Shown in pieces: positions 1 through 64,000 of a stretch of 64,000 bases of DNA (position 1 is the stretch's first letter; each line of letters starts with the position of its first letter). A program made the translations under genes and the position numbers. The notes under the pieces were generated by a model. It had not been told where the DNA came from. It did no database searches and was given only the letters and a program-made list of their open reading frames with translations. The stretch is from Balneolaceae bacterium. Lineage in GTDB: Bacteria; Bacteroidota; Rhodothermia; Balneolales; Balneolaceae. The stretch is taken from contig VEMX01000048.1 of NCBI GenBank assembly GCA_009711805.1, forward strand, positions 1-64,000, given 5' to 3'.

Positions 1-251
1 TATATTTTATACTGTAGTATTGCACCAAATTCGTTTTTTTTTTTTTTCATCTATCACCCCGCCAAAGGTAAAAAGATGGATTCTGTCCATGAGTTGTACC
101 CGGGCACATCCAATGTGTCCTTACTGCTTGAGAATCCCTCTGCTCTCATACCTTATATCTTTAATCCCACATTTCACATCTATAAGAAGGTTACATGTTT
201 CCGAAGACTGAGCTGTGCATGGTTTGAAATTTGATCATGCTATTGCAAGCC
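1..251. other. Left edge, no gene recognised
   Basis: No supported coding region was found here. A run of 14 T lies at 34-47, and the rest is AT-rich sequence downstream of the leftward WG-repeat operon. On the strand of that operon the run reads as A, so it is not an intrinsic terminator for it, and no clear stem-loop was seen. Confidence 0.5.
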
Positions 252-1298
252 TTAATTAGTTGGGTACCACACAAATTCTCCCTTCTTATCAATGTATCCA
301 ATTTGTTTTTCGGGTTCTTCCTCGCCGGGGATAAGGATGAGGACTCTGGCCAGTCCGCTATGGAAGGGCTGGACTTCATCGAAGGTAGCCGGAGCTATCG
401 GTTTCCCTTTAGTGTCAATGAAGGTCCACTTGTTGCCGAGCCGAACAGCTGCCCTGTTTTCATGAAAAGTACGGGCTTCATCAAACTGTTCATCAATAAC
501 TAAAGCACCCGATTTATCGATATAGCCAAACTGGTTGGAGGTTTTGCGTGCCGGTGCCAGGTTATTTCCAAAATCTCCTGCACTGATGTAGTTGGGAGAA
601 AGCTCTACATCACCAGAAGTATTAATATACCCCCAGCGATTACTGATTTTAACAGCAGCCATATTGTTCGAAAAAGGTCGGGCTTCAGCATATTTTAATT
701 CAACTGTAGTGTCACCATCCCTGTTTATATAGCCATACAGTTCATCATTGTTGACCAGTGCTCTTCCATCGCTGAACCGGTTTTCTTCCGTAAAGTCGAT
801 GTCATCCGGTGAGTTTACTGATTTTATTTCTTCATCATCGATATTGATGTATTTAAAGTCCCGGTAATCAAGGCTGCGTACAAAAGCTCTGCCTGAAGAA
901 AAAGGAAATGCAGCCCGGTATTTTGGGTTTATGATGAAATTTCCAGCTGTGTTTATATATCCCCAGCGCCCATCAAGCCGAACAGCGGCATAGCCTTCCG
1001 AAAAAGGACGAATCCCATTGAAGTCCCCCTCAATCACAGTTTCGCCCCGGGCATCAATATACTGCCATTTCCAGGACTTACGCACCGGAGCCAGTCCATT
1101 GCTAAAGATGCCTGCTCTTTGGAACTGGGGTTCAATGACTACACGTCCATCCGCATTAATATATCCCCAATCACCATCCATCAAAACTGGGTAGAGCTTG
1201 GTACTGCTGTCAGATTCATTATTAAAAGAATCAATTACACTACAGGATGTAAATAGAAACAGGGAAACAAAAAATAGTATTGGTTTTGAATAATTCAT
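252..1298 (-). CDS. WG-repeat lipoprotein
   Basis: This gene encodes a predicted exported lipoprotein of 348 residues built from WG (KWG) repeats. The open frame extends upstream to 1415, but that would overlap the previous gene by 110 bases. The ATG at 1298 gives a typical signal peptide ending in FTSC (Cys19) and leaves a 7-base gap, so I chose it. About eight or nine degenerate repeats of about 35-40 residues follow, each with a WGYIN-like core (GDWGYINADG, GRWGYINTAG, NRWGYINTSG) and an FSxGLAPV-like end. WG repeats are a common structural, probably ligand-binding, module without enzymatic activity. It is last in a four-gene operon after its paralogue. The role is unknown, and surface or periplasmic location is inferred from the lipobox. 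Confidence 0.85.
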   Translation of the reverse strand: MNYSKPILFFVSLFLFTSCSVIDSFNNESDSSTKLYPVLMDGDWGYINADGRVVIEPQFQRAGIFSNGLAPVRKSWKWQYIDARGETVIEGDFNGIRPFSEGYAAVRLDGRWGYINTAGNFIINPKYRAAFPFSSGRAFVRSLDYRDFKYINIDDEEIKSVNSPDDIDFTEENRFSDGRALVNNDELYGYINRDGDTTVELKYAEARPFSNNMAAVKISNRWGYINTSGDVELSPNYISAGDFGNNLAPARKTSNQFGYIDKSGALVIDEQFDEARTFHENRAAVRLGNKWTFIDTKGKPIAPATFDEVQPFHSGLARVLILIPGEEEPEKQIGYIDKKGEFVWYPTN

Positions 1299-1305
1299 GA
1301 TACGC

Positions 1306-2349
1306 TTAATTTGATGGATACCAGATATATTCTCCGGCTTTATTGATGTAACCGAAGCGGGGTTCTTCATCTCCAATTTGTACCCGGGCCAGGCCATTGT
1401 TAAAACTTTCGGCATTGGTATGTCCTTCTGTTATTACAAGCAGGCCGGAGGCGCGATTTATGTAAAACCAGTTGTTGTGGATTTTTACCGCAGCTAAATG
1501 CTCTGAAAAGTTTTTGGCTTCACTAAATTGAGGATCTATAATCACGGTTTCATCCGGATCTATATAGCCGATATAATCATCTTTACGGACCCAGGCTCGT
1601 TCTTCTGAAAAGGAAGCGGCTTCATCATATTTGGGAGTGATAACAGTATTACCAGACGTATCAATGTATCCCCAGCCCTCTGCTGTTTCGATAGGTGCAA
1701 GGCCGGATGAGAATGTGCCGGCCGATGTTAGTTGAAAGGAAGGTTCTATAACTTCATCCCCGGATGCATCAACGTATATCCATCCATTAAAGGATTCTAC
1801 AGCGGCCAGTCCTTCCGAATAAGGGCGGGCTTCGCTGTATTTGGGTTCTATAATTGTAGTCCCATTGGTATTGATATATCCCCACAGGCCATCTGCCCGG
1901 ACAGCAGCTTTACCCTCCGAAAAAGAAGCGGCAAAATCATATTGGGCCTCAATAACCAGATCTCCCTTTTTGTTGATAAAACCAAAGCCTTTGCCTTCAG
2001 CATGAACCGGAGCAAGTCCGTCATTAAAAGCACTGGCCGAGGTGTAGGTGGGCGGAATGACCTGTTTAAGTGAGTCGGTATTTACATAGCCCCACAAAAT
2101 ACCTGTACGTACGGCAGCCATGTGCCCGGATGCGTCCCGGGCCTCATCAAAGCTGGGAGCAATTACGATACTTCCCTCAGCATTCATATACCCCCATTGT
2201 TCGTTCAGCAGAATTGGATAAATGTGAGTGCTTTCCTTTTCATCTTTTTCCCCGCTTAGGCTGTCAACAAGGTTACAGCCATATACAGAAGCTGCCATAA
2301 CAATGAGCAGGAAGCATAACAGTTTGGTATGATTCGTAAAATATTGCAT
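1306..2349 (-). CDS. WG-repeat lipoprotein (tandem paralogue)
   Basis: This 347-residue lipoprotein is the close paralogue of the next gene in the operon. A hydrophobic N-terminus ends at VYGC (Cys25), giving a plausible but not ideal lipobox. The rest is WG repeats (EQWGYMNAEG, ILWGYVNTDS, GLWGYINTNG, EGWGYIDTSG), and both proteins end in a GYI-(D/N)KxGE-WYP sequence. The start lies 5 bases after the stop of the DUF1501 gene, so the two are probably cotranscribed. The tandem pair most likely arose by duplication. Family knowledge gives no enzymatic role; a scaffold or ligand-binding function at the envelope is an inference. Confidence 0.87.
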   Translation of the reverse strand: MQYFTNHTKLLCFLLIVMAASVYGCNLVDSLSGEKDEKESTHIYPILLNEQWGYMNAEGSIVIAPSFDEARDASGHMAAVRTGILWGYVNTDSLKQVIPPTYTSASAFNDGLAPVHAEGKGFGFINKKGDLVIEAQYDFAASFSEGKAAVRADGLWGYINTNGTTIIEPKYSEARPYSEGLAAVESFNGWIYVDASGDEVIEPSFQLTSAGTFSSGLAPIETAEGWGYIDTSGNTVITPKYDEAASFSEERAWVRKDDYIGYIDPDETVIIDPQFSEAKNFSEHLAAVKIHNNWFYINRASGLLVITEGHTNAESFNNGLARVQIGDEEPRFGYINKAGEYIWYPSN

Positions 2350-2354
2350 TCAAT

Positions 2355-3989
2355 TTATTTGATTAGAGTCATCTTTTTGGTTTCTGTGGCAGCCGGTGTT
2401 TTCAGTTCATAGAAATAGGTGCCACTTGCCAGGTGCTGGCCATTAAAAGAGAGGGTATGTGTTCCAGATCTCATCTTTTTATGAACCAGTTGTTGGACCA
2501 GACGTCCATTTATATCATAGACGTTTAACTGAACAACCATTGCCTTGTCCAGTGTAAATGAGATATTGGTTTTCGGATTAAAGGGATTCGGATAATTCTG
2601 TTTCAGCGTAAAATGAGCCGGTGTTCCTGGTTTCGGATCGGTTGAAGTAGCGGTTTCGTCCACAAAGCCAAGGGTATTATAATTTCCATTTAATACCGTA
2701 TTGGTTTCCTGGCCTTCCAATCCAAACCAGCTGTTGAGTATGGATGTATACACAGACCTGAAGTCTGTACTGTACACCGGATCCCCGGATGAATCCAGGT
2801 TTGTAAGATCCGAATGTTCTCCATAAATGCCTCCGTTTACCGGACCAAATACCATAACTGGTGCTGACGATCCATGATCGGTTCCCTGGGAGGAATTTTC
2901 ATCCAGAGTGCGTCCAAATTCAGAAAAAGTCATGGTGAGTGCCCGGTTATGTAAGTTGTCAGATTCGAGGTCGTTATAAAATGCCTGTACCGAATCAGAG
3001 ATATCAGCAAGCAAATTGGCGTGACTTCCTTCGGTGCCCCCTTGATTATTGTGTGTATCGAATCCCCCTTTGGATACCAGAAATACCCGGGTTTTAAGGC
3101 CTCCGCGAATAAGCCGGGCAACTACTGCCAAACTTTGTGAGAGGGAGGAGCCTGGATATTCACCCATATTGGAGGCACTATCTGCGGCCTGTTGTATCGA
3201 TTCTAAATATCGGAATGAAGAGTTAGCCACTTTGCGGGCAAAGGATAAAGAACGACCAAACTGAGAGTTGGGTACCTGATCTTCGTTATAAAAGCCACCT
3301 TGCTCAATAAACTGGGCAAACTGATTGGCCCCGCTAAAAGTGACACCGAGATTCCCAAACTGACTTTGAAAAAGAGAAGAGGACCCACCAATGCGTAGTC
3401 CCAGGGGATATTGGGGAGGATCAGATATTAAATCAGGATTCTGTTGAGTTAAAAACCTGCCTGCCCAACCGGTAGTAGCATTCTGTTCGGCACTGGCGGA
3501 AGTCCATATATCGGTGGCGCGGGCATGCGAACGATTTGGGTTGCTGTAGCCTACATTGTTGACCACAGCCATATTTCCTTCTCCCCAAAAGGGTTCAAGC
3601 GAGCTCATGGCTGGGTGCATGCCAATATCATCATTCAAAAGGATGGAATCGTTTTTACTGATCCCTATGATAGGTCGTTTTTCGTAGTAGATATCATTAT
3701 GGATGGGAATAATGGTGTTTAGCCCATCATTTCCCCCGCTTAGCTGCACCAGGATTAACACCCGGTCGTTGTCGGCTTTCATCAGCCGGTTTAGGAAAGA
3801 GGTGCGTGCAAAAGTGTGTACAGGCATCCCCGCAAGAGCCATTCCTGAACCAAAGGCGGTAAACCCAAGGGCATTCAAAAAACTACGTCTCGACCATGAT
3901 CTGTGATCTTTTTCGTGAGCTTCGCCATCTTCCAGGCTCCCTCCATGGCGGGTATGTGAATTAGTTTTATGTTGATCTTTTTGGCACAT
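2355..3989 (-). CDS. DUF1501 protein with Tat signal and T9SS sorting domain
   Basis: This 544-residue protein belongs to the DUF1501 family (sulfatase-like fold, function unknown). A twin-arginine motif SRRSFL at residues 33-38 precedes a hydrophobic stretch, which indicates export through the Tat system as a folded protein. The DUF1501 core starts with LVQLSGGNDGLNTIIP and includes TFSEFGRT and GTDHGSSAP. Residues of about 460-544 form a type IX (type A) sorting domain with NYPNPFNP, YDINGRLV and GTYFYEL, ending in KKMTLIK. It is therefore predicted to cross the inner membrane by Tat and the outer membrane by T9SS, consistent with sprA elsewhere in the window. It follows the DUF1800 gene by 21 bases; DUF1800-DUF1501 pairs are a well-known combination. 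Confidence 0.92.
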   Translation of the reverse strand: MCQKDQHKTNSHTRHGGSLEDGEAHEKDHRSWSRRSFLNALGFTAFGSGMALAGMPVHTFARTSFLNRLMKADNDRVLILVQLSGGNDGLNTIIPIHNDIYYEKRPIIGISKNDSILLNDDIGMHPAMSSLEPFWGEGNMAVVNNVGYSNPNRSHARATDIWTSASAEQNATTGWAGRFLTQQNPDLISDPPQYPLGLRIGGSSSLFQSQFGNLGVTFSGANQFAQFIEQGGFYNEDQVPNSQFGRSLSFARKVANSSFRYLESIQQAADSASNMGEYPGSSLSQSLAVVARLIRGGLKTRVFLVSKGGFDTHNNQGGTEGSHANLLADISDSVQAFYNDLESDNLHNRALTMTFSEFGRTLDENSSQGTDHGSSAPVMVFGPVNGGIYGEHSDLTNLDSSGDPVYSTDFRSVYTSILNSWFGLEGQETNTVLNGNYNTLGFVDETATSTDPKPGTPAHFTLKQNYPNPFNPKTNISFTLDKAMVVQLNVYDINGRLVQQLVHKKMRSGTHTLSFNGQHLASGTYFYELKTPAATETKKMTLIK

Positions 3990-4010
3990 ATTTAAAAATC
4001 CTTTTTTGAC

Positions 4011-5618
4011 CTAAGTGAGTTGATAAGCGGGTAACTGTTGCAGATAAGAGATATACGCTCTCAGGTGTTCAGCAAAGGTGGCTTGATAATATAAATTCCC
4101 CTCCTGGTCGGAGTTAGCAGTCCATTCATACCAGGGGATATTGCCCAGTAAAATCTTCGTTAAATTAATTTTGTGATTAGAGAAACCTGAAACGTCAGGA
4201 GCCAGATTTGGGTTACCGGCAAAGTCTTCTTCAACTTCCCGGACGCCTACTTTATCCAGTGGAGGTGCCAACAAGTGTTGGGCTATATCTTCGGCAACAT
4301 CGAAAGGGTTCGAAGGATTGGATATTTTTTCAGTAATCCGAATAGGATTATAGGCATCACCGGCTTCATCATAGCCATAGATGATATCCTTGAGGTTATC
4401 CCAGCGCGAGGGAAGCAGGTTGGTGTTAAGCCAGGCGTAATGGCCGGGGGTTCCATCCGAATCGGGAGGGTTATATCCGGCCCATCCAAAGACGGTTTGT
4501 GGCCTAAGCAGTTCCTCATTTAAATCCTGCATTCGCAAACGCAGGTATTCTTTTAATTGTGAATCAGGTACAATTTCTAATTCTCTGAGGTAGCCAAGGA
4601 ATATCTCGGATGGACTCTTAATTCTACATCCATAAAAAGATTCATCATAGAAATGGGCACTGCTCAACAGTTTGGCTACAACGGCAGCTGTATCGAAATT
4701 CTGTTGAATGCAATAAGCTGCCAAATCATCTATAACAACGGCATTGGGTTCTGCACTAACAAAAAACACATACAATTTCTTACATAAGAACCAGGCGGTT
4801 TCTTCTTTTCTAACTTCAAAGATAAGATCTATGACACCATCCAGATCATAATTTCCGGTTCTCCCAAAGATGGTTTTGTCGGTGTTATCATGGCGACCAC
4901 TATCGAAATATCCCGTGAGGTTGATGTCGCTAACCCTCCATCCCGTAACAGCCCGTGCTACTTCTGCAACATCTGTTTCGGAGTAATTGGAATTGCCGTT
5001 TTTGTCATGGGTTCCCATTGTAAAAAGCTCCAGCAGCTCCCGTGCAAAATCTTCATTGGGTTGTCCAGCCTGATTGCTAGAGTTATTGAGATAGTAGAGC
5101 ATGGCCGAATTTTTGCTCACCAGTCGCAATAATTGTTTAAAATTTCCAAAGCTATACTGATAGAGTAATTTCCAGTATTTGTATATGTGGCTGGCATAAC
5201 TGTCGGGAGCTTTGTCGGGGAGGGCATTCATATTATTATAGGAGACGGCAAAGTGATTAGTCCAAAACAGCATCATAGGCTGTAGCAAACCACCGTTGTA
5301 CATGGTATCCATCCATCGAAACTGAATATCATAGATATCTTGTACATCTCCTGAGTTGCCGGAAGTATACCATTGGGGATCATCCGGGAGAGGCTGGGAA
5401 ACAGCATTGTTTATTAGGGCCTGTACAGCCGTTTCAGCCTGGTCGAAGCTGCGGGCATAATTTAACTGGTTGATTTTTAATCCCACTTGAGCTCTCCGAA
5501 TCAGGTGGGCTGCTTGAGTTTTGGTCCATGGACCAGTATAAGTTTCCAAGCCTGGCATAGCTTGTGCAGCAGAAGGAGGGGAGTTTGGGAATTTATTTTG
5601 TATCGAATGAACAGACAT
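4011..5618 (-). CDS. DUF1800 family protein
   Basis: This 535-residue DUF1800 protein has the family hallmarks HLIRRA at residues 38-43, MLFWTNHF, and the central NEDFARELLELFTMG at about 185-200. Further on come VAEVARAVTGW and FGWAGYNPPD. It is the first gene of the operon with DUF1501 and the two WG lipoproteins. No signal peptide or Tat motif is visible at the N-terminus, and no longer in-frame start exists upstream. It may be exported together with its Tat-dependent DUF1501 partner, which is inference. The molecular function of DUF1800 is unknown. Confidence 0.9.
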   Translation of the reverse strand: MSVHSIQNKFPNSPPSAAQAMPGLETYTGPWTKTQAAHLIRRAQVGLKINQLNYARSFDQAETAVQALINNAVSQPLPDDPQWYTSGNSGDVQDIYDIQFRWMDTMYNGGLLQPMMLFWTNHFAVSYNNMNALPDKAPDSYASHIYKYWKLLYQYSFGNFKQLLRLVSKNSAMLYYLNNSSNQAGQPNEDFARELLELFTMGTHDKNGNSNYSETDVAEVARAVTGWRVSDINLTGYFDSGRHDNTDKTIFGRTGNYDLDGVIDLIFEVRKEETAWFLCKKLYVFFVSAEPNAVVIDDLAAYCIQQNFDTAAVVAKLLSSAHFYDESFYGCRIKSPSEIFLGYLRELEIVPDSQLKEYLRLRMQDLNEELLRPQTVFGWAGYNPPDSDGTPGHYAWLNTNLLPSRWDNLKDIIYGYDEAGDAYNPIRITEKISNPSNPFDVAEDIAQHLLAPPLDKVGVREVEEDFAGNPNLAPDVSGFSNHKINLTKILLGNIPWYEWTANSDQEGNLYYQATFAEHLRAYISYLQQLPAYQLT

Positions 5619-6040
5619 ATATTCGGTAATTTGATCTACTCCTGATTTATGTTGAAAAGAGAAGTAACGGCCGGGGGGTGTTACAAATTAGTATGAGGTT
5701 GGACTGTTGAATTATCAAAAAGTTCCGATATTAATCTTAACTTTTTACTAGCATGAAAAGGCAGGGCAGACCCGGTGAGAAGAGAGGTGTTTTATTTCTC
5801 ACAAAATTTTGAATAAGGTTTTTAAAGGATAAAAATTACAATATCCTTTATGCCCTTAGAATAAGTGAGAATATTTTTTGTTGTAAATGACAACATCAGC
5901 TTTATTATATTAGCTATTGTGCTGTTGCTGAACTTTGTGCTAAGATATTATAATATTTATTGGAACTTAGTCTGTTTCAACAGCTTCAATAATTATAAGG
6001 ACACAGTTCACATAATCCGAATATTTAAACAAATTCCAGA
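5619..6040. other. Divergent intergenic region with one hairpin
   Basis: This 422-base region separates the leftward DUF1800 operon from the rightward AI-2E transporter gene, so it should carry two promoters. The only clear structure is a 9-bp perfect stem (TAAAGGATA at 5823-5831 with TATCCTTTA at 5842-5850, loop of 10). It could be an operator or a transcript hairpin. An open frame from 5865 overlaps the transporter start in another frame and looks non-coding. Confidence 0.5.
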
Positions 6041-7126
6041 ATGGAAAAATACCCGCTGGCGGTGCGCTATTTGATCCGGTTGTTACTGCTTTTTGCTGTT
6101 ATTACCATTCTTATTATCATGGAGCAGTTATTGGTTCCGTTGGTATTTAGCTTTTTATTGGCCTATCTGTTATATCCCGCCGCCCGCAGGCTGGAAAATT
6201 ATAATATTCCGCGGATCGCTACCAATTTTATAGTGATTGTGTGTTTCATGATTGGAGTGTTAGGTACTATATATCTGATATCGGTACTCACAGCTTCAGC
6301 CACCCAGGATTTTCCGGAACTAAAAGAACAGTTTCAGCAAAATATGCAAGCATTTAAAAGTACACTGGCGGGTGTGCTGGGTATTTCAAGCGAACAACAA
6401 TTGAAGATATCACAATTTTTTGGAGGGGAGAATGAATTTGTAGCTGCGATATTCAGGTATCTTAAAAATATTCTCGTTGGCTTAGGTTTAATACCTGTAT
6501 ATACCTTTTTGCTGCTCTTTTATAGGAACAAATTTGGGGATTTCATTTTTATGCTCGTCCCCGCCAAGAATAAAGAAAATGCCCATAATATTATTGAGCG
6601 TGCTTCGGAAGTGGTACCCAAGTATTTAAAAGGATTGATTACAGTATGTATTATTTTGGTTGGCCTAAATAGTTTGGGCTTTTACCTGATAGGGGTTGAA
6701 TATGCTCTCCTGCTTGGATTGGTTGCAGCTATTTTTAACCTGATTCCTTACCTGGGTACTGTTATTGGCTATGGGATCGTATTCCTGGTGGTAATGACCA
6801 CTCAATCCCCTTCACTTGCTTATTGGATCTTAATCCAGTTTTTTGGGGTACAGTTTCTGGAGAATAACATTCTAACGCCGAACATTACGGGGTCTTATGT
6901 GCAGATAAACCCATTGGTGATTATTTTTTCACTTATAGCAGCAGGGCTTGTATGGGGACTTGCCGGCATGTTTATGGTGATTCCTGTTTTGGGGATGTTG
7001 AAGATTGTATGTGAGAATATCGAAAGCCTTAAACCCGTGGGATTTCTTCTTGGAACCAGGGGCACAGAAAAGCATGCGATTACCATCAGTTTATTGAGGA
7101 AAAAGTTTGGCTGGGAGAGAAAATAA
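6041..7126 (+). CDS. AI-2E family transporter (PF01594 type)
   Basis: This 361-residue polytopic membrane protein has the layout of the AI-2E/YdgG-PerM exporter family. Two or three hydrophobic segments lie in the first 85 residues, followed by an extramembrane stretch (about 90-150) and several helices to residue 330. Family-like signatures are LVPLVFSFLLAYLLYP near the start, the FNLIPYLGT motif in the middle and the late QFLENNILTP stretch. Members export diverse small molecules or ions; the substrate cannot be read from sequence. It is followed by an almost perfect 26-bp palindrome and then ssb. Confidence 0.88.
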   Translation: MEKYPLAVRYLIRLLLLFAVITILIIMEQLLVPLVFSFLLAYLLYPAARRLENYNIPRIATNFIVIVCFMIGVLGTIYLISVLTASATQDFPELKEQFQQNMQAFKSTLAGVLGISSEQQLKISQFFGGENEFVAAIFRYLKNILVGLGLIPVYTFLLLFYRNKFGDFIFMLVPAKNKENAHNIIERASEVVPKYLKGLITVCIILVGLNSLGFYLIGVEYALLLGLVAAIFNLIPYLGTVIGYGIVFLVVMTTQSPSLAYWILIQFFGVQFLENNILTPNITGSYVQINPLVIIFSLIAAGLVWGLAGMFMVIPVLGMLKIVCENIESLKPVGFLLGTRGTEKHAITISLLRKKFGWERK

Positions 7127-7132
7127 AATTTT

Positions 7133-7158
7133 TTCATTAAGTATTAATACTTAATGAA
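7133..7158. promoter_or_regulatory. 26-bp perfect palindrome upstream of ssb
   Basis: The 26 bases read identically on both strands, with core ATTAAGTATTAATACTTAAT. They lie 7 bases after the transporter stop and 84 bases before the ssb start. No T-tract follows on the plus strand, so it is a poor intrinsic terminator. The symmetry suits a dimeric regulator binding site. Its function is inferred only from symmetry and position. Confidence 0.45.
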
Positions 7159-7242
7159 GAGGAAGGGATAAAATTTTTTTGTAAGGAATTACTCTTTCGT
7201 AAGTCTTACCTTATAAACGAAACAATAAAAAATGAGGTATAT

Positions 7243-7707
7243 ATGAGTTCACTTAACAAAGCAATGTTGATTGGCCGGTTGGGACAAGACCCTGAGGTAC
7301 GATATACACAGTCTAACACAGCAGTAGCAACTTTAAGTATTGCAACCAGCGAACGCTATAAAGATAGCAACGGGGAATACCAGGAACGCACAGAATGGCA
7401 CCGTGTAGTAGCCTGGGGGCGCCTTGCAGAGATATGCCAGCAGTACCTGAAGAAAGGATCACAGGTATATATTGAAGGCCCCATTCAAACACGCAAGTGG
7501 GAAGATAAAGAAGGCCAGAAAAGATATACGACCGAGATTAAAGCCCTGCAAATGACCATGCTCGACAGTAAAGGCAGCAGTGGTGGAGGTCAGGGAGGCG
7601 AAGCTTCTCAAGGAGGAGGCAATGCACAAAGTCAGAGTAAGCCTATGTCAAGCAATGTTGAATTAGGTAGCAATTTTGACGATATGGATGACGACCTCCC
7701 GTTTTAA
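7243..7707 (+). CDS. ssb: Single-stranded DNA-binding protein SSB
   Basis: This 154-residue protein binds and protects single-stranded DNA during replication and repair. The OB fold (about residues 1-108) starts [20 protein letters not shown] and contains [17 protein letters not shown] and [16 protein letters not shown] Gly/Gln/Ser-rich linker follows, then an acidic tail ending DDMDDDLPF, the docking site for partner proteins. The length is typical. It is followed by a strong terminator and then a gldE-like gene. Confidence 0.97.
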
Positions 7708-7728
7708 CTATCTATAAACGACAAGATA

Positions 7729-7766
7729 AAAAGCGGGATGTTATTCACACATTCCCGCTTTTTTAT
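7729..7766 (+). terminator. Rho-independent terminator after ssb
   Basis: The stem AAAAGCGGGA (7729-7738) pairs with TCCCGCTTTT (7753-7762) around a 14-base loop and runs into more T. It lies 21 bases after the ssb stop and separates ssb from the gldE-like gene. Confidence 0.85.
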
Positions 7767-7811
7767 TTTGTATGATACTCTGTGGTGATTAAATTTTGCT
7801 AAACTCTAAAT

Positions 7812-9212
7812 ATGGTATTATTGGAAACAGCCAACGACCCTTTTAGTATCTTTTATTTTACTTTTGCCTTCTTGCAAGAAGGATCACAAATCCTGGGATT
7901 AGATCCCTTTCTGCTGGCTGTACAGCTGGTTATCTTTTTTATAGGATTGGCGCTTTCGGCTTTGTTTTCAGGTTCAGAAGTTGCTTTCTTTTCGCTGGCC
8001 AACCGTCTCGAGGATTTAAAGCAGGACGAAAGTTTAGGATCATCTGATGATCGCATTATTAAGATGTTAAATAAACCCCGCCGCCTGTTGGCTACCATTC
8101 TCATCGGGAATACCTTTTCCAATATTATAGCTTCGGTACTGGCTGCTGTCATCACTGGGGAGATCGTTGCCTTTTATGGTTTATCGGAAATGGTGGTATT
8201 TACCGTAGAAGTGATCGTGTTAACATTCATGATTTTAATATTGAGTGAAATAACCCCGAAGATTATAGCCATTAATAATCCGATTAAAATTTCACGCTTG
8301 TACAGCGGTCCTATTTATGTACTCTTCATCTTATTAAAACCCTTTTCTAAACTTATAGCTGACAGCACCATCAGCCTGGAAAGGTATCTTCCCAAACCCG
8401 TCTCCAAAATGACTTCCGATGACATACGAACTATGGCCGAAATGAGTGAAAAAGAAGGTTCAATCAAAGAAGACGAACGGGAAATTATTGAAAATGTGAT
8501 TGAATTTGGGACGACTACCGTTCGGGAAATTATGACGTCACGTGTTAATATAGTTGCTGTTTCTATTGATAATTCTCTGCAGGATGTGCTTACCAATATT
8601 CGTGAAAATGGTCTGTCCAGAATGCCGCTCTTCGATAATGACCTGGATAATATAATCGGGGTAATCTATGCCAAAGATGTACTTCCGTATTTGAATGCCG
8701 ATGAAAAAGAGCCTTCCCTGAACTGGAAAACCATCTCCCGCAAGGCACTGTTCATTCCTGCTACCAAAAAACTGGATGACCTACTCAGAGACTTCCAGCA
8801 GGAAAAAACACATATCGCTATTGTGGTGGATGAGTATGGAGGGACCGAAGGTATTGTAACAATGGATGACATTCTTGAAGAAATTGTAGGGGATATCTCT
8901 GATGATGATGGAGAAGAGCAAGATATGTATACCCGTTTTAAAAGCGGTATCTATATTTTTGATGCCCAGGTTGACCTGGACGATATAGAAGAAATACTGG
9001 AGATTGAGTTAACAACAGAATCCGATGAGTTTGAAACCCTTGGCGGATTAATTTATCACCTCACTGAAAGCCTGCCGAATGTAGGTGAGCGCATATTATA
9101 TAAAGATCTGGAACTAACGGTGCATTCAGTAGAAAATAATAGAATTCGAAAAGTAAGAGTGACAATTGATAGAAAGGATGAAGAAGCCGCGGCCAAAGAA
9201 GGGAACGAGTAG
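7812..9212 (+). CDS. gldE: CNNM/CBS/CorC family protein, GldE-like
   Basis: This 466-residue inner-membrane protein has the architecture of HlyC/CorC (CNNM) proteins. A DUF21 transmembrane domain (about 25-195, with LALSALFSGSEVAFFSL) is followed by a CBS pair (about 225-345) and a C-terminal CorC_HlyC domain with SDEFETLGG (about 375-455). In gliding Bacteroidota the GldE protein has this layout and, as I recall, lies next to ssb as here; its partner gldD is not next to it in this window. Related proteins act in magnesium or cobalt efflux, so the GldE assignment rests mainly on context. The stop is one base before murB. Confidence 0.75.
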   Translation: MVLLETANDPFSIFYFTFAFLQEGSQILGLDPFLLAVQLVIFFIGLALSALFSGSEVAFFSLANRLEDLKQDESLGSSDDRIIKMLNKPRRLLATILIGNTFSNIIASVLAAVITGEIVAFYGLSEMVVFTVEVIVLTFMILILSEITPKIIAINNPIKISRLYSGPIYVLFILLKPFSKLIADSTISLERYLPKPVSKMTSDDIRTMAEMSEKEGSIKEDEREIIENVIEFGTTTVREIMTSRVNIVAVSIDNSLQDVLTNIRENGLSRMPLFDNDLDNIIGVIYAKDVLPYLNADEKEPSLNWKTISRKALFIPATKKLDDLLRDFQQEKTHIAIVVDEYGGTEGIVTMDDILEEIVGDISDDDGEEQDMYTRFKSGIYIFDAQVDLDDIEEILEIELTTESDEFETLGGLIYHLTESLPNVGERILYKDLELTVHSVENNRIRKVRVTIDRKDEEAAAKEGNE

Positions 9213-9213
9213 T

Positions 9214-10236
9214 ATGTCGGGAGTCGAAATTCAAGAATATGTAGAGCTTGCGGATTACAATACCATGGGAGTTAAAGCACAGGCCCGTTTTTTTGTTGAG
9301 GTATCATCCGAAACAGAATTGGAAGAAATTCTCACTAATCCCCGCTTTCAGAGTCAATCCAAAATGGTGATAGGTGGAGGTAGTAACATCCTTTTTCTTC
9401 ATGATTTTGAGGGGCTTGTTATTTATAACCAAATAATGGGAAAGGAAATACTCTCTGAGACTGAAGAAGAAGTACTGTTAAAGGTGGGCAGCGGAGAGAA
9501 TTGGCATCAGTTGGTTATGTATTGTGTAGAACAGGGCTGGGGGGGGATTGAAAACCTTTCATTGATTCCCGGTTTGGCGGGAGCGGCTCCCATCCAAAAT
9601 ATTGGTGCCTACGGGGTAGAGCTGGAAGAGGTGTTTGTGAAGCTGGATACCCTGATGATACAGACCACTGAATTACGCACTTTTAGGAAAGAAGATTGCG
9701 ATTTTGGCTACAGAAACAGCATTTTTAAAAATGAGCTGAAAGGAAAAACTATAGTAACCTCCATCACGATACGCCTGAAGAAAAAACCTGATGTAAATCT
9801 ATCATACAAAGGGTTAAAAGAAAAAATTACTGAAAAAGGGATAGAATTCCCCACTATTAGAGATGTGAGTGAAGCTGTTATTGAAATACGACAAAGTAAG
9901 CTTCCCGATCCGGCCGAAATAGGAAACACCGGCAGTTTCTTTAAAAACCCGGTAATCTCCCAAAACAAATTTCAGCTATTGAAAGAGAAACATCCCGGTA
10001 TCCCTTCATATCCGGTTGGGGATAAGAAAAAGGTACCAGCTGCCTGGTTAATCGATCAATGTGGATGGAAAGGAAAAAGATTTGGAGATGCCGGCGTACA
10101 CGAGATGCAGGCCTTGGTAATGGTTAATTACGGCAATGCAAGCGGAGAACAAATCTGGAATCTCGCTCAAAAAATTCAATTGTCAGTTAAACAAAAATTT
10201 GGAGTAGAGCTGGTGCCAGAAGTTAATGTTATTTGA
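9214..10236 (+). CDS. murB: UDP-N-acetylmuramate dehydrogenase MurB
   Basis: This protein reduces UDP-GlcNAc-enolpyruvate to UDP-MurNAc using NADPH and FAD, in the cytoplasmic part of peptidoglycan synthesis. From the ATG at 9214, one base after the gldE stop, the protein has 340 residues, matching type I MurB; the open frame extends to 9166 but would overlap gldE. Signatures are YNTMGVKAQARFF near the start, the FAD loop VIGGGSNILF, IPGLAGAAPIQNIGAYG, the FGYRNSIFK segment, and GNTGSFFKNP containing the catalytic Ser. WLIDQCGWKG near the C-terminus belongs to the substrate-binding domain. Confidence 0.95.
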   Translation: MSGVEIQEYVELADYNTMGVKAQARFFVEVSSETELEEILTNPRFQSQSKMVIGGGSNILFLHDFEGLVIYNQIMGKEILSETEEEVLLKVGSGENWHQLVMYCVEQGWGGIENLSLIPGLAGAAPIQNIGAYGVELEEVFVKLDTLMIQTTELRTFRKEDCDFGYRNSIFKNELKGKTIVTSITIRLKKKPDVNLSYKGLKEKITEKGIEFPTIRDVSEAVIEIRQSKLPDPAEIGNTGSFFKNPVISQNKFQLLKEKHPGIPSYPVGDKKKVPAAWLIDQCGWKGKRFGDAGVHEMQALVMVNYGNASGEQIWNLAQKIQLSVKQKFGVELVPEVNVI

Positions 10237-10298
10237 TTATCTCTTTAAAGATAAATTGGGAACATGTGACAGGATATATCCTTTTCTAAGTGTGTGAA

Positions 10299-10430
10299 AG
10301 CTTTACAAAATCGGTTTTGCCCACTGTCTGCGTTATCGGTGGGTTGAAATCCTCGAATATGGGTTATATGCGGCGGTATCAACCTCCTTCTGGCCTCGAG
10401 GTTGAACAAAATACCTGGTTTTTCAAAGCT
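10299..10430 (+). repeat. AGCTTTG-ended intergenic repeat, copy A
   Basis: This 132-bp element begins AGCTTTACAAAA and ends TTTTTCAAAGCT, so its ends are imperfect inverted repeats. Inside are CTGCGTTATCGGT and GTTGAAATCCTCGAATATG, shared with copies B (12896), C (52895, inverted) and D (63119, deleted). A subterminal hairpin (CAAAA with TTTTG) sits at the left end. The reading frame crossing it is not conserved between copies, so it is non-coding. It occupies most of the murB to M48-protease gap. Confidence 0.8.
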
Positions 10431-10467
10431 CTATGTGTATTACTAATGACTGAAATAGATTACAAAA

Positions 10468-11958
10468 ATGAAGATTAGATATATAAAACTATTACCGGTA
10501 CTTATTACTGCCATAATGCTCAATGCCTGCCTTACCCTCCAGGTAAACCCAGTTTCAGGGAATAAGCGGGCCTATGGATACAGCTGGGAAGAGGAAATTG
10601 AGATAGGACGCCAGGCTGACAAAGAGATTGTAGCCCAATATGGTGTATATGAAGATGAGGCCCTCTCAGATTATGTCTCAGAGCTGGGACAGCTACTGCT
10701 GGAAGATAGTCACTTGCGAAGAGAGGGGGTGGCTGAGAAATTTCAAAATACAGAATTCACCTTCAGGGTACTTAACAGCCCGGTAGTAAATGCTTTTGCC
10801 CTGCCCGGTGGCTATGTATATGTAACACGGGGTCTGCTTGCACACCTGAATAATGAAGCCCAGCTGGCCGTAGTACTGGGGCATGAGATAGGGCATGTTG
10901 CCGCGCGTCATGCTTCCCAAAGAGCGGCAACACAGCAGATCGGACAGTTAGCCATTATAGGAGGAGCCTTACTTGGTGAATCTATAGGATTAGATGGAGG
11001 TAATATCCTCCAGTTAAGCAGCCAGACGGCCCAATTGCTTTTTCTGCAATACAGCAGAGATAATGAACGTGAATCTGACCGTTTGGGGGTAGAGTATTCT
11101 GCAATGAACAAATATGAGGCAGCCGAAGGTGCCAAATTTTTTGAATCTCTGAAACGAATATCTGAAAGGCAGGGAGGAGGCATTCCTTCTCACCTTTCAA
11201 CACACCCGGACCCTGGTGAGCGGGAAGCAACAATCCCGGAACTTGCTGAAAGCTGGAAAGAAAAAGGATATGAGCAGACCATATTAGACCAGGATGAGTT
11301 TATGGCAATGCTGGATGACATTATTTATGACCAAAATCCCCGCGAAGGATTTGAAAGGGACGGAGTATTTTATCATCCGGAACTGGAATTTAAGTTTCCG
11401 GTGCCCGATGGATTTAATGTGATTAACCAGACTTCGGCTGTGATTTTGATAAATGAAGATCAGGATGCTGTGACACAGTTTACAATCGATTCAGAAAATA
11501 ATACGCCAAAAGCGTCGGTCCAGAGTTTTGTAGGACAAGAAGGTATCACTGTAATTGAACAAGGCGATATAAACAGAACAGGCTATAATGCCTACGAAGC
11601 TGAAGCCACAGCAGAAACACAGGATGGAACAACGGTGCAGCTTATTATGACGGCCTTGAAGTATAACGATCGTATCTACCAGTTTTTGAGCTATACCAAT
11701 CAGCAACAGTTTTCTCAGTACGAGAATGATTTCATGAGTATATCCTCTGGCTTCGACCGGCTTACAGATGTATCCGTGTTGACGATTGAGCCTGTTAGAT
11801 TGCAGTTGGTTGAGGCTTCGTCCACAGCTCCTTTCAATCAGTTACTTCCATCAACACTGCCTATGGATATAACGGCAGAAGACCTTGCTATTATTAACCA
11901 GGTAGGTCTTAATGAAAACATAGTTGCAGGTACGGTTCTTAAATTGCCGGTCCAATAA
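10468..11958 (+). CDS. M48 family metalloprotease lipoprotein (BepA-like)
   Basis: This 496-residue predicted zinc protease is anchored as a lipoprotein, with its signal peptide ending LNAC (Cys21). The M48 domain covers about residues 35-270, with the zinc-binding HEIGH at 138-142 and the third-ligand region NERESDRLG near 200. A long C-terminal half (about 290-496) includes a stretch resembling LysM-type endings (LNENIVAGTVLKLP). BepA/YfgC-type proteases degrade misassembled outer-membrane proteins in the periplasm, which would suit an organism rich in beta-barrels; the specific substrate here is inference. It is preceded by repeat copy A and followed by a bidirectional terminator. Confidence 0.9.
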   Translation: MKIRYIKLLPVLITAIMLNACLTLQVNPVSGNKRAYGYSWEEEIEIGRQADKEIVAQYGVYEDEALSDYVSELGQLLLEDSHLRREGVAEKFQNTEFTFRVLNSPVVNAFALPGGYVYVTRGLLAHLNNEAQLAVVLGHEIGHVAARHASQRAATQQIGQLAIIGGALLGESIGLDGGNILQLSSQTAQLLFLQYSRDNERESDRLGVEYSAMNKYEAAEGAKFFESLKRISERQGGGIPSHLSTHPDPGEREATIPELAESWKEKGYEQTILDQDEFMAMLDDIIYDQNPREGFERDGVFYHPELEFKFPVPDGFNVINQTSAVILINEDQDAVTQFTIDSENNTPKASVQSFVGQEGITVIEQGDINRTGYNAYEAEATAETQDGTTVQLIMTALKYNDRIYQFLSYTNQQQFSQYENDFMSISSGFDRLTDVSVLTIEPVRLQLVEASSTAPFNQLLPSTLPMDITAEDLAIINQVGLNENIVAGTVLKLPVQ

Positions 11959-11960
11959 AA

Positions 11961-11991
11961 TAAGCCAGTCATATGTGATATGACCGGCTTA
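11961..11991. terminator. Bidirectional terminator between convergent genes
   Basis: TAAGCCAGTCATAT pairs with ATATGACCGGCTTA across a 3-base loop, with one G-T type mismatch. A-rich sequence flanks it on both sides, so it can serve both the M48 protease gene and the convergent porin gene. Confidence 0.75.
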
Positions 11992-12011
11992 AAAATGGTT
12001 CTTAAATGGTT

Positions 12012-12671
12012 TTAAAGAGAAAAGCCAAATAAGAGGAAGATTCTTTCACTATCCGGATTCAATATGAAAGAACTAAATACAGGAAGTGAGAACTCATCTG
12101 ATATTTTAATATCCTTAGATGTTGTCAGGCCGAAATTAACAAATTCAAAATCACCGGTCGTAGAATAGCTCTCGTTCCCTATTCCCGCAAACAATTCTAC
12201 ATTGGAAACCGCATAAGTGGCCTCAAAGTAAAGATCATCATTAGCGTTTCCAGCAAAATAATAATTGGCTGAAATACTAAAATCATCGATGCCATAGCCA
12301 AGATTTAATTCATAAGTGTGGCTGTCCTCAAAATCAAAATAATTACCGGGAGCAAACACACTTGGAAAATAGTAATCAGTAATGCCAATGCTAAAATCGT
12401 CTATACTATACGATATGTATAGATCGGCCTCGGTGCCGCCGGTGTTGGCACTGAGTTCATAAGATCCCCAGGCACCAATAGTGAAATCACCGGAAGTAAC
12501 TTCCATATATGGTTGAACGGCAGGGGCATTACCAAAATCGGTACCACGCCATACATAGCGGCTTACCACATCGGCTCCAATACCAACCTGAGCTAAAAGG
12601 TCCGGAGCAGTAAACAAAAAGGTTAAAACAAATAGAACAATAAATTTGGTGGGTTTTGTAGCAATTCTCAT
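12012..12671 (-). CDS. TorF-like putative porin (Gcw_chp family)
   Basis: This 219-residue outer-membrane protein has a signal peptide ending at about residue 27 (DLLAQ). The mature N-terminus GIGADVVSRYVWRGTDFG, followed by PAVQPYMEV, is the signature of the Gcw_chp/TorF family. The rest alternates aromatic and polar residues as in beta-strands and ends in FGFSL, a typical barrel end. It is a single-gene unit converging on the M48 protease gene; the transported substrate is unknown. Confidence 0.82.
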   Translation of the reverse strand: MRIATKPTKFIVLFVLTFLFTAPDLLAQVGIGADVVSRYVWRGTDFGNAPAVQPYMEVTSGDFTIGAWGSYELSANTGGTEADLYISYSIDDFSIGITDYYFPSVFAPGNYFDFEDSHTYELNLGYGIDDFSISANYYFAGNANDDLYFEATYAVSNVELFAGIGNESYSTTGDFEFVNFGLTTSKDIKISDEFSLPVFSSFILNPDSERIFLLFGFSL

Positions 12672-13164
12672 AGTGTTTCTTGATTTATTTTATAGATGAT
12701 TACCTAAAGCTATATTGAGCCAAAGGTATATGGTATGTTTATTTTTCTCTATGTAGCACTATTAGGATGAACCTCAATCCGTTATGAATGTACTAAATAT
12801 TTTAATTATTAGAAATTTTTAATAAATAAAGTAAAGTCTTTCCTCTTGAGAAGTTTTAATAGTTAGGTGCAGAGTGTTTCATAAAACATGTAGAAAGCTT
12901 TGCAAAAGCTATCTTTTGCCCAATGTTTGTGTTATCCGCCGGTTGAAATTATCGAATATGGGTTATAGCTGTGCTTTCAACCTCTTTCTGGCTTTTCATT
13001 GTACAAAATTATTGGTTTTCAAAGTTTTTTATGCAGACTATTCCATTTATAAAGGGAGGGGCTTGTTGAATAGAAAAGATCAAAAATGAGACAATCATTG
13101 TTTATCCCTCTGCGGTAAATGTCTTATCTTCGTCCAGTAAATTTTAAACCAAATATTTTTTTCA
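12672..13164. other. 493-base gap holding repeat copy B and the purB promoter region
   Basis: The gap contains the dispersed repeat at 12896-13026. Downstream of it a weak match to the Bacteroidota -7 box (TATCTTCG, 13125-13132, consensus TAnnTTTG) lies 33 bases before purB. The part upstream of the repeat is AT-rich with no recognisable gene. Confidence 0.45.
12896..13026 (+). repeat. AGCTTTG-ended intergenic repeat, copy B
   Basis: Copy B has the same orientation and length as copy A. It starts AGCTTTGCAAAA, contains the hairpin GCAAAA-N6-TTTTGC and GGTTGAAATTATCGAATATG, and ends TTTTCAAAGTT. It is more diverged than copies A and C in the second half. The open frame crossing it (12874-13089) has no similarity in frame to the other copies. 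Confidence 0.75.
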
Positions 13165-14460
13165 ATGATTAGACGCTATTCCCGGGAAGAAATGTACGAA
13201 CTCTGGTCTGATGAACAACAGTTTCAGGCTTGGTTGGATGTTGAACTTGCGGCCTGTTGGGCCTGGGCCAAACTGGGGAAAATCCCAATGGAAGATGTAG
13301 ACAAACTGTATGAAAAAGCGTCTTTTGATGTAGATCGTATTAAGGAAATTGAAGCAAAGACCCGCCACGATGTTGTAGCTTTTACCCGTGCAGTTTCTGA
13401 AACCCTGGGAGCGGAAAAGAAATGGATACACTATGGTTTAACATCCACCGATGTAGTGGATACGGCATGGGGAGTCAGGCTCAAAAAAGCGAATGTCATC
13501 CTGAAAAAAGGGCTGGAACGCATTATTGATGTACTGGCTGAAAAAGCAAAAAAGCATAAGTACACAGTGATGATGGGCCGAACCCATGGAATACACGCTG
13601 AACCCACTACCTTTGGACTAAAATGTGCGTTGTGGTATGCCGAAATGAAGCGAAACCTTGAACGTTTTGAGAGAGCCGCTGCGGACGTCGAATTTGGAAA
13701 ACTGTCGGGCTCGGTAGGCACATTTGCCAATATTCCTCCCGAAGTAGAACAATATACCTGCGAGAAGCTGGGGCTTAGCCCGGCGCCTATATCTACCCAA
13801 ACCTTGCAGAGAGACCGGCATGCCTACTATTTAGCAACGTTGGCATTAATCGGTTCTACCATGGAAAAGATGGCGGTTGAAGTTCGCCACCTGCAGCGAA
13901 GCGAAGTGAGAGAAGCTGAAGAAGCATTCCGCAAAGGGCAAAAGGGGTCATCTTCTATGCCGCATAAGCGAAACCCGGTGAGTTCAGAGAATATCTCGGG
14001 ATGTTCACGGGTACTGAGGGGCTATATGATGACTTCGTTCGAAAACATCCCTCTGTGGCATGAACGAGATATCTCCCACTCTTCAGCAGAGCGGATTATT
14101 CTTCCGGATGCGACAATTTTACTGGATTACATGCTAAACCGTTTTGCGGGAGTTATGGAAAAACTGGTGGTGTTTGAGGACAATATGGAAGCCAATATTT
14201 GGAAAACACAGGGGCTGGTATTTTCGCAGCGATTGCTGCACAAGCTAATTGATAAAGGGATAGCCCGGGAAAAAGCGTACGATACTGTACAGCCTTTAGC
14301 CATGAAATCGTGGGAAGAACAGGTTCTTTTTAAACCCCTGGCAGAGGCTGATAAAACCATAGCCTCGGAACTAAGCCAGGAAGAAATAGATAATGCTTTT
14401 GACCTGGCTCACCATACCCGTAATGTAGATGTGATATTTGAAAGGGTAGGATTGAACTAA
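13165..14460 (+). CDS. purB: Adenylosuccinate lyase
   Basis: This enzyme catalyses two steps of purine synthesis: it splits SAICAR to AICAR and adenylosuccinate to AMP, releasing fumarate. The 431-residue length is typical of the compact bacterial type. Visible signatures are [11 protein letters not shown], the [11 protein letters not shown] region (substrate binding), [14 protein letters not shown] with the catalytic His, and the flexible signature loop [17 protein letters not shown] containing the catalytic Ser. It is a single gene facing the menACE operon, with 45 bases between the two stops. Confidence 0.97.
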
Positions 14461-14505
14461 TTTTCAGGCTTTCAAAGAAGTCTTGATATATATACACCGG
14501 GCTAT

Positions 14506-15999
14506 TTAGAAACTCTCTTTTAGTTCTTCCATCAATTTCCAGCGCTTTACCTTACCGGTAGAAGTTTTGGGAAGGTGATCTACTATTTTCAGGACTTTGG
14601 GAATTTTAAAATCTGTAAGGGTTTTCTTTAGGGAATGTTTTACAGATTCAATGGAAGGAGCTTTACCGTTATTCAGGGTTACCACGGCTGTTACTTTTTG
14701 GCCCCATTCTTCATCAGGAAGGCCGATTACAACCGCTTCTTTGATAGAAGCAATTTTATTTAAGGCTTCTTCAACTTCAGAAGGGCTTACATTTTCTCCT
14801 CCCGTTACAATCAAATCTGTTCTTCGGGATTCAATAAAAAGATGTCCAAATCCATTTATATGTCCATAGTCGCCTGTGTTAAACCATCCTTGGCTATCGA
14901 ATTTCCCTTTGTTGTTGGCTTCATCAAAATAACCGGTAAAAACCTGTAATCCTTTTAACCAAAGTATACCTGACTGGTTTTTGCCCAGTTTCTCTCCTTC
15001 TTCACTTCTGATCTCCATCTGGTTGGGAGGGAAGGGGCGGCCTACACTTTTAAGTGGGGTATACATTCCGGAAGGGGCTAGCAAAGGATTTGCTATAATT
15101 TGGGCACAGGTTTCTGTCATCCCATAGCTGGAGACAATAGGAATACCTCTTTCTGCAGATTTTTTTAGCAGAGATTTAGTGACGGCACCCCCACCCAGAA
15201 GTATGGATTTAAAGTCGCGATGGGTTTTAAAAAGAGAATCGTCTAATAATCGCTTTAGCATTGTGGGGACCAGGGAGGCTGCCTGGAAGCGTATATTCTC
15301 ACCTAAAAACTCTTTTACCATCACTTCATTAAAGTTAGACATGCGGTAAATAGCCGAACCGTATATCAGGGAACGGTAAATTATAGAAATACCCCCGATA
15401 TGGTTTAGCGGCAGGCACAATAACCAGTAATGATTTGGATCGGGTTTGAAGTTCTTGGAGGAAGCTACAGCCGCCGTAATCATTTGCTGCCTTTGCAGAG
15501 GTACAACCTTAGGACGGCTGGTGGTACCTGAGGTAAAGAAATAGCCAAAAATACTTTCGGGATCAAAAGAATCCTCATTGGGAAGATCAATATTCCGGGT
15601 ATCATGAGTAAAGGCATTCAGGAAAAAGTTGTCGTCCATATGAATAACAGGCATATCTTTCAGTCTTCGCCGGTTATTGCTGTCACAAAATGCGAGGGTT
15701 GGTTCTAATTTGCTTAATTGCCGGTTGAGCTCTTTATCAGTTTGTTTGGGATTGAGGGGGATAACGGGGATGTTCAGTTTCCAGCATGAAGCAATCGCAA
15801 AGATCAGCATATCAGACGACTCAGTAAGAAAGGCTACCGGTTTGTCAAGAGCGTCCGTTTTTTGGAGGATAGTATCCTTAAGAAAGGAAGTAAAACGACG
15901 CAAGTCACTATAAGTGTATAACCCATTTTGAGAAGCAAGAAATACACTGGGAGGGTTCTCTTGCTTAAATTCAAAACTATGTAACCGTGACTTAAACAT
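14506..15999 (-). CDS. menE: o-Succinylbenzoate-CoA ligase MenE
   Basis: This 497-residue member of the ANL adenylating family activates o-succinylbenzoate to its CoA thioester in menaquinone synthesis. Motifs in order are the P-loop-like FTSGTTSRPKVVPLQ at about 150-167, SSYGMTETCA, the GYFDE and WFNTGDYG segment, and TGGENVSPSEVEEAL. The conserved C-terminal Lys is in PKTSTGKVKRWKL. Although the family has many members, its place 5 bases after menC makes MenE secure. Gene order is menA-menC-menE. Confidence 0.93.
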   Translation of the reverse strand: MFKSRLHSFEFKQENPPSVFLASQNGLYTYSDLRRFTSFLKDTILQKTDALDKPVAFLTESSDMLIFAIASCWKLNIPVIPLNPKQTDKELNRQLSKLEPTLAFCDSNNRRRLKDMPVIHMDDNFFLNAFTHDTRNIDLPNEDSFDPESIFGYFFTSGTTSRPKVVPLQRQQMITAAVASSKNFKPDPNHYWLLCLPLNHIGGISIIYRSLIYGSAIYRMSNFNEVMVKEFLGENIRFQAASLVPTMLKRLLDDSLFKTHRDFKSILLGGGAVTKSLLKKSAERGIPIVSSYGMTETCAQIIANPLLAPSGMYTPLKSVGRPFPPNQMEIRSEEGEKLGKNQSGILWLKGLQVFTGYFDEANNKGKFDSQGWFNTGDYGHINGFGHLFIESRRTDLIVTGGENVSPSEVEEALNKIASIKEAVVIGLPDEEWGQKVTAVVTLNNGKAPSIESVKHSLKKTLTDFKIPKVLKIVDHLPKTSTGKVKRWKLMEELKESF

Positions 16000-16004
16000 C
16001 TAAC

Positions 16005-17072
16005 CTACATTTTGTCCAAAGACTTTATGTCGATGGGGACTCCGGTACCTGTTTTATCATTCAGATGAAATTTTCCCTGTTTAAGAAAATCTGTACTTGT
16101 AATGTCATGTTCAAATAAAAGGCCGGTAGCTAAACCATGGGCATATTTTTTACTGCCCAATCCGTGTGCTAATATTGCTGTGGTGGTAGTTCCAACCACA
16201 CTCTCCAGCGACGTTGTAAACACTAACTCAATATTATGAGTATCAGCCAGCTGTTTTGTTACATTAATATCTCGGAATGTACCGAACAACATGGGTTTTA
16301 TGATTAGGATATCAGCTGCTTTTTCTCCAATAATTCTGATCGCATCGTTTTTGCTTCTGACGTCTTCATCGGCTGCAATAGGGATATTTACAGAATTACG
16401 GATTTCAGCCATTCCTTCCAAATTTCCTTTTGCTATGGGCTGCTCACAGTATTCAATGTTTTCAGATTTAAGGGCATTGAGGTTTTCTTTTGCCTCTTTT
16501 ACACTCCAGGAGCTGTTAGCATCTATCCTTATCTTGATATCCGGATAGCGATCTCTGATTTCCTGGATTATCGAATACTCTTGCTCAAAATCGGATCCTG
16601 TTTTTACCTTAATGGTTGAAAAGCCCAATTCATAGGCACTTTTTGCAGAGAGTAATGCAAGCTCTTTATCCATTATAGAAAGGGTATAATTACAGGCAAT
16701 AGTTCCCTTCTCGTTATTAAAAAGCTGCCGGCTTAAAGTTTTACCGGCTCGTTTGGCATCCAGATCGTGCAAAAGAGTATCGAGAGCAAAGCTAAGTGAG
16801 GGGAATCGATGTATTTGTGTGAGCAGCCGCAATGTATCTTTGCCGTCACCACTGCGAATCTCTTTTTCAAGATGCTTATGATTAGTGGTTAATACCGTTC
16901 GTACATCATTTAGTGATTCTTCAGAGAAGCCGGGCAGGGGCGCTGCCTCTCCGTAAGCAATTATATTTCCTTCTTTATAAACAAGAATAATCCCTTCCCG
17001 ATGGGTAAATTCCTTATCCTGCGTGACAAATGGCTTATTAAAAGGCAGAGAGTATGTTAAGTACTGAAGCAT
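16005..17072 (-). CDS. menC: o-Succinylbenzoate synthase MenC
   Basis: This 355-residue enolase-superfamily enzyme dehydrates SHCHC to o-succinylbenzoate. The catalytic set is visible in order: the STIKVKTG segment with the KxK base, the metal ligands in RIDANSSW, EYCEQPI and AADEDV, and the second Lys in ILIIKPMLFG. The start overlaps the menA stop by one base, and menE follows after 5 bases, indicating translational coupling. Some enzymes of this clade also racemise N-acylamino acids, but the operon makes the menaquinone role clear. Confidence 0.93.
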   Translation of the reverse strand: MLQYLTYSLPFNKPFVTQDKEFTHREGIILVYKEGNIIAYGEAAPLPGFSEESLNDVRTVLTTNHKHLEKEIRSGDGKDTLRLLTQIHRFPSLSFALDTLLHDLDAKRAGKTLSRQLFNNEKGTIACNYTLSIMDKELALLSAKSAYELGFSTIKVKTGSDFEQEYSIIQEIRDRYPDIKIRIDANSSWSVKEAKENLNALKSENIEYCEQPIAKGNLEGMAEIRNSVNIPIAADEDVRSKNDAIRIIGEKAADILIIKPMLFGTFRDINVTKQLADTHNIELVFTTSLESVVGTTTTAILAHGLGSKKYAHGLATGLLFEHDITSTDFLKQGKFHLNDKTGTGVPIDIKSLDKM

Positions 17073-17959
17073 TAGTTAAGGGTAATTCCAACTGAAAATA
17101 AGATCCCGAAAAACATCATAAACTGAGCGGTCCTTTCGAGTGTGATATTCAAGTTTGATTTATTTGTTTCTGTGAAAACAGTTTTTATTAAAATGACTGC
17201 CCAGGGTGAGATGAGAAAGGGCAATAAAGTCCAGCCGTTGTAATTAAACTGCAGATGAAAAAATAAGGGTATAGCATAGGCTGTTAAAATCATAAACATA
17301 TACTCCCATTTCAACATATTTTCTCCAAAGAGGACTCCAAGGGTTCTTTTCCCTGATTTTTTATCCTGCTCTACATCCCTGAGATTGTTAACAACAAGAA
17401 TATTAACACACAATGCCCCCACCGCCAGGGAAGCCCAGAAAGAGTGTTCCGACCATTCAAGGGTATTGATATAATAGGTGGTCATAACAGCTACAATGCC
17501 AAAAAATATAAATACGAAAATATCTCCTAACCCATTATATCCCAGGGGATAAGGTCCCCCGGTGTAGAGGATTCCAAAAATGAGTGACAGTATGCCAATG
17601 ATCAGAACAACAGTTCCGCCAACCCATACCAGGTAGAGTCCCAACAGGAAGGCGAATCCCATGGTAAGAGTGGTGGCGGTAAGCATTTGCCGGGGTGATA
17701 TTAAACCTGCAGCCGTAGCTCTTCGGAAACCAATGCGTTCTTCAGTATCCGAACCTTTAACAAAATCAAAATAGTCGTTGGCGAAATTGGTGCCAACCTG
17801 GATAAGGAAAGCACAGGCTAATGCCACGGAAGAACTAAGCCATGATAATTGACCGTCGCGCCAGGCTAAGGCACAGCCAATAAGTACAGGAATAAAAGCG
17901 GCAGCAAGAGTTTTGGGACGCGAGGCTTCTATCCAAAGCCTGATTTTTTGTGATTTCAA
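17072..17959 (-). CDS. menA: 1,4-Dihydroxy-2-naphthoate polyprenyltransferase MenA
   Basis: This 295-residue UbiA-superfamily membrane protein attaches the isoprenoid chain to DHNA, giving demethylmenaquinone. The N-terminal RPKTLAAAFIPVLIG is typical of MenA. The first Asp-rich motif NFANDYFDFVKGSD, at about residues 58-71, binds magnesium and the prenyl diphosphate; the second is around NNLRDVEQDKKSGKRTLGV at about 190. Eight or nine membrane helices are seen. It is the first gene of the menA-menC-menE operon. Confidence 0.95.
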   Translation of the reverse strand: MKSQKIRLWIEASRPKTLAAAFIPVLIGCALAWRDGQLSWLSSSVALACAFLIQVGTNFANDYFDFVKGSDTEERIGFRRATAAGLISPRQMLTATTLTMGFAFLLGLYLVWVGGTVVLIIGILSLIFGILYTGGPYPLGYNGLGDIFVFIFFGIVAVMTTYYINTLEWSEHSFWASLAVGALCVNILVVNNLRDVEQDKKSGKRTLGVLFGENMLKWEYMFMILTAYAIPLFFHLQFNYNGWTLLPFLISPWAVILIKTVFTETNKSNLNITLERTAQFMMFFGILFSVGITLN

Positions 17960-18242
17960 GCGTGAAAGGTTTGGGTGTTTATGTGGAAAAAGGATTCTGC
18001 AGAAGATATCATTTTTGACTCATGCTAAAAAAATGAAGTATAAGGCTTCCTCATCAAAATAAATTAGGCTCATTATTTCATAAAAGCGGTTTCAGTAAAA
18101 TAAATTTAAGTTCAATTTGAATAATACCTATGTTAATAAATTGTTAAAAAGTTTTTTATTAAAAAAGTTGAGTGTTTGATTTGTATTGCCTTATATTTTG
18201 GCTGTTTAAAATTATAAATCCTAAAAAAGTTCAAAAATCTAC

Positions 18243-19256
18243 ATGTCGGTTTCAAAACTTGAATACATCTGGCTGGATGGGAATAGCCCAACACAAACTC
18301 TGAGAAGTAAGACGAAAATAATTCACAACTTTAGTGGCAATCTTGAAGATCTTCCAATCTGGGATTTTGATGGCAGTTCAACTCAACAGGCAGTAGGCGG
18401 CTCATCAGATTGTTTACTTAAACCTGTAGCCCTGTATCCAGACCCGGATAGAATTGGGGATGGATATTTGGTGATGACCGAGGTGCTTAATGCAGATGGT
18501 ACACCGCATCCAACCAACGCCAGAGCGCATATTTCTGAAAATGACAAGGAATATTGGTTTGGCTTCGAACAAGAGTATTTTTTAATTGATACCAGAACAG
18601 GCCGCCCGCTTGGATTTCCGGTTGGTGGATACCCCGGACCTCAGGGACCATACTACTGCGGGGTTGGAGCCGACTCAGCATATGGCCGGGAAGTAATTGA
18701 GGAACACCTGGAGTTATGCCTGAATGCAGGTTTAAATGTTGAAGGAATTAATGCGGAAGTGGCTGCCGGGCAATGGGAGTTTCAGATTTTTGCTAAAGGA
18801 GCAGCCGGAGCCGGTGACGAAATATGGGTGGCCCGTTACCTGATTGAACGTACAGCTGAAAAATATGGCTTACTTGCAGACTGGCATCCTAAACCTTTGG
18901 GAGATACAGACTGGAACGGTTCAGGAATGCATGCCAATTTTTCAAATGCCGAGATGCGCAATAAAGGCGGCGAAGAATACATGACTACAGTTTGCGAGGC
19001 TTTTGGAGAGCATATACAAGAGCATATCGAGGTGTACGGGGCCGATAATGATCAACGGCTCACCGGTAAGCACGAAACACAGTCCATTGATAAATTTAGT
19101 TATGGAATCTCAGATAGAGGAGCATCAATTCGAATTCCTGTACAAACCATAGAAGACGGGTGGAAAGGCAGATTAGAAGATCGTCGCCCGGCTTCAAATG
19201 CCGATCCTTATAAGGTGGCTGGCCGAATTATTAAAACTCTGAAATCGGTTTCTTAA
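18243..19256 (+). CDS. Glutamine synthetase, type II (eukaryote-like)
   Basis: This enzyme makes glutamine from glutamate, ammonia and ATP. At 337 residues it matches the short GSII class, not the GSI (about 470) or GSIII (about 700) classes. Visible features are EYIWLDG at the start, LPIWDFDGSST, the glutamate-binding FGFEQEYFL, the GPYYCGVG loop, EINAEVAAGQWEFQ-type sequence and NGSGMHANFS. The C-terminus has SIRIP and the LEDRRPASNADPY stretch. No PII, ammonium transporter or adenylyltransferase gene is next to it. The AT-rich upstream region has TTATATTTTG at 18191-18200, a near match to the Bacteroidota -7 box. A strong terminator follows. Confidence 0.93.
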   Translation: MSVSKLEYIWLDGNSPTQTLRSKTKIIHNFSGNLEDLPIWDFDGSSTQQAVGGSSDCLLKPVALYPDPDRIGDGYLVMTEVLNADGTPHPTNARAHISENDKEYWFGFEQEYFLIDTRTGRPLGFPVGGYPGPQGPYYCGVGADSAYGREVIEEHLELCLNAGLNVEGINAEVAAGQWEFQIFAKGAAGAGDEIWVARYLIERTAEKYGLLADWHPKPLGDTDWNGSGMHANFSNAEMRNKGGEEYMTTVCEAFGEHIQEHIEVYGADNDQRLTGKHETQSIDKFSYGISDRGASIRIPVQTIEDGWKGRLEDRRPASNADPYKVAGRIIKTLKSVS

Positions 19257-19290
19257 ACTGATAAAAAATCCATGTGTTACAATATGGATG

Positions 19291-19322
19291 CCCTGTCTTC
19301 TTAGACGGAAGACAGGGTTTTA
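19291..19322 (+). terminator. Rho-independent terminator after glutamine synthetase
   Basis: CCCTGTCTTC (19291-19300) pairs perfectly with GAAGACAGGG (19308-19317) over a 7-base loop and is followed by a T run. Confidence 0.9.
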
Positions 19323-19404
19323 TATTTTAGATCAGTTATAAGATTGCAATTTAGAAAATAAATAGCGTTTATTATTTAACTATTAATTTAAACAGTTAAT
19401 TACT

Positions 19405-19578
19405 ATGTCTCTATCTATGTTCGATTCTGGTCTGTTTGTATTAATCCCGATTGTATATCTGATCGTCATTGGTTTCTGTATCTATCTTGTTTATCGATTT
19501 GTGAAAGCGCATGAGTCTGTAGCTTCATCGTTGGAAAAAATTGCTGAACTTAAACACAGGGAATTCAAGGATAAATGA
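19405..19578 (+). CDS. 57-residue single-pass membrane protein
   Basis: A short open frame encodes 57 residues: an N-terminal segment MSLSMFDSG, one strong transmembrane helix (about residues 10-31, rich in Ile, Val, Leu and Tyr), and a charged, probably cytoplasmic helix with SSLEKIAELKHREFKDK at the end. Its TGA overlaps the ATG of the CsaA-like gene (ATGA at 19575-19578), typical of translational coupling, and this is the main reason to believe it. I do not recognise the family. It may anchor or regulate something together with the downstream RNA-binding protein, which is speculation. Confidence 0.65.
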   Translation: MSLSMFDSGLFVLIPIVYLIVIGFCIYLVYRFVKAHESVASSLEKIAELKHREFKDK

Positions 19579-19916
19579 AGGAAATAGAGTGGGCAGATTT
19601 TGAACAGGTAGAATTGAGAGTGGGAACTATAGTGCAGGTACAAGTTTTTCCTGAAGCTCATAAGCCTGCCTACAAATTGACCATCGATTTTGGGAAGGAA
19701 ATAGGAACTAAAAAATCATCGGCTCAAATTACCGATTTGTATACTCCCGAAGAACTGGAAGGAAAACAAATAATAGGAGTTGTTAATTTTCCTCCTAAAC
19801 AAATCGGACCTTTTATAAGTGAATGCCTGGTCACGGGGTTTATGAATGGTGATGAAGGAGAAGTAGTTCTGGCTGTCCCAGACAAAGAATGCATGAGTGG
19901 ACTAAAGCTCATGTAA
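19575..19916 (+). CDS. CsaA-like tRNA-binding domain protein
   Basis: This 113-residue protein consists of one OB-fold tRNA-binding domain of the EMAP II/CsaA type. Visible features are the DFEQVELRVGTIVQVQVFPEA start, KPAYKLTIDFG, the QITDLYTPEELEGKQIIGVVNFPPKQIGPFISE stretch typical of CsaA, and the EVVLAVPD end. CsaA proteins are dimers reported to have chaperone-like and tRNA-binding activity. It is translationally coupled to the upstream 57-residue membrane protein. Confidence 0.9.
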   Translation: MKEIEWADFEQVELRVGTIVQVQVFPEAHKPAYKLTIDFGKEIGTKKSSAQITDLYTPEELEGKQIIGVVNFPPKQIGPFISECLVTGFMNGDEGEVVLAVPDKECMSGLKLM

Positions 19917-19971
19917 CATTTGGTTGTAGGTTTTCGTGTATTCAGTTGTTTTCTAATAAAGTTATATAACA

Positions 19972-20439
19972 ATGAGAATAACAGGCCTCTTAGTTACCGG
20001 AACTATAAGTTTAATAATTTTCACTTGTTCATCAGCGTTCGGGCAAGAAACTTCTTATCCAGAGAAAGGAAATCAATTTTCCTCCTTCATTTTAAAGATC
20101 CATGGCATAGACAAGATAAAGGGAGAGGTGAGAATTGCTGTTTTCAATTCTAAAGAGACTTATGCAGATAAAAAAGATTCTTTTCGCTCTGCGGTAGTTT
20201 CGGTAGAAAGTGATACGGTTAGTTGGGAATTCGCTGAGTTCCCTTTTGGCGAATATGCTATTGCCGTATACCACGATGAAAATATGAATGGTGAGATGGA
20301 CACGAATCTTCTGGGAATCCCTAAAGAAGATTATGGCTTTTCAAATAACGCACGCGGGCGTTTTGGGCCAGCTTCCTGGGAAGATGCCAGGTTTATAGTC
20401 TCCCAAAGCATAAACACGCATTCAATAAAACTCAATTAG
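19972..20439 (+). CDS. DUF2141 secreted protein
   Basis: This 155-residue exported protein has a signal peptide cleaved near SSAFGQ (residue 25). The DUF2141 family signatures are visible: GEVRIAVFNSKETY, the AIAVYHDENMNGEMDTNLLGIPKEDYGFSN core, and ARGRFGPASWEDARF. Function of the family is unknown. Its stop overlaps the end of the convergent DUF4097-type gene by 8 bases. Confidence 0.88.
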   Translation: MRITGLLVTGTISLIIFTCSSAFGQETSYPEKGNQFSSFILKIHGIDKIKGEVRIAVFNSKETYADKKDSFRSAVVSVESDTVSWEFAEFPFGEYAIAVYHDENMNGEMDTNLLGIPKEDYGFSNNARGRFGPASWEDARFIVSQSINTHSIKLN

Positions 20440-21811
20440 CATTTACTCTAATATTTCCATTGGCTGCCTGTATCATAATTCTATTGGAAGAATTTCCATC
20501 AGAGATTGTACCTACCGTACCTTGAACTACATTTCTCTGACTTTTTTGGATTGTTTTGGAATTTGTAAGATCAAAGTTATGCTTAATGGAACCGTAAGTA
20601 GTTATAAGGTGAAGCTGCCCCTCAAAGATTTGATCAAGGTCTAAATCAATATCTCCATATTCAGACTGTATGCTAATGGCTGAGATACCCTTGATTCCCC
20701 TTCCTTTGATGCTCCCATTTTTAGAATTCATCCTAATAACTTTCCCGTTAAAGTTGTTGAGTTCTATATCTGTATAGTATCCCACGTACTTTAGCATGCC
20801 TTGTATATCTTTAAGATGAACAGTCCCCGAACGGTTTGTAATGGCTATATCGCTGACGATTTCGTTTGCCTGGATATCTAAATATTCACCCTGAACAGAT
20901 GTTTTTGCATTTATTACGGCAAGGGTGATAGTAGCGGATCTGCCCCGAATGTCCACAAGATCTGCATCCCGGATATTCCTTGCAGACACATCAGTATATT
21001 CCCCTTCGAAGGAGAAATCCCGGATGTTATCGACGGTTACATTACCGCTTTTGGACGATAGACGGGTTCTCCCCTCTATATTAGTGAGTTTAAACTCAGT
21101 GTAATCAGCTTTTCCGGAAAATGAGCCCTGAATGTTAAAAGCATTGATAGTTCCACTTTGATTTTGAACTTCTACATCTCCGTCTATTTGTGAAACACTC
21201 ATTTTAGAATAGGGGCTGCCAATATTGACCCTTCCGGTTACCTGGCTTAGGTTGATTTGCGAGGAACGTGCCCTGAGTGTTACATCTCCCTGAATATTTC
21301 GGGCCGAAATATCCCCATAGTCGTTAGAAACCTGTAAAGCCTGCCCAATGTTTTCAATGGTTACCGAACCACTTCGGTTGTAGACGTGCGTATCCCGGTC
21401 AATATTACTTATGTGGAGGCTGGAATATTGAGTACTTACTTCCAGTTTTAATTGTCTTGGGAGCTTAATGACCAGTCGGTTCTTTTTTATTTCATAAGAA
21501 ACATTCTGTGTGGATTGCTCAGGATACCGAATAGAAAATGCACCATATCCATCCTTCTTTTCAAACTCCGGGTTAAATCCCACAAAATACCGTTCATAAG
21601 CCGGTTTATTTCCTTCAAAGTCATAGGTATAACTGAGTTGGGGGGTATCGGTTCCTTCGACTACAATTTCCATTCCTGAGTTTATACGAATGGTGAGCTG
21701 GTCGAGAGAAGAGGCATCAAAATGATCTTCTTTGTGTCCGGATTGTGCGTATACAGTAGCAGTTGTGAGTATGACTATGAGGATAGGTAAAATGAATATT
21801 CGAAATTTCAT
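20432..21811 (-). CDS. Secreted DUF4097-like beta-helical protein
   Basis: This 459-residue protein has a signal peptide ending around residue 22 (TVYAQ). After residue 120 it becomes a chain of coils of about 21 residues in which two motifs alternate: a (R/K/Q)SG(S/T/N) turn and a Y-containing turn (DYGDI, PYSKM, DYTEF, EYTDV, EYLDI, YYTDI, EYGDI). This suggests a right-handed beta-helix of the DUF4097/adhesin type. It is the last gene of an operon with an ECF sigma factor and a one-TM protein, overlapping the latter by 4 bases (ATGA). Comparable proteins (58399-60146) accompany the other sigma factor in this window. The role in envelope sensing is inference. Confidence 0.75.
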   Translation of the reverse strand: MKFRIFILPILIVILTTATVYAQSGHKEDHFDASSLDQLTIRINSGMEIVVEGTDTPQLSYTYDFEGNKPAYERYFVGFNPEFEKKDGYGAFSIRYPEQSTQNVSYEIKKNRLVIKLPRQLKLEVSTQYSSLHISNIDRDTHVYNRSGSVTIENIGQALQVSNDYGDISARNIQGDVTLRARSSQINLSQVTGRVNIGSPYSKMSVSQIDGDVEVQNQSGTINAFNIQGSFSGKADYTEFKLTNIEGRTRLSSKSGNVTVDNIRDFSFEGEYTDVSARNIRDADLVDIRGRSATITLAVINAKTSVQGEYLDIQANEIVSDIAITNRSGTVHLKDIQGMLKYVGYYTDIELNNFNGKVIRMNSKNGSIKGRGIKGISAISIQSEYGDIDLDLDQIFEGQLHLITTYGSIKHNFDLTNSKTIQKSQRNVVQGTVGTISDGNSSNRIMIQAANGNIRVNAN

Positions 21812-22299
21812 GATTGTTCCCGGTTGATTAATAAAAGTTCTTTATAGAAATCCAGTTTAGTAGCATATAAACGGTTGAGGTTATATTTTTTTGCAGGGGT
21901 GATTCCGTTGATTAACATTTCATTTTTGAGTTCCTCAATCAGTCGGTCTATTTCGCGAATAGCCGAAAATGTAGACTCCATAGATGTTCTGTCTTGCTCA
22001 TTAGCCTGTTGTAGAATCACCGGAGCTACTTTATCTAATCGTTGAGTTGCTTCATTCAGCCCCTCATAAACTTCTTGCTGTTGAGTCACAGTCCCCCCCA
22101 TAAAGCTGGAGGCAGTTTCATATATTCCAATAACAGCGAACAACAGGATTACGGCAGCAGCATTTCCCAGCCAAAAGCTTTTCCAATGAAATAAGACAGG
22201 AGGGGAGTGATGGTTTTTCAGCTTTGTGGATATAGTATTCCACATAGCTTTCTTTTCAGCCGCATCAGGGTAATCGGATGAGTTATATAGTTCATTCAT
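21808..22299 (-). CDS. One-TM protein in sigma-factor operon (putative anti-sigma)
   Basis: This 163-residue protein has a soluble N-terminal segment of about 45 residues, one membrane helix (about 48-68), and an alpha-helical, probably periplasmic, C-terminal part. It lies between an ECF sigma gene and a DUF4097-type gene, overlapping both by 4 bases. This position and topology fit an anti-sigma factor, but I see no ZAS (HxxxCxxC) motif. The N-terminal segment with AAEKKAMWNTISTKLK resembles the short sigma-binding regions of FecR-like or other non-ZAS anti-sigmas. Function is inferred from context only. Confidence 0.6.
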   Translation of the reverse strand: MNELYNSSDYPDAAEKKAMWNTISTKLKNHHSPPVLFHWKSFWLGNAAAVILLFAVIGIYETASSFMGGTVTQQQEVYEGLNEATQRLDKVAPVILQQANEQDRTSMESTFSAIREIDRLIEELKNEMLINGITPAKKYNLNRLYATKLDFYKELLLINREQS

Positions 22300-22853
22300 A
22301 GTTCTAAAATTTGGCGTAATTTTTTTTTAGCTCGATGTAATATCACTCGTGATGTTCCTTCAGAAATTTGCAACATACTTCCAATTTCGCGGTGAGAATA
22401 TTCTTCAGCAATATGAAGGAGAAATACGATTTTTTTGTCAGGATCCAGTTCTTTAATAGCGTCTTTAGTTTCAGTCCAGTTGTTTGGTACTTCTGTGTCG
22501 GGATCATGGTTATCCCCAAACTTCTGAGGTTCAAATTCTTCAAAATCAATGTTGTTTCTCATATCCATCCTCATTTCGTTTAGAGCAATGGTATAGAGCC
22601 AGCTTTTAAACCGGGATGCAGCCTTGAAAGAATCCAACTTGTCAAAGGCTTTGATAAAACTGCGTTGGGTCCATTCCCGTACTTGTTCCCGATTGTCAGA
22701 GAACTGAGACATGAAAGCGAATAAGGCATCAACATGGCTTTCATACAGTTTCCTAAAAGCCTGTTGGTTGCCCGCTTTTGCCTGAGATATAAAATCTGAT
22801 TCTTCTTCAGCCGAGATCAATGATGAATTCCTGTTTTTATTATTGAGATGCAA
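22296..22853 (-). CDS. ECF RNA polymerase sigma factor
   Basis: This 185-residue extracytoplasmic-function sigma factor has region 2 at about residues 28-98 (AFRKLYESHVDALFAFM, REWTQRSFIKAF, FKSWLYTIALNEMRMDMRN) and region 4 at about 125-183 (IKELDPDKKIVFLLHI, EEYSHREIGSMLQISEGTSRVILHRAKKKLR). It lies at the head of an operon with a putative anti-sigma and a DUF4097-type protein, and is divergent from a MacB-type permease gene 132 bases away. It probably controls its own operon, as usual for this class (inference). Confidence 0.9.
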   Translation of the reverse strand: MHLNNKNRNSSLISAEEESDFISQAKAGNQQAFRKLYESHVDALFAFMSQFSDNREQVREWTQRSFIKAFDKLDSFKAASRFKSWLYTIALNEMRMDMRNNIDFEEFEPQKFGDNHDPDTEVPNNWTETKDAIKELDPDKKIVFLLHIAEEYSHREIGSMLQISEGTSRVILHRAKKKLRQILEL

Positions 22854-22985
22854 TGGTACCCCGAAACGTTACAAGAAAATTCAAAAAAGAGTAACATTTT
22901 ATGTATGAATTCTTTTTATAAAGAACTGTAACCTCGTTTTCGCTAAACCGTAGTCGGCTTAAATTGTAATGAAATCATTTTCTAC

Positions 22986-24182
22986 ATGCAGCAAATTTTT
23001 AAATCTGTCGTTATTGCCCTTCAAAATATTAAGGCAAATCCTCTTCATACATTTCTTTCTACCCTGGGTATTGTAATAGGAGTTGCAGCTCTGGTAGCTA
23101 TACTGGCTTTGGGTGACGGACTTGAGGAAACCGGAAGACAACAAATTGAAAGCACAACTTCTCTTCAGTTTATTACCGTTTCACCTAATCAGTACCGGGT
23201 TAAAAACAGTATTAGAGTTCCCCTCGACACTGTTCACCAGTTCACTCTTAATGATCATGAGAATATAAAAAGGATTGTGGGAGATCGGGGGATTGTCGAT
23301 ATCTCTTCAAAAAAGGGAGAGATCGTAGCTTTTGAGGATTCATTGAGAGGGATTACCCTATACGGCAATACAAAGGAAGCGGGAGACTTTTTGGAAGATA
23401 AACTCATAGGCCGGTATCATAAGGGAAATGGTGAGGAAGTATTTATTTCGGGAGCGCTTGCCTTGGAATGGGCCGATACAAAACAAGAAATGCTGAATAA
23501 GAAAATATCCATTAAAGGAGATGAATATACCGTAGTTGGTGTTTCGGAGGACGGCAGGGAGCAGCTGGTAGCCGCAGTTCCCATTACGCAATTTAATTCT
23601 ATCAGTAAAGAGAAACGATACCCCGATATAATAGTAAAGGCAGTAAATATCGAGGATGTATCTACTATAAAAAGCGATATAGAACATTGGTTAAGCGAGA
23701 ACTATGCGAATTCAGACAGATATTTTGGAGTATCTACCAATCAGATGAGAGTTGAACAGTTTGGAAAAGGTATTCTGTTATTTAAACTGATAATGGGAGC
23801 TATCACAGGTATTTCAGTTTTGGTAGGGGGGATTGGCATTATGAATGTGTTGTTGATATCGGTTACAGAGCGAACAAAGGAAATTGGAATTCGAAAAGCA
23901 ACGGGAGCCCAGAAGAAGGATATTATTTTACAGTTTATGTCAGAGTCCGTGACAATCTCTATGGTAGGTTGTATTGTAGGATGGATAGTGGGTATCGCAA
24001 GTGTGTTTATATTTGTGCCCATCGTAAACAGCATTGTAGATGTAGGATTTAATGCAGCAGTGAGTATGGGAAGTGCAATAGTTATTCTGATTATAGCAAT
24101 TTGTGTTGGGATCATTTTCGGAACCTATCCGGCCTGGCGTGCAGCACAGCTTACTCCGGTAGATGCTATACGACATGAGTGA
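22986..24182 (+). CDS. MacB-type ABC transporter permease (orphan)
   Basis: This 398-residue protein has the MacB/FtsX permease layout: one N-terminal membrane helix (about 22-44, in FLSTLGIVIGVAALVAILALGDG), a periplasmic MacB_PCD domain (about 50-240), and three C-terminal helices (about 265-395). The signature GGIGIMNVLLISVTERTKEIGIRKATGA is complete, as is the IIFGTYPAWRAAQLTPVDAIRHE end. No ATPase gene is adjacent, so a partner encoded elsewhere is needed. Such systems perform mechanotransmission, for example in peptide or lipoprotein export; the substrate is unknown. A terminator follows. Confidence 0.92.
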   Translation: MQQIFKSVVIALQNIKANPLHTFLSTLGIVIGVAALVAILALGDGLEETGRQQIESTTSLQFITVSPNQYRVKNSIRVPLDTVHQFTLNDHENIKRIVGDRGIVDISSKKGEIVAFEDSLRGITLYGNTKEAGDFLEDKLIGRYHKGNGEEVFISGALALEWADTKQEMLNKKISIKGDEYTVVGVSEDGREQLVAAVPITQFNSISKEKRYPDIIVKAVNIEDVSTIKSDIEHWLSENYANSDRYFGVSTNQMRVEQFGKGILLFKLIMGAITGISVLVGGIGIMNVLLISVTERTKEIGIRKATGAQKKDIILQFMSESVTISMVGCIVGWIVGIASVFIFVPIVNSIVDVGFNAAVSMGSAIVILIIAICVGIIFGTYPAWRAAQLTPVDAIRHE

Positions 24183-24184
24183 TG

Positions 24185-24213
24185 AAATGAAGTGCCTCTG
24201 TGACTTCATTTTT
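24185..24213 (+). terminator. Probable terminator after the MacB-type permease
   Basis: AAATGAAGT (24185-24193) pairs with ACTTCATTT (24203-24211) over a 9-base loop, followed by only two more T. It starts 3 bases after the stop codon. Confidence 0.65.
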
Positions 24214-24310
24214 GAGAGGAGTCACATTAAGATGTGAGAAAGATAAAATAGATTTCTTCGTTTCTTTAAGTGGGTGGATGTAGTTTACCCAAACTTAAAA
24301 AGGAGAGAGT

Positions 24311-24910
24311 ATGAAGCGCTCATTTTTAGTCATCACAATTATAGTTGCAAGCAGTTTTGATGTACAAGCTCAAGCCCCATTATTTATGCATTACAGATCT
24401 GGTCTTATGCATCAGGAACAAACCAGAATACATCAAGCTGATCATATTAGAAAAGAGCTGAGAGAACTAAACAAGTTACAGCGGGAGGTAGATCAGTTTG
24501 TGATATTGACAAATAACAGAGAATGGGCCAAGGCGGGATTGATCAAGATGACCATTATTCGAAAAATGAAAGATGAAATTCATCAAACCCGATTGAAAAT
24601 GAACTATTTTGAACGCTTGGCACAAGGGAAAGACGGCCGTTCAACTAAGTATAGTAAACGGAATACAAAAGAATTAAGCAGGAGATATAAAGGAAGGAGC
24701 ACCTACGAATACCGCAAGAAATCACTCATCTTAAAACGAAGATATAAAAGACAACAGCGCTATATGCATGAACTGCTCAGGACGAGAATAGGTAGCGGAA
24801 TCTCTGCATGGAGAAATGCTAAATACAATGAACGCTCCATGCTGAAATTTGAAGATACCCTCCGAAACGAAATTCATGAATTAAGAGAAGAATATCCTCG
24901 CAAAAATTAG
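24311..24910 (+). CDS. Secreted basic, helical protein of unknown function
   Basis: I do not recognise this 199-residue protein. It has a signal peptide (about residues 1-20, ending VQAQA) and a mature part rich in Arg, Lys and Glu with long predicted helices (IRKELRELNKLQREVDQF; MKDEIHQTRLKMNYFERLA). A very basic middle is rich in RYKGRS-like segments. It has a good ribosome site, AAGGAGAG, just before the ATG. A stem-loop (TTTAAGTGGGT with ACCCAAACTTAAA, 24265-24298) lies in its leader. Strong basic charge in a secreted helical protein could suit binding to nucleic acid, polyanions or membranes, which is speculation. Confidence 0.7.
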   Translation: MKRSFLVITIIVASSFDVQAQAPLFMHYRSGLMHQEQTRIHQADHIRKELRELNKLQREVDQFVILTNNREWAKAGLIKMTIIRKMKDEIHQTRLKMNYFERLAQGKDGRSTKYSKRNTKELSRRYKGRSTYEYRKKSLILKRRYKRQQRYMHELLRTRIGSGISAWRNAKYNERSMLKFEDTLRNEIHELREEYPRKN

Positions 24911-24939
24911 TTAATTTACAGGCACATGCTAAATAATTG

Positions 24940-25227
24940 TTATTCTTTTGAAATCACATCCTGTAAATCGGGATATCTTCTGAAAACAGATTTAGCATAA
25001 GGACATTTGGGTAATATCTCTAAATTGTTTTGGCGTACATATTCAACCGCATAATAGATCAAAGATTTGCCCAAACCCTGTCCTCTGAATTCCTCAACTA
25101 CGCTGGTATGCTCCAGAACAATATGTTCATCTTCGGCTACGGTATAAGATAGTTCGGCAATATGGTGAGTATCTTTTTTATAATAAAAGAGACCTTTATG
25201 CCCGGATTCATGATGTTTTATATCCAT
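24940..25227 (-). CDS. GNAT N-acetyltransferase, Acetyltransf_CG type
   Basis: This 95-residue protein matches the short GNAT-related family PF14542. The acetyl-CoA loop FRGQGLGKSLI is at residues 47-57, and the family-typical Cys is in the CPYAKSVF segment near the end (Cys75). The N-terminal strand region AELSYTV and the HTSVVEEFRGQGLG segment are also typical. The substrate is unknown. It is a single gene divergent from the next secreted-protein gene. Confidence 0.88.
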   Translation of the reverse strand: MDIKHHESGHKGLFYYKKDTHHIAELSYTVAEDEHIVLEHTSVVEEFRGQGLGKSLIYYAVEYVRQNNLEILPKCPYAKSVFRRYPDLQDVISKE

Positions 25228-25294
25228 ACCAGTGTCTCCTATTGAAGTAAGAAAATAATATCTCTCTTACCAAGTAATATTCTTAAATTTAATA

Positions 25295-26209
25295 ATGATA
25301 CAGCTTAAAACTATATTTCGAGATAGTAAATTTTCTGGATTATTTCCACTACTGCTTCTGCTTTTTTGGGGGAATTCGGTTTTCGTATTGGCTCAATCAT
25401 CAGCAGTCAAAACCGTAAAACTGGAATCCTATAAGAGGATTGATAAACCTGGTCGGGATGAGGTGTCCGGAATAATAAAAAGCCGCCGGCATAAAGGATT
25501 GTATTGGGTACATGGAGATTCTGGAACGGAGCCGAAGATATATGCAGTAAACAGAGAAGGTCAGATGTTTGAAGGTGAAGACTACAAGGGGTTGAGAATC
25601 GGGAACACACAAAATATTGACTGGGAGGATATTGCAGCAGATACCAAGGGTAATATTATTCTGGCAGATATTGGAAATAACTGTACTTGCCGTCAGAATT
25701 TATCACTGTATATTTTCCCGGAACCTGCTTCTTCTGATTCTGCCACCCATGATTGGAAAAGAATCAAGATTAAGTATCCAGGAGAAAAAAGGCTATGGGG
25801 GTTATTAGATAGCCCCAGTTACAATGCTGAGGCTGTATTCGAATGGAAGGAGGGAATCTATATTATTACAAAAGTAAGCGGGTGGAACAGTTCACGACTA
25901 TTTGAACTCAAGGAGTATTCTGAGAATGAAGTTAATGTACTTAAAGAAAAAGCAGAGTTTCAGTTTGATGATGAAGTAACGGCGGCGGACATATACCCTG
26001 AAAAGGCCATACTGGCTGTACTTAGCTATTCAACTATTTGGCTCTTTTCTGACTTTGAAGGAACTGATTTCTTCTCGGGAACGGTAAAAAAGCTGCCATA
26101 TAAAAGGGGCGGACAAACCGAGGCCATTGCTTTTGATGATGAAAACACTCTGATTGTAACCAACGAGAGGGGAGATCTTTTTGAGGTAGCACTCTCCGAT
26201 TTTAAATAA
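25295..26209 (+). CDS. Secreted protein, probable beta-propeller
   Basis: This 304-residue protein has a signal peptide to about residue 34 (VFVLAQ). I recognise no named family, but the sequence has propeller-like repeats: EVSGIIKSRRHKGLYWVHGDSGTEPKIYAVN, NIDWEDIAADTKGNIILADIGNN, YNAEAVFEWKEGIYIITK and QTEAIAFDDENTLIVTNERG. The phrase pattern (SG-near-W-HGDSG, DWEDIA, ADIGNN) recalls SdiA-regulated or phytase-like propellers. Enzymatic activity cannot be claimed. Confidence 0.7.
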   Translation: MIQLKTIFRDSKFSGLFPLLLLLFWGNSVFVLAQSSAVKTVKLESYKRIDKPGRDEVSGIIKSRRHKGLYWVHGDSGTEPKIYAVNREGQMFEGEDYKGLRIGNTQNIDWEDIAADTKGNIILADIGNNCTCRQNLSLYIFPEPASSDSATHDWKRIKIKYPGEKRLWGLLDSPSYNAEAVFEWKEGIYIITKVSGWNSSRLFELKEYSENEVNVLKEKAEFQFDDEVTAADIYPEKAILAVLSYSTIWLFSDFEGTDFFSGTVKKLPYKRGGQTEAIAFDDENTLIVTNERGDLFEVALSDFK

Positions 26210-26254
26210 CGATGCCTATGCTATGCTTTTCTTAAAGCCGAAACACAACCCGCT

Positions 26255-26282
26255 AAATTTCTTGGTGAATAATCCGGATTAA
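26255..26282 (-). repeat. Solitary TTAA-ended inverted-repeat end at the menB stop
   Basis: Read on the minus strand, 28 bases starting TTAATCCGGATTATTCACC match the left end of the 236-bp element at 56465 with one mismatch. The TTAA contains the TAA stop of menB. The match extends through CAAGAAATTTA, then ends. It may be the remnant of an excised or deleted element. Confidence 0.65.
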
Positions 26283-27115
26283 GAAGGAGAACGCTCAAAT
26301 TTGTCGAATTCGGGCTTCCTTTTTTCGAGAAAGGCATTGCGTCCTTCTTCGGCTTCATCGGTCATATAGGCTAAACGTGTAGCTTCTCCGGCAAATACCT
26401 GCTGGCCTACCATGCCGTCATCAACCATATTAAAAGCAAACTTGATCATCTTAATAGCGGTAGGGCTCTTGGCAAGAATTTCTTGCGCCCATTCATAAGC
26501 CGTATCTTCCAGTTCTTCATGTGGTACAACTTTATTTACCATTCCCATCTCGAAGGCTTCCTGGGCAGAATAATTTGCTCCGAGAAAAAATATTTCACGA
26601 GCTCGTTTCTGCCCAACCTGGCGTGCTAAAAGCGCAGAACCGAAACCTCCGTCAAAACTGGCAACATCTGCATCTGTTTGTTTAAAAATTGCATGTTCTT
26701 TACTGGCAAGGGTCAGGTCGCATACTACATGTAAGCTATGTCCCCCTCCCACAGCCCAGCCAGAAACTACGGCAATAACAACTTTGGGCATAAACCGAAT
26801 GAGCCGCTGGAGTTCCAAAACATTTAACCGAGCAACACCATCGTCAGCTTTGTATCCCTTTTTGTCTCTTACATTTTGATCTCCCCCTGAACAAAAAGCA
26901 TATTTCCCATCTTTGGGAGAAGGTCCTTCTGCTGAAAGTAATATGACTCCAATCTCATTATCTTCTTTGGCATCTGTAAAAGCCTCATACATTTCGAAGA
27001 GTGTTTTTGGACGGAATGCATTTCGTATTTCAGGCCTATTAAAAGCAATACGTGCTACTCCATTACTCTTTTTGTAGGTGATATCTTCGTACGTCTTAAT
27101 AGTTTCCCAATTCAT
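26279..27115 (-). CDS. menB: 1,4-Dihydroxy-2-naphthoyl-CoA synthase MenB
   Basis: This 278-residue crotonase-fold enzyme closes the second ring of the naphthoquinone from o-succinylbenzoyl-CoA. Visible signatures are the oxyanion loop FCSGGDQNVRDKKGY, VVSGWAVGGGHSLHVVCDLTLAS, and the active-site segment QTDADVASFDGGFGSALLARQVGQ. The QTDADV has Asp where the E. coli enzyme has Gly, so by family knowledge this is a type II, bicarbonate-independent MenB (like the mycobacterial one). It is the last gene of menF-menD-menH-menB. Its stop codon lies within the end of a mobile-like repeat. Confidence 0.96.
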   Translation of the reverse strand: MNWETIKTYEDITYKKSNGVARIAFNRPEIRNAFRPKTLFEMYEAFTDAKEDNEIGVILLSAEGPSPKDGKYAFCSGGDQNVRDKKGYKADDGVARLNVLELQRLIRFMPKVVIAVVSGWAVGGGHSLHVVCDLTLASKEHAIFKQTDADVASFDGGFGSALLARQVGQKRAREIFFLGANYSAQEAFEMGMVNKVVPHEELEDTAYEWAQEILAKSPTAIKMIKFAFNMVDDGMVGQQVFAGEATRLAYMTDEAEEGRNAFLEKRKPEFDKFERSPS

Positions 27116-27119
27116 AGTG

Positions 27120-27932
27120 TTATGTATTAGTTAAAAAAGTTTGCAGTGTCTCTGTTACACGCTCTGCCTGATCCAGATGTACCCGGTGTCCGGCATGTTC
27201 TATAAGCGAGAGATCGCTGTTGGGTATTTGTTTGGTCATCAGTTGAGCGATTTGCACAAATTTAGCGTCTTCTTTTCCAGCTATAAGTTGTACAGGAATC
27301 GTGATCTCGTTTAGTTTTTCCTTTACTGAGGGCATGGTTCCGGTTCCAAATCCAAGGAGTGTATTTGCCATCCATAGTGCTTTTTGTTTTTCCTGAATGC
27401 CACTGAGTTTCATAAGTAGCTCCCGGCTGGTATGCCTGGATTTAAAGAGTGGTTTGGACTTCCATTCTTTCAAAAAGCCAGGGAAATTCCCTATAATATG
27501 ATCGGAACGTCTTGCATCCAGGGATTGCCGGGCTTGCCGTTCACTCTCATTCTCAATGCCAAAAGTACTGCTTTCAAGAATCAATCCTCTGTATAAATCC
27601 GGACGGTGCAACATCAGGTGCAGAGCCAATCTTCCGCCCATACTATATCCATAAAGATATAGTGGAATGTGTAGCTGTTCACTGATTAGTTTGGTGAGAT
27701 CGGCTATCTGTTCCCTGGCCGAAAACCGATAGTGAAGTTCGGCTCCTTCAGATTTTCCATGCCCAAGCAGGTCAATAGTTACAGGATTACAGAACTGTTT
27801 AAGAGGGGGGATGAGATGCTCAAAGTTTGTACTGCTTCCCATAAAGCCGTGCAGAAAAACAATATAGGGGAGGTTTGGGTCTTCCTGATGTACCTTGAAA
27901 TAATAAGATATCCCTCTTATACGAATGTTCAT
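27120..27932 (-). CDS. menH: SHCHC synthase MenH (alpha/beta hydrolase)
   Basis: This enzyme removes pyruvate from SEPHCHC to give SHCHC. The 270-residue alpha/beta hydrolase shows the oxyanion motif HGFMGSS, the nucleophile elbow YGYSMGGRLALHL (SMGGR is typical of MenH), the acid in IAGKEDAKF and the catalytic His in EHAGHRVHLDQ. It overlaps menD by 4 bases and precedes menB by 4 bases. Operon context supports MenH over a general esterase. Confidence 0.93.
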   Translation of the reverse strand: MNIRIRGISYYFKVHQEDPNLPYIVFLHGFMGSSTNFEHLIPPLKQFCNPVTIDLLGHGKSEGAELHYRFSAREQIADLTKLISEQLHIPLYLYGYSMGGRLALHLMLHRPDLYRGLILESSTFGIENESERQARQSLDARRSDHIIGNFPGFLKEWKSKPLFKSRHTSRELLMKLSGIQEKQKALWMANTLLGFGTGTMPSVKEKLNEITIPVQLIAGKEDAKFVQIAQLMTKQIPNSDLSLIEHAGHRVHLDQAERVTETLQTFLTNT

Positions 27933-29650
27933 TCTTGTTCACCCAGCGAAAAATTCCAAAGCTGATTACGCAGTATCATCGAATCATCGGCATCTGTCAT
28001 ACATTCAAGAACACTAAGCCCATTTTGTGAAAGTCGTTCTTCGAAAACTTCCTGTAGCTGATCTTGTTTTGATATTAGGGTGTGATGGACTTTATGTGCC
28101 CTGCAAAGTGCCGAAATAGAAGCCTGTTGAGGGGTTTCGAAATAAGTTTCATAATGATCTTTCACCGAATGTACGGGCAACATTCTAAAAATAGTTCCTC
28201 CTCCATTATTCAAAATTACAACTATAAGTGGTTGAGTTACCAAGGCTGCATTTAACAGTGCATTGGAATCATGTAAGAAAGCAATATCCCCTACAAATAG
28301 CACACCGGGTCTGTCTTCAGCAATACTCAAGCCGATGGCAGTAGAAGTAATTCCATCGATACCGGCAGCTCCGCGGTTCACATAGATTTTTTTATCATTA
28401 AAAGTGCCAAAAAGAGATAGATCCCTTACCGGGAATGAATTTGAAAGCATGGTAAAGGCATTTTCAGGAATCAGCGGTGAGAGTTCTGAAAATACAATTC
28501 CATCTGTAAGGGGAGGGGCTGTTTCCAATTGAGTACTTCTGAAATTAGTGAATGCTATCTCAGCTTGCTCCCAACTCTGTATCCATTCTGGACTGGCAGA
28601 ACCAGTAACCTCAGGAATATGAAGGGGTGCATTCAGGCTTATCTGCTTGTCTGAAGAAAGGGAACCATCCGTCCAGCGGTTCGGATTCATAAAACAGATT
28701 TGCATAGCCGAATCGGCTTCTTCCAAGAGCTTGTTAAGCGCCTTGCTTACGGGTTGTTGCCCAAACCGGAGAATCAGATCCGGATTCAGGAGTTCCCGGT
28801 TGGTTTTATTTCTTAAAAACCCGTCAAAGCCTTCAATGGTTTTTGGGGAGGCCGGTATGTTTGATCCTGGTTCGGCTAACAGTGGAGCTCCCAAAACTTC
28901 AGCTAAATCGGAGATAAATGAAGTAGCATCACCAGGGGAGGTAGGTCCTACAATAATAAGGGGGCGTTCTGCAGAAACAAGATCAGACCAAAATGTTTCA
29001 TCCAGTCTGATTTTACCTACTTCCTTTTCATAGACAGAAAAAATACGATTGGCATGTTTCTGGTTCTCAAGCCTGACTTTGTTGAGGTAATCAGTTTCTG
29101 GCTCAAAAGGCTTTCGAAAAGCAAAGTTCAGGTGAGATACTCCTTCTTGGTCTGTAGCGAGCTGGACCGCTTGTTTAGCAGCCAGTTGCAGGCGCGCACG
29201 GCTACCGCTGCTATGATCCGGTTCTCCCGTTTCATGAAAAAAGGCGGTATAATTTCCGAAAAGTTTAAGTTGGTCTATAGTTTGAGAAGCCCCCAGGTTG
29301 CGGTACCTGGGAGGGCGGTCAGCACTGGCAATTATAAGTGGAACACCTGATTGTTTTGCCTCAATCACTGCCGGCAGGTAATTGGCTACAGCTGTTCCGG
29401 AAGTGCACACCAACACAGCGGGTTTAGCCGAAGCTTTTCCGATTCCCAGGGCCGTAAAGGCCGCTGAGCGTTCATCAATTATAATATGATTATTGAAGCC
29501 GGGATGAGAAGCAAAAGCCAGTGTAAGGGGAGTAGAGCGTGATCCGGGAGATATGACAAGGTGTTCAATGCCATGTTCAAACAGTGTGCGTACAAATAAA
29601 GTACTCCAGCTGAAAGCTGAATTCCTGGGATCAATTTCGGGCATATTCAA
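27929..29650 (-). CDS. menD: SEPHCHC synthase MenD
   Basis: This thiamine-diphosphate enzyme joins isochorismate and 2-oxoglutarate. The 573-residue length is typical. Motifs are ISPGSRSTPLTLAFASH near residue 35 and DERSAAFTALGIGKAS with the catalytic Glu. Further on come CTSGTAVANYLPAVIEA, ASADRPPRYRNLGASQTIDQ, and the ThDP/metal segment GDIAFLHDSNALLN with NNGGGTIF near the C-terminus. It overlaps menF by 20 bases, so menF and menD are tightly coupled; an ATG two codons further would also fit. Confidence 0.96.
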   Translation of the reverse strand: MNMPEIDPRNSAFSWSTLFVRTLFEHGIEHLVISPGSRSTPLTLAFASHPGFNNHIIIDERSAAFTALGIGKASAKPAVLVCTSGTAVANYLPAVIEAKQSGVPLIIASADRPPRYRNLGASQTIDQLKLFGNYTAFFHETGEPDHSSGSRARLQLAAKQAVQLATDQEGVSHLNFAFRKPFEPETDYLNKVRLENQKHANRIFSVYEKEVGKIRLDETFWSDLVSAERPLIIVGPTSPGDATSFISDLAEVLGAPLLAEPGSNIPASPKTIEGFDGFLRNKTNRELLNPDLILRFGQQPVSKALNKLLEEADSAMQICFMNPNRWTDGSLSSDKQISLNAPLHIPEVTGSASPEWIQSWEQAEIAFTNFRSTQLETAPPLTDGIVFSELSPLIPENAFTMLSNSFPVRDLSLFGTFNDKKIYVNRGAAGIDGITSTAIGLSIAEDRPGVLFVGDIAFLHDSNALLNAALVTQPLIVVILNNGGGTIFRMLPVHSVKDHYETYFETPQQASISALCRAHKVHHTLISKQDQLQEVFEERLSQNGLSVLECMTDADDSMILRNQLWNFSLGEQE

Positions 29651-31100
29651 GTGCAGTTAGCATTGGAATGAATTTTAGATTCGTCTCTTCCCATTCTTTT
29701 TGAGGGTCAGAATCTCTGACAATACCACATCCTGCAAAGAAACACACTTCTTCTTTTTTGATTAATCCACTGCGTATAGCAACGGCAAACTCACCTTCAC
29801 CGTGGGCATTAATCCAGCCAATAGGAGCGGCATACCAGCCTCGGTCAAAATGTTCGAGTTTATGAATGAAAGGAACCGCTTGTTCACGTGGATATCCGCC
29901 AACAGCAGGGGTAGGGTGCAGCTTGGCTAATACCTCAGTCCTGGAAACGTCATCCCTGATTTTAGCCCTGACGGGAGTATATAAATGCTGAACGTTTGAC
30001 AGTTTTTTGATTTTGGGTTTCTCGGGATGCTCAAGTACTTCAGAAAAACGATTCAGATTTTCCTCAATAGCATCCAATACAAAAGAATGTTCGCTTAAAT
30101 CCTTTTTACTGTGTAGCAGCTCATGCTCAAGTACGGCATCTTCCGAAGCTGTTTTCCCCCGCGAAATGCTTCCTGCAAGTCCTTCAGTAAAAACAAGTCT
30201 CTTTTTAAATGATGCCAGACGTTCCGGTGTACAACCGATAAAGCTTGATTCTGCATTCTGTCGGATTAGAAAAGAAAAGCAGTCCGGGTATTGATGACGG
30301 AGATTATTTAAAATATGAGTATCGGAAACAGGTTGGTTTAGTTTTACTTTAAGCTGACGGGCCAGTACTACTTTTTTAAACTCTCCCGATTTAATGAGAT
30401 CTGTGGCATTTTCTATAGCGTCAGTCCATTGCTTATTTTCAAGGGAATAGGCATCGGGAACATTTACATCGGTTTTCCATGATTTTTTTGCAGGAATGGA
30501 ATATGATCCTGCTTTACATACTTCTTCAAGTTCATTTAAAGTGGTCAGGAAACGGTTATAAATTTCCTGTATGCTTCCTGAAGGAGTAATTCCCTTGGTT
30601 ATCGTGAGGACCGTAAAACGACCTTCTCTTACAATGGTCCATTCGGGAAGGGTAAAAGAACCTGCCCCAAATTCTCTCCAGGCGTCCCCAATATTATGAT
30701 CAAAAAATGAAAAACCTCCCAATAAGTGTACCGTAGCCAGGTGGTGTTGAAGACTGCTTACATGCTGTACCCGGCTCAGAAGTTCTTTTCCTTTCGACGA
30801 GCTTTCTTTGAAGCGCCCGGAACCAGTAGATTGTATTCTTTCAAGGGTACCGGCAGCGGCTATAGCAAATTTATCGGATGGCTTTTCCCAGTAATATTGG
30901 AAAGCATGGGTTTGCCCATGTTGCTCTAATACGGCCAGAGGATCAACTTCGGTGATACTGATGGAACAGGAGAGGTAGCGATCTTGCTGTTCTTTGGGAG
31001 ATATTCTGAATGCAGTAATTGCCTGAGATAATTCTGCAGGAGTGATCTGCTGCTCAAAGCAATCTGCAAGCTGATTGAAAAGTGGAATGGCCGCGTCCAT
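29631..31100 (-). CDS. menF: Isochorismate synthase MenF
   Basis: This 489-residue enzyme isomerises chorismate to isochorismate, the entry step of the classical menaquinone route. The chorismate-binding domain fills the C-terminal half: FKKVVLARQLKV, FIGCTPERLASF, the EGLAGSISRGKTASED segment, HSFVLDAIEENL, LHPTPAVGG, and FDRGWYAAPIGW with FAVAIRSGLI. It is the first gene of the menFDHB operon. The N-terminal third is variable, as in the family. It might also be annotated as DhbC/EntC-type, but the operon decides for MenF. Confidence 0.95.
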   Translation of the reverse strand: MDAAIPLFNQLADCFEQQITPAELSQAITAFRISPKEQQDRYLSCSISITEVDPLAVLEQHGQTHAFQYYWEKPSDKFAIAAAGTLERIQSTGSGRFKESSSKGKELLSRVQHVSSLQHHLATVHLLGGFSFFDHNIGDAWREFGAGSFTLPEWTIVREGRFTVLTITKGITPSGSIQEIYNRFLTTLNELEEVCKAGSYSIPAKKSWKTDVNVPDAYSLENKQWTDAIENATDLIKSGEFKKVVLARQLKVKLNQPVSDTHILNNLRHQYPDCFSFLIRQNAESSFIGCTPERLASFKKRLVFTEGLAGSISRGKTASEDAVLEHELLHSKKDLSEHSFVLDAIEENLNRFSEVLEHPEKPKIKKLSNVQHLYTPVRAKIRDDVSRTEVLAKLHPTPAVGGYPREQAVPFIHKLEHFDRGWYAAPIGWINAHGEGEFAVAIRSGLIKKEEVCFFAGCGIVRDSDPQKEWEETNLKFIPMLTALEYARN

Positions 31101-31191
31101 ATTTATAAGTGATTTTAACTTTCAATATAAATTGAAAATACAAAATATTAAAACAAATATGGATTCTTAGTTATTGAAAACTGTAGGGAGA

Positions 31192-31467
31192 CTATTCGGC
31201 GTCGTCGTCTTGTCCTGTAGCGTAAGGATTTTCGATACCGTATTCGGTGGGATTGTACTCTGCCAGCTTAAAAAAGTAATTCCAGGCATCTTCACTTTTA
31301 CCGTTGTCATCAACCCAGGTCGGGTGGCTTTGTTTAATCAGTCCTACCACTCGCTTGGCATAGACAATGCGTTCTTTGGTGTCCTCTATGCGGGGTAATG
31401 CCGCAATCATAAGATCAAGGTTGTAACCGCAATCAAAGTCTTTAGGTTTTTTCTGGTGTATAAACAT
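31192..31467 (-). CDS. Small conserved-looking protein, possibly DUF4290-related
   Basis: This 91-residue protein has no signal peptide or TM segment. The segments YNLDLMIAALPRIEDTKERIVYAKRVVGLIK and WNYFFKLAEYNP recall the beginning of the Bacteroidota DUF4290 family, which is longer; the assignment is weak. The end is acidic (GQDDDAE). It is transcribed in the same direction as and downstream of the menF start region, but menF reads away from it, so it is a separate unit. Confidence 0.55.
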   Translation of the reverse strand: MFIHQKKPKDFDCGYNLDLMIAALPRIEDTKERIVYAKRVVGLIKQSHPTWVDDNGKSEDAWNYFFKLAEYNPTEYGIENPYATGQDDDAE

Positions 31468-31625
31468 AGGTGAATTTTGATTTGTTGATGCAAAGATAAG
31501 TTTAATACTGCTAAGCCAAAACTGAATTTTGGAATTCCTATAATCAGAAGCGCGAATATCCCTGTTATGAATTGCGAGCTTACAGGAAGATAGATTTAAT
31601 TAGTGTCAGTCGCCGAATTATTTCT

Positions 31626-31633
31626 TAATTTTG
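31626..31633 (+). promoter_or_regulatory. Candidate -7 box TAATTTTG
   Basis: An exact match to the Bacteroidota -7 consensus TAnnTTTG lies 38 bases before the ATG of the cystathionine beta-synthase-like gene. No convincing -33 TTTG is seen, so this is a candidate only. Confidence 0.4.
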
Positions 31634-31671
31634 GGATCTATAGATTTAAACTATTTAAGAAATATTAGTTC

Positions 31672-32658
31672 ATGTATAATACATCCATTCTGGAAACAAT
31701 AGGGAATACCCCACTTGTACAGCTTAATAAAGTAACAGGGGGAAGTAAAGGAACCCTATTAGCCAAGGTTGAATATTTCAATCCCGGGAATAGCATTAAA
31801 GACCGGATTGCAATTAAGATGATTGACGATGCTGAGGAAAAAGGGCTTTTGAAACCCGGGGGCACCATTATTGAGGGAACTTCCGGAAACACGGGAATGG
31901 GGCTGGCTCTTGTAGCTGTATCCAGAGGGTATAAATGTATTTTTACTACTACCGACAAACAGAGTAAGGCAAAAATAGACATTTTAAAGGGACTGGGAGC
32001 TGAGGTTATAATATGTCCAACCAATGTGGATGCAGAACATCCCGACAGTTATTATTCGGTCGCAAAGAGACTCAGTGGGGAAATTGAAAATTCCTACTAC
32101 CCCAATCAGTATGACAATGAGAACAACAGCTTGGCGCATTATGAGACTACCGGCCCTGAAATTTGGAAACAAACCAAAGGCAAGATCACCCATTATGTGG
32201 CTGGTATGGGAACGGGGGGAACAATTTCGGGAGTAGGAAGATATCTGAAAGAGCAAAACCCAAATGTTAAGGTGATTGGCATCGATAGTGTTGGCTCTGT
32301 ATATAAGAAGTATTTTGAGACCGGAGAGTTCGATAAGAATGAGATACAACCTTATATGACGGAAGGTATAGGCGAAGATATTATTCCCGGGGCTATTAAC
32401 TTCGATTATATTGATGAAGTAGTGCAGGTGAATGACAAAGAATCGGCACTAACAACACGCCGGCTGGCTAAAGAAGATGGGCTGTTTGTGGGCTGGTCGT
32501 GTGGAGCAGCTGTGAAAGGAGCTTTGAATTATATTCAGGAAAATCCTTTAACAGAGAATGATATAATGGTTATTATTATGCCGGATAGCGGAACTCGCTA
32601 TATATCCAAGATTTATAATGATGAATGGATGAAGGAAAACGGATTTTTAGAAGAATAA
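31672..32658 (+). CDS. PLP-dependent cystathionine beta-synthase-like enzyme
   Basis: This 328-residue fold type II PLP enzyme of the cysteine synthase/cystathionine beta-synthase family has the PLP Lys in NPGNSIKDR (Lys43), the phosphate loop EGTSGNTGMGLAL near 70, the GMGTGGTISGVGRYLK glycine loop near 178, and the substrate region GWSCGAAVKGAL. The stretch PTNVDAEHPDSYYSVAKRL with YYPNQYDNENNSLAHYETTGPEIW matches the CBS subgroup better than CysK. It lacks the C-terminal Bateman domain of many CBS enzymes. It likely condenses serine and homocysteine, or forms cysteine. The DUF3467 gene follows after 10 bases. Confidence 0.87.
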   Translation: MYNTSILETIGNTPLVQLNKVTGGSKGTLLAKVEYFNPGNSIKDRIAIKMIDDAEEKGLLKPGGTIIEGTSGNTGMGLALVAVSRGYKCIFTTTDKQSKAKIDILKGLGAEVIICPTNVDAEHPDSYYSVAKRLSGEIENSYYPNQYDNENNSLAHYETTGPEIWKQTKGKITHYVAGMGTGGTISGVGRYLKEQNPNVKVIGIDSVGSVYKKYFETGEFDKNEIQPYMTEGIGEDIIPGAINFDYIDEVVQVNDKESALTTRRLAKEDGLFVGWSCGAAVKGALNYIQENPLTENDIMVIIMPDSGTRYISKIYNDEWMKENGFLEE

Positions 32659-32668
32659 GTAAGAGGTA

Positions 32669-32989
32669 ATGATGGAAAAAAAAGATCAGACAATGAATTC
32701 TGGCCAAATGGAAATTGAATTAAAGGAAGATGAGGCCACCGGCACATATGCCAACCTGGTTATGATTACACATTCACCTTCTGAATTTATTCTCGATTTT
32801 ATAGCAGTAATGCCGGGGGTTCCCAAAGCCAAAGTTGTTAAACGAATGATATTGACTCCGGATCATGCAAAGAGATTGGCGGATGCACTCAGCGAAAACG
32901 TGCAAAAATATGAAAGTGAGCATGGGACGATCAACGGAAAACAGAAAGTAGACTTTCCAATGTATAGAGGGCCCGAGGCTAAGGCGTAA
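32669..32989 (+). CDS. DUF3467 protein
   Basis: This 106-residue soluble protein matches DUF3467. The family core is visible as TYANLVMITHSPSEFILDFIAVMPGVPKAKVVKRMILTPDHAKRLADALSENV. A ribosome site AGAGG precedes the ATG. Function is unknown. It is probably cotranscribed with the CBS-like gene 10 bases upstream. It converges on the LptG-like gene, with 14 bases between the stops. Confidence 0.9.
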   Translation: MMEKKDQTMNSGQMEIELKEDEATGTYANLVMITHSPSEFILDFIAVMPGVPKAKVVKRMILTPDHAKRLADALSENVQKYESEHGTINGKQKVDFPMYRGPEAKA

Positions 32990-33003
32990 GAGCGCTTAAA
33001 TGC

Positions 33004-34086
33004 CTATTTTTTTGCTGAAATTAACAGTCCAATACCTACAATGAAAAAGAAGATGTGAGATATGGTGGCCGCTACAGAAGGCGGGAGTGCATTATAATAG
33101 CCAAAAGGCTCTATAATCTTCATAAGGGCAAGGTATAGAAAACTGATGGTGAGCCCGGCAGCCAGATAGATTCCTTTGCCACCCCTTCGCCGTACGGATG
33201 CAAAGGCAAAGCCAATAACGGTGACTACAATGATGGAAAGGGGGTATACCATCCGCCCCATCAACTGTACCTTGGGTATGCCAATGCCACCGGCCCCGCT
33301 GCGTTTTATAGATTCTATATAATCGAGAGCCTCGGGATAGGTCAGTTGATAAATATCGGAAGTGGTTCGTGCTAAATCTCTGGGGTAGAGATTTAAGGTT
33401 GTGTCTTTGGAGGAGTACTTAAACTCCTGGTATCCAGATTCATCGTAATATCGCTCTGTAATATTTTCCATTTTCCAAAGCTGGGATTCTTCATCCCATT
33501 TCATATTGGCTGCCAGGATGGTTTTGATTACTTCGTTGCCATTAAACTGAATCAGGTAAACACGATAAGCAATGTGTTGATTTTTATCGAAGTAGTTAAT
33601 TCTTAATTTTGTATCAGGAGCAGGTTGCCGGTAGATATCACTTCGGTCAAGGCTCTCTGATTTATCTTTTATATATCGCTCTTCAAATGCAATGCGCTCT
33701 TCATTAGCATTTGGTATGACGTATGCATCCAATATACTGACGGTACCCGCACATAAAACAGCAAAAACAAGATAGGGTACAATGAGGCGGTACAAGCTTA
33801 CACCGGCGGCTTTTAATGCCGTGATTTCAAGCCGCTCGGTTAATTGTCCGGTCAAAAACAGGCAAGCTGTAAAAACGGCTACAGGTATCACTAATCGAAT
33901 CATTTCAGGAATATAATTCAGATAGTAGTTTCTGAATATCTCAGCCATAGTGGCTCCCTGATCAGCAAAATTATCACTGTTTTCCGAAAAATCTATCATG
34001 ATAAATATGAAGATTAGTATAAGCAGTACAAAGACTGTAATCCCCAATAACCTTAAAAAGATATATCGATCGAAGTGTTTAGGCAC
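33004..34086 (-). CDS. LptF/LptG family permease (shorter partner)
   Basis: This 360-residue protein belongs to the YjgP/YjgQ (LptF/LptG) family, the membrane part of the LptB2FG exporter that extracts lipopolysaccharide from the inner membrane. Three N-terminal helices (about 10-30, 55-80 and 95-115) and three C-terminal helices (about 275-355) enclose a beta-jellyroll-type periplasmic domain with YPRDLARTTSDIYQLTYPEALDYI. The family motif ERLEITALKAAGVSLYRLI is seen near residue 85-103. It overlaps the upstream permease gene by 8 bases. No LptB gene is nearby. Which of the two is LptF or LptG cannot be settled from sequence alone. Confidence 0.9.
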   Translation of the reverse strand: MPKHFDRYIFLRLLGITVFVLLILIFIFIMIDFSENSDNFADQGATMAEIFRNYYLNYIPEMIRLVIPVAVFTACLFLTGQLTERLEITALKAAGVSLYRLIVPYLVFAVLCAGTVSILDAYVIPNANEERIAFEERYIKDKSESLDRSDIYRQPAPDTKLRINYFDKNQHIAYRVYLIQFNGNEVIKTILAANMKWDEESQLWKMENITERYYDESGYQEFKYSSKDTTLNLYPRDLARTTSDIYQLTYPEALDYIESIKRSGAGGIGIPKVQLMGRMVYPLSIIVVTVIGFAFASVRRRGGKGIYLAAGLTISFLYLALMKIIEPFGYYNALPPSVAATISHIFFFIVGIGLLISAKK

Positions 34087-35524
34087 GTTTGGTAAATAGT
34101 TTGGTGATTTTATAATCGGTGGTAATGTGGATAATCAGGTAGATACCTATTGTTGACAGCAAGATGTTGAAGGTCCACATGGCTGAAAATGGAGATATAT
34201 ACAAGCGGTCAGCTAATTTTTCACCTTGAATCAAGGCTACCCAGTAGAAGGTAAGAACCACAGCGCTTACTAATGCGGCAACTCCAAAATTTCCACTTTT
34301 AACCATAATACCTACAGGGGCGCCGAACAGGATAAAGGCAATACATGCAAAGGGGATAGAGAGTTTTTTATGCACTTCTACCAAAAAGCGACTAATTCTT
34401 TTTTTCCGCCATTCAATGTTCGATATCGTATTTTCCAAAGAGGATTTATAGGTTTTTAGTTTTCGAACTGATTCATCAATAAAAGAATGCTGCAACTCAG
34501 GATCATCAAAACTGTTGGGTAGCATATATTGGCTTTCAATAGCTTGTTTTTTTACAGTCGTTTCACCGCCTGCTCTTTCTTCTTCTCGTGCTATTCGTTC
34601 TCTAAAGAGAGGTATGTCTGATGGGTACTCTTCAGCCGGTAATAAACGCTCAGTTACCGCGAGTTTATTTTTGAGTTTTGATATTTCTTTTCTCAACGAA
34701 TCAACCACTACCAACATAGCCTGGGCACTCATGGTTCGTTCACTTCTGTTTCGTTCACTCGGGTCCGACCGGAAAAACGACATATCAGACAAGTCCATTG
34801 TCATGGTATATTTTTGGAAGTTCATTCGCTGTACAATATTAGAAACACCACGCCGGTTGCCCTGATGTTCAAGAATACTTCCCTGAAAAAGATGGAGCGT
34901 TAAGGCCTGACTTCCATTGCTTTCAAGAAATCCTTTTTCGGCTTTTATATATGCGCGGTTTCTTTGTTGGGTAGGTTCCTGAAATACTGTAACATTGTAG
35001 AGGCTGTCAGTCTCTTTGTTAATGTGGTCTACTAAAAAAGTATAACCTTCTATACCATCATAAAATACATTTGGGTTAAGGTCGAAACCTGGCTTCTTTA
35101 GACGAATATCAATGAAAAGAGATCGGGCTTTTTGGTTGGCTTCGGGAAGAACACTGTTAGAGAACCAGGCCAAAACCACACAAAGTATTACAGAAGCGAA
35201 GAGAACAGGTACAATCACTTTTAAAGGATTTATGCCGGAAGCCCTGAGAGCAGTAAGCTCATTCAATTCCGAAAAACGCCCAAATGCCATAAGTGTTCCC
35301 ACCATTACCGCCATGGGAGCAGCAAGCACCACCATGTATGAAAGATTGGTAATAATAAGATCGACAATCACAATAAAAGGAATGTCTTTGCCAATGAGTT
35401 TGTCGATGTGGAGTATCAAAAACTGCATTAACAGCAAGAACATGAGTGTTAGAAAGCAAAACAAAAAAGGTCCAACATGCCTTTTTAGGAGGTCTAATTG
35501 CAATTTATTAATCAAAAAACTCAA
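34079..35524 (-). CDS. LptF/LptG family permease with enlarged periplasmic domain
   Basis: This 481-residue LptF/LptG family permease is first in the two-gene operon. The motif FSELNELTALRASGINPLKVIVP (about 86-108) is the family hallmark. Compared with its 360-residue partner it carries an extra helical, coiled-coil-like segment of about 120 residues (roughly 255-375, with VVDSLRKEISKLKNKLAV and LKTYKSSLENTISNIEWRKKRIS) before the last membrane helices. The pair should work together in LPS transport with an LptB encoded elsewhere. It is divergent from sprA. Confidence 0.9.
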   Translation of the reverse strand: MSFLINKLQLDLLKRHVGPFLFCFLTLMFLLLMQFLILHIDKLIGKDIPFIVIVDLIITNLSYMVVLAAPMAVMVGTLMAFGRFSELNELTALRASGINPLKVIVPVLFASVILCVVLAWFSNSVLPEANQKARSLFIDIRLKKPGFDLNPNVFYDGIEGYTFLVDHINKETDSLYNVTVFQEPTQQRNRAYIKAEKGFLESNGSQALTLHLFQGSILEHQGNRRGVSNIVQRMNFQKYTMTMDLSDMSFFRSDPSERNRSERTMSAQAMLVVVDSLRKEISKLKNKLAVTERLLPAEEYPSDIPLFRERIAREEERAGGETTVKKQAIESQYMLPNSFDDPELQHSFIDESVRKLKTYKSSLENTISNIEWRKKRISRFLVEVHKKLSIPFACIAFILFGAPVGIMVKSGNFGVAALVSAVVLTFYWVALIQGEKLADRLYISPFSAMWTFNILLSTIGIYLIIHITTDYKITKLFTKRA

Positions 35525-35747
35525 TAGAATTGTTTTAGGGATTACACTTTTTGAGTGTGGTGTTCGTAAATAATAGGAATTTTCTACCTTATTTAAAGGA
35601 AGAAGTAGTTATTTATACTTTCAAGAAACACAAATATATGGTATTATCGGTCGCACCCAATTTTATAATCCATCATTAATCAGACTGATAGCCTATCGCA
35701 TAACGCTACATAATTTTTAAGCTATAACCGAGCAGCAAGAAAAACCG

Positions 35748-38700
35748 GTGCAATCTTTTTTCAAATTAGTTTATTTATTACCAATTCTATGTTTGGTAAA
35801 TAGTTCGCTTTTTAATGGTACAGCATTAGGGCAGGTAGCAGATGATTCCACTTCTGTCTATAGTGATTCCTTAAGGGGTACTCAAGCCGACACTACTCTT
35901 CAGGGAATAGAATTTTTTTACAGGAGGCCTACAAGTCCTGTAAGCAACTGGTGGACTATTTCTCCTGCAAAGCTATACTATATTTCGCTGGGTAAGGATC
36001 GCCTGACAACAGAATGGGATTCTGTAAATACCTATAGAAGGCAACGGTTTATAGGGGGCAGGCCGGTTACTATTCCCTATATCATGTCTTTTGAGGAGTA
36101 TGTAGCCTTTAAACAAAATGAGAATAAACGTACGAATACTTACCGGTTAATAGAAGAGGGCAAAAAAGAAGCAGAAGAGCGGCGAGGTTTACTGGATTTC
36201 AAAATCAATGTACCAGGGGGAGAGAATTCCGCTTTTACATCCATATTTGGAAAACCTGAAGTGAATTTGAGGGTAAATGGTTCTGCTAATATGAATGTAG
36301 GAGCCACAATCCAAAATATAGCTGATGACCAATTGCCAAAGGATCAACAAAGGAGGGTAGACCCTACCTTTAAGCAGAATCTGCAGCTGAATATTCAGGG
36401 AACCATTGGGGATAAACTCACTATTTCTACCGATTGGAATACCGAGCGAACTTTTGATTTCGATAACCGCCTGAGAATTGTATATGAAGGGTATGAAGAT
36501 GAAATTATTAAGCAAATTGAGATGGGGAATGTCTCTATGGAGACCGGGAACTCCCTGATTACTGGAGGGGCCTCCCTGTTTGGTATTAAATCGATTGCTG
36601 AGCTGGGACCGCTAAAACTAACTTCGGTTTTATCGCAACAGAAAGGGGAGAGTAAGTCAACAACAATTACGGGGGGCTCGGAGGAAACTACAATATCCAT
36701 ACACCCTACCGATTATGAAGATAACCGGCATTTTTTCATTGATTTCTATAATCGACAGCAATTCGAAGCTAATGTTTCGAACCCTCAGGTATTAGGTCAG
36801 GCCTATCAAATTCAGGATTTAAAAGTATGGGTTTCTGAACCCCAGGTTGGAACCACGGCTGAGGATGCTTTTAAAGCGGCCGCTTTTACGGATCTGGGAG
36901 TTGTTGAAAATACAGATGGCACCTATGGCTTGCCCGATTCTGAAAATGATAGCATTGATGATAATGTACTGATTGAAAACCAGGGAAACCGAAGTGCCTC
37001 TGCTTCCGATTTTAATGTATCCGGAAGTGATTTTTATAACGGCTACTTTAGGCCACTCACTGAAGGGACTGATTATACTGTCAACAAAGGTTTGGGTACC
37101 ATTACTCTTCGCCGGTCGCTAACCCCGGGGGCTTTATTGGCTGTATCATTTGTACGCTCGGGAACAGAATCGTTGGTACAGGTAGGTGATATTAATCCCC
37201 GATCCACAGGACTTACCTATCTAAAACTGATAAGGCCCGATAATTTGGTTTCAGAGAATAAAGCCTGGCCGTTAACCATGCGGAATGTATATTCCCTGGG
37301 GCTTTCAAATTTAAGCCCGGATGGTATTGAGGTGAGCATCGAATTTACCAAAGGTAATGTAAGCCAGGAAAATCTACCCGGCCGGAATAGCCCCTTGCTT
37401 GCTGATCTGGGGTTGGATAGAACAAATACCCAGGGAGCTTTGAGCCCCGATAACAGAATTGATTTCACCGGTATTGTGCTGGATGCGGGATCGGGAACTA
37501 TTATGTTTCCCTATCTGGAACCATTTGGGGAGCGTATTAATGAACTTGCAGCCGATGAATCGCTGGTTTTTAGTGAGCTTTATGATGAAAGTATCTACAA
37601 TGCTGAACAATCTGAGAAAAATGGATTCTACCAAATTTCAGGTACATCCAGAGGCGGTTCAGCCAGCACGTTTCCATTAGGATTTACTGTAGTTGAAGGT
37701 TCAGTGAGTATTATTGCTAACGGTACCGAACTCATTGAAGGGGTCGATTATGAAGTGGATTATTCTTACGGAACTGTGACTATTTTAAATAAGCAGTACC
37801 TGGCCCCCGGACAAGAATTAAAAATTGAGTCGGAAGATAACCAAGTGGGTTCAATAGGACAGAAGAATTTTACAGGTTTACGAGCCGAGTATACCATCTC
37901 CAAAGACATAAAGCTGGGTGGCACCTTTTTTAGATTAAAAGAGCAGCCTCCCACAGACAAAATAAGGGTTGGCAACGAACCCATAAATAATACCGTAATT
38001 GGGTTGGATGCCAAGGCTGATTTTGATACTCCCTGGATTACACGCCTGATTGATAAGGTTCCATTACTACAAACAAAAGAACCTTCCAATATTAGTATCA
38101 GCGGTGAACTTGCACAATTAAGACCGGGGGTTGCACAAACAAATGCCGTACGGGATGCAATTGACAGGAATGAGCTTTTTCAGGATGAAGAACAAGGCTT
38201 GGTGTTTTTAGATGATTTTGAAGCAGCAGAGTTAAATATTTCTTTTGAGAATGCTACCAGGTGGCAACTGGCTGCGCCCCCGGCAGCTGTACCAGGCTAC
38301 GTTCCAGACCAAAATTATTTTGACAATCCCGGTGTTAGCCCACCCAATGATTTAACAAGTAAAAAAGATCGGGCCGACTTACGAGCCCAATTCTCCTGGT
38401 ATGAAATCCCGCGGAATATTGGAAGTATCGTCTCTGGTGTACAGGGAACCCCTGAGTCCCAAACGGTATTGGTTGAAGATGTATTTCCGGGACGAGAAAC
38501 GAATAACCCGCAGGATGAAGTAATTATACCTCTGGATATATACTACAATCCTAATGAAAGAGGACCCTATAATTATAATGAACAGCTGAAGAATGTACTT
38601 GAAAATGAACCAGACCGAACCTGGGGAGGAATGACGACGACTATACCATCGGGCCAGCAAGATTTGAATCAAAATAACATTGAGTTCATTGAGTTTTGGG

Positions 38701-41700
38701 TTCAGCCTGTGTTGCCTGGTGGGAAAGATCCTTCTGCCCAGGACATTGAAGATTATGATGGTAAGATTTATATAGACCTGGGTACTATTTCAGAAGATAT
38801 AGTTCCAAATAATCTGCTGAATACAGAGGATGGTTTGGCCAATAGTTTGAATAATCTTGAAAAGGATACTTTTGGAGAGGATGCCCGTTCGTATGTACCC
38901 GACATACAGTCACCTCCGCAAGGAGAATTCTCGAATGAGAACAGGGAATTGGAAGATGTAGGGCTTGACGGGGTTCCCAGTGGTAACGGCTTTGATGGAG
39001 ATAAAGTAGAGACCGCTTTGTTTTCAGACTTTTTAACGGCTATGGCCGAGCAATATGGATCGAACAGTTCTAAGTATAAGCAAATGGAGGAGGACCCTTC
39101 TAATGATGACTATGTGCATTATTTGGATACCAGAGTAGGCGGATTGCCGCTTCAACAACGCTTTTACCGCCTGCTTGGATATCATGAAGATAACTCGCCG
39201 GCGGCTACAGGGGATGGCACCCGGGCTATCACTAAACGTCCTGATACCGAAGGATTAATCAACCAGTCGAATATTGAACAAAGTGATTCATATTACCAAT
39301 ATGAAGTAAATCTGAATCCTGCCGATTTTAGTCAGCTTAAGATTGGGTCGGAAGGAACTTTTATTGTTGATAAAGTGCCCGGTGACCGGCAAGAAGACCG
39401 CTGGCACCTGGTGCGTATCCCGCTTTCAGAGTACAAGAGAAAAGTTGGGGATATACAGGGATTCCAGAATGTATCTTACATCCGGGTTTGGATGGCAGGT
39501 TATAAGAAACCATTTACTGTGCGTTTTGCTACTCTTAAGTTCGTGGGGAGCCAGTGGAGAAAGGTTGTAGACCTTCAGGAAACACAGGGGTCGGCAGCTG
39601 AGTTTCAGGTTTCCACGATTAATATTGAGGAAAACGCCAATCGTTCCCCCATCCCTTATCGCCAGCCAGAGGGTTCAATACGAGCCTTAAACAGGGGAGT
39701 TCAGTCCCAGTCGTTAGCTAATGAACAATCCATTGCATTAGAAACCGAAGGTCTTGCTTCCCAGGAAATTAAAATGATAAAACAAGTTTATACCCAGGAA
39801 CTTAACCTGCTCAATTATTCTAATATGCGAATGTTTGTGCATGGGGAGGGGTATGACAAACGAGGAGAAGCAGAACTCGTAGTTCGTTTTGGTACCGACT
39901 TAAATTCAAACTATTACGAGTATCGCCAACCTATTACCCCGTCTGATCCAAATTACAACTATTCGTCCTATGATCCTGGCAGCGGAGGAGACCTGGAAGG
40001 AGATGCCGAACAAATTTGGTTGTATGAAGACAACAGTATGAATATTGTGTTATCTGCCTTAAACGAATTAAAGCAGCTGAGGGACCAGCAGGGGATCACG
40101 GATATAACACAAGTATATGAACTACCTTTAACACAGGACGAAACAACAGCTCCCGGCGCGGTAATAGCCGTGAAGGGAAATCCCTCCTTAGACCGTATAT
40201 CTGAGATTGGGATGGGAATCAGAAATCCTCATGATCCTCAGGCTGCAGAAAATACGGCATCTCCACATCTGAATGCGACGGTTTGGCTGAATGAGTTAAG
40301 GCTTTCAGGCTTTGACAATGAAAAAGGCTGGAAGGCAAATGCTAAAGCTAAGATCAAGCTTGCTGATTTCGCATCTATAAATACCAATCTCACAAAAGAA
40401 ACAACGGGCTTTGGTAGCCTGGATTCCAGGTTGGGCAATAGAAGCCAGGCAGATGTAGAAGGCTATGATGTTAGCACCACCGTGAATTTGCATAAACTGA
40501 TTCCTGATCGTTTTGGGTGGAATTTCCCGGTTACCTTCACCAAAAGACGGAATGAATCGACCCCTAAGTTTTTACCCAATCAGGGAGATATTCGCCTCAA
40601 AGAATTTATTAGTGCAACAAAGAATAATGAGGAGTTTTCAGAAGAACAACAGCAGCAGATTATTGATAGTAAAGTTTATGATGTACAGACGGTTCGGGAA
40701 AGTTTTTCAATAAACGCATCAAATATCTCAAAAAAACAGTCAGAAAGTAAGTTGGCGCAATATACGCTGGATAACATACAGTTTAGTTTTGTATACAATG
40801 AAGGGTCGGCGAGAAATCCGGAACTTGAGTTTAAGGAGAACTGGAATTATACAGCGGGCATTCAATATAACTTGAGGCTTCGAAATGTAAAGTTAATACG
40901 GCCGTTTAATTTCACCAAGAATATTCCGATTGTGAGAGCATTGGCAGGCTTGCAAATTGGATATGTACCTTCCACCATCAGTGCTTCTTCAACCTTGAAA
41001 AGATCCTATGATGAAAAGAGAAGCCGGGCCCAGGTAAACGAACTAAATGAGGTTAATAAACAACCACTCCAGCAAAGTCATATTTTCAATAATTCATCCA
41101 GTTTTGGGTTCAACTATAACTTAACCCCTTCTATTACAACTTCTTTTAGAACAAAAACTAACCTGGATTTAGCCCAGGCGGGTATTAGAGATTTGCCCGG
41201 ACAAACAGGGGTAGATAGTACCATGTATGGTATTATACCTTCATTTGAGGCATTAAATAATATTGTAGGAGGGGAACAGAATGCCCGAAGATCGCAATAT
41301 GCCGAAAATTATACTGCAGGATGGAGACCCCGTTTTAACAACATCAAACCGTTAAGCTGGCTTGAATATTCTGCATCCTATTCAGGAGGATACAATTGGA
41401 TCAATAGTCCGCTGGGTTCTAATTTGGGGGCAACGGTATCGAATAGAATGGGGCTCGATAACTCCTTTTCCATAAGTACGGATGAAATATTTGAAGGAAT
41501 CGGTTTTATCAGCAAAATGATGGAGGCAGATGAAACCGAAAGCAGAGCCAGGAATAATAAAGCGGAGTCGGATTCTACTTCCTATAACTTGTTTGATAAT
41601 GTGAAATATGTAGGGCGTAAATTGGTTTTGGCATTATTTAGTATGGAAGAAATTGATTTTAACTATTCGAAAGAAAAAACAGCTAATCAGGCTGGGTATA

Positions 41701-42995
41701 CCGGGGAATCTCAGATATTCTATTCTTTCAATGATATAGGGGAGGGTAATTTTTCTCCTCCATTGGGATACCGGATAGGACTCCATGAATCTTTACCCGA
41801 GGATCAATTTATACAATCATCAGGAACGAATACCAATATTACAATCAGCAAGGCCAATACCTATTCGGACAATATTACCCTCGGAACCAGCATTGATTTA
41901 TTTAAGAACTTTTCTATAGAACTGGATTGGGCAAACCGCTGGGATGAAAGACGGTCAACCCAGTTTAACCTTGCCCCGGACGGGTCCAGGACTTCTTCAT
42001 TTACTTCCAGTGGAAATATCAATTCTTCGGTATGGGCTTTTGGAGATGGTTATGTGCAGATGCTGACCAAGCAGGTTGAAGCTGCAAATGCCGACCTTAA
42101 GGATGGTATTATTGATGACAAAAATGGTAATTCTGATGGCAGGACGGTGTTAAACCTGCGTACCCTGGAGGAGGACTTCAGGTCTACCTATCTATTTTCG
42201 GGCCATAACACTATAGGCAAAAAAGGATTCAACCCATTACCGCAGCCTACCTGGAGTGTGGTATGGTCGGGAGTGGAAAAGGTTATTCCCTTTTTCGGGC
42301 GTTTTATGCGCCGGGCTACCCTGTCACATTCATATAAAGGAGATTACAGGGTAGGGTGGAAGTATAATGTACAGTTTGGCAACGAGGATCAACAAACGGT
42401 AGGAGGGTTTTCAATTATAGATCGTTTTGGGAAATATGATCCTTCTTCAGTAAACGTAAATCAGACATTTTCACCCTTGATCCAGCTTAACATAACCTGG
42501 CTTTCTGATTTAAGTACTAAGATTGGGATGACTAAAAGTAAATTGGCAAGCTTTTCCCCTTCAAGTAAAACGCTTTCAGAAACAGAGACCCAAGGTCTGG
42601 ATTTTGCTTTCAACTATTCGTTTAAAAAAATCACGATCCCGTTTTTTCCGAAGATCAAGAACAATATTGATATGACGATTACGGCCAAAGTAGCTGAAGA
42701 TACTAAGAATACGTACTACATGGCTAATCATCTGACACGGCTTTTCCAGTTGGCAGAAGGAGGGCGTATTCCAACACCAGCAGAGGCTGACCCATCTGAA
42801 TTCACCCTGGATTCGGATATCACAGGACAACAACGTATCGAAGGATCTGCTGTGATCGGATATCGGTTTTCTTCTACAATATCAGCTAATTTTGAATACA
42901 GGTATTTGAAGCTGAACCCCAAAGCTTCCAGCCGAGCGCCCCGAACAAATCACGATATTCTCTTTAATATCAAGATTGCAATCCGTTCGCGGTAA
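35748..42995 (+). CDS. sprA: SprA (Sov), type IX secretion outer-membrane translocon
   Basis: This 2415-residue protein is the giant beta-barrel that forms the protein channel of the type IX secretion system in the outer membrane. The start is a GTG at 35748, followed by a signal peptide to about residue 28 (TALGQ). Repeated SprA segments are visible: LNIQGTIGDKLTISTDWNTERTFDFDN, IEMGNVSMETGNSLITGGASLFGIK, FTGLRAEY, and many aromatic/polar alternating strands to the end FNIKIAIRSR. The length agrees with the family. No other T9SS gene is close (no porV, gldK-N or sprE). It is a monocistronic-looking gene with a 223-base divergent leader shared with the LptF-like gene. Its cargo probably includes the DUF1501 protein at 2355. 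Confidence 0.96.
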   Translation: MQSFFKLVYLLPILCLVNSSLFNGTALGQVADDSTSVYSDSLRGTQADTTLQGIEFFYRRPTSPVSNWWTISPAKLYYISLGKDRLTTEWDSVNTYRRQRFIGGRPVTIPYIMSFEEYVAFKQNENKRTNTYRLIEEGKKEAEERRGLLDFKINVPGGENSAFTSIFGKPEVNLRVNGSANMNVGATIQNIADDQLPKDQQRRVDPTFKQNLQLNIQGTIGDKLTISTDWNTERTFDFDNRLRIVYEGYEDEIIKQIEMGNVSMETGNSLITGGASLFGIKSIAELGPLKLTSVLSQQKGESKSTTITGGSEETTISIHPTDYEDNRHFFIDFYNRQQFEANVSNPQVLGQAYQIQDLKVWVSEPQVGTTAEDAFKAAAFTDLGVVENTDGTYGLPDSENDSIDDNVLIENQGNRSASASDFNVSGSDFYNGYFRPLTEGTDYTVNKGLGTITLRRSLTPGALLAVSFVRSGTESLVQVGDINPRSTGLTYLKLIRPDNLVSENKAWPLTMRNVYSLGLSNLSPDGIEVSIEFTKGNVSQENLPGRNSPLLADLGLDRTNTQGALSPDNRIDFTGIVLDAGSGTIMFPYLEPFGERINELAADESLVFSELYDESIYNAEQSEKNGFYQISGTSRGGSASTFPLGFTVVEGSVSIIANGTELIEGVDYEVDYSYGTVTILNKQYLAPGQELKIESEDNQVGSIGQKNFTGLRAEYTISKDIKLGGTFFRLKEQPPTDKIRVGNEPINNTVIGLDAKADFDTPWITRLIDKVPLLQTKEPSNISISGELAQLRPGVAQTNAVRDAIDRNELFQDEEQGLVFLDDFEAAELNISFENATRWQLAAPPAAVPGYVPDQNYFDNPGVSPPNDLTSKKDRADLRAQFSWYEIPRNIGSIVSGVQGTPESQTVLVEDVFPGRETNNPQDEVIIPLDIYYNPNERGPYNYNEQLKNVLENEPDRTWGGMTTTIPSGQQDLNQNNIEFIEFWVQPVLPGGKDPSAQDIEDYDGKIYIDLGTISEDIVPNNLLNTEDGLANSLNNLEKDTFGEDARSYVPDIQSPPQGEFSNENRELEDVGLDGVPSGNGFDGDKVETALFSDFLTAMAEQYGSNSSKYKQMEEDPSNDDYVHYLDTRVGGLPLQQRFYRLLGYHEDNSPAATGDGTRAITKRPDTEGLINQSNIEQSDSYYQYEVNLNPADFSQLKIGSEGTFIVDKVPGDRQEDRWHLVRIPLSEYKRKVGDIQGFQNVSYIRVWMAGYKKPFTVRFATLKFVGSQWRKVVDLQETQGSAAEFQVSTINIEENANRSPIPYRQPEGSIRALNRGVQSQSLANEQSIALETEGLASQEIKMIKQVYTQELNLLNYSNMRMFVHGEGYDKRGEAELVVRFGTDLNSNYYEYRQPITPSDPNYNYSSYDPGSGGDLEGDAEQIWLYEDNSMNIVLSALNELKQLRDQQGITDITQVYELPLTQDETTAPGAVIAVKGNPSLDRISEIGMGIRNPHDPQAAENTASPHLNATVWLNELRLSGFDNEKGWKANAKAKIKLADFASINTNLTKETTGFGSLDSRLGNRSQADVEGYDVSTTVNLHKLIPDRFGWNFPVTFTKRRNESTPKFLPNQGDIRLKEFISATKNNEEFSEEQQQQIIDSKVYDVQTVRESFSINASNISKKQSESKLAQYTLDNIQFSFVYNEGSARNPELEFKENWNYTAGIQYNLRLRNVKLIRPFNFTKNIPIVRALAGLQIGYVPSTISASSTLKRSYDEKRSRAQVNELNEVNKQPLQQSHIFNNSSSFGFNYNLTPSITTSFRTKTNLDLAQAGIRDLPGQTGVDSTMYGIIPSFEALNNIVGGEQNARRSQYAENYTAGWRPRFNNIKPLSWLEYSASYSGGYNWINSPLGSNLGATVSNRMGLDNSFSISTDEIFEGIGFISKMMEADETESRARNNKAESDSTSYNLFDNVKYVGRKLVLALFSMEEIDFNYSKEKTANQAGYTGESQIFYSFNDIGEGNFSPPLGYRIGLHESLPEDQFIQSSGTNTNITISKANTYSDNITLGTSIDLFKNFSIELDWANRWDERRSTQFNLAPDGSRTSSFTSSGNINSSVWAFGDGYVQMLTKQVEAANADLKDGIIDDKNGNSDGRTVLNLRTLEEDFRSTYLFSGHNTIGKKGFNPLPQPTWSVVWSGVEKVIPFFGRFMRRATLSHSYKGDYRVGWKYNVQFGNEDQQTVGGFSIIDRFGKYDPSSVNVNQTFSPLIQLNITWLSDLSTKIGMTKSKLASFSPSSKTLSETETQGLDFAFNYSFKKITIPFFPKIKNNIDMTITAKVAEDTKNTYYMANHLTRLFQLAEGGRIPTPAEADPSEFTLDSDITGQQRIEGSAVIGYRFSSTISANFEYRYLKLNPKASSRAPRTNHDILFNIKIAIRSR

Positions 42996-43326
42996 TTTCC
43001 GGCTGTTGGTATAACAAGGGGGACAACGCTACACCATCCTTTAAAAAACCCCGGCTCCCTCTGCGAAAATCCGCGCCTTACTCTGCGCAACTCCGCGTGA
43101 AACTATACTACCCAAACCAACCTCCCCAGCCTTTTCCCAACTTCTCTTCTCTCGCAGAGGCCCGCAGATGTACCGCTGAGTTGCGCCGATGGTTTTGGAT
43201 AATGATTGAGAATATTGAAGTCTGGAAGGGTGGCATTGCAGGCGTCCGGAAGGGAGGGATTTGAATAGAATGATGGCATAATTTTGATTTCTCACCTTCC
43301 AACATCCTCCGCTTCAGTACAATATT
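42996..43326. repeat. 331-base gap with decayed CTCTGCG/CCGCG intergenic repeat
   Basis: Between sprA and lnt lies GC-rich sequence with repeated words: CTCTGCGAAAATCCGCG, CTCTGCGCAACTCCGCG and CTCGCAGAGGCCCGCAG (about 43061-43170). On the minus strand these read as the Arg/Ala/Gly-rich SRGVAQS-type peptide often found beside GxxExxY genes in this phylum. No GxxExxY gene is present, so this is probably a degraded intergenic repeat. Nothing coding is supported. Confidence 0.5.
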
Positions 43327-44892
43327 TTATTTACTATTTAAATAGTCTGATGTACTGAATCGATGTTTCCACTGGTATCTCCCGAAAAACAGGAAGGCTG
43401 TTAACATACAGAGCTGTGGCAGCCAATTTCCAAAGCGGGCATAAAAAGTCAGCTTGGTTTTATTGGGGATGTTGTAGGTGAAAGCGGTACGTGTCCAGTA
43501 TGCTGTTTTTTCGATGACTACACCATTAGGAGCTATGATTCCCGAAATCCCATTATTAGCACTACGTGCTATCCAACGATCAAATTCTATAGCTCGCAGC
43601 CGGGCATAGGCAAAATGCTGATGATGGCCGCTGGTATCGCCCCACCATCCATCGTTTGTGATGATAGTGATAAAGGATGCTTCATTGAGTACGAACTCGC
43701 GAACCCAACTGGGGTACACGGAATCGTAGCATACCAGGCCTGAAGTAACCAGCGCTTCTGAAGTGATATTGTTTGCACGTTGCCCTTTCCCAAATTGCTG
43801 GATACTCCCCCAGTCAACCCAATCAAAAAGGTCAATAGTGTTAAAGAAATTTACGAATGGGAGCCGTTCAACAATGGGAACCAGCTTGGCCTTCTTATAC
43901 ACTTCTTTCCGCCCGTCAGGATACACATACAGGGCTGCATTAAAAATGGTGTATGGCTTGCCTTGATAGAGCCCGGTATAGAGCTCCTGAGTATCTTTTG
44001 GATACGTTTTCAGGAAGGAAGTCCCGATCAGAAAGCTGGTATTCCAGGCACGGGCAGAATCAGCTACCCTCTGCGAGGAGTACGAATTCATTCGAATAAC
44101 GCCATCGATGGCATTTTCGGGCCATATAATAAGGTTGGTTTTTGGGGTACGTACCTGTTCAGCCAAAACAAATAAGCTGTCGAGCACTTCGTCTATGCCA
44201 CTCATTCCTCCAAAATCCTGATAGGAGTCATGATTCGGCTGAACGATGGCAATTTCAACTTTCCCTTGGTTGTCTGCAGAATGATCCTGATCGAAGGACA
44301 CAAGCGAGAGCAGAGGGAACAGCAGAAAGACACCAATACCAATATAGGCGAGTTGTTTTTGGCGGTGTTTTAAAGCTTGCCAGGCAATGGCTGAGGTCAG
44401 CAACACCCAAAAGGTAATACCAAGATGACCGGTAACGGAGATGTATTGTATGAGACTGATGGAATTAGACCATGCATTGCCGATAGCCAGCCAGGGCCAG
44501 GATAAATCCCAATGGTGGTGCAAAAACTCGTATGTTACCCAGGCCGAAGTTTGCAAAAAAGCAATAAGGAGGGGAGAAGCCGCCTTATCTTCAAAATATT
44601 TTGCCAGGCTAAGCGGAATAGTCATAAGCATACTATTGGCAAGAATAGCTGCAATACCTGCCGGCAGAGAGGCCATCATCAGCCAATAAGTGGTAATGGT
44701 ATTCCACACTACAAAACCAGCATAACTATAATATGTAGTTTGTTTGTAGGAATTACACTGATTTGCTAAATAGAATAACAAGATGAAGGCAGGAAAGGAG
44801 AGAAAGGTAAGATTAACAGGGGGGAAGCTGCATCCAAGCAATATTCCCGCTGTAATAGAAACAGCCCATTTGTTATCAAAGAATGCTTTCAT
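43327..44892 (-). CDS. lnt: Apolipoprotein N-acyltransferase Lnt
   Basis: This 521-residue inner-membrane enzyme adds the third acyl chain to lipoproteins. The N-terminal half has about six helices, starting in GILLGCSFPPVNLTFLSFPAF. The C-terminal nitrilase-type domain has the catalytic triad: Glu in LIIWPENAIDG, Lys in YKKAKLVPIVERLPF, and Cys in GLVCYDSVYPSW, followed by ITNDGWWGDTSGHHQHFAYARLRAIE. One more helix ends the protein. It overlaps the rsmI stop by 4 bases. It would acylate the lipoproteins encoded elsewhere in this window. Confidence 0.95.
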   Translation of the reverse strand: MKAFFDNKWAVSITAGILLGCSFPPVNLTFLSFPAFILLFYLANQCNSYKQTTYYSYAGFVVWNTITTYWLMMASLPAGIAAILANSMLMTIPLSLAKYFEDKAASPLLIAFLQTSAWVTYEFLHHHWDLSWPWLAIGNAWSNSISLIQYISVTGHLGITFWVLLTSAIAWQALKHRQKQLAYIGIGVFLLFPLLSLVSFDQDHSADNQGKVEIAIVQPNHDSYQDFGGMSGIDEVLDSLFVLAEQVRTPKTNLIIWPENAIDGVIRMNSYSSQRVADSARAWNTSFLIGTSFLKTYPKDTQELYTGLYQGKPYTIFNAALYVYPDGRKEVYKKAKLVPIVERLPFVNFFNTIDLFDWVDWGSIQQFGKGQRANNITSEALVTSGLVCYDSVYPSWVREFVLNEASFITIITNDGWWGDTSGHHQHFAYARLRAIEFDRWIARSANNGISGIIAPNGVVIEKTAYWTRTAFTYNIPNKTKLTFYARFGNWLPQLCMLTAFLFFGRYQWKHRFSTSDYLNSK

Positions 44893-45572
44893 TCGGAATA
44901 CCCCTTTCCGGATACTACAACTACAATTTCTCCTTTAATGGAATCGCGGTTTTCAAATTCAGTTTTGAGTTCAATAAGGGATCCCCGTACAACTTCCTCA
45001 TATTTTTTAGTCAACTCGCGGGCAACCGCTGCCATTCGTTCTTCCTCAAAATGTTCACAAAGTTCGGTTAATATTTTCACGACCCGGTGCGGGCTTTCGT
45101 AAAAAATGATCGTGCGTTCTTGATCTGCTAATTCTTTTAATCGTTTCTGGCGTCCTTTTTTATGGGGAAGAAACCCTTCATACATATAACGATCGCAGGG
45201 TAAGCCGCTGGCAACAAGAGCGGTAGTAGCAGCGTCGGGTCCGGGTATCACTACCACTTCATGTCCTTCTTTGTGGGCAGCGCGGATGGCCAGAAAACCT
45301 GGATCCGAAATGCCGGGCATACCCGCATCACTAACTAAAGCAATGTTTTGGTTAGCATTTAATATATTCATCACATGATCAATTTTCTTATGTTCATTAT
45401 GCTGATGAAACGAAAACGTAAGTTTGTTGATTTGATAAGCGTTAAATAACTTCGATGAAGTCCGGGTATCTTCACAGGCTATATAATCTACGGATTTAAG
45501 CACATTAATAGCTCTGTGAGAAATATCGTCCAGATTGCCAATGGGGGTCGCTACGATGTATAGTACAGACAC
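44889..45572 (-). CDS. rsmI: 16S rRNA 2'-O-methyltransferase RsmI
   Basis: This 227-residue enzyme methylates the 2'-O of C1402 in 16S rRNA. It shows the tetrapyrrole-methylase-fold signatures YIVATPIGNLDDISHRA, ACEDTRTSSKLF, the SDAGMPGISDPG loop and the VIPGPDAATTALVASGLP segment. FYESPHRV near residue 160 is typical of RsmI. It is a shorter form than the 270-285 residues of many RsmI, missing the small C-terminal extension. It is upstream of and overlaps lnt by 4 bases. Confidence 0.93.
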   Translation of the reverse strand: MSVLYIVATPIGNLDDISHRAINVLKSVDYIACEDTRTSSKLFNAYQINKLTFSFHQHNEHKKIDHVMNILNANQNIALVSDAGMPGISDPGFLAIRAAHKEGHEVVVIPGPDAATTALVASGLPCDRYMYEGFLPHKKGRQKRLKELADQERTIIFYESPHRVVKILTELCEHFEEERMAAVARELTKKYEEVVRGSLIELKTEFENRDSIKGEIVVVVSGKGYSE

Positions 45573-45652
45573 AATATTGCATTAGATTGATTCGGGCATA
45601 AGATACAAGCTATTACGGATTTCGAAACACAAAATTATTAAATATTACGTAA

Positions 45653-46039
45653 ATGGATTTTACACCAACAGGTCTTAATCATATTACAATCAGAGTAAAC
45701 AGAATTGATGCGTCGAAAGAGTTTTATGGGGATATTCTGGGCTTTGAGCTTATACGAACCATGGGACAAAGCATGGCGGTTTATAGAGTGGGAGAAAAAG
45801 ATACACTGGTTATTGTAGAAGCGGAAACGAGCTACGATCCTACATCACGGGATTTCAGAGTGGATCATTTTGGGTTTTATGTGGATTCTCCTGAAAAAGT
45901 GGATGAACTGGCAACGTATTTTCGGGAAAAAGAAGTTACCATTATGAGCGGACCAGCCAATCGAAAACGAGGACGATTCTTGTTTGTGGCCGATCCCGAT
46001 GGAAACATGATTGAGTATTTTTATGAGGAAGACAAATAA
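45653..46039 (+). CDS. VOC family (glyoxalase-like) protein
   Basis: This 128-residue single-domain vicinal oxygen chelate protein has two beta-alpha-beta-beta-beta modules: LNHITIRVNRIDASKEFYGDILGFELI at the start and DHFGFYVDSPEKVDELATYF in the second half. The end LFVADPDGNMIEYFYE contains the usual metal-binding Glu; His residues in LNHITI and VDHFGF supply further ligands. The substrate cannot be deduced. It stands alone between the divergent rsmI and the convergent LCIB-like gene. Confidence 0.88.
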   Translation: MDFTPTGLNHITIRVNRIDASKEFYGDILGFELIRTMGQSMAVYRVGEKDTLVIVEAETSYDPTSRDFRVDHFGFYVDSPEKVDELATYFREKEVTIMSGPANRKRGRFLFVADPDGNMIEYFYEEDK

Positions 46040-46195
46040 TCGGAGGGAGGAAGTTTCACTTTAATACTCAATCCCAAATATACTGGCCAAGGCATGTCTA
46101 TGGCACATTCACCAGACAAACTGGAGTCATCGGATGAAATACCAAACTCGTCCCACAGGAATCACTTACAACATTGTTGATAAGAGATAGAGGTA

Positions 46196-46882
46196 TTAAA
46201 AGGCATCGAAATCACGAACATCAAAATAATCGTTCAATCCATCGTCAGTGTTGATGATGACTCCACCCAGAGTTACAAGCTTATGGTTGCCAAGGGCTCC
46301 GGAACAAGCTTCAACGATGGATAGCATCTCCCTGCGGATTTCCTGATAGGCAATTTCGGTTACAGATACTACAGGTTCATCCGATTCCAGAATTTTACCC
46401 TGGTGATTACTTAATAAATCCAGCACCAATGCTTGTTGTTGATCTCCCTTTGCATTGAATTTAGGAAGTGCGTGGTTTTTAATGGTGTTCAATCCTCCAA
46501 TCAGTGAGCCGCAGCAGAAAGAGGATTTGGCCATGGCTTCTCGTTGTACCAGCCCAATACCAGCGGAGGTTGAAAGGCCAATGTGAGGACCGTACATGAT
46601 GAAGGCAGCTCCATCGTCAGGGATATGGCTTGCAAAAGCATTAAACCCGGTTTTACCGGTAAAAGGATAGCCGGCCAGCCCGCCAAAGTTAAAAGGGCCG
46701 GGAGCTGCAAAACGCTGGCTCAAAAATATCAGGGAGTGGTTAAGTTCATCGCTGCAAAAGGAAGTTCCCCAAATCGTTTTTGATAGATCAAATTTGTGTT
46801 CATGAAGTTTATTGAGAATGAGTGTTTCAATTTCGGGGATTTCAACTGCGTTGGGGTATAGGTTTTGTATGTCGGACATCAA
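46196..46882 (-). CDS. LCIB-type (theta) carbonic anhydrase-like protein
   Basis: This 228-residue protein resembles the LCIB/C family first known from the algal CO2-concentrating mechanism. The segments FCSDELNHSLIFLSQRF, PGPFNFGGLAGYPFTGKTGFNAFASHIPDDGAAFIMYGPHIGLS and KSSFCCGSLIGG match my memory of that family: a Cys-x-Asp-Glu site, a conserved His in the SHIPDDG loop, and a Cys-Cys-Gly site that could hold the zinc together with the Asp/Arg pair. Some family members are active beta-carbonic-anhydrase-like enzymes. No signal peptide or other CO2-related gene is nearby. The family call is by motif memory. Confidence 0.72.
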   Translation of the reverse strand: MMSDIQNLYPNAVEIPEIETLILNKLHEHKFDLSKTIWGTSFCSDELNHSLIFLSQRFAAPGPFNFGGLAGYPFTGKTGFNAFASHIPDDGAAFIMYGPHIGLSTSAGIGLVQREAMAKSSFCCGSLIGGLNTIKNHALPKFNAKGDQQQALVLDLLSNHQGKILESDEPVVSVTEIAYQEIRREMLSIVEACSGALGNHKLVTLGGVIINTDDGLNDYFDVRDFDAF

Positions 46883-47007
46883 ATATTAGCTTAGTTTTAT
46901 CTTTTGGATGAAACTACGCATTTACCAAAAATATTCGAACTTTTTGATGGTTTTAGATGCAGGATTTTGATTTATTTTAGAAATTACTCATTTAGACCGG
47001 AGGATAT

Positions 47008-47508
47008 ATGAGCGAAGAGTGGACATCATTCACCAAACGAATTGTAGTTAAAGCTCCAATGGAGAAATTATATGAAGCATGGACTACTCAGAGAGAGTTA
47101 GAGAAATGGTTTCTTCGAAGTGCAGAAAATACTAAACCAGATGGTACAATCAGAGACAGCAAGGAATCCTTTCAGACTGGTGATACTTTTCACTGGATGT
47201 GGCATGGTTATCCCGATTCGGTATTTGAAAAACGGGCTATCCTGGATGTGAATGGGGAAGATTATCTGAAGTTCATGTTTACGGATACCTGCCCGGTGGA
47301 AGTTAAGCTGGAAGATTTGGGAGACAAAGGAGTAATGGTAGAACTTACCCAAAGCAATATTCCTACCGATGAAGCATCCATAAAAAGACTGTTTGTAGGC
47401 TGTGGAGAGGGGTGGACTTTTTACCTGGCCAACCTGAAATCCATATATGAGGGGGGAGTGGATCTCAGAAACAAAGATGAAGAGCTTGCCGGTTTAATAA
47501 ATGCATAA
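47008..47508 (+). CDS. SRPBCC/AHSA1 domain protein
   Basis: This 166-residue protein of the Aha1/START-like (AHSA1) family has the N-terminal strand and helix VVKAPMEKLYEAWTTQRELEKWF, the TGDTFHWMWHGYPD middle and the long C-terminal helix WTFYLANLKSIYEGG. Such proteins bind hydrophobic ligands or act as cochaperone-like domains; the ligand is unknown. A good ribosome site GGAGG precedes the ATG. Confidence 0.88.
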   Translation: MSEEWTSFTKRIVVKAPMEKLYEAWTTQRELEKWFLRSAENTKPDGTIRDSKESFQTGDTFHWMWHGYPDSVFEKRAILDVNGEDYLKFMFTDTCPVEVKLEDLGDKGVMVELTQSNIPTDEASIKRLFVGCGEGWTFYLANLKSIYEGGVDLRNKDEELAGLINA

Positions 47509-47838
47509 TATGGCAGGCGGCATCCGGGGCATGGCTAATACCTTAGCTTTACCCCATAAGAAATTTATACGGGAATAATCTCATACCATAACTTTTTTAT
47601 CCGTATCTTCAGGGCTTACTGAAAATCGTGAGTCCACGATAAGACTGGAAAATTGAGACCTCTTCTGGCTTAATCCCCCGAATGTAACGAACCTTTCAGG
47701 TTTATAAATCATTGCTGGCCTTTGTAAATCAAGCAGTCGCGCTTGCCTCTTGTCAATAGCTCACCTATATAAAATCATTCCGGGCAAGAATTATGTGCAG
47801 CACGAAAATTCCGCGTTCCGGGAATAATTAAATTATTT
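47509..47838 (+). other. 330-base gap; probable long leader of the DEAD-box gene
   Basis: No gene is seen. Stem-loops include ATCGTG-AGTC-CACGAT (47625-47640) and a near-palindrome AATAATTAAATTATT just before the helicase ATG. Cold-inducible DEAD-box helicase genes often have long structured leaders, so this could be one. No terminator is visible after the upstream AHSA1 gene. Confidence 0.35.
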
Positions 47839-49584
47839 ATGCCATTTAAAGAACTTGGGTTAAAACCCGAATTATGCCAAGCCGTTAAGGATATTGGCTT
47901 TGAGACCCCTACAGAAATACAAAAGAGAGCCATACCAACTATTCTTTCATCACAACAAGATCTTGTTGCTTTGGCTCAAACAGGTACTGGAAAAACAGGG
48001 GCCTTTGGTTTGCCAGTACTCCAACAAATAGATCCAAATACAAAAGAGGTTCAGGTATTAATCATATCACCGACCAGGGAACTCGCCATTCAGATTGCAA
48101 AAGATCTAAAGGGTTTTTCCGCTCATATAAAAGGAATTAAGACGCTGGCGGTATACGGTGGTACTAATATTTCATCCCAGATTCGCGCGCTCAAAAAAGG
48201 TTGCCAAATCGTAGTGGGTACTCCCGGACGCATGCTGGACCTGATCCGCCGCCGGAAACTGAATGTTACCAACGTTCGGTCGCTGGTGCTTGATGAAGCT
48301 GATGAAATGTTAAATATGGGATTCCAGGAAGATCTGGATGCCATCCTTAAGGATACTCCCAAAGAGAAGCAGACATTGTTGTTCTCGGCAACGATGCCAA
48401 GGCAGATCGCGAGGATGTCAAAGAAGTATATGAACAATCCCAATGAGATTGAAGTTGGAGCCCGAAATTCGGCAGCTCAAAATGTAGAACACCATTATTA
48501 TATGGTGAAAGCCAAAGATCGTTATGAAGCTATTAAACGTATAGCGGATGTAAATCCCGATATTTATGGTATTATTTTTTGCAGAACCCGCCGGGAAACA
48601 GCAACTGTGGCATCTAAACTATCCAAGGATGGATATAATGCTGACCTGTTGAATGGAGATTTATCGCAGGGGCAACGTGATGAAGTGATGGGACGTTTTA
48701 GAAGCAAAGAACTTCAACTGCTGGTGGCTACTGATGTGGCCGCACGTGGGCTGGATGTTGATAGCCTGACTCATGTAATCAACTATAACTTGCCGGATGA
48801 CCTGGAAGTATATATTCACCGAAGTGGAAGAACTGGACGTGCCGGTAACAGTGGTATCTCATCAACTATAATACATACCCGGGAAATGAATCGTATTAAA
48901 GCGTTGGAGAAGATTGCGGGTAAGAAATTTATCAAACAGGGAGTGCCGGGTGGCGAAGAAATTTGCGGTATCCGCATGATGGATTTGGTTGAAAAACTGC
49001 GGGCAACAGAAGTAAATGAAGAACAGATTGAGAAGTACCTTCCGCAGGTATACGAACAATTATCTGACCTGGGATGGCAAGAACTGATTCAGCATTTTGT
49101 GTCTATGGAGTTTAACCAGCTGCTGGAGCATTATGAGCAGGCAGGTGATATTAATGCCTCATCCAAAGGATCAAATAAAAAGTCTAAATCTAGATCTAAT
49201 AAATCTAATAATCGGAATAAAAGCCGTAATAGGTCAAGCAGAGGGCCCCGCAAAGCAGAAGCAGGGTTTACCCGTTATTTTCTGAATATAGGGAAAAGAG
49301 ACGGTTTAAATCCGGCCAGGCTGATGGGTGTGGTAAACGAACAAATGCATGGGAAAAAACCTGATTTTGGGAAAATTGATATCCAAACAAACTTCTCATT
49401 TTTCGAAATAGAAGAAGGTTTTGATAACAAGCTTTTTGACTCTATGAATGGAACCAGGTTTGAAGGCCGGGAAGTAGGAGTTGAAGTGGCCAAACCGGAC
49501 ACCAACGGAAGTTCTGGCAAAGCTAAAAAACCATTCCACAAGAAAGGCAAAAAGAAACGAAACAGAAGTCATGCCTATTCTTAA
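47839..49584 (+). CDS. DEAD-box RNA helicase (DeaD/CsdA type)
   Basis: This 581-residue ATP-dependent RNA helicase shows the Q motif FETPTEIQKRAIP, Walker A AQTGTGKTGAFG near residue 46-57, PTRELAIQ, GTPGRMLD, DEAD at about 151-154, SAT, and HRSGRTGRAG. The C-terminal part has a basic Ser/Lys/Arg/Asn-rich linker (about 440-475) followed by a DbpA-type RNA-binding domain (about 475-555), the layout of DeaD/CsdA. It likely assists ribosome assembly and cold growth. It is followed by a strong terminator. Confidence 0.95.
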   Translation: MPFKELGLKPELCQAVKDIGFETPTEIQKRAIPTILSSQQDLVALAQTGTGKTGAFGLPVLQQIDPNTKEVQVLIISPTRELAIQIAKDLKGFSAHIKGIKTLAVYGGTNISSQIRALKKGCQIVVGTPGRMLDLIRRRKLNVTNVRSLVLDEADEMLNMGFQEDLDAILKDTPKEKQTLLFSATMPRQIARMSKKYMNNPNEIEVGARNSAAQNVEHHYYMVKAKDRYEAIKRIADVNPDIYGIIFCRTRRETATVASKLSKDGYNADLLNGDLSQGQRDEVMGRFRSKELQLLVATDVAARGLDVDSLTHVINYNLPDDLEVYIHRSGRTGRAGNSGISSTIIHTREMNRIKALEKIAGKKFIKQGVPGGEEICGIRMMDLVEKLRATEVNEEQIEKYLPQVYEQLSDLGWQELIQHFVSMEFNQLLEHYEQAGDINASSKGSNKKSKSRSNKSNNRNKSRNRSSRGPRKAEAGFTRYFLNIGKRDGLNPARLMGVVNEQMHGKKPDFGKIDIQTNFSFFEIEEGFDNKLFDSMNGTRFEGREVGVEVAKPDTNGSSGKAKKPFHKKGKKKRNRSHAYS

Positions 49585-49620
49585 GTGAAAAGGAGTGATC
49601 TAAGAATACATTAGTAAAAA

Positions 49621-49650
49621 GGCCCTGATGAATCCATCAGGGCCTTTTAT
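49621..49650 (+). terminator. Rho-independent terminator after the DEAD-box gene
   Basis: GGCCCTGATG (49621-49630) pairs perfectly with CATCAGGGCC (49635-49644) over a 4-base loop and is followed by TTTTATTTTG. Confidence 0.93.
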
Positions 49651-49710
49651 TTTGTCTATGATCTTCCACCCTCAGTAGCATGATGTTATCTATTGCATCA
49701 TCAGTCAGGA

Positions 49711-49732
49711 CTTGGTGAATAATCCGGGTTAA
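49711..49732 (-). repeat. Solitary TTAA-ended inverted-repeat end at the hisI stop
   Basis: On the minus strand, TTAACCCGGATTATTCACC and the following CAAG match the left end of the 236-bp element at 56465 exactly over 22 bases, then diverge. The TTAA contains the hisI stop codon, exactly as at menB. Confidence 0.65.
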
Positions 49733-50211
49733 AGCTTGGTTGGGTTTGGGGCATCCCCATACACTTCTTTGGGGTCAAAAATCTTTTCATCTTCTTCGAA
49801 CTTCAGCTCTCCCCGCTTTTTCTCAAAGTCTTTTCCTGTAGGTACACTACGATAGAAACAGGAACGGTAGCCTACATGGCAACTGGCTCCATTTCCTTGT
49901 ACTTCTACCCGAAGCCACACACAGTCCTGGTCGTCATCAATGCGCATTTCTTTAACAATTTGTGTGAGCCCGCTGGTAGCTCCTTTATGCCAGAGTACCT
50001 CCCGGCTGCGGCTGTAGTATACTGCCTCTCCCAATGTTATGGTTTTCTTAAAAGCTTCTTCATTCATGTAACCATGCATGAGAAGCTCACCTGAAGTGAA
50101 ATCGGTAGTAACTACCGGTATTAAACCGTTTTTGTCAAATTTAGGAGCCAGGTCGGTACCTTCTTCAACCTGTTCTACTGTTATGCGTTCTTTAAAATTG
50201 ATATTGCTCAT
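49729..50211 (-). CDS. hisI: Phosphoribosyl-AMP cyclohydrolase HisI
   Basis: This zinc enzyme performs the third step of histidine synthesis. I use the ATG at 50211 ([12 protein letters not shown]), giving 160 residues; the open frame reaches 50280, but the extra 23 residues are unlike the family. Visible motifs are [39 protein letters not shown], and the metal-binding [21 protein letters not shown] and SCFYR. It has no fused HisE (pyrophosphohydrolase) domain and no other his gene nearby. It lies downstream of yidD. A perfect palindrome CATCCCGGGATG (50278-50289) is upstream. Confidence 0.92.
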
Positions 50212-50313
50212 AGTATCTTTTGTACGTCGTTCTGAGTTATAGCCTGGAACCTGCAGTTTTGCGGGACTCTGTGTTGGCATCCCGGGATGACGGTTTTGTT
50301 CAATTTTCGATAT

Positions 50314-50568
50314 TCAATGTTTGTGTTCAGAATCTTTTTGAGGAACTGGGTCATGCCCATCGCCGCCCCAGGGGTGGCAACGTCCGATTCTTTGTATACC
50401 CAGCCAAAATCCTTTTAGGGGCCCCCATTCGTTCACGGCTTCAATCATATATTGTGAACAAGTGGGGGAGTATCGGCAACTTTTTCCCATCCATGGGGAA
50501 ATTGCAGCCTGGTAAAAACGTACAAGACCGATAATGAGGTTGCTGAGTATGGATTTCAGCAGCTTCAT
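50314..50568 (-). CDS. yidD: Membrane protein insertion efficiency factor YidD
   Basis: This 84-residue peripheral membrane protein assists YidC-dependent insertion. The whole family signature is visible: [56 protein letters not shown]. In many genomes yidD neighbours rpmH, rnpA and yidC; here it is downstream of cysS, with the cysS stop and yidD start sharing one base (TGATG-type overlap). Confidence 0.95.
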
Positions 50569-52031
50569 CAGTCAATGGTAAAGGTTGTGCCGTCTTTACT
50601 GTCCATCAGCTTAACTCCCAGCTTGTCGAGATCGTCGCGAATCTTGTCTGAAAGTTCAAAGTTTTTATCGGAACGAGCTTGCGTTCGTATTTCAATCAAA
50701 AGTTCTACCAAGCCGTTTAGCGTCTCTTCATTGCTGCCGGAGGCCTGCTTGGGCCAAAGGCCTAATACCTCTTCAACAATACTATGCAGTAAAATTTTGA
50801 GTGTATCCAGGTTTTCGGGAGCTTGCCCGTTATTAATATTTTTTCTTACCTCCTTTAACTGATCAAAAAGAACAGCAATAGCCTGTGCAGAATTAAAATC
50901 GTCATTCATGGCAGTTTCAAAAGCATGTTTTAAACCATCCAGGTCAAAAGCTGTGCCACTACCGGGCTCGGCTTTATCTATAGCCATCACCATAGAATGG
51001 AGGTTTTTTAATCCAGCTTCTGCAGCTGAAAGAGCTTCTTCAGAAAAATCGGTGGTACTTCTGTAATGGCTTTGCAACAAGAAAAAACGAATCACTTCAG
51101 GGGGCCATCCACGGCTCAGTAAATCGTGATTACCTGTGAAAAACTGATCCAGGTTGATAGCATTGCCCAGCGACTTCCCCATTTTTTGTCCTTCAAGGGT
51201 CACCATGTTGTTATGCATCCAGTACTTTACAAAGGGAGCATCGTGGGCACACTCAGCTTGTGCTATTTCACATTCATGATGAGGAAACTGATTATCTAAT
51301 CCTCCACCGTGTATATCAAAGCTTTCTCCAAGGTATTTCGTACTCATGGCTGAACATTCTACATGCCAACCGGGATAACCTATACTCCAGGGAGAGTCCC
51401 ACTTCATGATGTGTCCGTCGTCTGCTTTTTTCCAAAGGGCAAAATCTTCAGGATTCTTTTTGTCTGAGGCTACATCCACACGTGTACCCGACTCGGCGTC
51501 TTCTGTCTTACGACCACTCAATTTTCCATACTCTTCATCCGAGGAGACATCGAAGTATACATTTCCGTCTGCGTTGTACGCATGTCCTTTTTCGATGAGC
51601 TTTTTAACCATTGCAATTTGTTCAGGGATATGTCCACTGGCTCTTGGTGCAATGTCGGGGCGAAGCACATTCAGCTTATCCATATCCCGGAAGTAGGAAT
51701 AAGTATATTTTTCAGCTATCTCCATAGGCTCTACCTGTTCGATGCGGGCTTGCTTACTTAATTTGTCTTCACCTTCTTCAGCATCACCTACAAGGTGGCC
51801 TACATCGGTAATGTTTTGTACATAACGTACTTTATAACCAAGGTAACGGAGGTAGCGCAATACTACATCAAAAGATACATAGCTTTTGGCATGGCCCAGA
51901 TGGGGATCTCCATACACTGTAGGTCCACACACATACATTCCCACATGAGGGGCGTTGAGGGATTCAAAAAGTTCTTTTTCTCTACTTAGTGTATTATAAA
52001 CGTGGAGTTTGTTTTTACCTTGGTCAGCCAC
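50568..52031 (-). CDS. cysS: Cysteinyl-tRNA synthetase
   Basis: This 487-residue class I synthetase charges tRNA-Cys. The zinc ligands are visible in [18 protein letters not shown] and FPHHECE. The HIGH-like motif is DPHLGHAKS at about residues 41-49, and the KMSKS motif is KMGKSLGN at about 283-290. The C-terminal anticodon-binding domain is complete. It is downstream of folE by 5 bases and overlaps yidD by one base, so folE-cysS-yidD probably form an operon. Confidence 0.97.
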
Positions 52032-52036
52032 TGCGT

Positions 52037-52744
52037 CTACGATAGGTCGGTTTTTGTTGCTATAAAATCGATAAACTTCCGTTGTGTATTTTCGTTCTTA
52101 AAGGCTCCCCTGAATTCAGAAGTTATAGTACTACTTGAGGTGTCTTTTATGCCTCTTGTTGATACACAAAAGTGTTTACTGTCGATGTAAACAGCAACAT
52201 CTTCGGTTTCGAGTGCTTCTTGCAGTTCATCTGCTATTTGTAATGTGAGTCGTTCCTGAACCTGTGGGCGCCGGGAGTAGTAATCTACAATGCGGTTAAT
52301 TTTAGACAAACCGATCACTTTTTTACCGGACGATATATAGGCGACATGAGCTTTTCCTATAAAAGGCAGAAAATGATGCTCACAAAAAGAGGTGACTTGA
52401 ATATCCTTTTCGATCACCATGCCGTTGTAGTCGTAATTGTTATTGAACTGGCGGGCAAGGGGTTTGTTTTTGGGATTAAGTCCCTCGAAAATCTCTTTTA
52501 CGTACATTTTGGCTACGCGGTAGGGAGTACCTTTCAGACTGTCATCTTCAAGATCAAGCCCCAGTGTATGCATAATTTGTGCAAAATGTTCCTGGATGAT
52601 TTCAATCTTTTCATCATCTGTTTTTTCGAAAGCATTCTCTCGTAAAGGGGTTAGTTCAGCCGTACCGATGTGGTCTTCGCCTATTTCTTCGGCGGTAATT
52701 TTATCTAAATCCAAATTATTTAAAACTTCTAAATGTTTATTCAT
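52037..52744 (-). CDS. folE: GTP cyclohydrolase I FolE
   Basis: This enzyme converts GTP to dihydroneopterin triphosphate, the first step of folate (and pterin) synthesis. The 235-residue protein has the zinc-binding CEHHFLPF, SKINRIVDYYSRRPQVQERLT and SKHFCVSTRGIKDTSSSTITSEF. An N-terminal extension of about 50 residues is variable. It is first of the folE-cysS-yidD group. Confidence 0.96.
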   Translation of the reverse strand: MNKHLEVLNNLDLDKITAEEIGEDHIGTAELTPLRENAFEKTDDEKIEIIQEHFAQIMHTLGLDLEDDSLKGTPYRVAKMYVKEIFEGLNPKNKPLARQFNNNYDYNGMVIEKDIQVTSFCEHHFLPFIGKAHVAYISSGKKVIGLSKINRIVDYYSRRPQVQERLTLQIADELQEALETEDVAVYIDSKHFCVSTRGIKDTSSSTITSEFRGAFKNENTQRKFIDFIATKTDLS

Positions 52745-52894
52745 TGGGAAACAGGAACATTATTCCTGTATTTGTGTGGTTGCAAAACCGAAACCCAAAG
52801 TTAAGGGTTCCAGCTATCAATTAACAGTATATGCATATTGAAATAATCGATGGAGATTATTGTCGTATAAAAAAAGTATTATTCACTAAACGAG

Positions 52895-53027
52895 AGCTTT
52901 GAAAAACCAGGGATTTTGTTCAATCTGAAAGCCAGAGGGAGGCTGAAACCACAGGGTATAATTCATATTCGAGGATTTCAACCGACCGATAACGCAGATA
53001 TTGAGCAAAAGACGGTTTTGCAAAGCT
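52895..53027 (-). repeat. AGCTTTG-ended intergenic repeat, copy C (inverted)
   Basis: This 133-bp copy lies inverted with respect to A and B. Its complement reads AGCTTTGCAAAACCG at one end, shares CTGCGTTATCGGT and GTTGAAATCCTCGAATATG with copy A, and ends TTTTTCAAAGCT. CTAAAC occurs on both sides (52886-52891 region and 53030-53035), a possible remnant of a target duplication. It occupies the divergent gap between folE and the Dabb gene. Confidence 0.8.
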
Positions 53028-53055
53028 ATCTAAACACTCATACAAAGAACTCCCG

Positions 53056-53364
53056 ATGATTAAGCATATTGTGATGTGGAAACTAAAAGATGTTGCCGAA
53101 GGTAAAACCCGGGATGAAAATGCCCGGATTATGAAAGAGATGCTGGAAACACTGCCTCCTAAAATTGAAGAATTACAACAAGTGGAAGTGGGTATTAACA
53201 TTCTTCATGGAGCTGATCAATCGATTTGTGATGTAGTTTTAACCGTGGTATGTGAAAATAAGGAAGACCTCCAGGCTTATGCCGTACATCCGGATCATCA
53301 GAAAGCAGTAGCTTTTATTAAGAAGGTGGTGAATGAACGCAGAGTAGTAGATTATGAGCAGTAA
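53056..53364 (+). CDS. Dabb (stress-responsive alpha/beta barrel) protein
   Basis: This 102-residue dimeric ferredoxin-like Dabb domain protein begins IKHIVMWKLKD with the typical His, and contains LETLPPKIEELQQVEVGINI and AYAVHPDHQKAVAFIKKVV. Functions of family members vary and include stress response and cyclase activity. It overlaps the following Smr gene by 11 bases. Confidence 0.92.
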   Translation: MIKHIVMWKLKDVAEGKTRDENARIMKEMLETLPPKIEELQQVEVGINILHGADQSICDVVLTVVCENKEDLQAYAVHPDHQKAVAFIKKVVNERRVVDYEQ

Positions 53365-53638
53365 TGAGCCCGACCCAATTGAACTACCTATTGATGGAGT
53401 GCTTGATCTTCATCATTTTAATCCCAATGAAGTGGGGGATTTAATTCCGGATTATATAGATGCTTGTCTTGAGCGGAATATTCATTCTCTGCGAATTATC
53501 CATGGTAAGGGTAAGGGAGTATTGCGACGAACGGTACATGCTTTGCTTCAAAAGCATAAAAAAGTAAAATCATATCGTCTGGCTACCGACAGCAGCAGCT
53601 GGGGAGCTACGTTAGTAGAATTGCAAAATAACAATTAA
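53354..53638 (+). CDS. Smr domain protein
   Basis: This 94-residue protein is almost only a Smr domain, the small MutS-related nuclease module. It shows the LDLHHFN motif and the HGKGKGVLR motif (RIIHGKGKGVLRRTV), and ends WGATLVEL. Standalone Smr proteins cut nucleic acids, and recent work links the domain to ribosome rescue. It is co-directional with and overlaps the Dabb gene by 11 bases, and meets the convergent acyltransferase by 4 bases. Confidence 0.93.
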   Translation: MSSNEPDPIELPIDGVLDLHHFNPNEVGDLIPDYIDACLERNIHSLRIIHGKGKGVLRRTVHALLQKHKKVKSYRLATDSSSWGATLVELQNNN

Positions 53639-54243
53639 TCTACTTTGGATACCTTGTTGTTACCTTTGGTGTATTCTTCGCCAGACTCAGGGCAAGTAGC
53701 GTATCCAAAGGCATTGAACTCAAGGCGGTGCCCGTATTCACTTACCCAACCAATTTGTTTTCCGGGGTTTCCTACTACCAGGGCATAATCCGGTACAGGT
53801 TTGGTAACTACAGTGCCGGCTCCTATTAAACTATAGGCGCCAATTTCATTTCCACATATAATAGTGGCATTGGCCCCAATAGAAGCTCCCTTCCGTACAA
53901 TAGTTTCAACATATTCATCCCGCCGTGCTATTGCACTTCGGGGATTTATGATATTGGTAAACACCATAGATGGGCCCAGAAATACATCATCCTCACAGAT
54001 AACACCGGTATAGATAGATACATTATTTTGAACTTTTACATTTCTGCCAAGTTTTACCTTCGGCGACACTACTACATTTTGGCCAATATTGCATTGCTCT
54101 CCAATAACTGAATCGGACATGATGTGAGAAAAGTGCCAGATTTTAGTTCCTTCCCCAATCTCTACGTTATCATCAATAACAGCCGTTTCATGGGCAAAGA
54201 AATCGGAACCCAATTCTTTTTTTACTATAGTCTCTTTTTCCAT
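53635..54243 (-). CDS. Left-handed beta-helix acyltransferase (WbpD/WlbB type)
   Basis: This 202-residue hexapeptide-repeat acetyltransferase shows the repeats VIDDNVEIGEGTKIWHFSHIMSDSVIGEQCNIGQNVVVSPKVKLGRNVKVQNNVSIYTGV, then VFTNIINPRSAIAR, RKGASIGANATIICGNEIGAYSLIGAGTVVTKPVPDYALVVGNPGK. It closely resembles the enzymes that acetylate the 3-amino group of UDP-2-acetamido-3-amino sugars used in O-antigens. No other sugar gene is near, so the substrate is by family only. Confidence 0.88.
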   Translation of the reverse strand: MEKETIVKKELGSDFFAHETAVIDDNVEIGEGTKIWHFSHIMSDSVIGEQCNIGQNVVVSPKVKLGRNVKVQNNVSIYTGVICEDDVFLGPSMVFTNIINPRSAIARRDEYVETIVRKGASIGANATIICGNEIGAYSLIGAGTVVTKPVPDYALVVGNPGKQIGWVSEYGHRLEFNAFGYATCPESGEEYTKGNNKVSKVD

Positions 54244-54469
54244 TGTTTATATTTTTATCCTCTTAATCCTCTTTCTATTATGCCAAGTATAATAAATTTA
54301 GAATTTGCGATAAAATCTAATTGGCTAAAGTATAGCAACTTATCTGTTAAAGCAGAAATATCAGTTTGTGTTTCAAAAGCTATCAAAGGTTACTTATTTT
54401 AGGTTTCTTTTTAAAAAAGGAATACCCTGAGGCCGTTTCTTAGCGTTTTTACACCACTAATATTTCAGA

Positions 54470-56296
54470 ATGAGCAGAATAGAGTTGAAAAATATACTAC
54501 TGGGTCAATGTGAACGCATTAACCGCAAAATCGATGGCCTAAATAAATATAGTACACAGTTTACCAAGGGAAGGGTAGCGGTATTCATTTTAGGAGTGAT
54601 CTATGCTTATTTTTTTTATGGGATCCTAAGTGATGGGTACTATTTACTTGGGTTAATGATTTGTACAGTTGCTTTCCTGATTTTGGTTGCCCGCCATTAT
54701 AAGGTTCATCAGTCTATTGAAAAGTTCGACCATCTTAAATCAATTAAAGAAGATCATATAGCCCGGATGGAATTGGATTGGGATAATATCCCGGAAAGTG
54801 AAATTCCATTTACCAATAGCGAACACCCTTTTGCCAACGACCTGGATATTATAGGAAGGCATTCTATACGGCAATTGGTGGATACTTCTATCTATGAAGG
54901 AAGTCATATAAAACTAACGGAGTGGCTTACCACAGAGCATCCCGATAAAGTGGAAGTAAGCCGAAGACAAATGTTGGTAAAGCAGTTGTTGCCATTACAG
55001 CTTTTCAGAGATAAGCTGAGGATGATTGGGCTTTATACAACCTCACATACTTCTGAGAAAGACTGGTCGATGGAGGAAATGCTGAAGTGGTTGCGCAACC
55101 CGGTTAAAACAGGCTTTAAAAAACCTCTGATACTTTTGGGCTCGTTGGCTGTATTAAATATTAGCTTTGGTATTATGGCGCTGGCAGGGGTGTTGGGGAT
55201 TACTCCCTTTCTGGTATCTCTGCTTGTCTATTTAACGGCGTACAAGCTGAATAGCGATAAAGTATCCGGTTTATTTGATGCGGCTTTTCAGCTGGAAAAA
55301 CTGATGAATCGGTTTCGGGCACTCCTGCTCCACATAGAAGGATTTGATATATCTGATAAAAAAGAATTGAATGAACTTTTAAAAGTATACCATGAGGAAG
55401 ATGCCAGGCCTTCGGTATTTTTAAAGAAAGTAAAGAGGATTGCAGGCGCAGCTTCTTTACAGGCTAACCAGGTATTATGGCCACTGGTGAATTTGGTTAT
55501 ACCCTGGGATATGTACTATTCCATGAGACTGGAATCCCTGAAACTGGAACTGGAGCCTAAACTCACCGTTTGGCTGGATATTTTTTATGATCTTGAAGCT
55601 TTGAATTCGCTGGCAAATTTTGCTGTACTCAATCCGGATTATTCATTCCCATGCATCGAAGAAGATCCGGAGTTTTTGTTTAATGCTGATGAGCTCGGAC
55701 ATCCGCTTATCTCCAGCTCCGAGAAAGTGACGAATGATTTTTCGGTACACAAGAAACAGGATTTGTTTTTGATTACGGGCTCAAATATGGCTGGTAAGAG
55801 TACTTTTTTGCGTACGGTGGGGGTGAACCTTGCTCTAACCTTTGCCGGAGCTCCGGTTAATGCACGTTCTCTTAAAACCCGGTTGTTCAGGCTCTTTACA
55901 AGCATCAATGTAGTGGATTCTCTGGACGAAGGCTTTTCCCATTTTTATGCGGAAGTAAGAAGACTGCGACAATTGCTTAATGCCTTGAATAAGAAAGATG
56001 AGATTCCACTATTCTTTTTCGTGGATGAAATTTTCAGGGGAACTAATAATAAAGAACGCCTGATTGGAAGCCAGGCATTCTTGAAAGCAGTAGCAGGAAA
56101 AAATGGGGCGGGAATGGTTTCAACGCATGACCTGGAACTTGCAACACTTGAGGAAGAAGTTCCTCAGTTAAGTAATTTTCATTTCGAAGAGACCATTGAA
56201 GACTGTAAAATGAGTTTTGAATATAAGCTGAAATCCGGACCGTGCCGCTCCACCAATGCTCTCCGGATTATGGAAATGGAAGGTTTGCCGGTGTAG
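54470..56296 (+). CDS. Membrane-anchored MutS-family ATPase
   Basis: This 608-residue protein has a MutS-type ATPase at the C-terminus: Walker A TGSNMAGKSTFLRTVG at about 434-449, Walker B FFFVDEIFRGTNNKER at about 515-530, and STHDLELATLEEE after it. The N-terminal half lacks the mismatch-binding domain and instead has two pairs of membrane helices (about 33-70 and 218-258). This layout is common in Bacteroidota and annotated as a MutS homologue, but it is unlikely to be a mismatch-repair MutS. Its task is unknown. It is monocistronic, and a degenerate repeat end follows the stop. Confidence 0.88.
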   Translation: MSRIELKNILLGQCERINRKIDGLNKYSTQFTKGRVAVFILGVIYAYFFYGILSDGYYLLGLMICTVAFLILVARHYKVHQSIEKFDHLKSIKEDHIARMELDWDNIPESEIPFTNSEHPFANDLDIIGRHSIRQLVDTSIYEGSHIKLTEWLTTEHPDKVEVSRRQMLVKQLLPLQLFRDKLRMIGLYTTSHTSEKDWSMEEMLKWLRNPVKTGFKKPLILLGSLAVLNISFGIMALAGVLGITPFLVSLLVYLTAYKLNSDKVSGLFDAAFQLEKLMNRFRALLLHIEGFDISDKKELNELLKVYHEEDARPSVFLKKVKRIAGAASLQANQVLWPLVNLVIPWDMYYSMRLESLKLELEPKLTVWLDIFYDLEALNSLANFAVLNPDYSFPCIEEDPEFLFNADELGHPLISSSEKVTNDFSVHKKQDLFLITGSNMAGKSTFLRTVGVNLALTFAGAPVNARSLKTRLFRLFTSINVVDSLDEGFSHFYAEVRRLRQLLNALNKKDEIPLFFFVDEIFRGTNNKERLIGSQAFLKAVAGKNGAGMVSTHDLELATLEEEVPQLSNFHFEETIEDCKMSFEYKLKSGPCRSTNALRIMEMEGLPV

Positions 56297-56351
56297 AGAT
56301 TATCGTATCCTCAATTCATGAAATCACCATCTTCCCAAAAAATTTAGTCAC

Positions 56352-56399
56352 TGACCCCGGATTATTTACCAAACCCCATTTTCCTGCCCCCTTCGGGGG
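56352..56399 (+). repeat. Degenerate repeat end and cUUCGg hairpin after the MutS-family gene
   Basis: TGACCCCGGATTATTTACC (from 56352) matches the TTAACCCGGATTATTCACC end of the 236-bp element at most positions. It is followed by CCCCC-TTC-GGGGG (56387-56399), a stable stem with a UUCG-type loop. It may be an old copy, and the hairpin may stop transcription, although no T run follows. Confidence 0.4.
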
Positions 56400-56464
56400 A
56401 TGTAGTGATCATTTTTCCTTGACAACTGTCCCGAACGTAGTGCAATCAGCTTATACACCTTAAC

Positions 56465-56700
56465 TTAACCCGGATTATTCACCAAGAAATTTAATCGTAG
56501 GCAAGGCGAAGTGGAAATGGGAACGGAAGGGTACTGTGGTACCCTGAGTACCCCAATTTTCACTTGAACGCAGCGTACGGGGAAATTTCGCCACCTAATC
56601 CGTACCTCAAAATTGGGCTATTACATAAAGCAATTCAACGATAATATATTCAAGTATATAGATCGCCATTTTGCATCCATTCGTGAATAATTCGGGTTAA
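56465..56700. mobile_element. 236-bp fold-back element with 18-bp TTAA inverted ends
   Basis: TTAACCCGGATTATTCAC (56465-56482) and GTGAATAATTCGGGTTAA (56683-56700) are inverted repeats with one mismatch. The interior folds back on itself: AAGTGGAAATGGG pairs imperfectly with CCAATTTTCACTT, and AGGGTAC-TGTG-GTACCCT (around 56527-56544) forms the tip. No open frame is conserved. It looks like a MITE or a structured intergenic repeat. Solitary ends occur at the menB and hisI stops. Confidence 0.7.
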
Positions 56701-56859
56701 TACAGAAACACTCTGCTCTTAATTCATCGACCGGTGATCGGTCAGATCGGGTACGGGCTTGGTTCAACTTCATCCATCGCCCGTAAATCGCTACCTTGCT
56801 AAATCACAAATCGGTCAATCAAATATGTTAGATACCCTCTGGAGTATTAAAATAGATTC

Positions 56860-57021
56860 TCACTCCTTTTCGCGAATGACTCCTGTTGGGATTTCGGATA
56901 GGTAGTCTTTTGCAAATGCTTCGTTGTTCAAAGCAATTGCTAACCGCTCAATGCGTTCACTTATCTTTCCTATACCCGAGTAAAATTTTTCTGTAACCTT
57001 TGTTGTTCTCCTCAGTGTACA
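56860..57021 (-). pseudogene. Decayed coding remnant without a start
   Basis: On the minus strand, 53 codons stay open and end in TGA, with peptide-like content (KISERIERLAIALNNEAFAKDY and SEIPTGVIREKE) of normal amino-acid composition. A stop lies immediately upstream and there is no ATG, GTG or plausible TTG at its head. It may be the tail of a former gene, or chance. No family recognised. Confidence 0.35.
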
Positions 57022-57043
57022 TTAACGGGACAAAACAGCTACG

Positions 57044-57610
57044 GTGGATTCAACTTCGGATAAGGCAATTATGATGAAAGTTAAGCAGGGAGACCTTGAT
57101 AAATTAGGTCTGCTGTTTGAGCGATATAATCGTCCGTTGTTTAGTTTTTTCTACCGTATGTGCAAAGAGTCTCAGCTTAGCGAAGATCTTGTTCAATCGG
57201 TATTCGAGCGGATGCTCAAGTATCGAAGTACATATTCAGGCAATGGAGCTTTTACTACCTGGATGTTCAGCATTGCAAGAAATGCTCATATCGACCATTA
57301 CCGGAAACAAAAGAGAAGGGCAGAGTCGGATGAGGAACTTGATGAAGAACGTGTAGGGACAGCTCCACCTGAGTATGCAGAAAGAGATGGAAAAATACGC
57401 AGGAAAGAAATCCTGGAACAAGCTCTCGACCAGCTGGATGATGATAAAAAAGAAGTCATAGTATTGAGCCGGTATGAAGGGCTTAAATACAAAGAGATTG
57501 CAAAAATACAGGACTCCACTGAAGGAGCTGTAAAAGTAAAAGTCTTCAGGGCAATAAAAGAATTAAGAGATATTGTAACCACACTTAGTGAGGAATACAG
57601 TGATGAATGA
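57044..57610 (+). CDS. ECF RNA polymerase sigma factor
   Basis: This 188-residue extracytoplasmic-function sigma factor has region 2 at about 12-85 (GDLDKLGLLFERYNRPLFSFFYRM, EDLVQSVFERMLKYR, FTTWMFSIARNAHIDHYRKQKRR) and region 4 at about 120-180 (ALDQLDDDKKEVIVLSRYEGLKYKEIAKIQDSTEGAVKVKVFRAIKEL). The GTG at 57044 is preferred over the ATG at 57071 because the DxAIMMKVKxGD segment before it is typical of this subgroup. It starts a five-gene unit and overlaps the next gene by 8 bases. Confidence 0.9.
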   Translation: MDSTSDKAIMMKVKQGDLDKLGLLFERYNRPLFSFFYRMCKESQLSEDLVQSVFERMLKYRSTYSGNGAFTTWMFSIARNAHIDHYRKQKRRAESDEELDEERVGTAPPEYAERDGKIRRKEILEQALDQLDDDKKEVIVLSRYEGLKYKEIAKIQDSTEGAVKVKVFRAIKELRDIVTTLSEEYSDE

Positions 57611-58391
57611 AAAACATGAACAACTGATTGCAGATTATCTGAAAGGAAATCTGGATGAACAGGGCAAACAAAAGATAGAAGAACTGCTGGCTAAAGGTGA
57701 AATTGACTTTATTGATTTCAGGGCTATGGAGCAGCTATATGATGAGCTTAAGATGGTACCAGTTCCTGAACCGGGGCCGCAGCAAAGTAGTCGCTTCTAT
57801 GAAATGTTGGAAAAGCAAAAACAGTTATCGGCCCTTTCCATCACGGAACGTATAGCTGTATTCTTCAAAAAAGGGATAGCCCAACTCACCATGCCACGCC
57901 TGGCTTACGCCTGCCTTTTATTAATAGCAGGAGGATTCATTGGTGTCCAGTTTGGAAACAATGATGAGGAAATGGAGCAGCTTTCTACCCAGATGCAGGA
58001 GATGCGTCAAATGATGATGATCTCAATGTTAGAAGGCCCTTCAACTACCGATCGACTGAAAGCTGTACATATAAGCTCTCAGATAACCTCGGCCGATGAC
58101 CAGGCTGTGAGTGCGCTGTTATTTACCTTGAATAACGATCCCAGCATAAATGTTCGGGTTCAGGCTATAGAAGCGTTAAAACGATGGGGCAAGGATGAGT
58201 ATGTTCGGAAAGGATTAATCAATGCTATTGCAAAACAGGAATCCCCCATTGTAATTATTGAGCTGGCAGATGCCATGATTGAGCTGGAATTGAAAAACTC
58301 GGCCAAAGAATTTAAGCAGCTGTTGGAAGAACGAGAGTTAGAATATAATGTAAAACAAAAATTGGAAAGCAGTATTGCTGCATTAAGTTAA
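57603..58391 (+). CDS. Putative anti-sigma factor with TM helix and HEAT repeats
   Basis: From the ATG at 57603 the protein has 262 residues: a short cytoplasmic N-terminus (HEQLIADYLKGNLDEQGKQKIEELLAKGE, resembling zinc-finger-type anti-sigma heads but without His/Cys ligands), a membrane helix at about 97-115 (MPRLAYACLLLIAGGFIGVQFG), and a periplasmic part with HEAT-like repeats from about 140 (DDQAVSALLFTLNNDPSINVRVQAIEALKRWG, KGLINAIAKQESPIVIIELADAMIELE). The ATG overlaps the sigma stop (ATGAATGA). Anti-sigma function is inferred from topology and position. Confidence 0.7.
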   Translation: MNEKHEQLIADYLKGNLDEQGKQKIEELLAKGEIDFIDFRAMEQLYDELKMVPVPEPGPQQSSRFYEMLEKQKQLSALSITERIAVFFKKGIAQLTMPRLAYACLLLIAGGFIGVQFGNNDEEMEQLSTQMQEMRQMMMISMLEGPSTTDRLKAVHISSQITSADDQAVSALLFTLNNDPSINVRVQAIEALKRWGKDEYVRKGLINAIAKQESPIVIIELADAMIELELKNSAKEFKQLLEERELEYNVKQKLESSIAALS

Positions 58392-58398
58392 CAGAGCT

Positions 58399-59316
58399 AT
58401 GAAACATGCATTGATGGTATTATTACTCGGAGTTATAAGTACAACTGTTGTAGCTCAGTCTTCAGGAAACCCCAATAAGGTAACTGAAGATATAGAGATG
58501 AAAATTTCAGCTCAGGAGTTTAACAAACAGACATTGTTCCATATGAAGAATGTACATGGGTCGGTCAGAGTAAAAGGCTATGGCGGTGATGATATTATGA
58601 TCAGCGGTGAAAAAACTGTTTGGAAGAAAAAGGGGACATTGACGAGAGAAGATCTCGACAAAATATATCTGGAGAAGGTGATGGCACAAAATAATTTGTA
58701 TGTATATATACAGGCTCCGGGGGTAGAGGTAAATATTGATGATGGTAAACTACATTACCATGTGCATATGGGAGACTGGGAGGATAGCAGATGGGGTAAA
58801 TGGGAGGACAAAAAGAAGTCGGATCTCAGGTTTGAGTTTGAGCTTGAATTAAAAGTACCCCATGCCCTTATGGCATCGTTTTCTACCATAAATGGGGGAG
58901 AGGTGGTAGTTGAAAACATGACCAATGGTGTTCATGCAAAGAATGTAAATGGCAAGATTGTACTAAAAGAGATTGCAGGGCAAACAGAAGCAACTACAGT
59001 AAACGGAAATATTGAGGTGTGGTTTGCCAAAAGTCCCACATTAGATACCTGGTTCAGGACAGTGAATGGTACAATTAAGGTTTATTCGCCAAAAGATTTA
59101 TCCACTGTTGTAACCTTTAAGAGTTTACACGGTGACCTTTATACAGACTTCGAAAATATTGAACATTTGCCCAATCGACTGAACAAGAAATTAAATGATG
59201 AAGGCACACGATATAAAATTCATAAAACAGCTCCCATAAAAATAGGGGATGGGGGACCAGAGATGAGTTTTAAATTGGTAAATGGAAGCGCCTACATCAG
59301 GCAAAGAAAATCATAA
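58399..59316 (+). CDS. Secreted DUF4097-like protein, first of pair
   Basis: This 305-residue exported protein has a signal peptide to about residue 20 (TVVAQ). The C-terminal half repeats a NG-x-(I/D/V) motif: INGGEVVVE, VNGKIVLKE, VNGNIEVWF, VNGTIKVYS, LHGDLYTDFE, VNGSAYIRQ, spaced about 18-25 residues, consistent with a beta-helix or beta-sandwich of DUF4097 type. It has an HG/NG turn similar to the next gene. It lies 7 bases after the putative anti-sigma and 20 before its paralogue. Confidence 0.78.
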   Translation: MKHALMVLLLGVISTTVVAQSSGNPNKVTEDIEMKISAQEFNKQTLFHMKNVHGSVRVKGYGGDDIMISGEKTVWKKKGTLTREDLDKIYLEKVMAQNNLYVYIQAPGVEVNIDDGKLHYHVHMGDWEDSRWGKWEDKKKSDLRFEFELELKVPHALMASFSTINGGEVVVENMTNGVHAKNVNGKIVLKEIAGQTEATTVNGNIEVWFAKSPTLDTWFRTVNGTIKVYSPKDLSTVVTFKSLHGDLYTDFENIEHLPNRLNKKLNDEGTRYKIHKTAPIKIGDGGPEMSFKLVNGSAYIRQRKS

Positions 59317-59336
59317 TCAAAAAAAGAAATAAGACA

Positions 59337-60146
59337 ATGAAAAAGGTGAAATATTATCTATTAGCGGCATTATTTATAGGCTTGTTGTCAGGTTCAGTAT
59401 ATGCACAGAGTGACTTAAAAGTACCACTTTCGAATCCCGGAAAAGCAGGTAAACTTATAATCAGTACTGTCTTTTCAGATGAAATTGTGATACGCACCCA
59501 TAATGATGATAACAATGTTGTTATTAATTACAGCGGAGACGACGGCGATGATGAAGGTCGTGCCTATAAGGATGGTCTTCGACGTATTTCTACCGGAGGG
59601 GTGGGATTGGAAGTAACCGAAGAGGGTAACGAGGTTCGCATTCAAACAAGCCCAATGCCAAGTGATCTGGAATTAGTGGTATATGTACCTAAAAAGTTTT
59701 CATTAAAACTAAATGCAACACAGGGAGATGTAGAAGTGGACGGGCTGGAAGGAGAGCATGAAATAAGTGCTGTAAATGGCGATATAGATCTCACGAACCT
59801 GTCAGGTTCGGCCGTGGTGAATAGTGTGAACGGCGATATTAATGTAGATTTCAATCGCATTACACCAGATGTACCCATGTCGTTTACGGGAGTAAATGGG
59901 GATATGAAAGTAACCTTGCCGGCTAATGCCAAATTCTCAGTTAAGATGAAGACCGAATGGGGCGATATCTATACAAACTTTGATATGGAAATTAATCGCT
60001 CATCGAATGCAAAAGAGGTGAGTGAGGATGACGGCCGTTATAAGGTTGCAGTAAATAAATGGTTATACGGAGATGTGAATGGAGGGGGGACAGAGTTCTT
60101 GTTTAAAACCCTTCATGGAGATATTTCAATTCGTAAAAAAGAGTAA
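59337..60146 (+). CDS. Secreted DUF4097-like protein, second of pair
   Basis: This 269-residue exported protein has a signal peptide ending near residue 24 (SVYAQ). The repeat turns TQGDVEVDG, VNGDIDLTN, VNGDINVDF, VNGDMKVTL, EWGDIYTNFD and LHGDISIRKKE are clearly of the same type as the previous gene, so the two are probably tandem duplicates. The ending GDISIRKKE is mirrored by SAYIRQRKS in the first copy. Both may form periplasmic or surface fibres or scaffolds; this is inference. Confidence 0.78.
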   Translation: MKKVKYYLLAALFIGLLSGSVYAQSDLKVPLSNPGKAGKLIISTVFSDEIVIRTHNDDNNVVINYSGDDGDDEGRAYKDGLRRISTGGVGLEVTEEGNEVRIQTSPMPSDLELVVYVPKKFSLKLNATQGDVEVDGLEGEHEISAVNGDIDLTNLSGSAVVNSVNGDINVDFNRITPDVPMSFTGVNGDMKVTLPANAKFSVKMKTEWGDIYTNFDMEINRSSNAKEVSEDDGRYKVAVNKWLYGDVNGGGTEFLFKTLHGDISIRKKE

Positions 60147-60149
60147 ATC

Positions 60150-60169
60150 GAAGTAACGAAAATTACTTC
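60150..60169 (+). other. Stem-loop in the operon between DUF4097-like and DUF5916 genes
   Basis: GAAGTAA and TTACTTC form a 7-bp perfect stem with a 6-base loop 3 bases after the stop of the second DUF4097-like gene. No T-rich tail follows, so it is more likely an RNA-stability hairpin or weak terminator than a strong stop. Confidence 0.4.
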
Positions 60170-60264
60170 CACTCGTCTAACAGGAAAATAATAAAGAGAA
60201 GGTTATAGGCACTACCCCGAAAGGGAAATATAGGCTTCAGAATACTCAAAAATACTTAAATCCT

Positions 60265-62973
60265 ATGAAGAAAGTTTTACTATCCATGCTATTGGTATGT
60301 CTTTGTTACGGGGTTAATGCCCAAAATTCTTACCAGTCTACAAGGAATATAATTAGTATGAATGATCTCAGATATGGAGATCAGCCCAACCCTAAAATGA
60401 ATGCTGTACGTATTGATGATGGCTCCATCATTGATCTTAATGGCGGATTGGATGAATCAGTATGGGCTCTTGCCCCGGCTGCAACCAGGTTTACACAAAG
60501 AACTCCAAATGATGGAGGCAAACCTTCTCAAAAAACAAAAGTTAAGCTTTTGTATACAGATGAGGCCGTATATGTTGGTATTATGGCTTATGACACTGCA
60601 CCCGATTCAATCATGAGTTCGCTCTTTAGGAGAGATGGTTCTGAAGCCAGTGACTGGGTATATGTAAGCTTCGATAGCTATAACGATCAGCGAACGGCTT
60701 TTACTTTTGCTGTAAACCCCAGAGGAGTCCAAAAAGATGTGTTGTACTATGACGACACCAACGAGGATATCCTTTGGGATGCGGTGTGGCAGGCAAAAAC
60801 AAAAATATTGGAGAATGGATGGTCGGCAGAGTTACGTATTCCTTTGTCTCAACTTCGGTTTAGTTCAAAAAATAATGAACAGAGCTGGGGAGTGAATTTC
60901 CAGCGGAGAGTTGCCAGAAATGGCGAAGTCTCATTCTGGGCGCCTACATCACAGGATGATAATGGAATGGTTTCTTTATTTGGCCGACTTGAAGGAATAT
61001 CAAATCTTGAAGAGCCCCGCCGACTTGAAATTTCTCCATATGTATCCAGTAAAATAATACGGGTTCCGGAATTTGAGACCTCAAATCCATACGTAAGCCG
61101 AAATGAATTTACAGGTAATATAGGTGGAGATATAAAATACGGACTCACCTCGGACTTAACCCTTACCGCAACAATTAACCCGGATTTTGGTCAGGTCGAA
61201 GCTGATCCTGCCGTAATCAACCTTTCGGATAACGAAAATTTCTTTGCTGAGAAACGACCATTCTTCCTTGAGGGGAATGATATATTCCAGTTTGGAGAAA
61301 CCAAAACATTTAGCAAGGCGGGAAATCCACTTACGTTTTATACCAGAAGGATAGGCCGTAGCCCGCAGGGAAGTAGTGGTCGTGCAGAAGTAAATGCAGA
61401 ATATACGGATGCCCCAGGTTTTACAACGATAGCAGCTGCTGCTAAGGTAAGTGGTAAAACGGCCAATGGATGGTCGCTGGGCTTTATGGATGCTTATACT
61501 CTTAAGGAAAATGCTGATTTCACTACACCAAATGGAACAGAAGGGGCGTTTGCAGTAGAACCTGCAACCAACTATATGATAGGAAGAGCTAAAAAAGATT
61601 TTAATGGGGGAAATACATATTTCGGTGGATTTGCCAGCGCAGTAAACCGCAATATTGATGGAACCTATTTTGAAGATTACCTCAGATCATCAGCCTATGT
61701 TGGTGGGGTAGATTTTGAGCATAATTTTAACAATCGCAACTGGGTAGCAAGTGGTAATGTTGTTTTTAGCTCTGTTTATGGTTCTGCAGAAGCTATAGAG
61801 CGTACACAACGTTCTCCGGTTCGGCGATATGACCGTGTAGATTCTGATTATCTGTCGGTGGATCCAAATAAAACAAGTCTTAGCGGGTATGCCACTGAGT
61901 TGAGTATTCAAAAAAGCGGAGGGGAAGACCACTGGATGGGTTCTTTCACCTATTCGGATGTCAGCCCTGGCTATGAAACAAATGATCTTGGATTCCAGAA
62001 TCGCGCAAATTATCGGATGATGCATGGAGGCGTAGTTTACAAAGAGACAAATCCTAAATGGTTACAGCGATATGAAGTTTGGTTGTACACCGCACAAGGT
62101 TGGAATTATGACGGAGACCGAATTAACAATAATATAAGTACCGGTGGGTTCCTGAGCTTTAAGAATCTGTGGACTTTAAATTATAATGCAAATTATAATA
62201 TGAAGCAGTATATGGATAGCATAACCCGTGGGGGGCCTATTATGGAGCGTCCGGAAGACATCAATTTTAATATGAACCTGAATACAAACCAAAATAGGAA
62301 AGTCTCCTTCCACTTAGGTTCTTTCCAGCGTAAAGATGTAGAAGGTGAATTTGACCACAACTTCTGGGGTGGGATAACCATATTACCAACTACTTTTATT
62401 CAGCTATCTGTTTCTCCGCAATTTTCTTATCAAAATGATACCGATCAATATGTAACTACGGTAGCAGATGACAATGCCAACCAAACATTTGGGAACCGAT
62501 ATGTATTTGCGGATATCAAACAGAGATCGTTATCAGCTAATATTCGTTTAAATTGGACATTTTCTCCAACCATGAGTTTGCAAACATATATCCGGCCATT
62601 TATCGCTTCAGGTGATTATTCAGCATTCAAAGAGTTTAAGAAAGCCAAAACTTTTAACTTCAACGAATACGGCACCGAACAGGGTACTATTTCAAAAGAA
62701 GAAGGAGAGTACACGGTAGATCCTGATGCTGAAGGAACTTCACCTGAATTTAGTTTTCGTGATCCGGATTTCAATTTTAGATCCGTTCAGGGAAATGCAG
62801 TATTCCGTTGGGAATATACTCCCGGATCAACGCTATTCCTGGTATGGCAGCAGCAACGCAGCGACTTCTACCAAGGCGGAGATTTTCAACTGGGAAGAGA
62901 TTTTAACGGTTTATTCTCTGCCAAACCAACCAACATATTTTTAGTGAAACTGAGTTATTGGTTTGGAAGTTAA
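60265..62973 (+). CDS. DUF5916 outer-membrane beta-barrel protein
   Basis: This 902-residue protein has a signal peptide to about residue 20 (GVNAQ), followed by an N-terminal CBM9-like domain (about 55-240: IDLNGGLDESVWALAPAATRFTQ, TKVKLLYTDEAVYVGIMAYD, TFAVNPRGVQKDVLYYDD) and a long DUF5916 region whose aromatic/polar strands suggest an outer-membrane barrel. It includes NPDFGQVEADPAVINLSDNENFFAEKRPFFLEG. The end KLSYWFGS is a plausible barrel terminus. It follows the DUF4097-like pair and is probably under the same sigma factor. Some relatives are thought to be carbohydrate-related receptors, but the ligand is unknown. Confidence 0.87.
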   Translation: MKKVLLSMLLVCLCYGVNAQNSYQSTRNIISMNDLRYGDQPNPKMNAVRIDDGSIIDLNGGLDESVWALAPAATRFTQRTPNDGGKPSQKTKVKLLYTDEAVYVGIMAYDTAPDSIMSSLFRRDGSEASDWVYVSFDSYNDQRTAFTFAVNPRGVQKDVLYYDDTNEDILWDAVWQAKTKILENGWSAELRIPLSQLRFSSKNNEQSWGVNFQRRVARNGEVSFWAPTSQDDNGMVSLFGRLEGISNLEEPRRLEISPYVSSKIIRVPEFETSNPYVSRNEFTGNIGGDIKYGLTSDLTLTATINPDFGQVEADPAVINLSDNENFFAEKRPFFLEGNDIFQFGETKTFSKAGNPLTFYTRRIGRSPQGSSGRAEVNAEYTDAPGFTTIAAAAKVSGKTANGWSLGFMDAYTLKENADFTTPNGTEGAFAVEPATNYMIGRAKKDFNGGNTYFGGFASAVNRNIDGTYFEDYLRSSAYVGGVDFEHNFNNRNWVASGNVVFSSVYGSAEAIERTQRSPVRRYDRVDSDYLSVDPNKTSLSGYATELSIQKSGGEDHWMGSFTYSDVSPGYETNDLGFQNRANYRMMHGGVVYKETNPKWLQRYEVWLYTAQGWNYDGDRINNNISTGGFLSFKNLWTLNYNANYNMKQYMDSITRGGPIMERPEDINFNMNLNTNQNRKVSFHLGSFQRKDVEGEFDHNFWGGITILPTTFIQLSVSPQFSYQNDTDQYVTTVADDNANQTFGNRYVFADIKQRSLSANIRLNWTFSPTMSLQTYIRPFIASGDYSAFKEFKKAKTFNFNEYGTEQGTISKEEGEYTVDPDAEGTSPEFSFRDPDFNFRSVQGNAVFRWEYTPGSTLFLVWQQQRSDFYQGGDFQLGRDFNGLFSAKPTNIFLVKLSYWFGS

Positions 62974-63004
62974 TAGCTCTGATATTTTATAAATATGTAG
63001 CGAG

Positions 63005-63031
63005 AAGGGATGCCATTTGCATCCCTTTTTT
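63005..63031 (+). terminator. Rho-independent terminator after the DUF5916 gene
   Basis: AAGGGATGC (63005-63013) pairs with GCATCCCTT (63019-63027) over a 5-base loop and runs into T. It closes the sigma - anti-sigma - DUF4097 - DUF5916 unit. Confidence 0.88.
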
Positions 63032-63118
63032 TAGCTGTATACCTAAGCAGGAAACAGAAATATATATTGGTTCAGGCTATACATCAGTCATAAGTTTTAG
63101 TATGTTAGTTTGATAGAG

Positions 63119-63163
63119 AGCTTTGAAAAAACCAGACATTGGCAAAAGACCGTTTTGCAAAGC
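63119..63163 (-). repeat. AGCTTTG-ended repeat, copy D (internally deleted)
   Basis: Only the two ends of the repeat remain: AGCTTTGAAAAAACCAG on one side and GCAAAAGACCGTTTTGCAAAGC (hairpin end, 63142-63163) on the other. The roughly 90-bp middle present in copies A-C is missing. The orientation is the same as copy C. It lies in the leader of the BI-1 family gene. Confidence 0.7.
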
Positions 63164-63234
63164 CTTCTTATAATAAAACCCGGACTCTAAAGTTTACATG
63201 AACTTGATGAAGACGGATTAAATAAAAAATAAGC

Positions 63235-63930
63235 ATGAATACACATCAATTATCAGCACAGGAAGTAGAATCGATACAGGCCAGTTTTATTAATAAGGTA
63301 TATGGCTGGATGTGCCTTGCCTTAACCATTACAGGTTTTGTAGCCTTGCGTGCACAAAGTTCAGAAATGTTGATGAACATATTGGCAGGGAATCAACTTC
63401 TGTTTTTTATGATTGTGATAGCTGAATTAGGGTTAGTAGTATGGCTTAGCCGGTCTATTGATCATATGACGTCTAATAAAGCAGTCGCTTTATTTTTACT
63501 GTATTCAGCCCTGAACGGACTTACCTTCTCTATACTGTTCCTTGTATATACTTCGGCGTCTATAGCATCTACGTTCTTTATCACAGCCGGAACCTTTGGC
63601 GCTACCAGTGCTTATGGCTATTTCACCCAAAAGGATCTGTCTTCCTGGGGAAATATTTTATTTATGGGGTTGATTGGTATCATTATAGCCAGTGTGGTAA
63701 ATATGTTCCTGGCCAGCGAAGCCCTGTATTGGATGATAAGTTATGCAGGTGTTTTACTGTTTGTAGGACTTACTGCATATGATACTCAGAAGATCAAAAA
63801 ATTGAGCCTTCAGATAAAAAAAGACTCAGAAGAAGGCCGGAAAGGTGCTATTATGGGGGCTCTTACTCTTTATCTCGATTTCATCAATATGTTCATCTTT
63901 ATGCTGAGAATTTTTGGTAACCGGAGATAG
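63235..63930 (+). CDS. Bax inhibitor-1/YccA family membrane protein
   Basis: This 231-residue protein has seven hydrophobic segments, with the typical ASFINKVYGWMCLALTITGFVA start and the GLTFSILFLVYTSASIASTFF and AYDTQKIKKL segments. The C-terminus IMGALTLYLDFINMFIFMLRIFGNRR is the hallmark of the family. Bacterial members (YccA, YbhL, BsYetJ) are linked to FtsH modulation or calcium leak; the role here is not shown. Confidence 0.94.
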   Translation: MNTHQLSAQEVESIQASFINKVYGWMCLALTITGFVALRAQSSEMLMNILAGNQLLFFMIVIAELGLVVWLSRSIDHMTSNKAVALFLLYSALNGLTFSILFLVYTSASIASTFFITAGTFGATSAYGYFTQKDLSSWGNILFMGLIGIIIASVVNMFLASEALYWMISYAGVLLFVGLTAYDTQKIKKLSLQIKKDSEEGRKGAIMGALTLYLDFINMFIFMLRIFGNRR

Positions 63931-63950
63931 TAACCGGTCTGAATACTCCA

Positions 63951-64000
63951 CTATTCCAAAATACCCTTCAACTCAGATTCATTTAAAAAGCGTCCATTTT
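63951..64000 (-). CDS. C-terminal tail of a convergent gene (partial)
   Basis: On the minus strand, an open frame entering from the right edge ends at a TAG (63951-63953) with the last visible residues NGRFLNESELKGILE. It converges on the BI-1 gene. The peptide looks like a natural C-terminus, but 15 residues are too few to assign a family. Confidence 0.4.
   Translation of the reverse strand, partial: NGRFLNESELKGILE

Follow-up and report, generated by a model that had tools for sequence, protein, structure and literature searches.

In the window, by which we mean the whole 64,000-nucleotide stretch of Balneolaceae DNA analysed here, a forward-strand operon encodes five proteins (Table 1): an ECF sigma factor, an anti-sigma with one TM segment and a HEAT domain at its C-terminus, a pair of secreted Toastrack proteins, and a DUF5916 protein. 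All five genes of this 57-63 kb locus are present with the character that a preliminary description had given them, as judged by Pfam, profile and AF2 evidence, and the terminator said to close the locus is real, a hairpin followed by T7, which was overlooked by a consensus scan and found by inspecting the sequence. The start cited for the locus, 56860, takes in noncoding DNA; the predicted promoter begins at 56992.

Table 1. Genes and signals of the five-gene module and of the second locus in the window
Feature	Position	Strand	Basis
Whole module, five genes	57044-62973	+	Gene content; closed by strong terminator
Predicted autoregulatory ECF promoter, -35 TGTAACC, 15-bp spacer, -10 AGTGTA	56992-57019	+	Phylogenetic footprint
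ECF sigma factor, 188 aa	57044-57610	+	Pfam Sigma70_r2 4e-17, Sigma70_r4_2 3e-14; NCBIfam sigma70-ECF over cut-off
Anti-sigma, one TM	57603-58391	+	AF2 model, Foldseek, profile vs PDB, alignment
Toastrack A, secreted, 305 aa, signal peptide ending VVAQ	58399-59316	+	hhalign, NCBIfam, Pfam
Toastrack B, secreted, 269 aa, signal peptide ending VYAQ	59337-60146	+	Pfam DUF4097 9e-16
Predicted internal ECF promoter of DUF5916 gene, AGTAACG-N15-CGTCTA	60152-60179	+	Upstream-region motif
CBM9-like domain + DUF5916 outer-membrane beta-barrel, 902 aa	60265-62973	+	Pfam DUF5916 2e-67, CBM9_1 3e-4
Intrinsic terminator GGGATGC-CATTT-GCATCCC-T7	63007-63032	+	Read directly from sequence
Second-module ECF sigma	22296-22853	-	Pfam
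Second-module one-TM anti-sigma-like protein, 163 aa	21808-22299	-	Conserved 36-53% in 8 relatives
Second-module secreted Toastrack/DUF4097 protein, 459 aa	20432-21811	-	DUF4097 2e-17, three stretches

The sigma gene starts at a GTG that is kept in relatives, and its product has regions 2 and 4 only, without region 3 (Pfam), as ECF factors do; the second ECF trait is the -35/-10 promoter upstream, predicted to be autoregulatory. This promoter, which can also be written TGTAACCTTT-N12-AGTGTA, ends 24 bp before the GTG. The motif TGTAACC-N15/16-[ACG]GTGTA was found in 31 of 33 Balneolaceae sigma upstream regions, against 0.005 expected in shuffles, and exact sites number about one per module-bearing genome and zero in genomes without the module. 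This distribution is strong evidence, at the sequence level, that the sigma autoregulates its own operon. Among the modules the promoter motifs are class-specific, with -10 types AGTGTA, CGTCTA and GCATCT. Genome scans allowing one mismatch gave about 20 extra sites against 5 in the control. Among orthologous targets are a gene for an outer-membrane-barrel-like protein, shared by three genomes of one genus, and one for a lipoprotein of the beta-lactamase family, shared by three genomes of another; a further Toastrack gene was hit once. A small envelope regulon is predicted for the module sigma; in the window's own genome it is essentially the operon itself. A two-mismatch scan of that genome gave a count equal to the control, so only sites with zero or one mismatch were used. 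Two one-mismatch sites there (C10 and C42) look like coding-sequence coincidence and non-target and were rejected. A sigma-70 promoter scan returned fewer sites than in shuffles and is irrelevant here, and Rfam gave no RNA family match.

The anti-sigma gene overlaps the sigma gene by 8 nt, and its product consists of a helical anti-sigma-like domain (aa 1-77), a TM segment (97-116) with basic residues ahead of it and acidic ones behind, a coil (117-146) and a HEAT domain (147-262) that is predicted to be periplasmic. Pfam places the HEAT match below its threshold (HEAT_2, E=1e-4). Solved alphaRep/HEAT proteins match this C-terminus when its profile is compared with the PDB (E=3e-22), Foldseek also returns alphaRep, and the AF2 model has eight helices here, mostly at a pLDDT of about 90 or higher, arranged as tandem antiparallel pairs with HEAT-like sequence; the earlier claim that the anti-sigma of one locus carries HEAT repeats is thereby confirmed. 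Conservation within the protein is highest in the HEAT domain, at 0.51 versus 0.36 for the N-terminal domain. The latter, which forms four helices in the AF2 model, has no match to an anti-sigma family in Pfam or NCBIfam; we propose that it binds and holds the sigma.

Both Toastracks have a Sec signal peptide with a conserved AQ site and no further TM segment. Toastrack B enters the Toastrack family (DUF4097/DUF2154/DUF2807) over the Pfam cut-off, and Toastrack A, with only E=0.005 to DUF4097 when searched alone, does so by profile-profile comparison to B (hhalign 100%, E=4e-41). NCBIfam relates A to the C-terminal portion of LiaX (4e-8) and B to LiaG (3e-14). PspC is absent from the operon, and neither protein fits the PSP/Lia arrangement proposed in PMC11237479, in which Toastracks are cytoplasmic and fused to or near a TM segment or PspC.

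The five-gene order is preserved in 27 of the 34 Balneolaceae loci examined, and a core of four genes, namely the sigma, the HEAT anti-sigma and both Toastracks, is found repeatedly across Bacteroidota. A Toastrack gene adjoins the HEAT anti-sigma in 62 of 62 testable loci, 54 of them with two Toastracks, a count biased in its Balneolaceae subset, which was first selected by a Toastrack query; among the 28 loci found by the anti-sigma profile alone, a Toastrack gene is next in 27 of 27 testable. In one locus (L119) the order is permuted to sigma-Toastrack-anti-sigma-Toastrack and the gene set is retained. ECF and DUF4097 genes are common in Bacteroidota, and an ordinary ECF/anti-sigma pair could come to lie beside beta-rich secreted genes by chance or through annotation. 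Such an artefact is extremely improbable, being contradicted by this linkage, by conservation across many families and by a promoter motif found once per genome. The preliminary description had staked its reading on conserved gene order in relatives and on control of the downstream genes by the sigma; computationally, neither was contradicted, since the order is conserved and each module class has, directly upstream, a sigma-type promoter of its own. Its interpretation is supported in part. Both paralogous module classes are present in several genomes, adjacent and divergent at three loci (L068, L069 and L114), and the principal anti-sigmas of the second class group together in one supported clade (97/95), which suggests an old duplication with HEAT anti-sigmas and Toastrack pairs staying together.

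The family match of the DUF5916 protein is accompanied by a barrel fold (AF2 pLDDT 79; Foldseek matches to the MtrB barrel at 8e-11 and to CBM9 7nwn at TM 0.71), and the suggestion that it is an outer-membrane component holds for the predicted fold. It is not part of the core. Outside Balneolaceae, DUF5916 lies within three genes in only 4 of 28 loci, which indicates that the core works without it, and by gene content it is mostly a Balneolaceae addition. GTAAC-N15..17-CGT[CG] was found in 18 of 38 DUF5916 upstream regions against 0.06 expected, and twice in the window against 0.04 expected; the leader of the window's DUF5916 gene folds no better than shuffles. We found no literature on DUF5916. 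The modelled large barrel with its CBM9 fold and the five-gene operon of Balneolaceae could be read as a FecA/FecR-like trans-envelope relay, in which DUF5916 would bind external carbohydrate and signal through the Toastracks to the anti-sigma. We consider this improbable, given the anti-sigma's lack of a FecR family match in Pfam and NCBIfam and the promoter-like site that DUF5916 has of its own, and the relay was downgraded because the core is without DUF5916 in most families.

What the sequence itself shows is the set of genes and their order, the domains, the signals for secretion and the promoter motif; a cell-envelope stress sensor, found across Bacteroidota, is the most likely role of the operon. 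We lean, with some reserve, towards an autoregulated ECF sigma/anti-sigma envelope-stress module in which the Toastracks act as co-inhibitors or sensors gating the HEAT domain of the anti-sigma. From these features we infer a course of sequestration, HEAT-Toastrack contact, signal, proteolysis and feedback. In the resting state the single-TM anti-sigma would use its N-terminal domain to keep the sigma at the inner membrane, and its periplasmic HEAT input domain would be bound and held by the co-encoded Toastrack pair, stabilised or shielded from cleavage; a complex of the Toastracks with the anti-sigma is plausible going by their near-perfect co-occurrence, and the conserved NNDxSxNVR face is the candidate site of contact. 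An envelope insult would draw off the Toastracks or alter their binding, and the anti-sigma would then be inactivated, probably by regulated proteolysis; the genome has two M50 site-2-protease genes. The freed sigma would transcribe its own operon from TGTAACC-N15-AGTGTA, which would refill the Toastrack/anti-sigma brake as negative feedback and also raise the DUF5916 barrel, together with a small number of further envelope genes in relatives.

It may also be that the Toastracks are outputs rather than sensors. Autoregulated ECF operons often carry effectors, and the same promoter is predicted to drive other envelope effectors, one further Toastrack gene included. The sigma and HEAT anti-sigma would then form the switch, HEAT would sense another ligand (a misfolded outer-membrane protein, lipid or peptidoglycan fragment), and envelope scaffolding or repair would fall to the Toastracks and DUF5916 as effectors. 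We regard this as unlikely, though a serious contender: a Toastrack adjoins the HEAT anti-sigma almost without exception, even where DUF5916 is missing and even where the order is permuted, while a pure effector would be expected to swap out more often.

The co-inhibitor or sensor role that we favour for the Toastracks is drawn by analogy with RseB, a secreted periplasmic partner that binds the anti-sigma RseA (PMC4598750), and with the LiaX C-terminus, which inhibits the LiaFSR regulator (PMC11601895). Like the present module, Sigma-E/RseA/RseB (rpoE-rseABC) unites an ECF sigma, a single-TM anti-sigma and a secreted partner in one operon (PMC4598750); here, however, the input is a HEAT domain, and two Toastrack beta-helices stand in the place of RseB. 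No RseA or RseB family match was found in the module (Pfam, NCBIfam), which is not a member of that system and may work similarly. The Firmicutes LiaFSR-LiaX/LiaG system also ties Toastrack/DUF4097 proteins to an envelope-stress regulator, but is a two-component system without a HEAT protein. The fold of Toastracks has been described before, as has their connection with envelope-stress regulators: in Ravi et al. 2024 (PMC11237479), Toastracks in Toastrack/PspC/PSP neighbourhoods are coupled to transcription regulators, a linked sigma factor among them, and proposed as protein-docking surfaces. They are predicted there to be cytoplasmic and are often TM-fused, which counts against a periplasmic model, whereas here a free secreted pair accompanies a HEAT anti-sigma; the present composition was not found in main-text passages of that paper. 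Class I anti-sigma (ASDI) ECF pairs resemble the module in their overlapping sigma/anti-sigma genes, in the single TM segment and in the N-terminal helices that the AF2 model predicts, but the present anti-sigma is not recognised by Pfam or NCBIfam anti-sigma models. We found no literature combining DUF4097, ECF and anti-sigma, nor, as far as our search went, an operon of this composition described as such, and the earlier statement that no well-characterised system has this composition is right.

A survey found recognisable ASDIs beside only about 6% of Bacteroidetes ECFs (PMC7406223). It is quite conceivable, if a little short of an even chance, that the modules are Bacteroidota-wide trans-envelope sigma switches, with an unrecognised anti-sigma family whose periplasmic HEAT domain is gated by a dedicated secreted Toastrack pair, present in two or more promoter-orthogonal copies that arose by ancient duplication, and that they supply part of these 'missing' anti-sigmas. 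Through this module a conserved family of predicted anti-sigmas can be named, together with its input domain; a Toastrack pair is predicted to lie beside it in the periplasm, which bears on what Toastrack proteins do and in which compartment. With a promoter present roughly once per genome, sensing, binding and feedback are directly testable in a culturable Bacteroidota strain.

The locus at 20.4-22.9 kb, previously called a second partial module, is real: its three genes form a module that 8 of 8 relatives retain and that has its own promoter motif. It is a cousin of the first module and not a partial copy, as its 163-aa anti-sigma-like protein has no HEAT domain. That protein gave no Pfam or NCBIfam match of note. 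Elsewhere, on a different contig, lies a closer paralogue that does combine a HEAT anti-sigma with two Toastracks. The second-module sigma probably starts at a TTG at 22820, as relatives start at the corresponding TTG; its listed ORF start overlaps the predicted -10.

The window lies within contig 16 of a 4.08-Mb genome, and all five genes that the preliminary description had claimed at 57-63 kb were found there, closed by a terminator.

Features of the main module, the second locus and the class-2 module of the same genome (L-numbers denote gene neighbourhoods read in genomes)
Feature	Position	Remark
Promoter-like motif TGTAACC-TTT-N12-AGTGTA	56992-57019	5' of main-module sigma gene
ECF sigma factor	57044-57610	
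One-TM anti-sigma-type protein	57603-58391	8-nt overlap with ECF sigma gene
Toastrack A, secreted beta-repeat protein	58399-59316	
Toastrack B, secreted beta-repeat protein	59337-60146	
Predicted ECF-like promoter of DUF5916 gene	60152-60179	
DUF5916 protein	60265-62973	902 aa
Terminator	63007-63032	3' of DUF5916 gene; seven-pair stem, seven T
Sigma, 163-aa one-TM protein, 459-aa Toastrack protein	22853-20432	minus strand
ECF-like promoter GTAACATTTGGTTGTAGGTTTTCGTGTA	19913-19940	~30 bp 5' of small secreted protein gene
Small secreted protein gene	19972-20439	convergent with second module
Sigma, HEAT anti-sigma, two Toastracks	L013:4204-7122	second HEAT anti-sigma module of own genome (G000), contig 67

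While no curated anti-sigma model matched the one-TM protein, an alignment of 20 homologues and an AF2 model gave four N-terminal helices and one TM segment (aa 97-116), with a coil leading to a C-terminal domain of eight helices, most of it with pLDDT of ~90 or more. By fold and by sequence profile (3e-22), this domain resembles designed alphaReps of the HEAT type, in line with the periplasmic HEAT repeats previously claimed for one anti-sigma; the periplasmic side is suggested by the positive-inside rule, since basic residues precede the TM segment and acidic residues come after it. Within the protein, conservation is highest in the HEAT domain (0.51 mean pairwise identity vs 0.36 in the N-terminal domain). 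Recognised anti-sigmas are scarce in Bacteroidetes (PMC7406223), which fits an overlooked family of this kind. Toastrack A alone falls below the Pfam cut-off, but profile comparison makes it a clear paralogue of Toastrack B (E=4e-41), as the claim of a tandem paralogue had it, and the nearest NCBIfam families of the pair are LiaX and LiaG. By-eye reading of the alignments gives each a Sec signal peptide whose AQ cleavage site is conserved; neither has a second membrane segment. Ravi et al. define the Toastrack domain, note links to regulators, one sigma factor among them, and predict a cytoplasmic location (PMC11237479); in contrast to those Toastracks, the present pair is secreted.

The gene set, gene order, secretion signals and promoter conservation of the module are evident from sequence comparison. 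With Toastrack A as query against 92 family genomes, 34 Balneolaceae neighbourhoods were read, of which 27 had the complete five-gene order, so that the proposed order is conserved in relatives; sigma/anti-sigma overlaps and short intergenic gaps occurred throughout. These loci were picked with a Toastrack query, while the phylum-level test (392 genomes) used the anti-sigma profile as sole query and matched well outside the family. There, a Toastrack gene stood directly 3' in 27/28 HEAT anti-sigma loci, the 28th being at a contig end; two Toastracks were present in 22/28, and DUF5916 lay within three genes in 4/28. Over all 63 loci the linkage held in 62 of 62 testable cases, within one phylum (Bacteroidota) and among genomes that are non-independent samples; E-values and shuffle figures ignore shared descent. 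One neighbourhood (L119:4710-7944) had the permuted order sigma-Toastrack-anti-sigma-Toastrack with the gene set intact.

TGTAACC-N15/16-[ACG]GTGTA occurred in 31/33 Balneolaceae sigma upstream regions (expected 0.005), GTAAC-N15..17-AGT was retained in 10/18 distant class-1 modules (the main-module type; expected 0.09), and TGTAA[TC]-N14..18-CGTCT in 7/10 modules of a paralogous class 2 (0 in shuffles), all against first-order Markov resamplings. In the module at 20.4-22.9 kb and in its relatives, TGTAAC is followed ~16 bases downstream by a GCATC -10. The -10 motifs thus differ by sigma class, each class having its own type, the pattern that would be expected from autoregulation with orthogonal promoters. 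Scanning 89 genomes with TGTAACCTTT-N13-GTGTA gave 31 sites in 29 genomes, about one per module-bearing genome, 29 of them directly 5' of the sigma gene, with zero sites in module-free genomes and 2 matches for the reversed control. Allowing one mismatch added ~20 sites over 34 genomes (vs 5 in the control), including sites before candidate regulon genes in six neighbourhoods (L208, L209, L214 and L203-L205). The candidate targets, named by sequence reading without a family search, include two orthologous groups, each from three genomes of a single genus: an outer-membrane-barrel-like gene in one genus and, at identical spacing, a beta-lactamase-family lipoprotein in the other; one site precedes a further Toastrack gene. 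Both module classes are present together in several genomes, side by side and divergent in L068, L069 and L114. The main class-2 anti-sigmas form one clade spanning families (support 97/95), and the contig 67 module, with a CGTCTA-type promoter, belongs to this class.

We favour a co-inhibitor model, in which the Toastracks would bind the HEAT domain and so fix the stability of the anti-sigma, while the sigma would replenish its own brake and raise a small envelope regulon. Such action would be similar to that of RseB, which sets RseA stability by binding (PMC4598750), and to the corresponding part played for LiaFSR by the LiaX C-terminus (PMC11601895). Within this model we infer that the anti-sigma binds the sigma, that HEAT domain and Toastracks are in contact and that proteolysis takes part, along with the signal and the feedback sign; two M50 proteases are encoded in the genome, and in all control genomes as well. 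The main rival explanation is that the Toastracks are outputs only. As to novelty, judged relative to the literature examined, existing ECF classification groups may already include these sigmas.

An outer-membrane role of DUF5916, as proposed in the preliminary description, is well supported by the predicted fold (AF2 pLDDT 79, Foldseek), namely a CBM9-like domain at the N-terminus (TM 0.71 to 7nwn) and, after it, a large barrel closest to MtrB; sequence search found no solved homologue. The motif of its predicted promoter was matched in 18/38 upstream regions (expected 0.06), so that, besides read-through, the gene can presumably answer the same or another ECF sigma. In seven neighbourhoods (L048, L052, L053, L055, L056, L065 and L067), all from the one genus to which it is confined, a conserved RNA-like element, GGAGC[T/C]GTAA-hairpin-GGGATAGGACTCC, stands once per genome in the 5' leader of the DUF5916 gene. 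It has 13 3' bases that never vary, shows a compensatory change from CTG/CAG to CCG/CGG, and matches no Rfam family. A tandem second DUF5916 gene occurs in L012, L051, L057, L058, L060, L062 and L064, in several loci 3' of a terminator-like hairpin; its upstream motif differs (TTGTAACA-N-TCTCT), and it is therefore perhaps under another ECF sigma.

The locus at 20.4-22.9 kb had been taken for a second partial module. Its sigma/one-TM/Toastrack set stands, being kept together in 8/8 relatives, but a partial copy of the main module was rejected because the locus has no HEAT domain; by its sequence it is rather a related design of ECF sigma, one-TM protein and secreted Toastrack. The neighbouring small secreted protein gene is a possible extra target.
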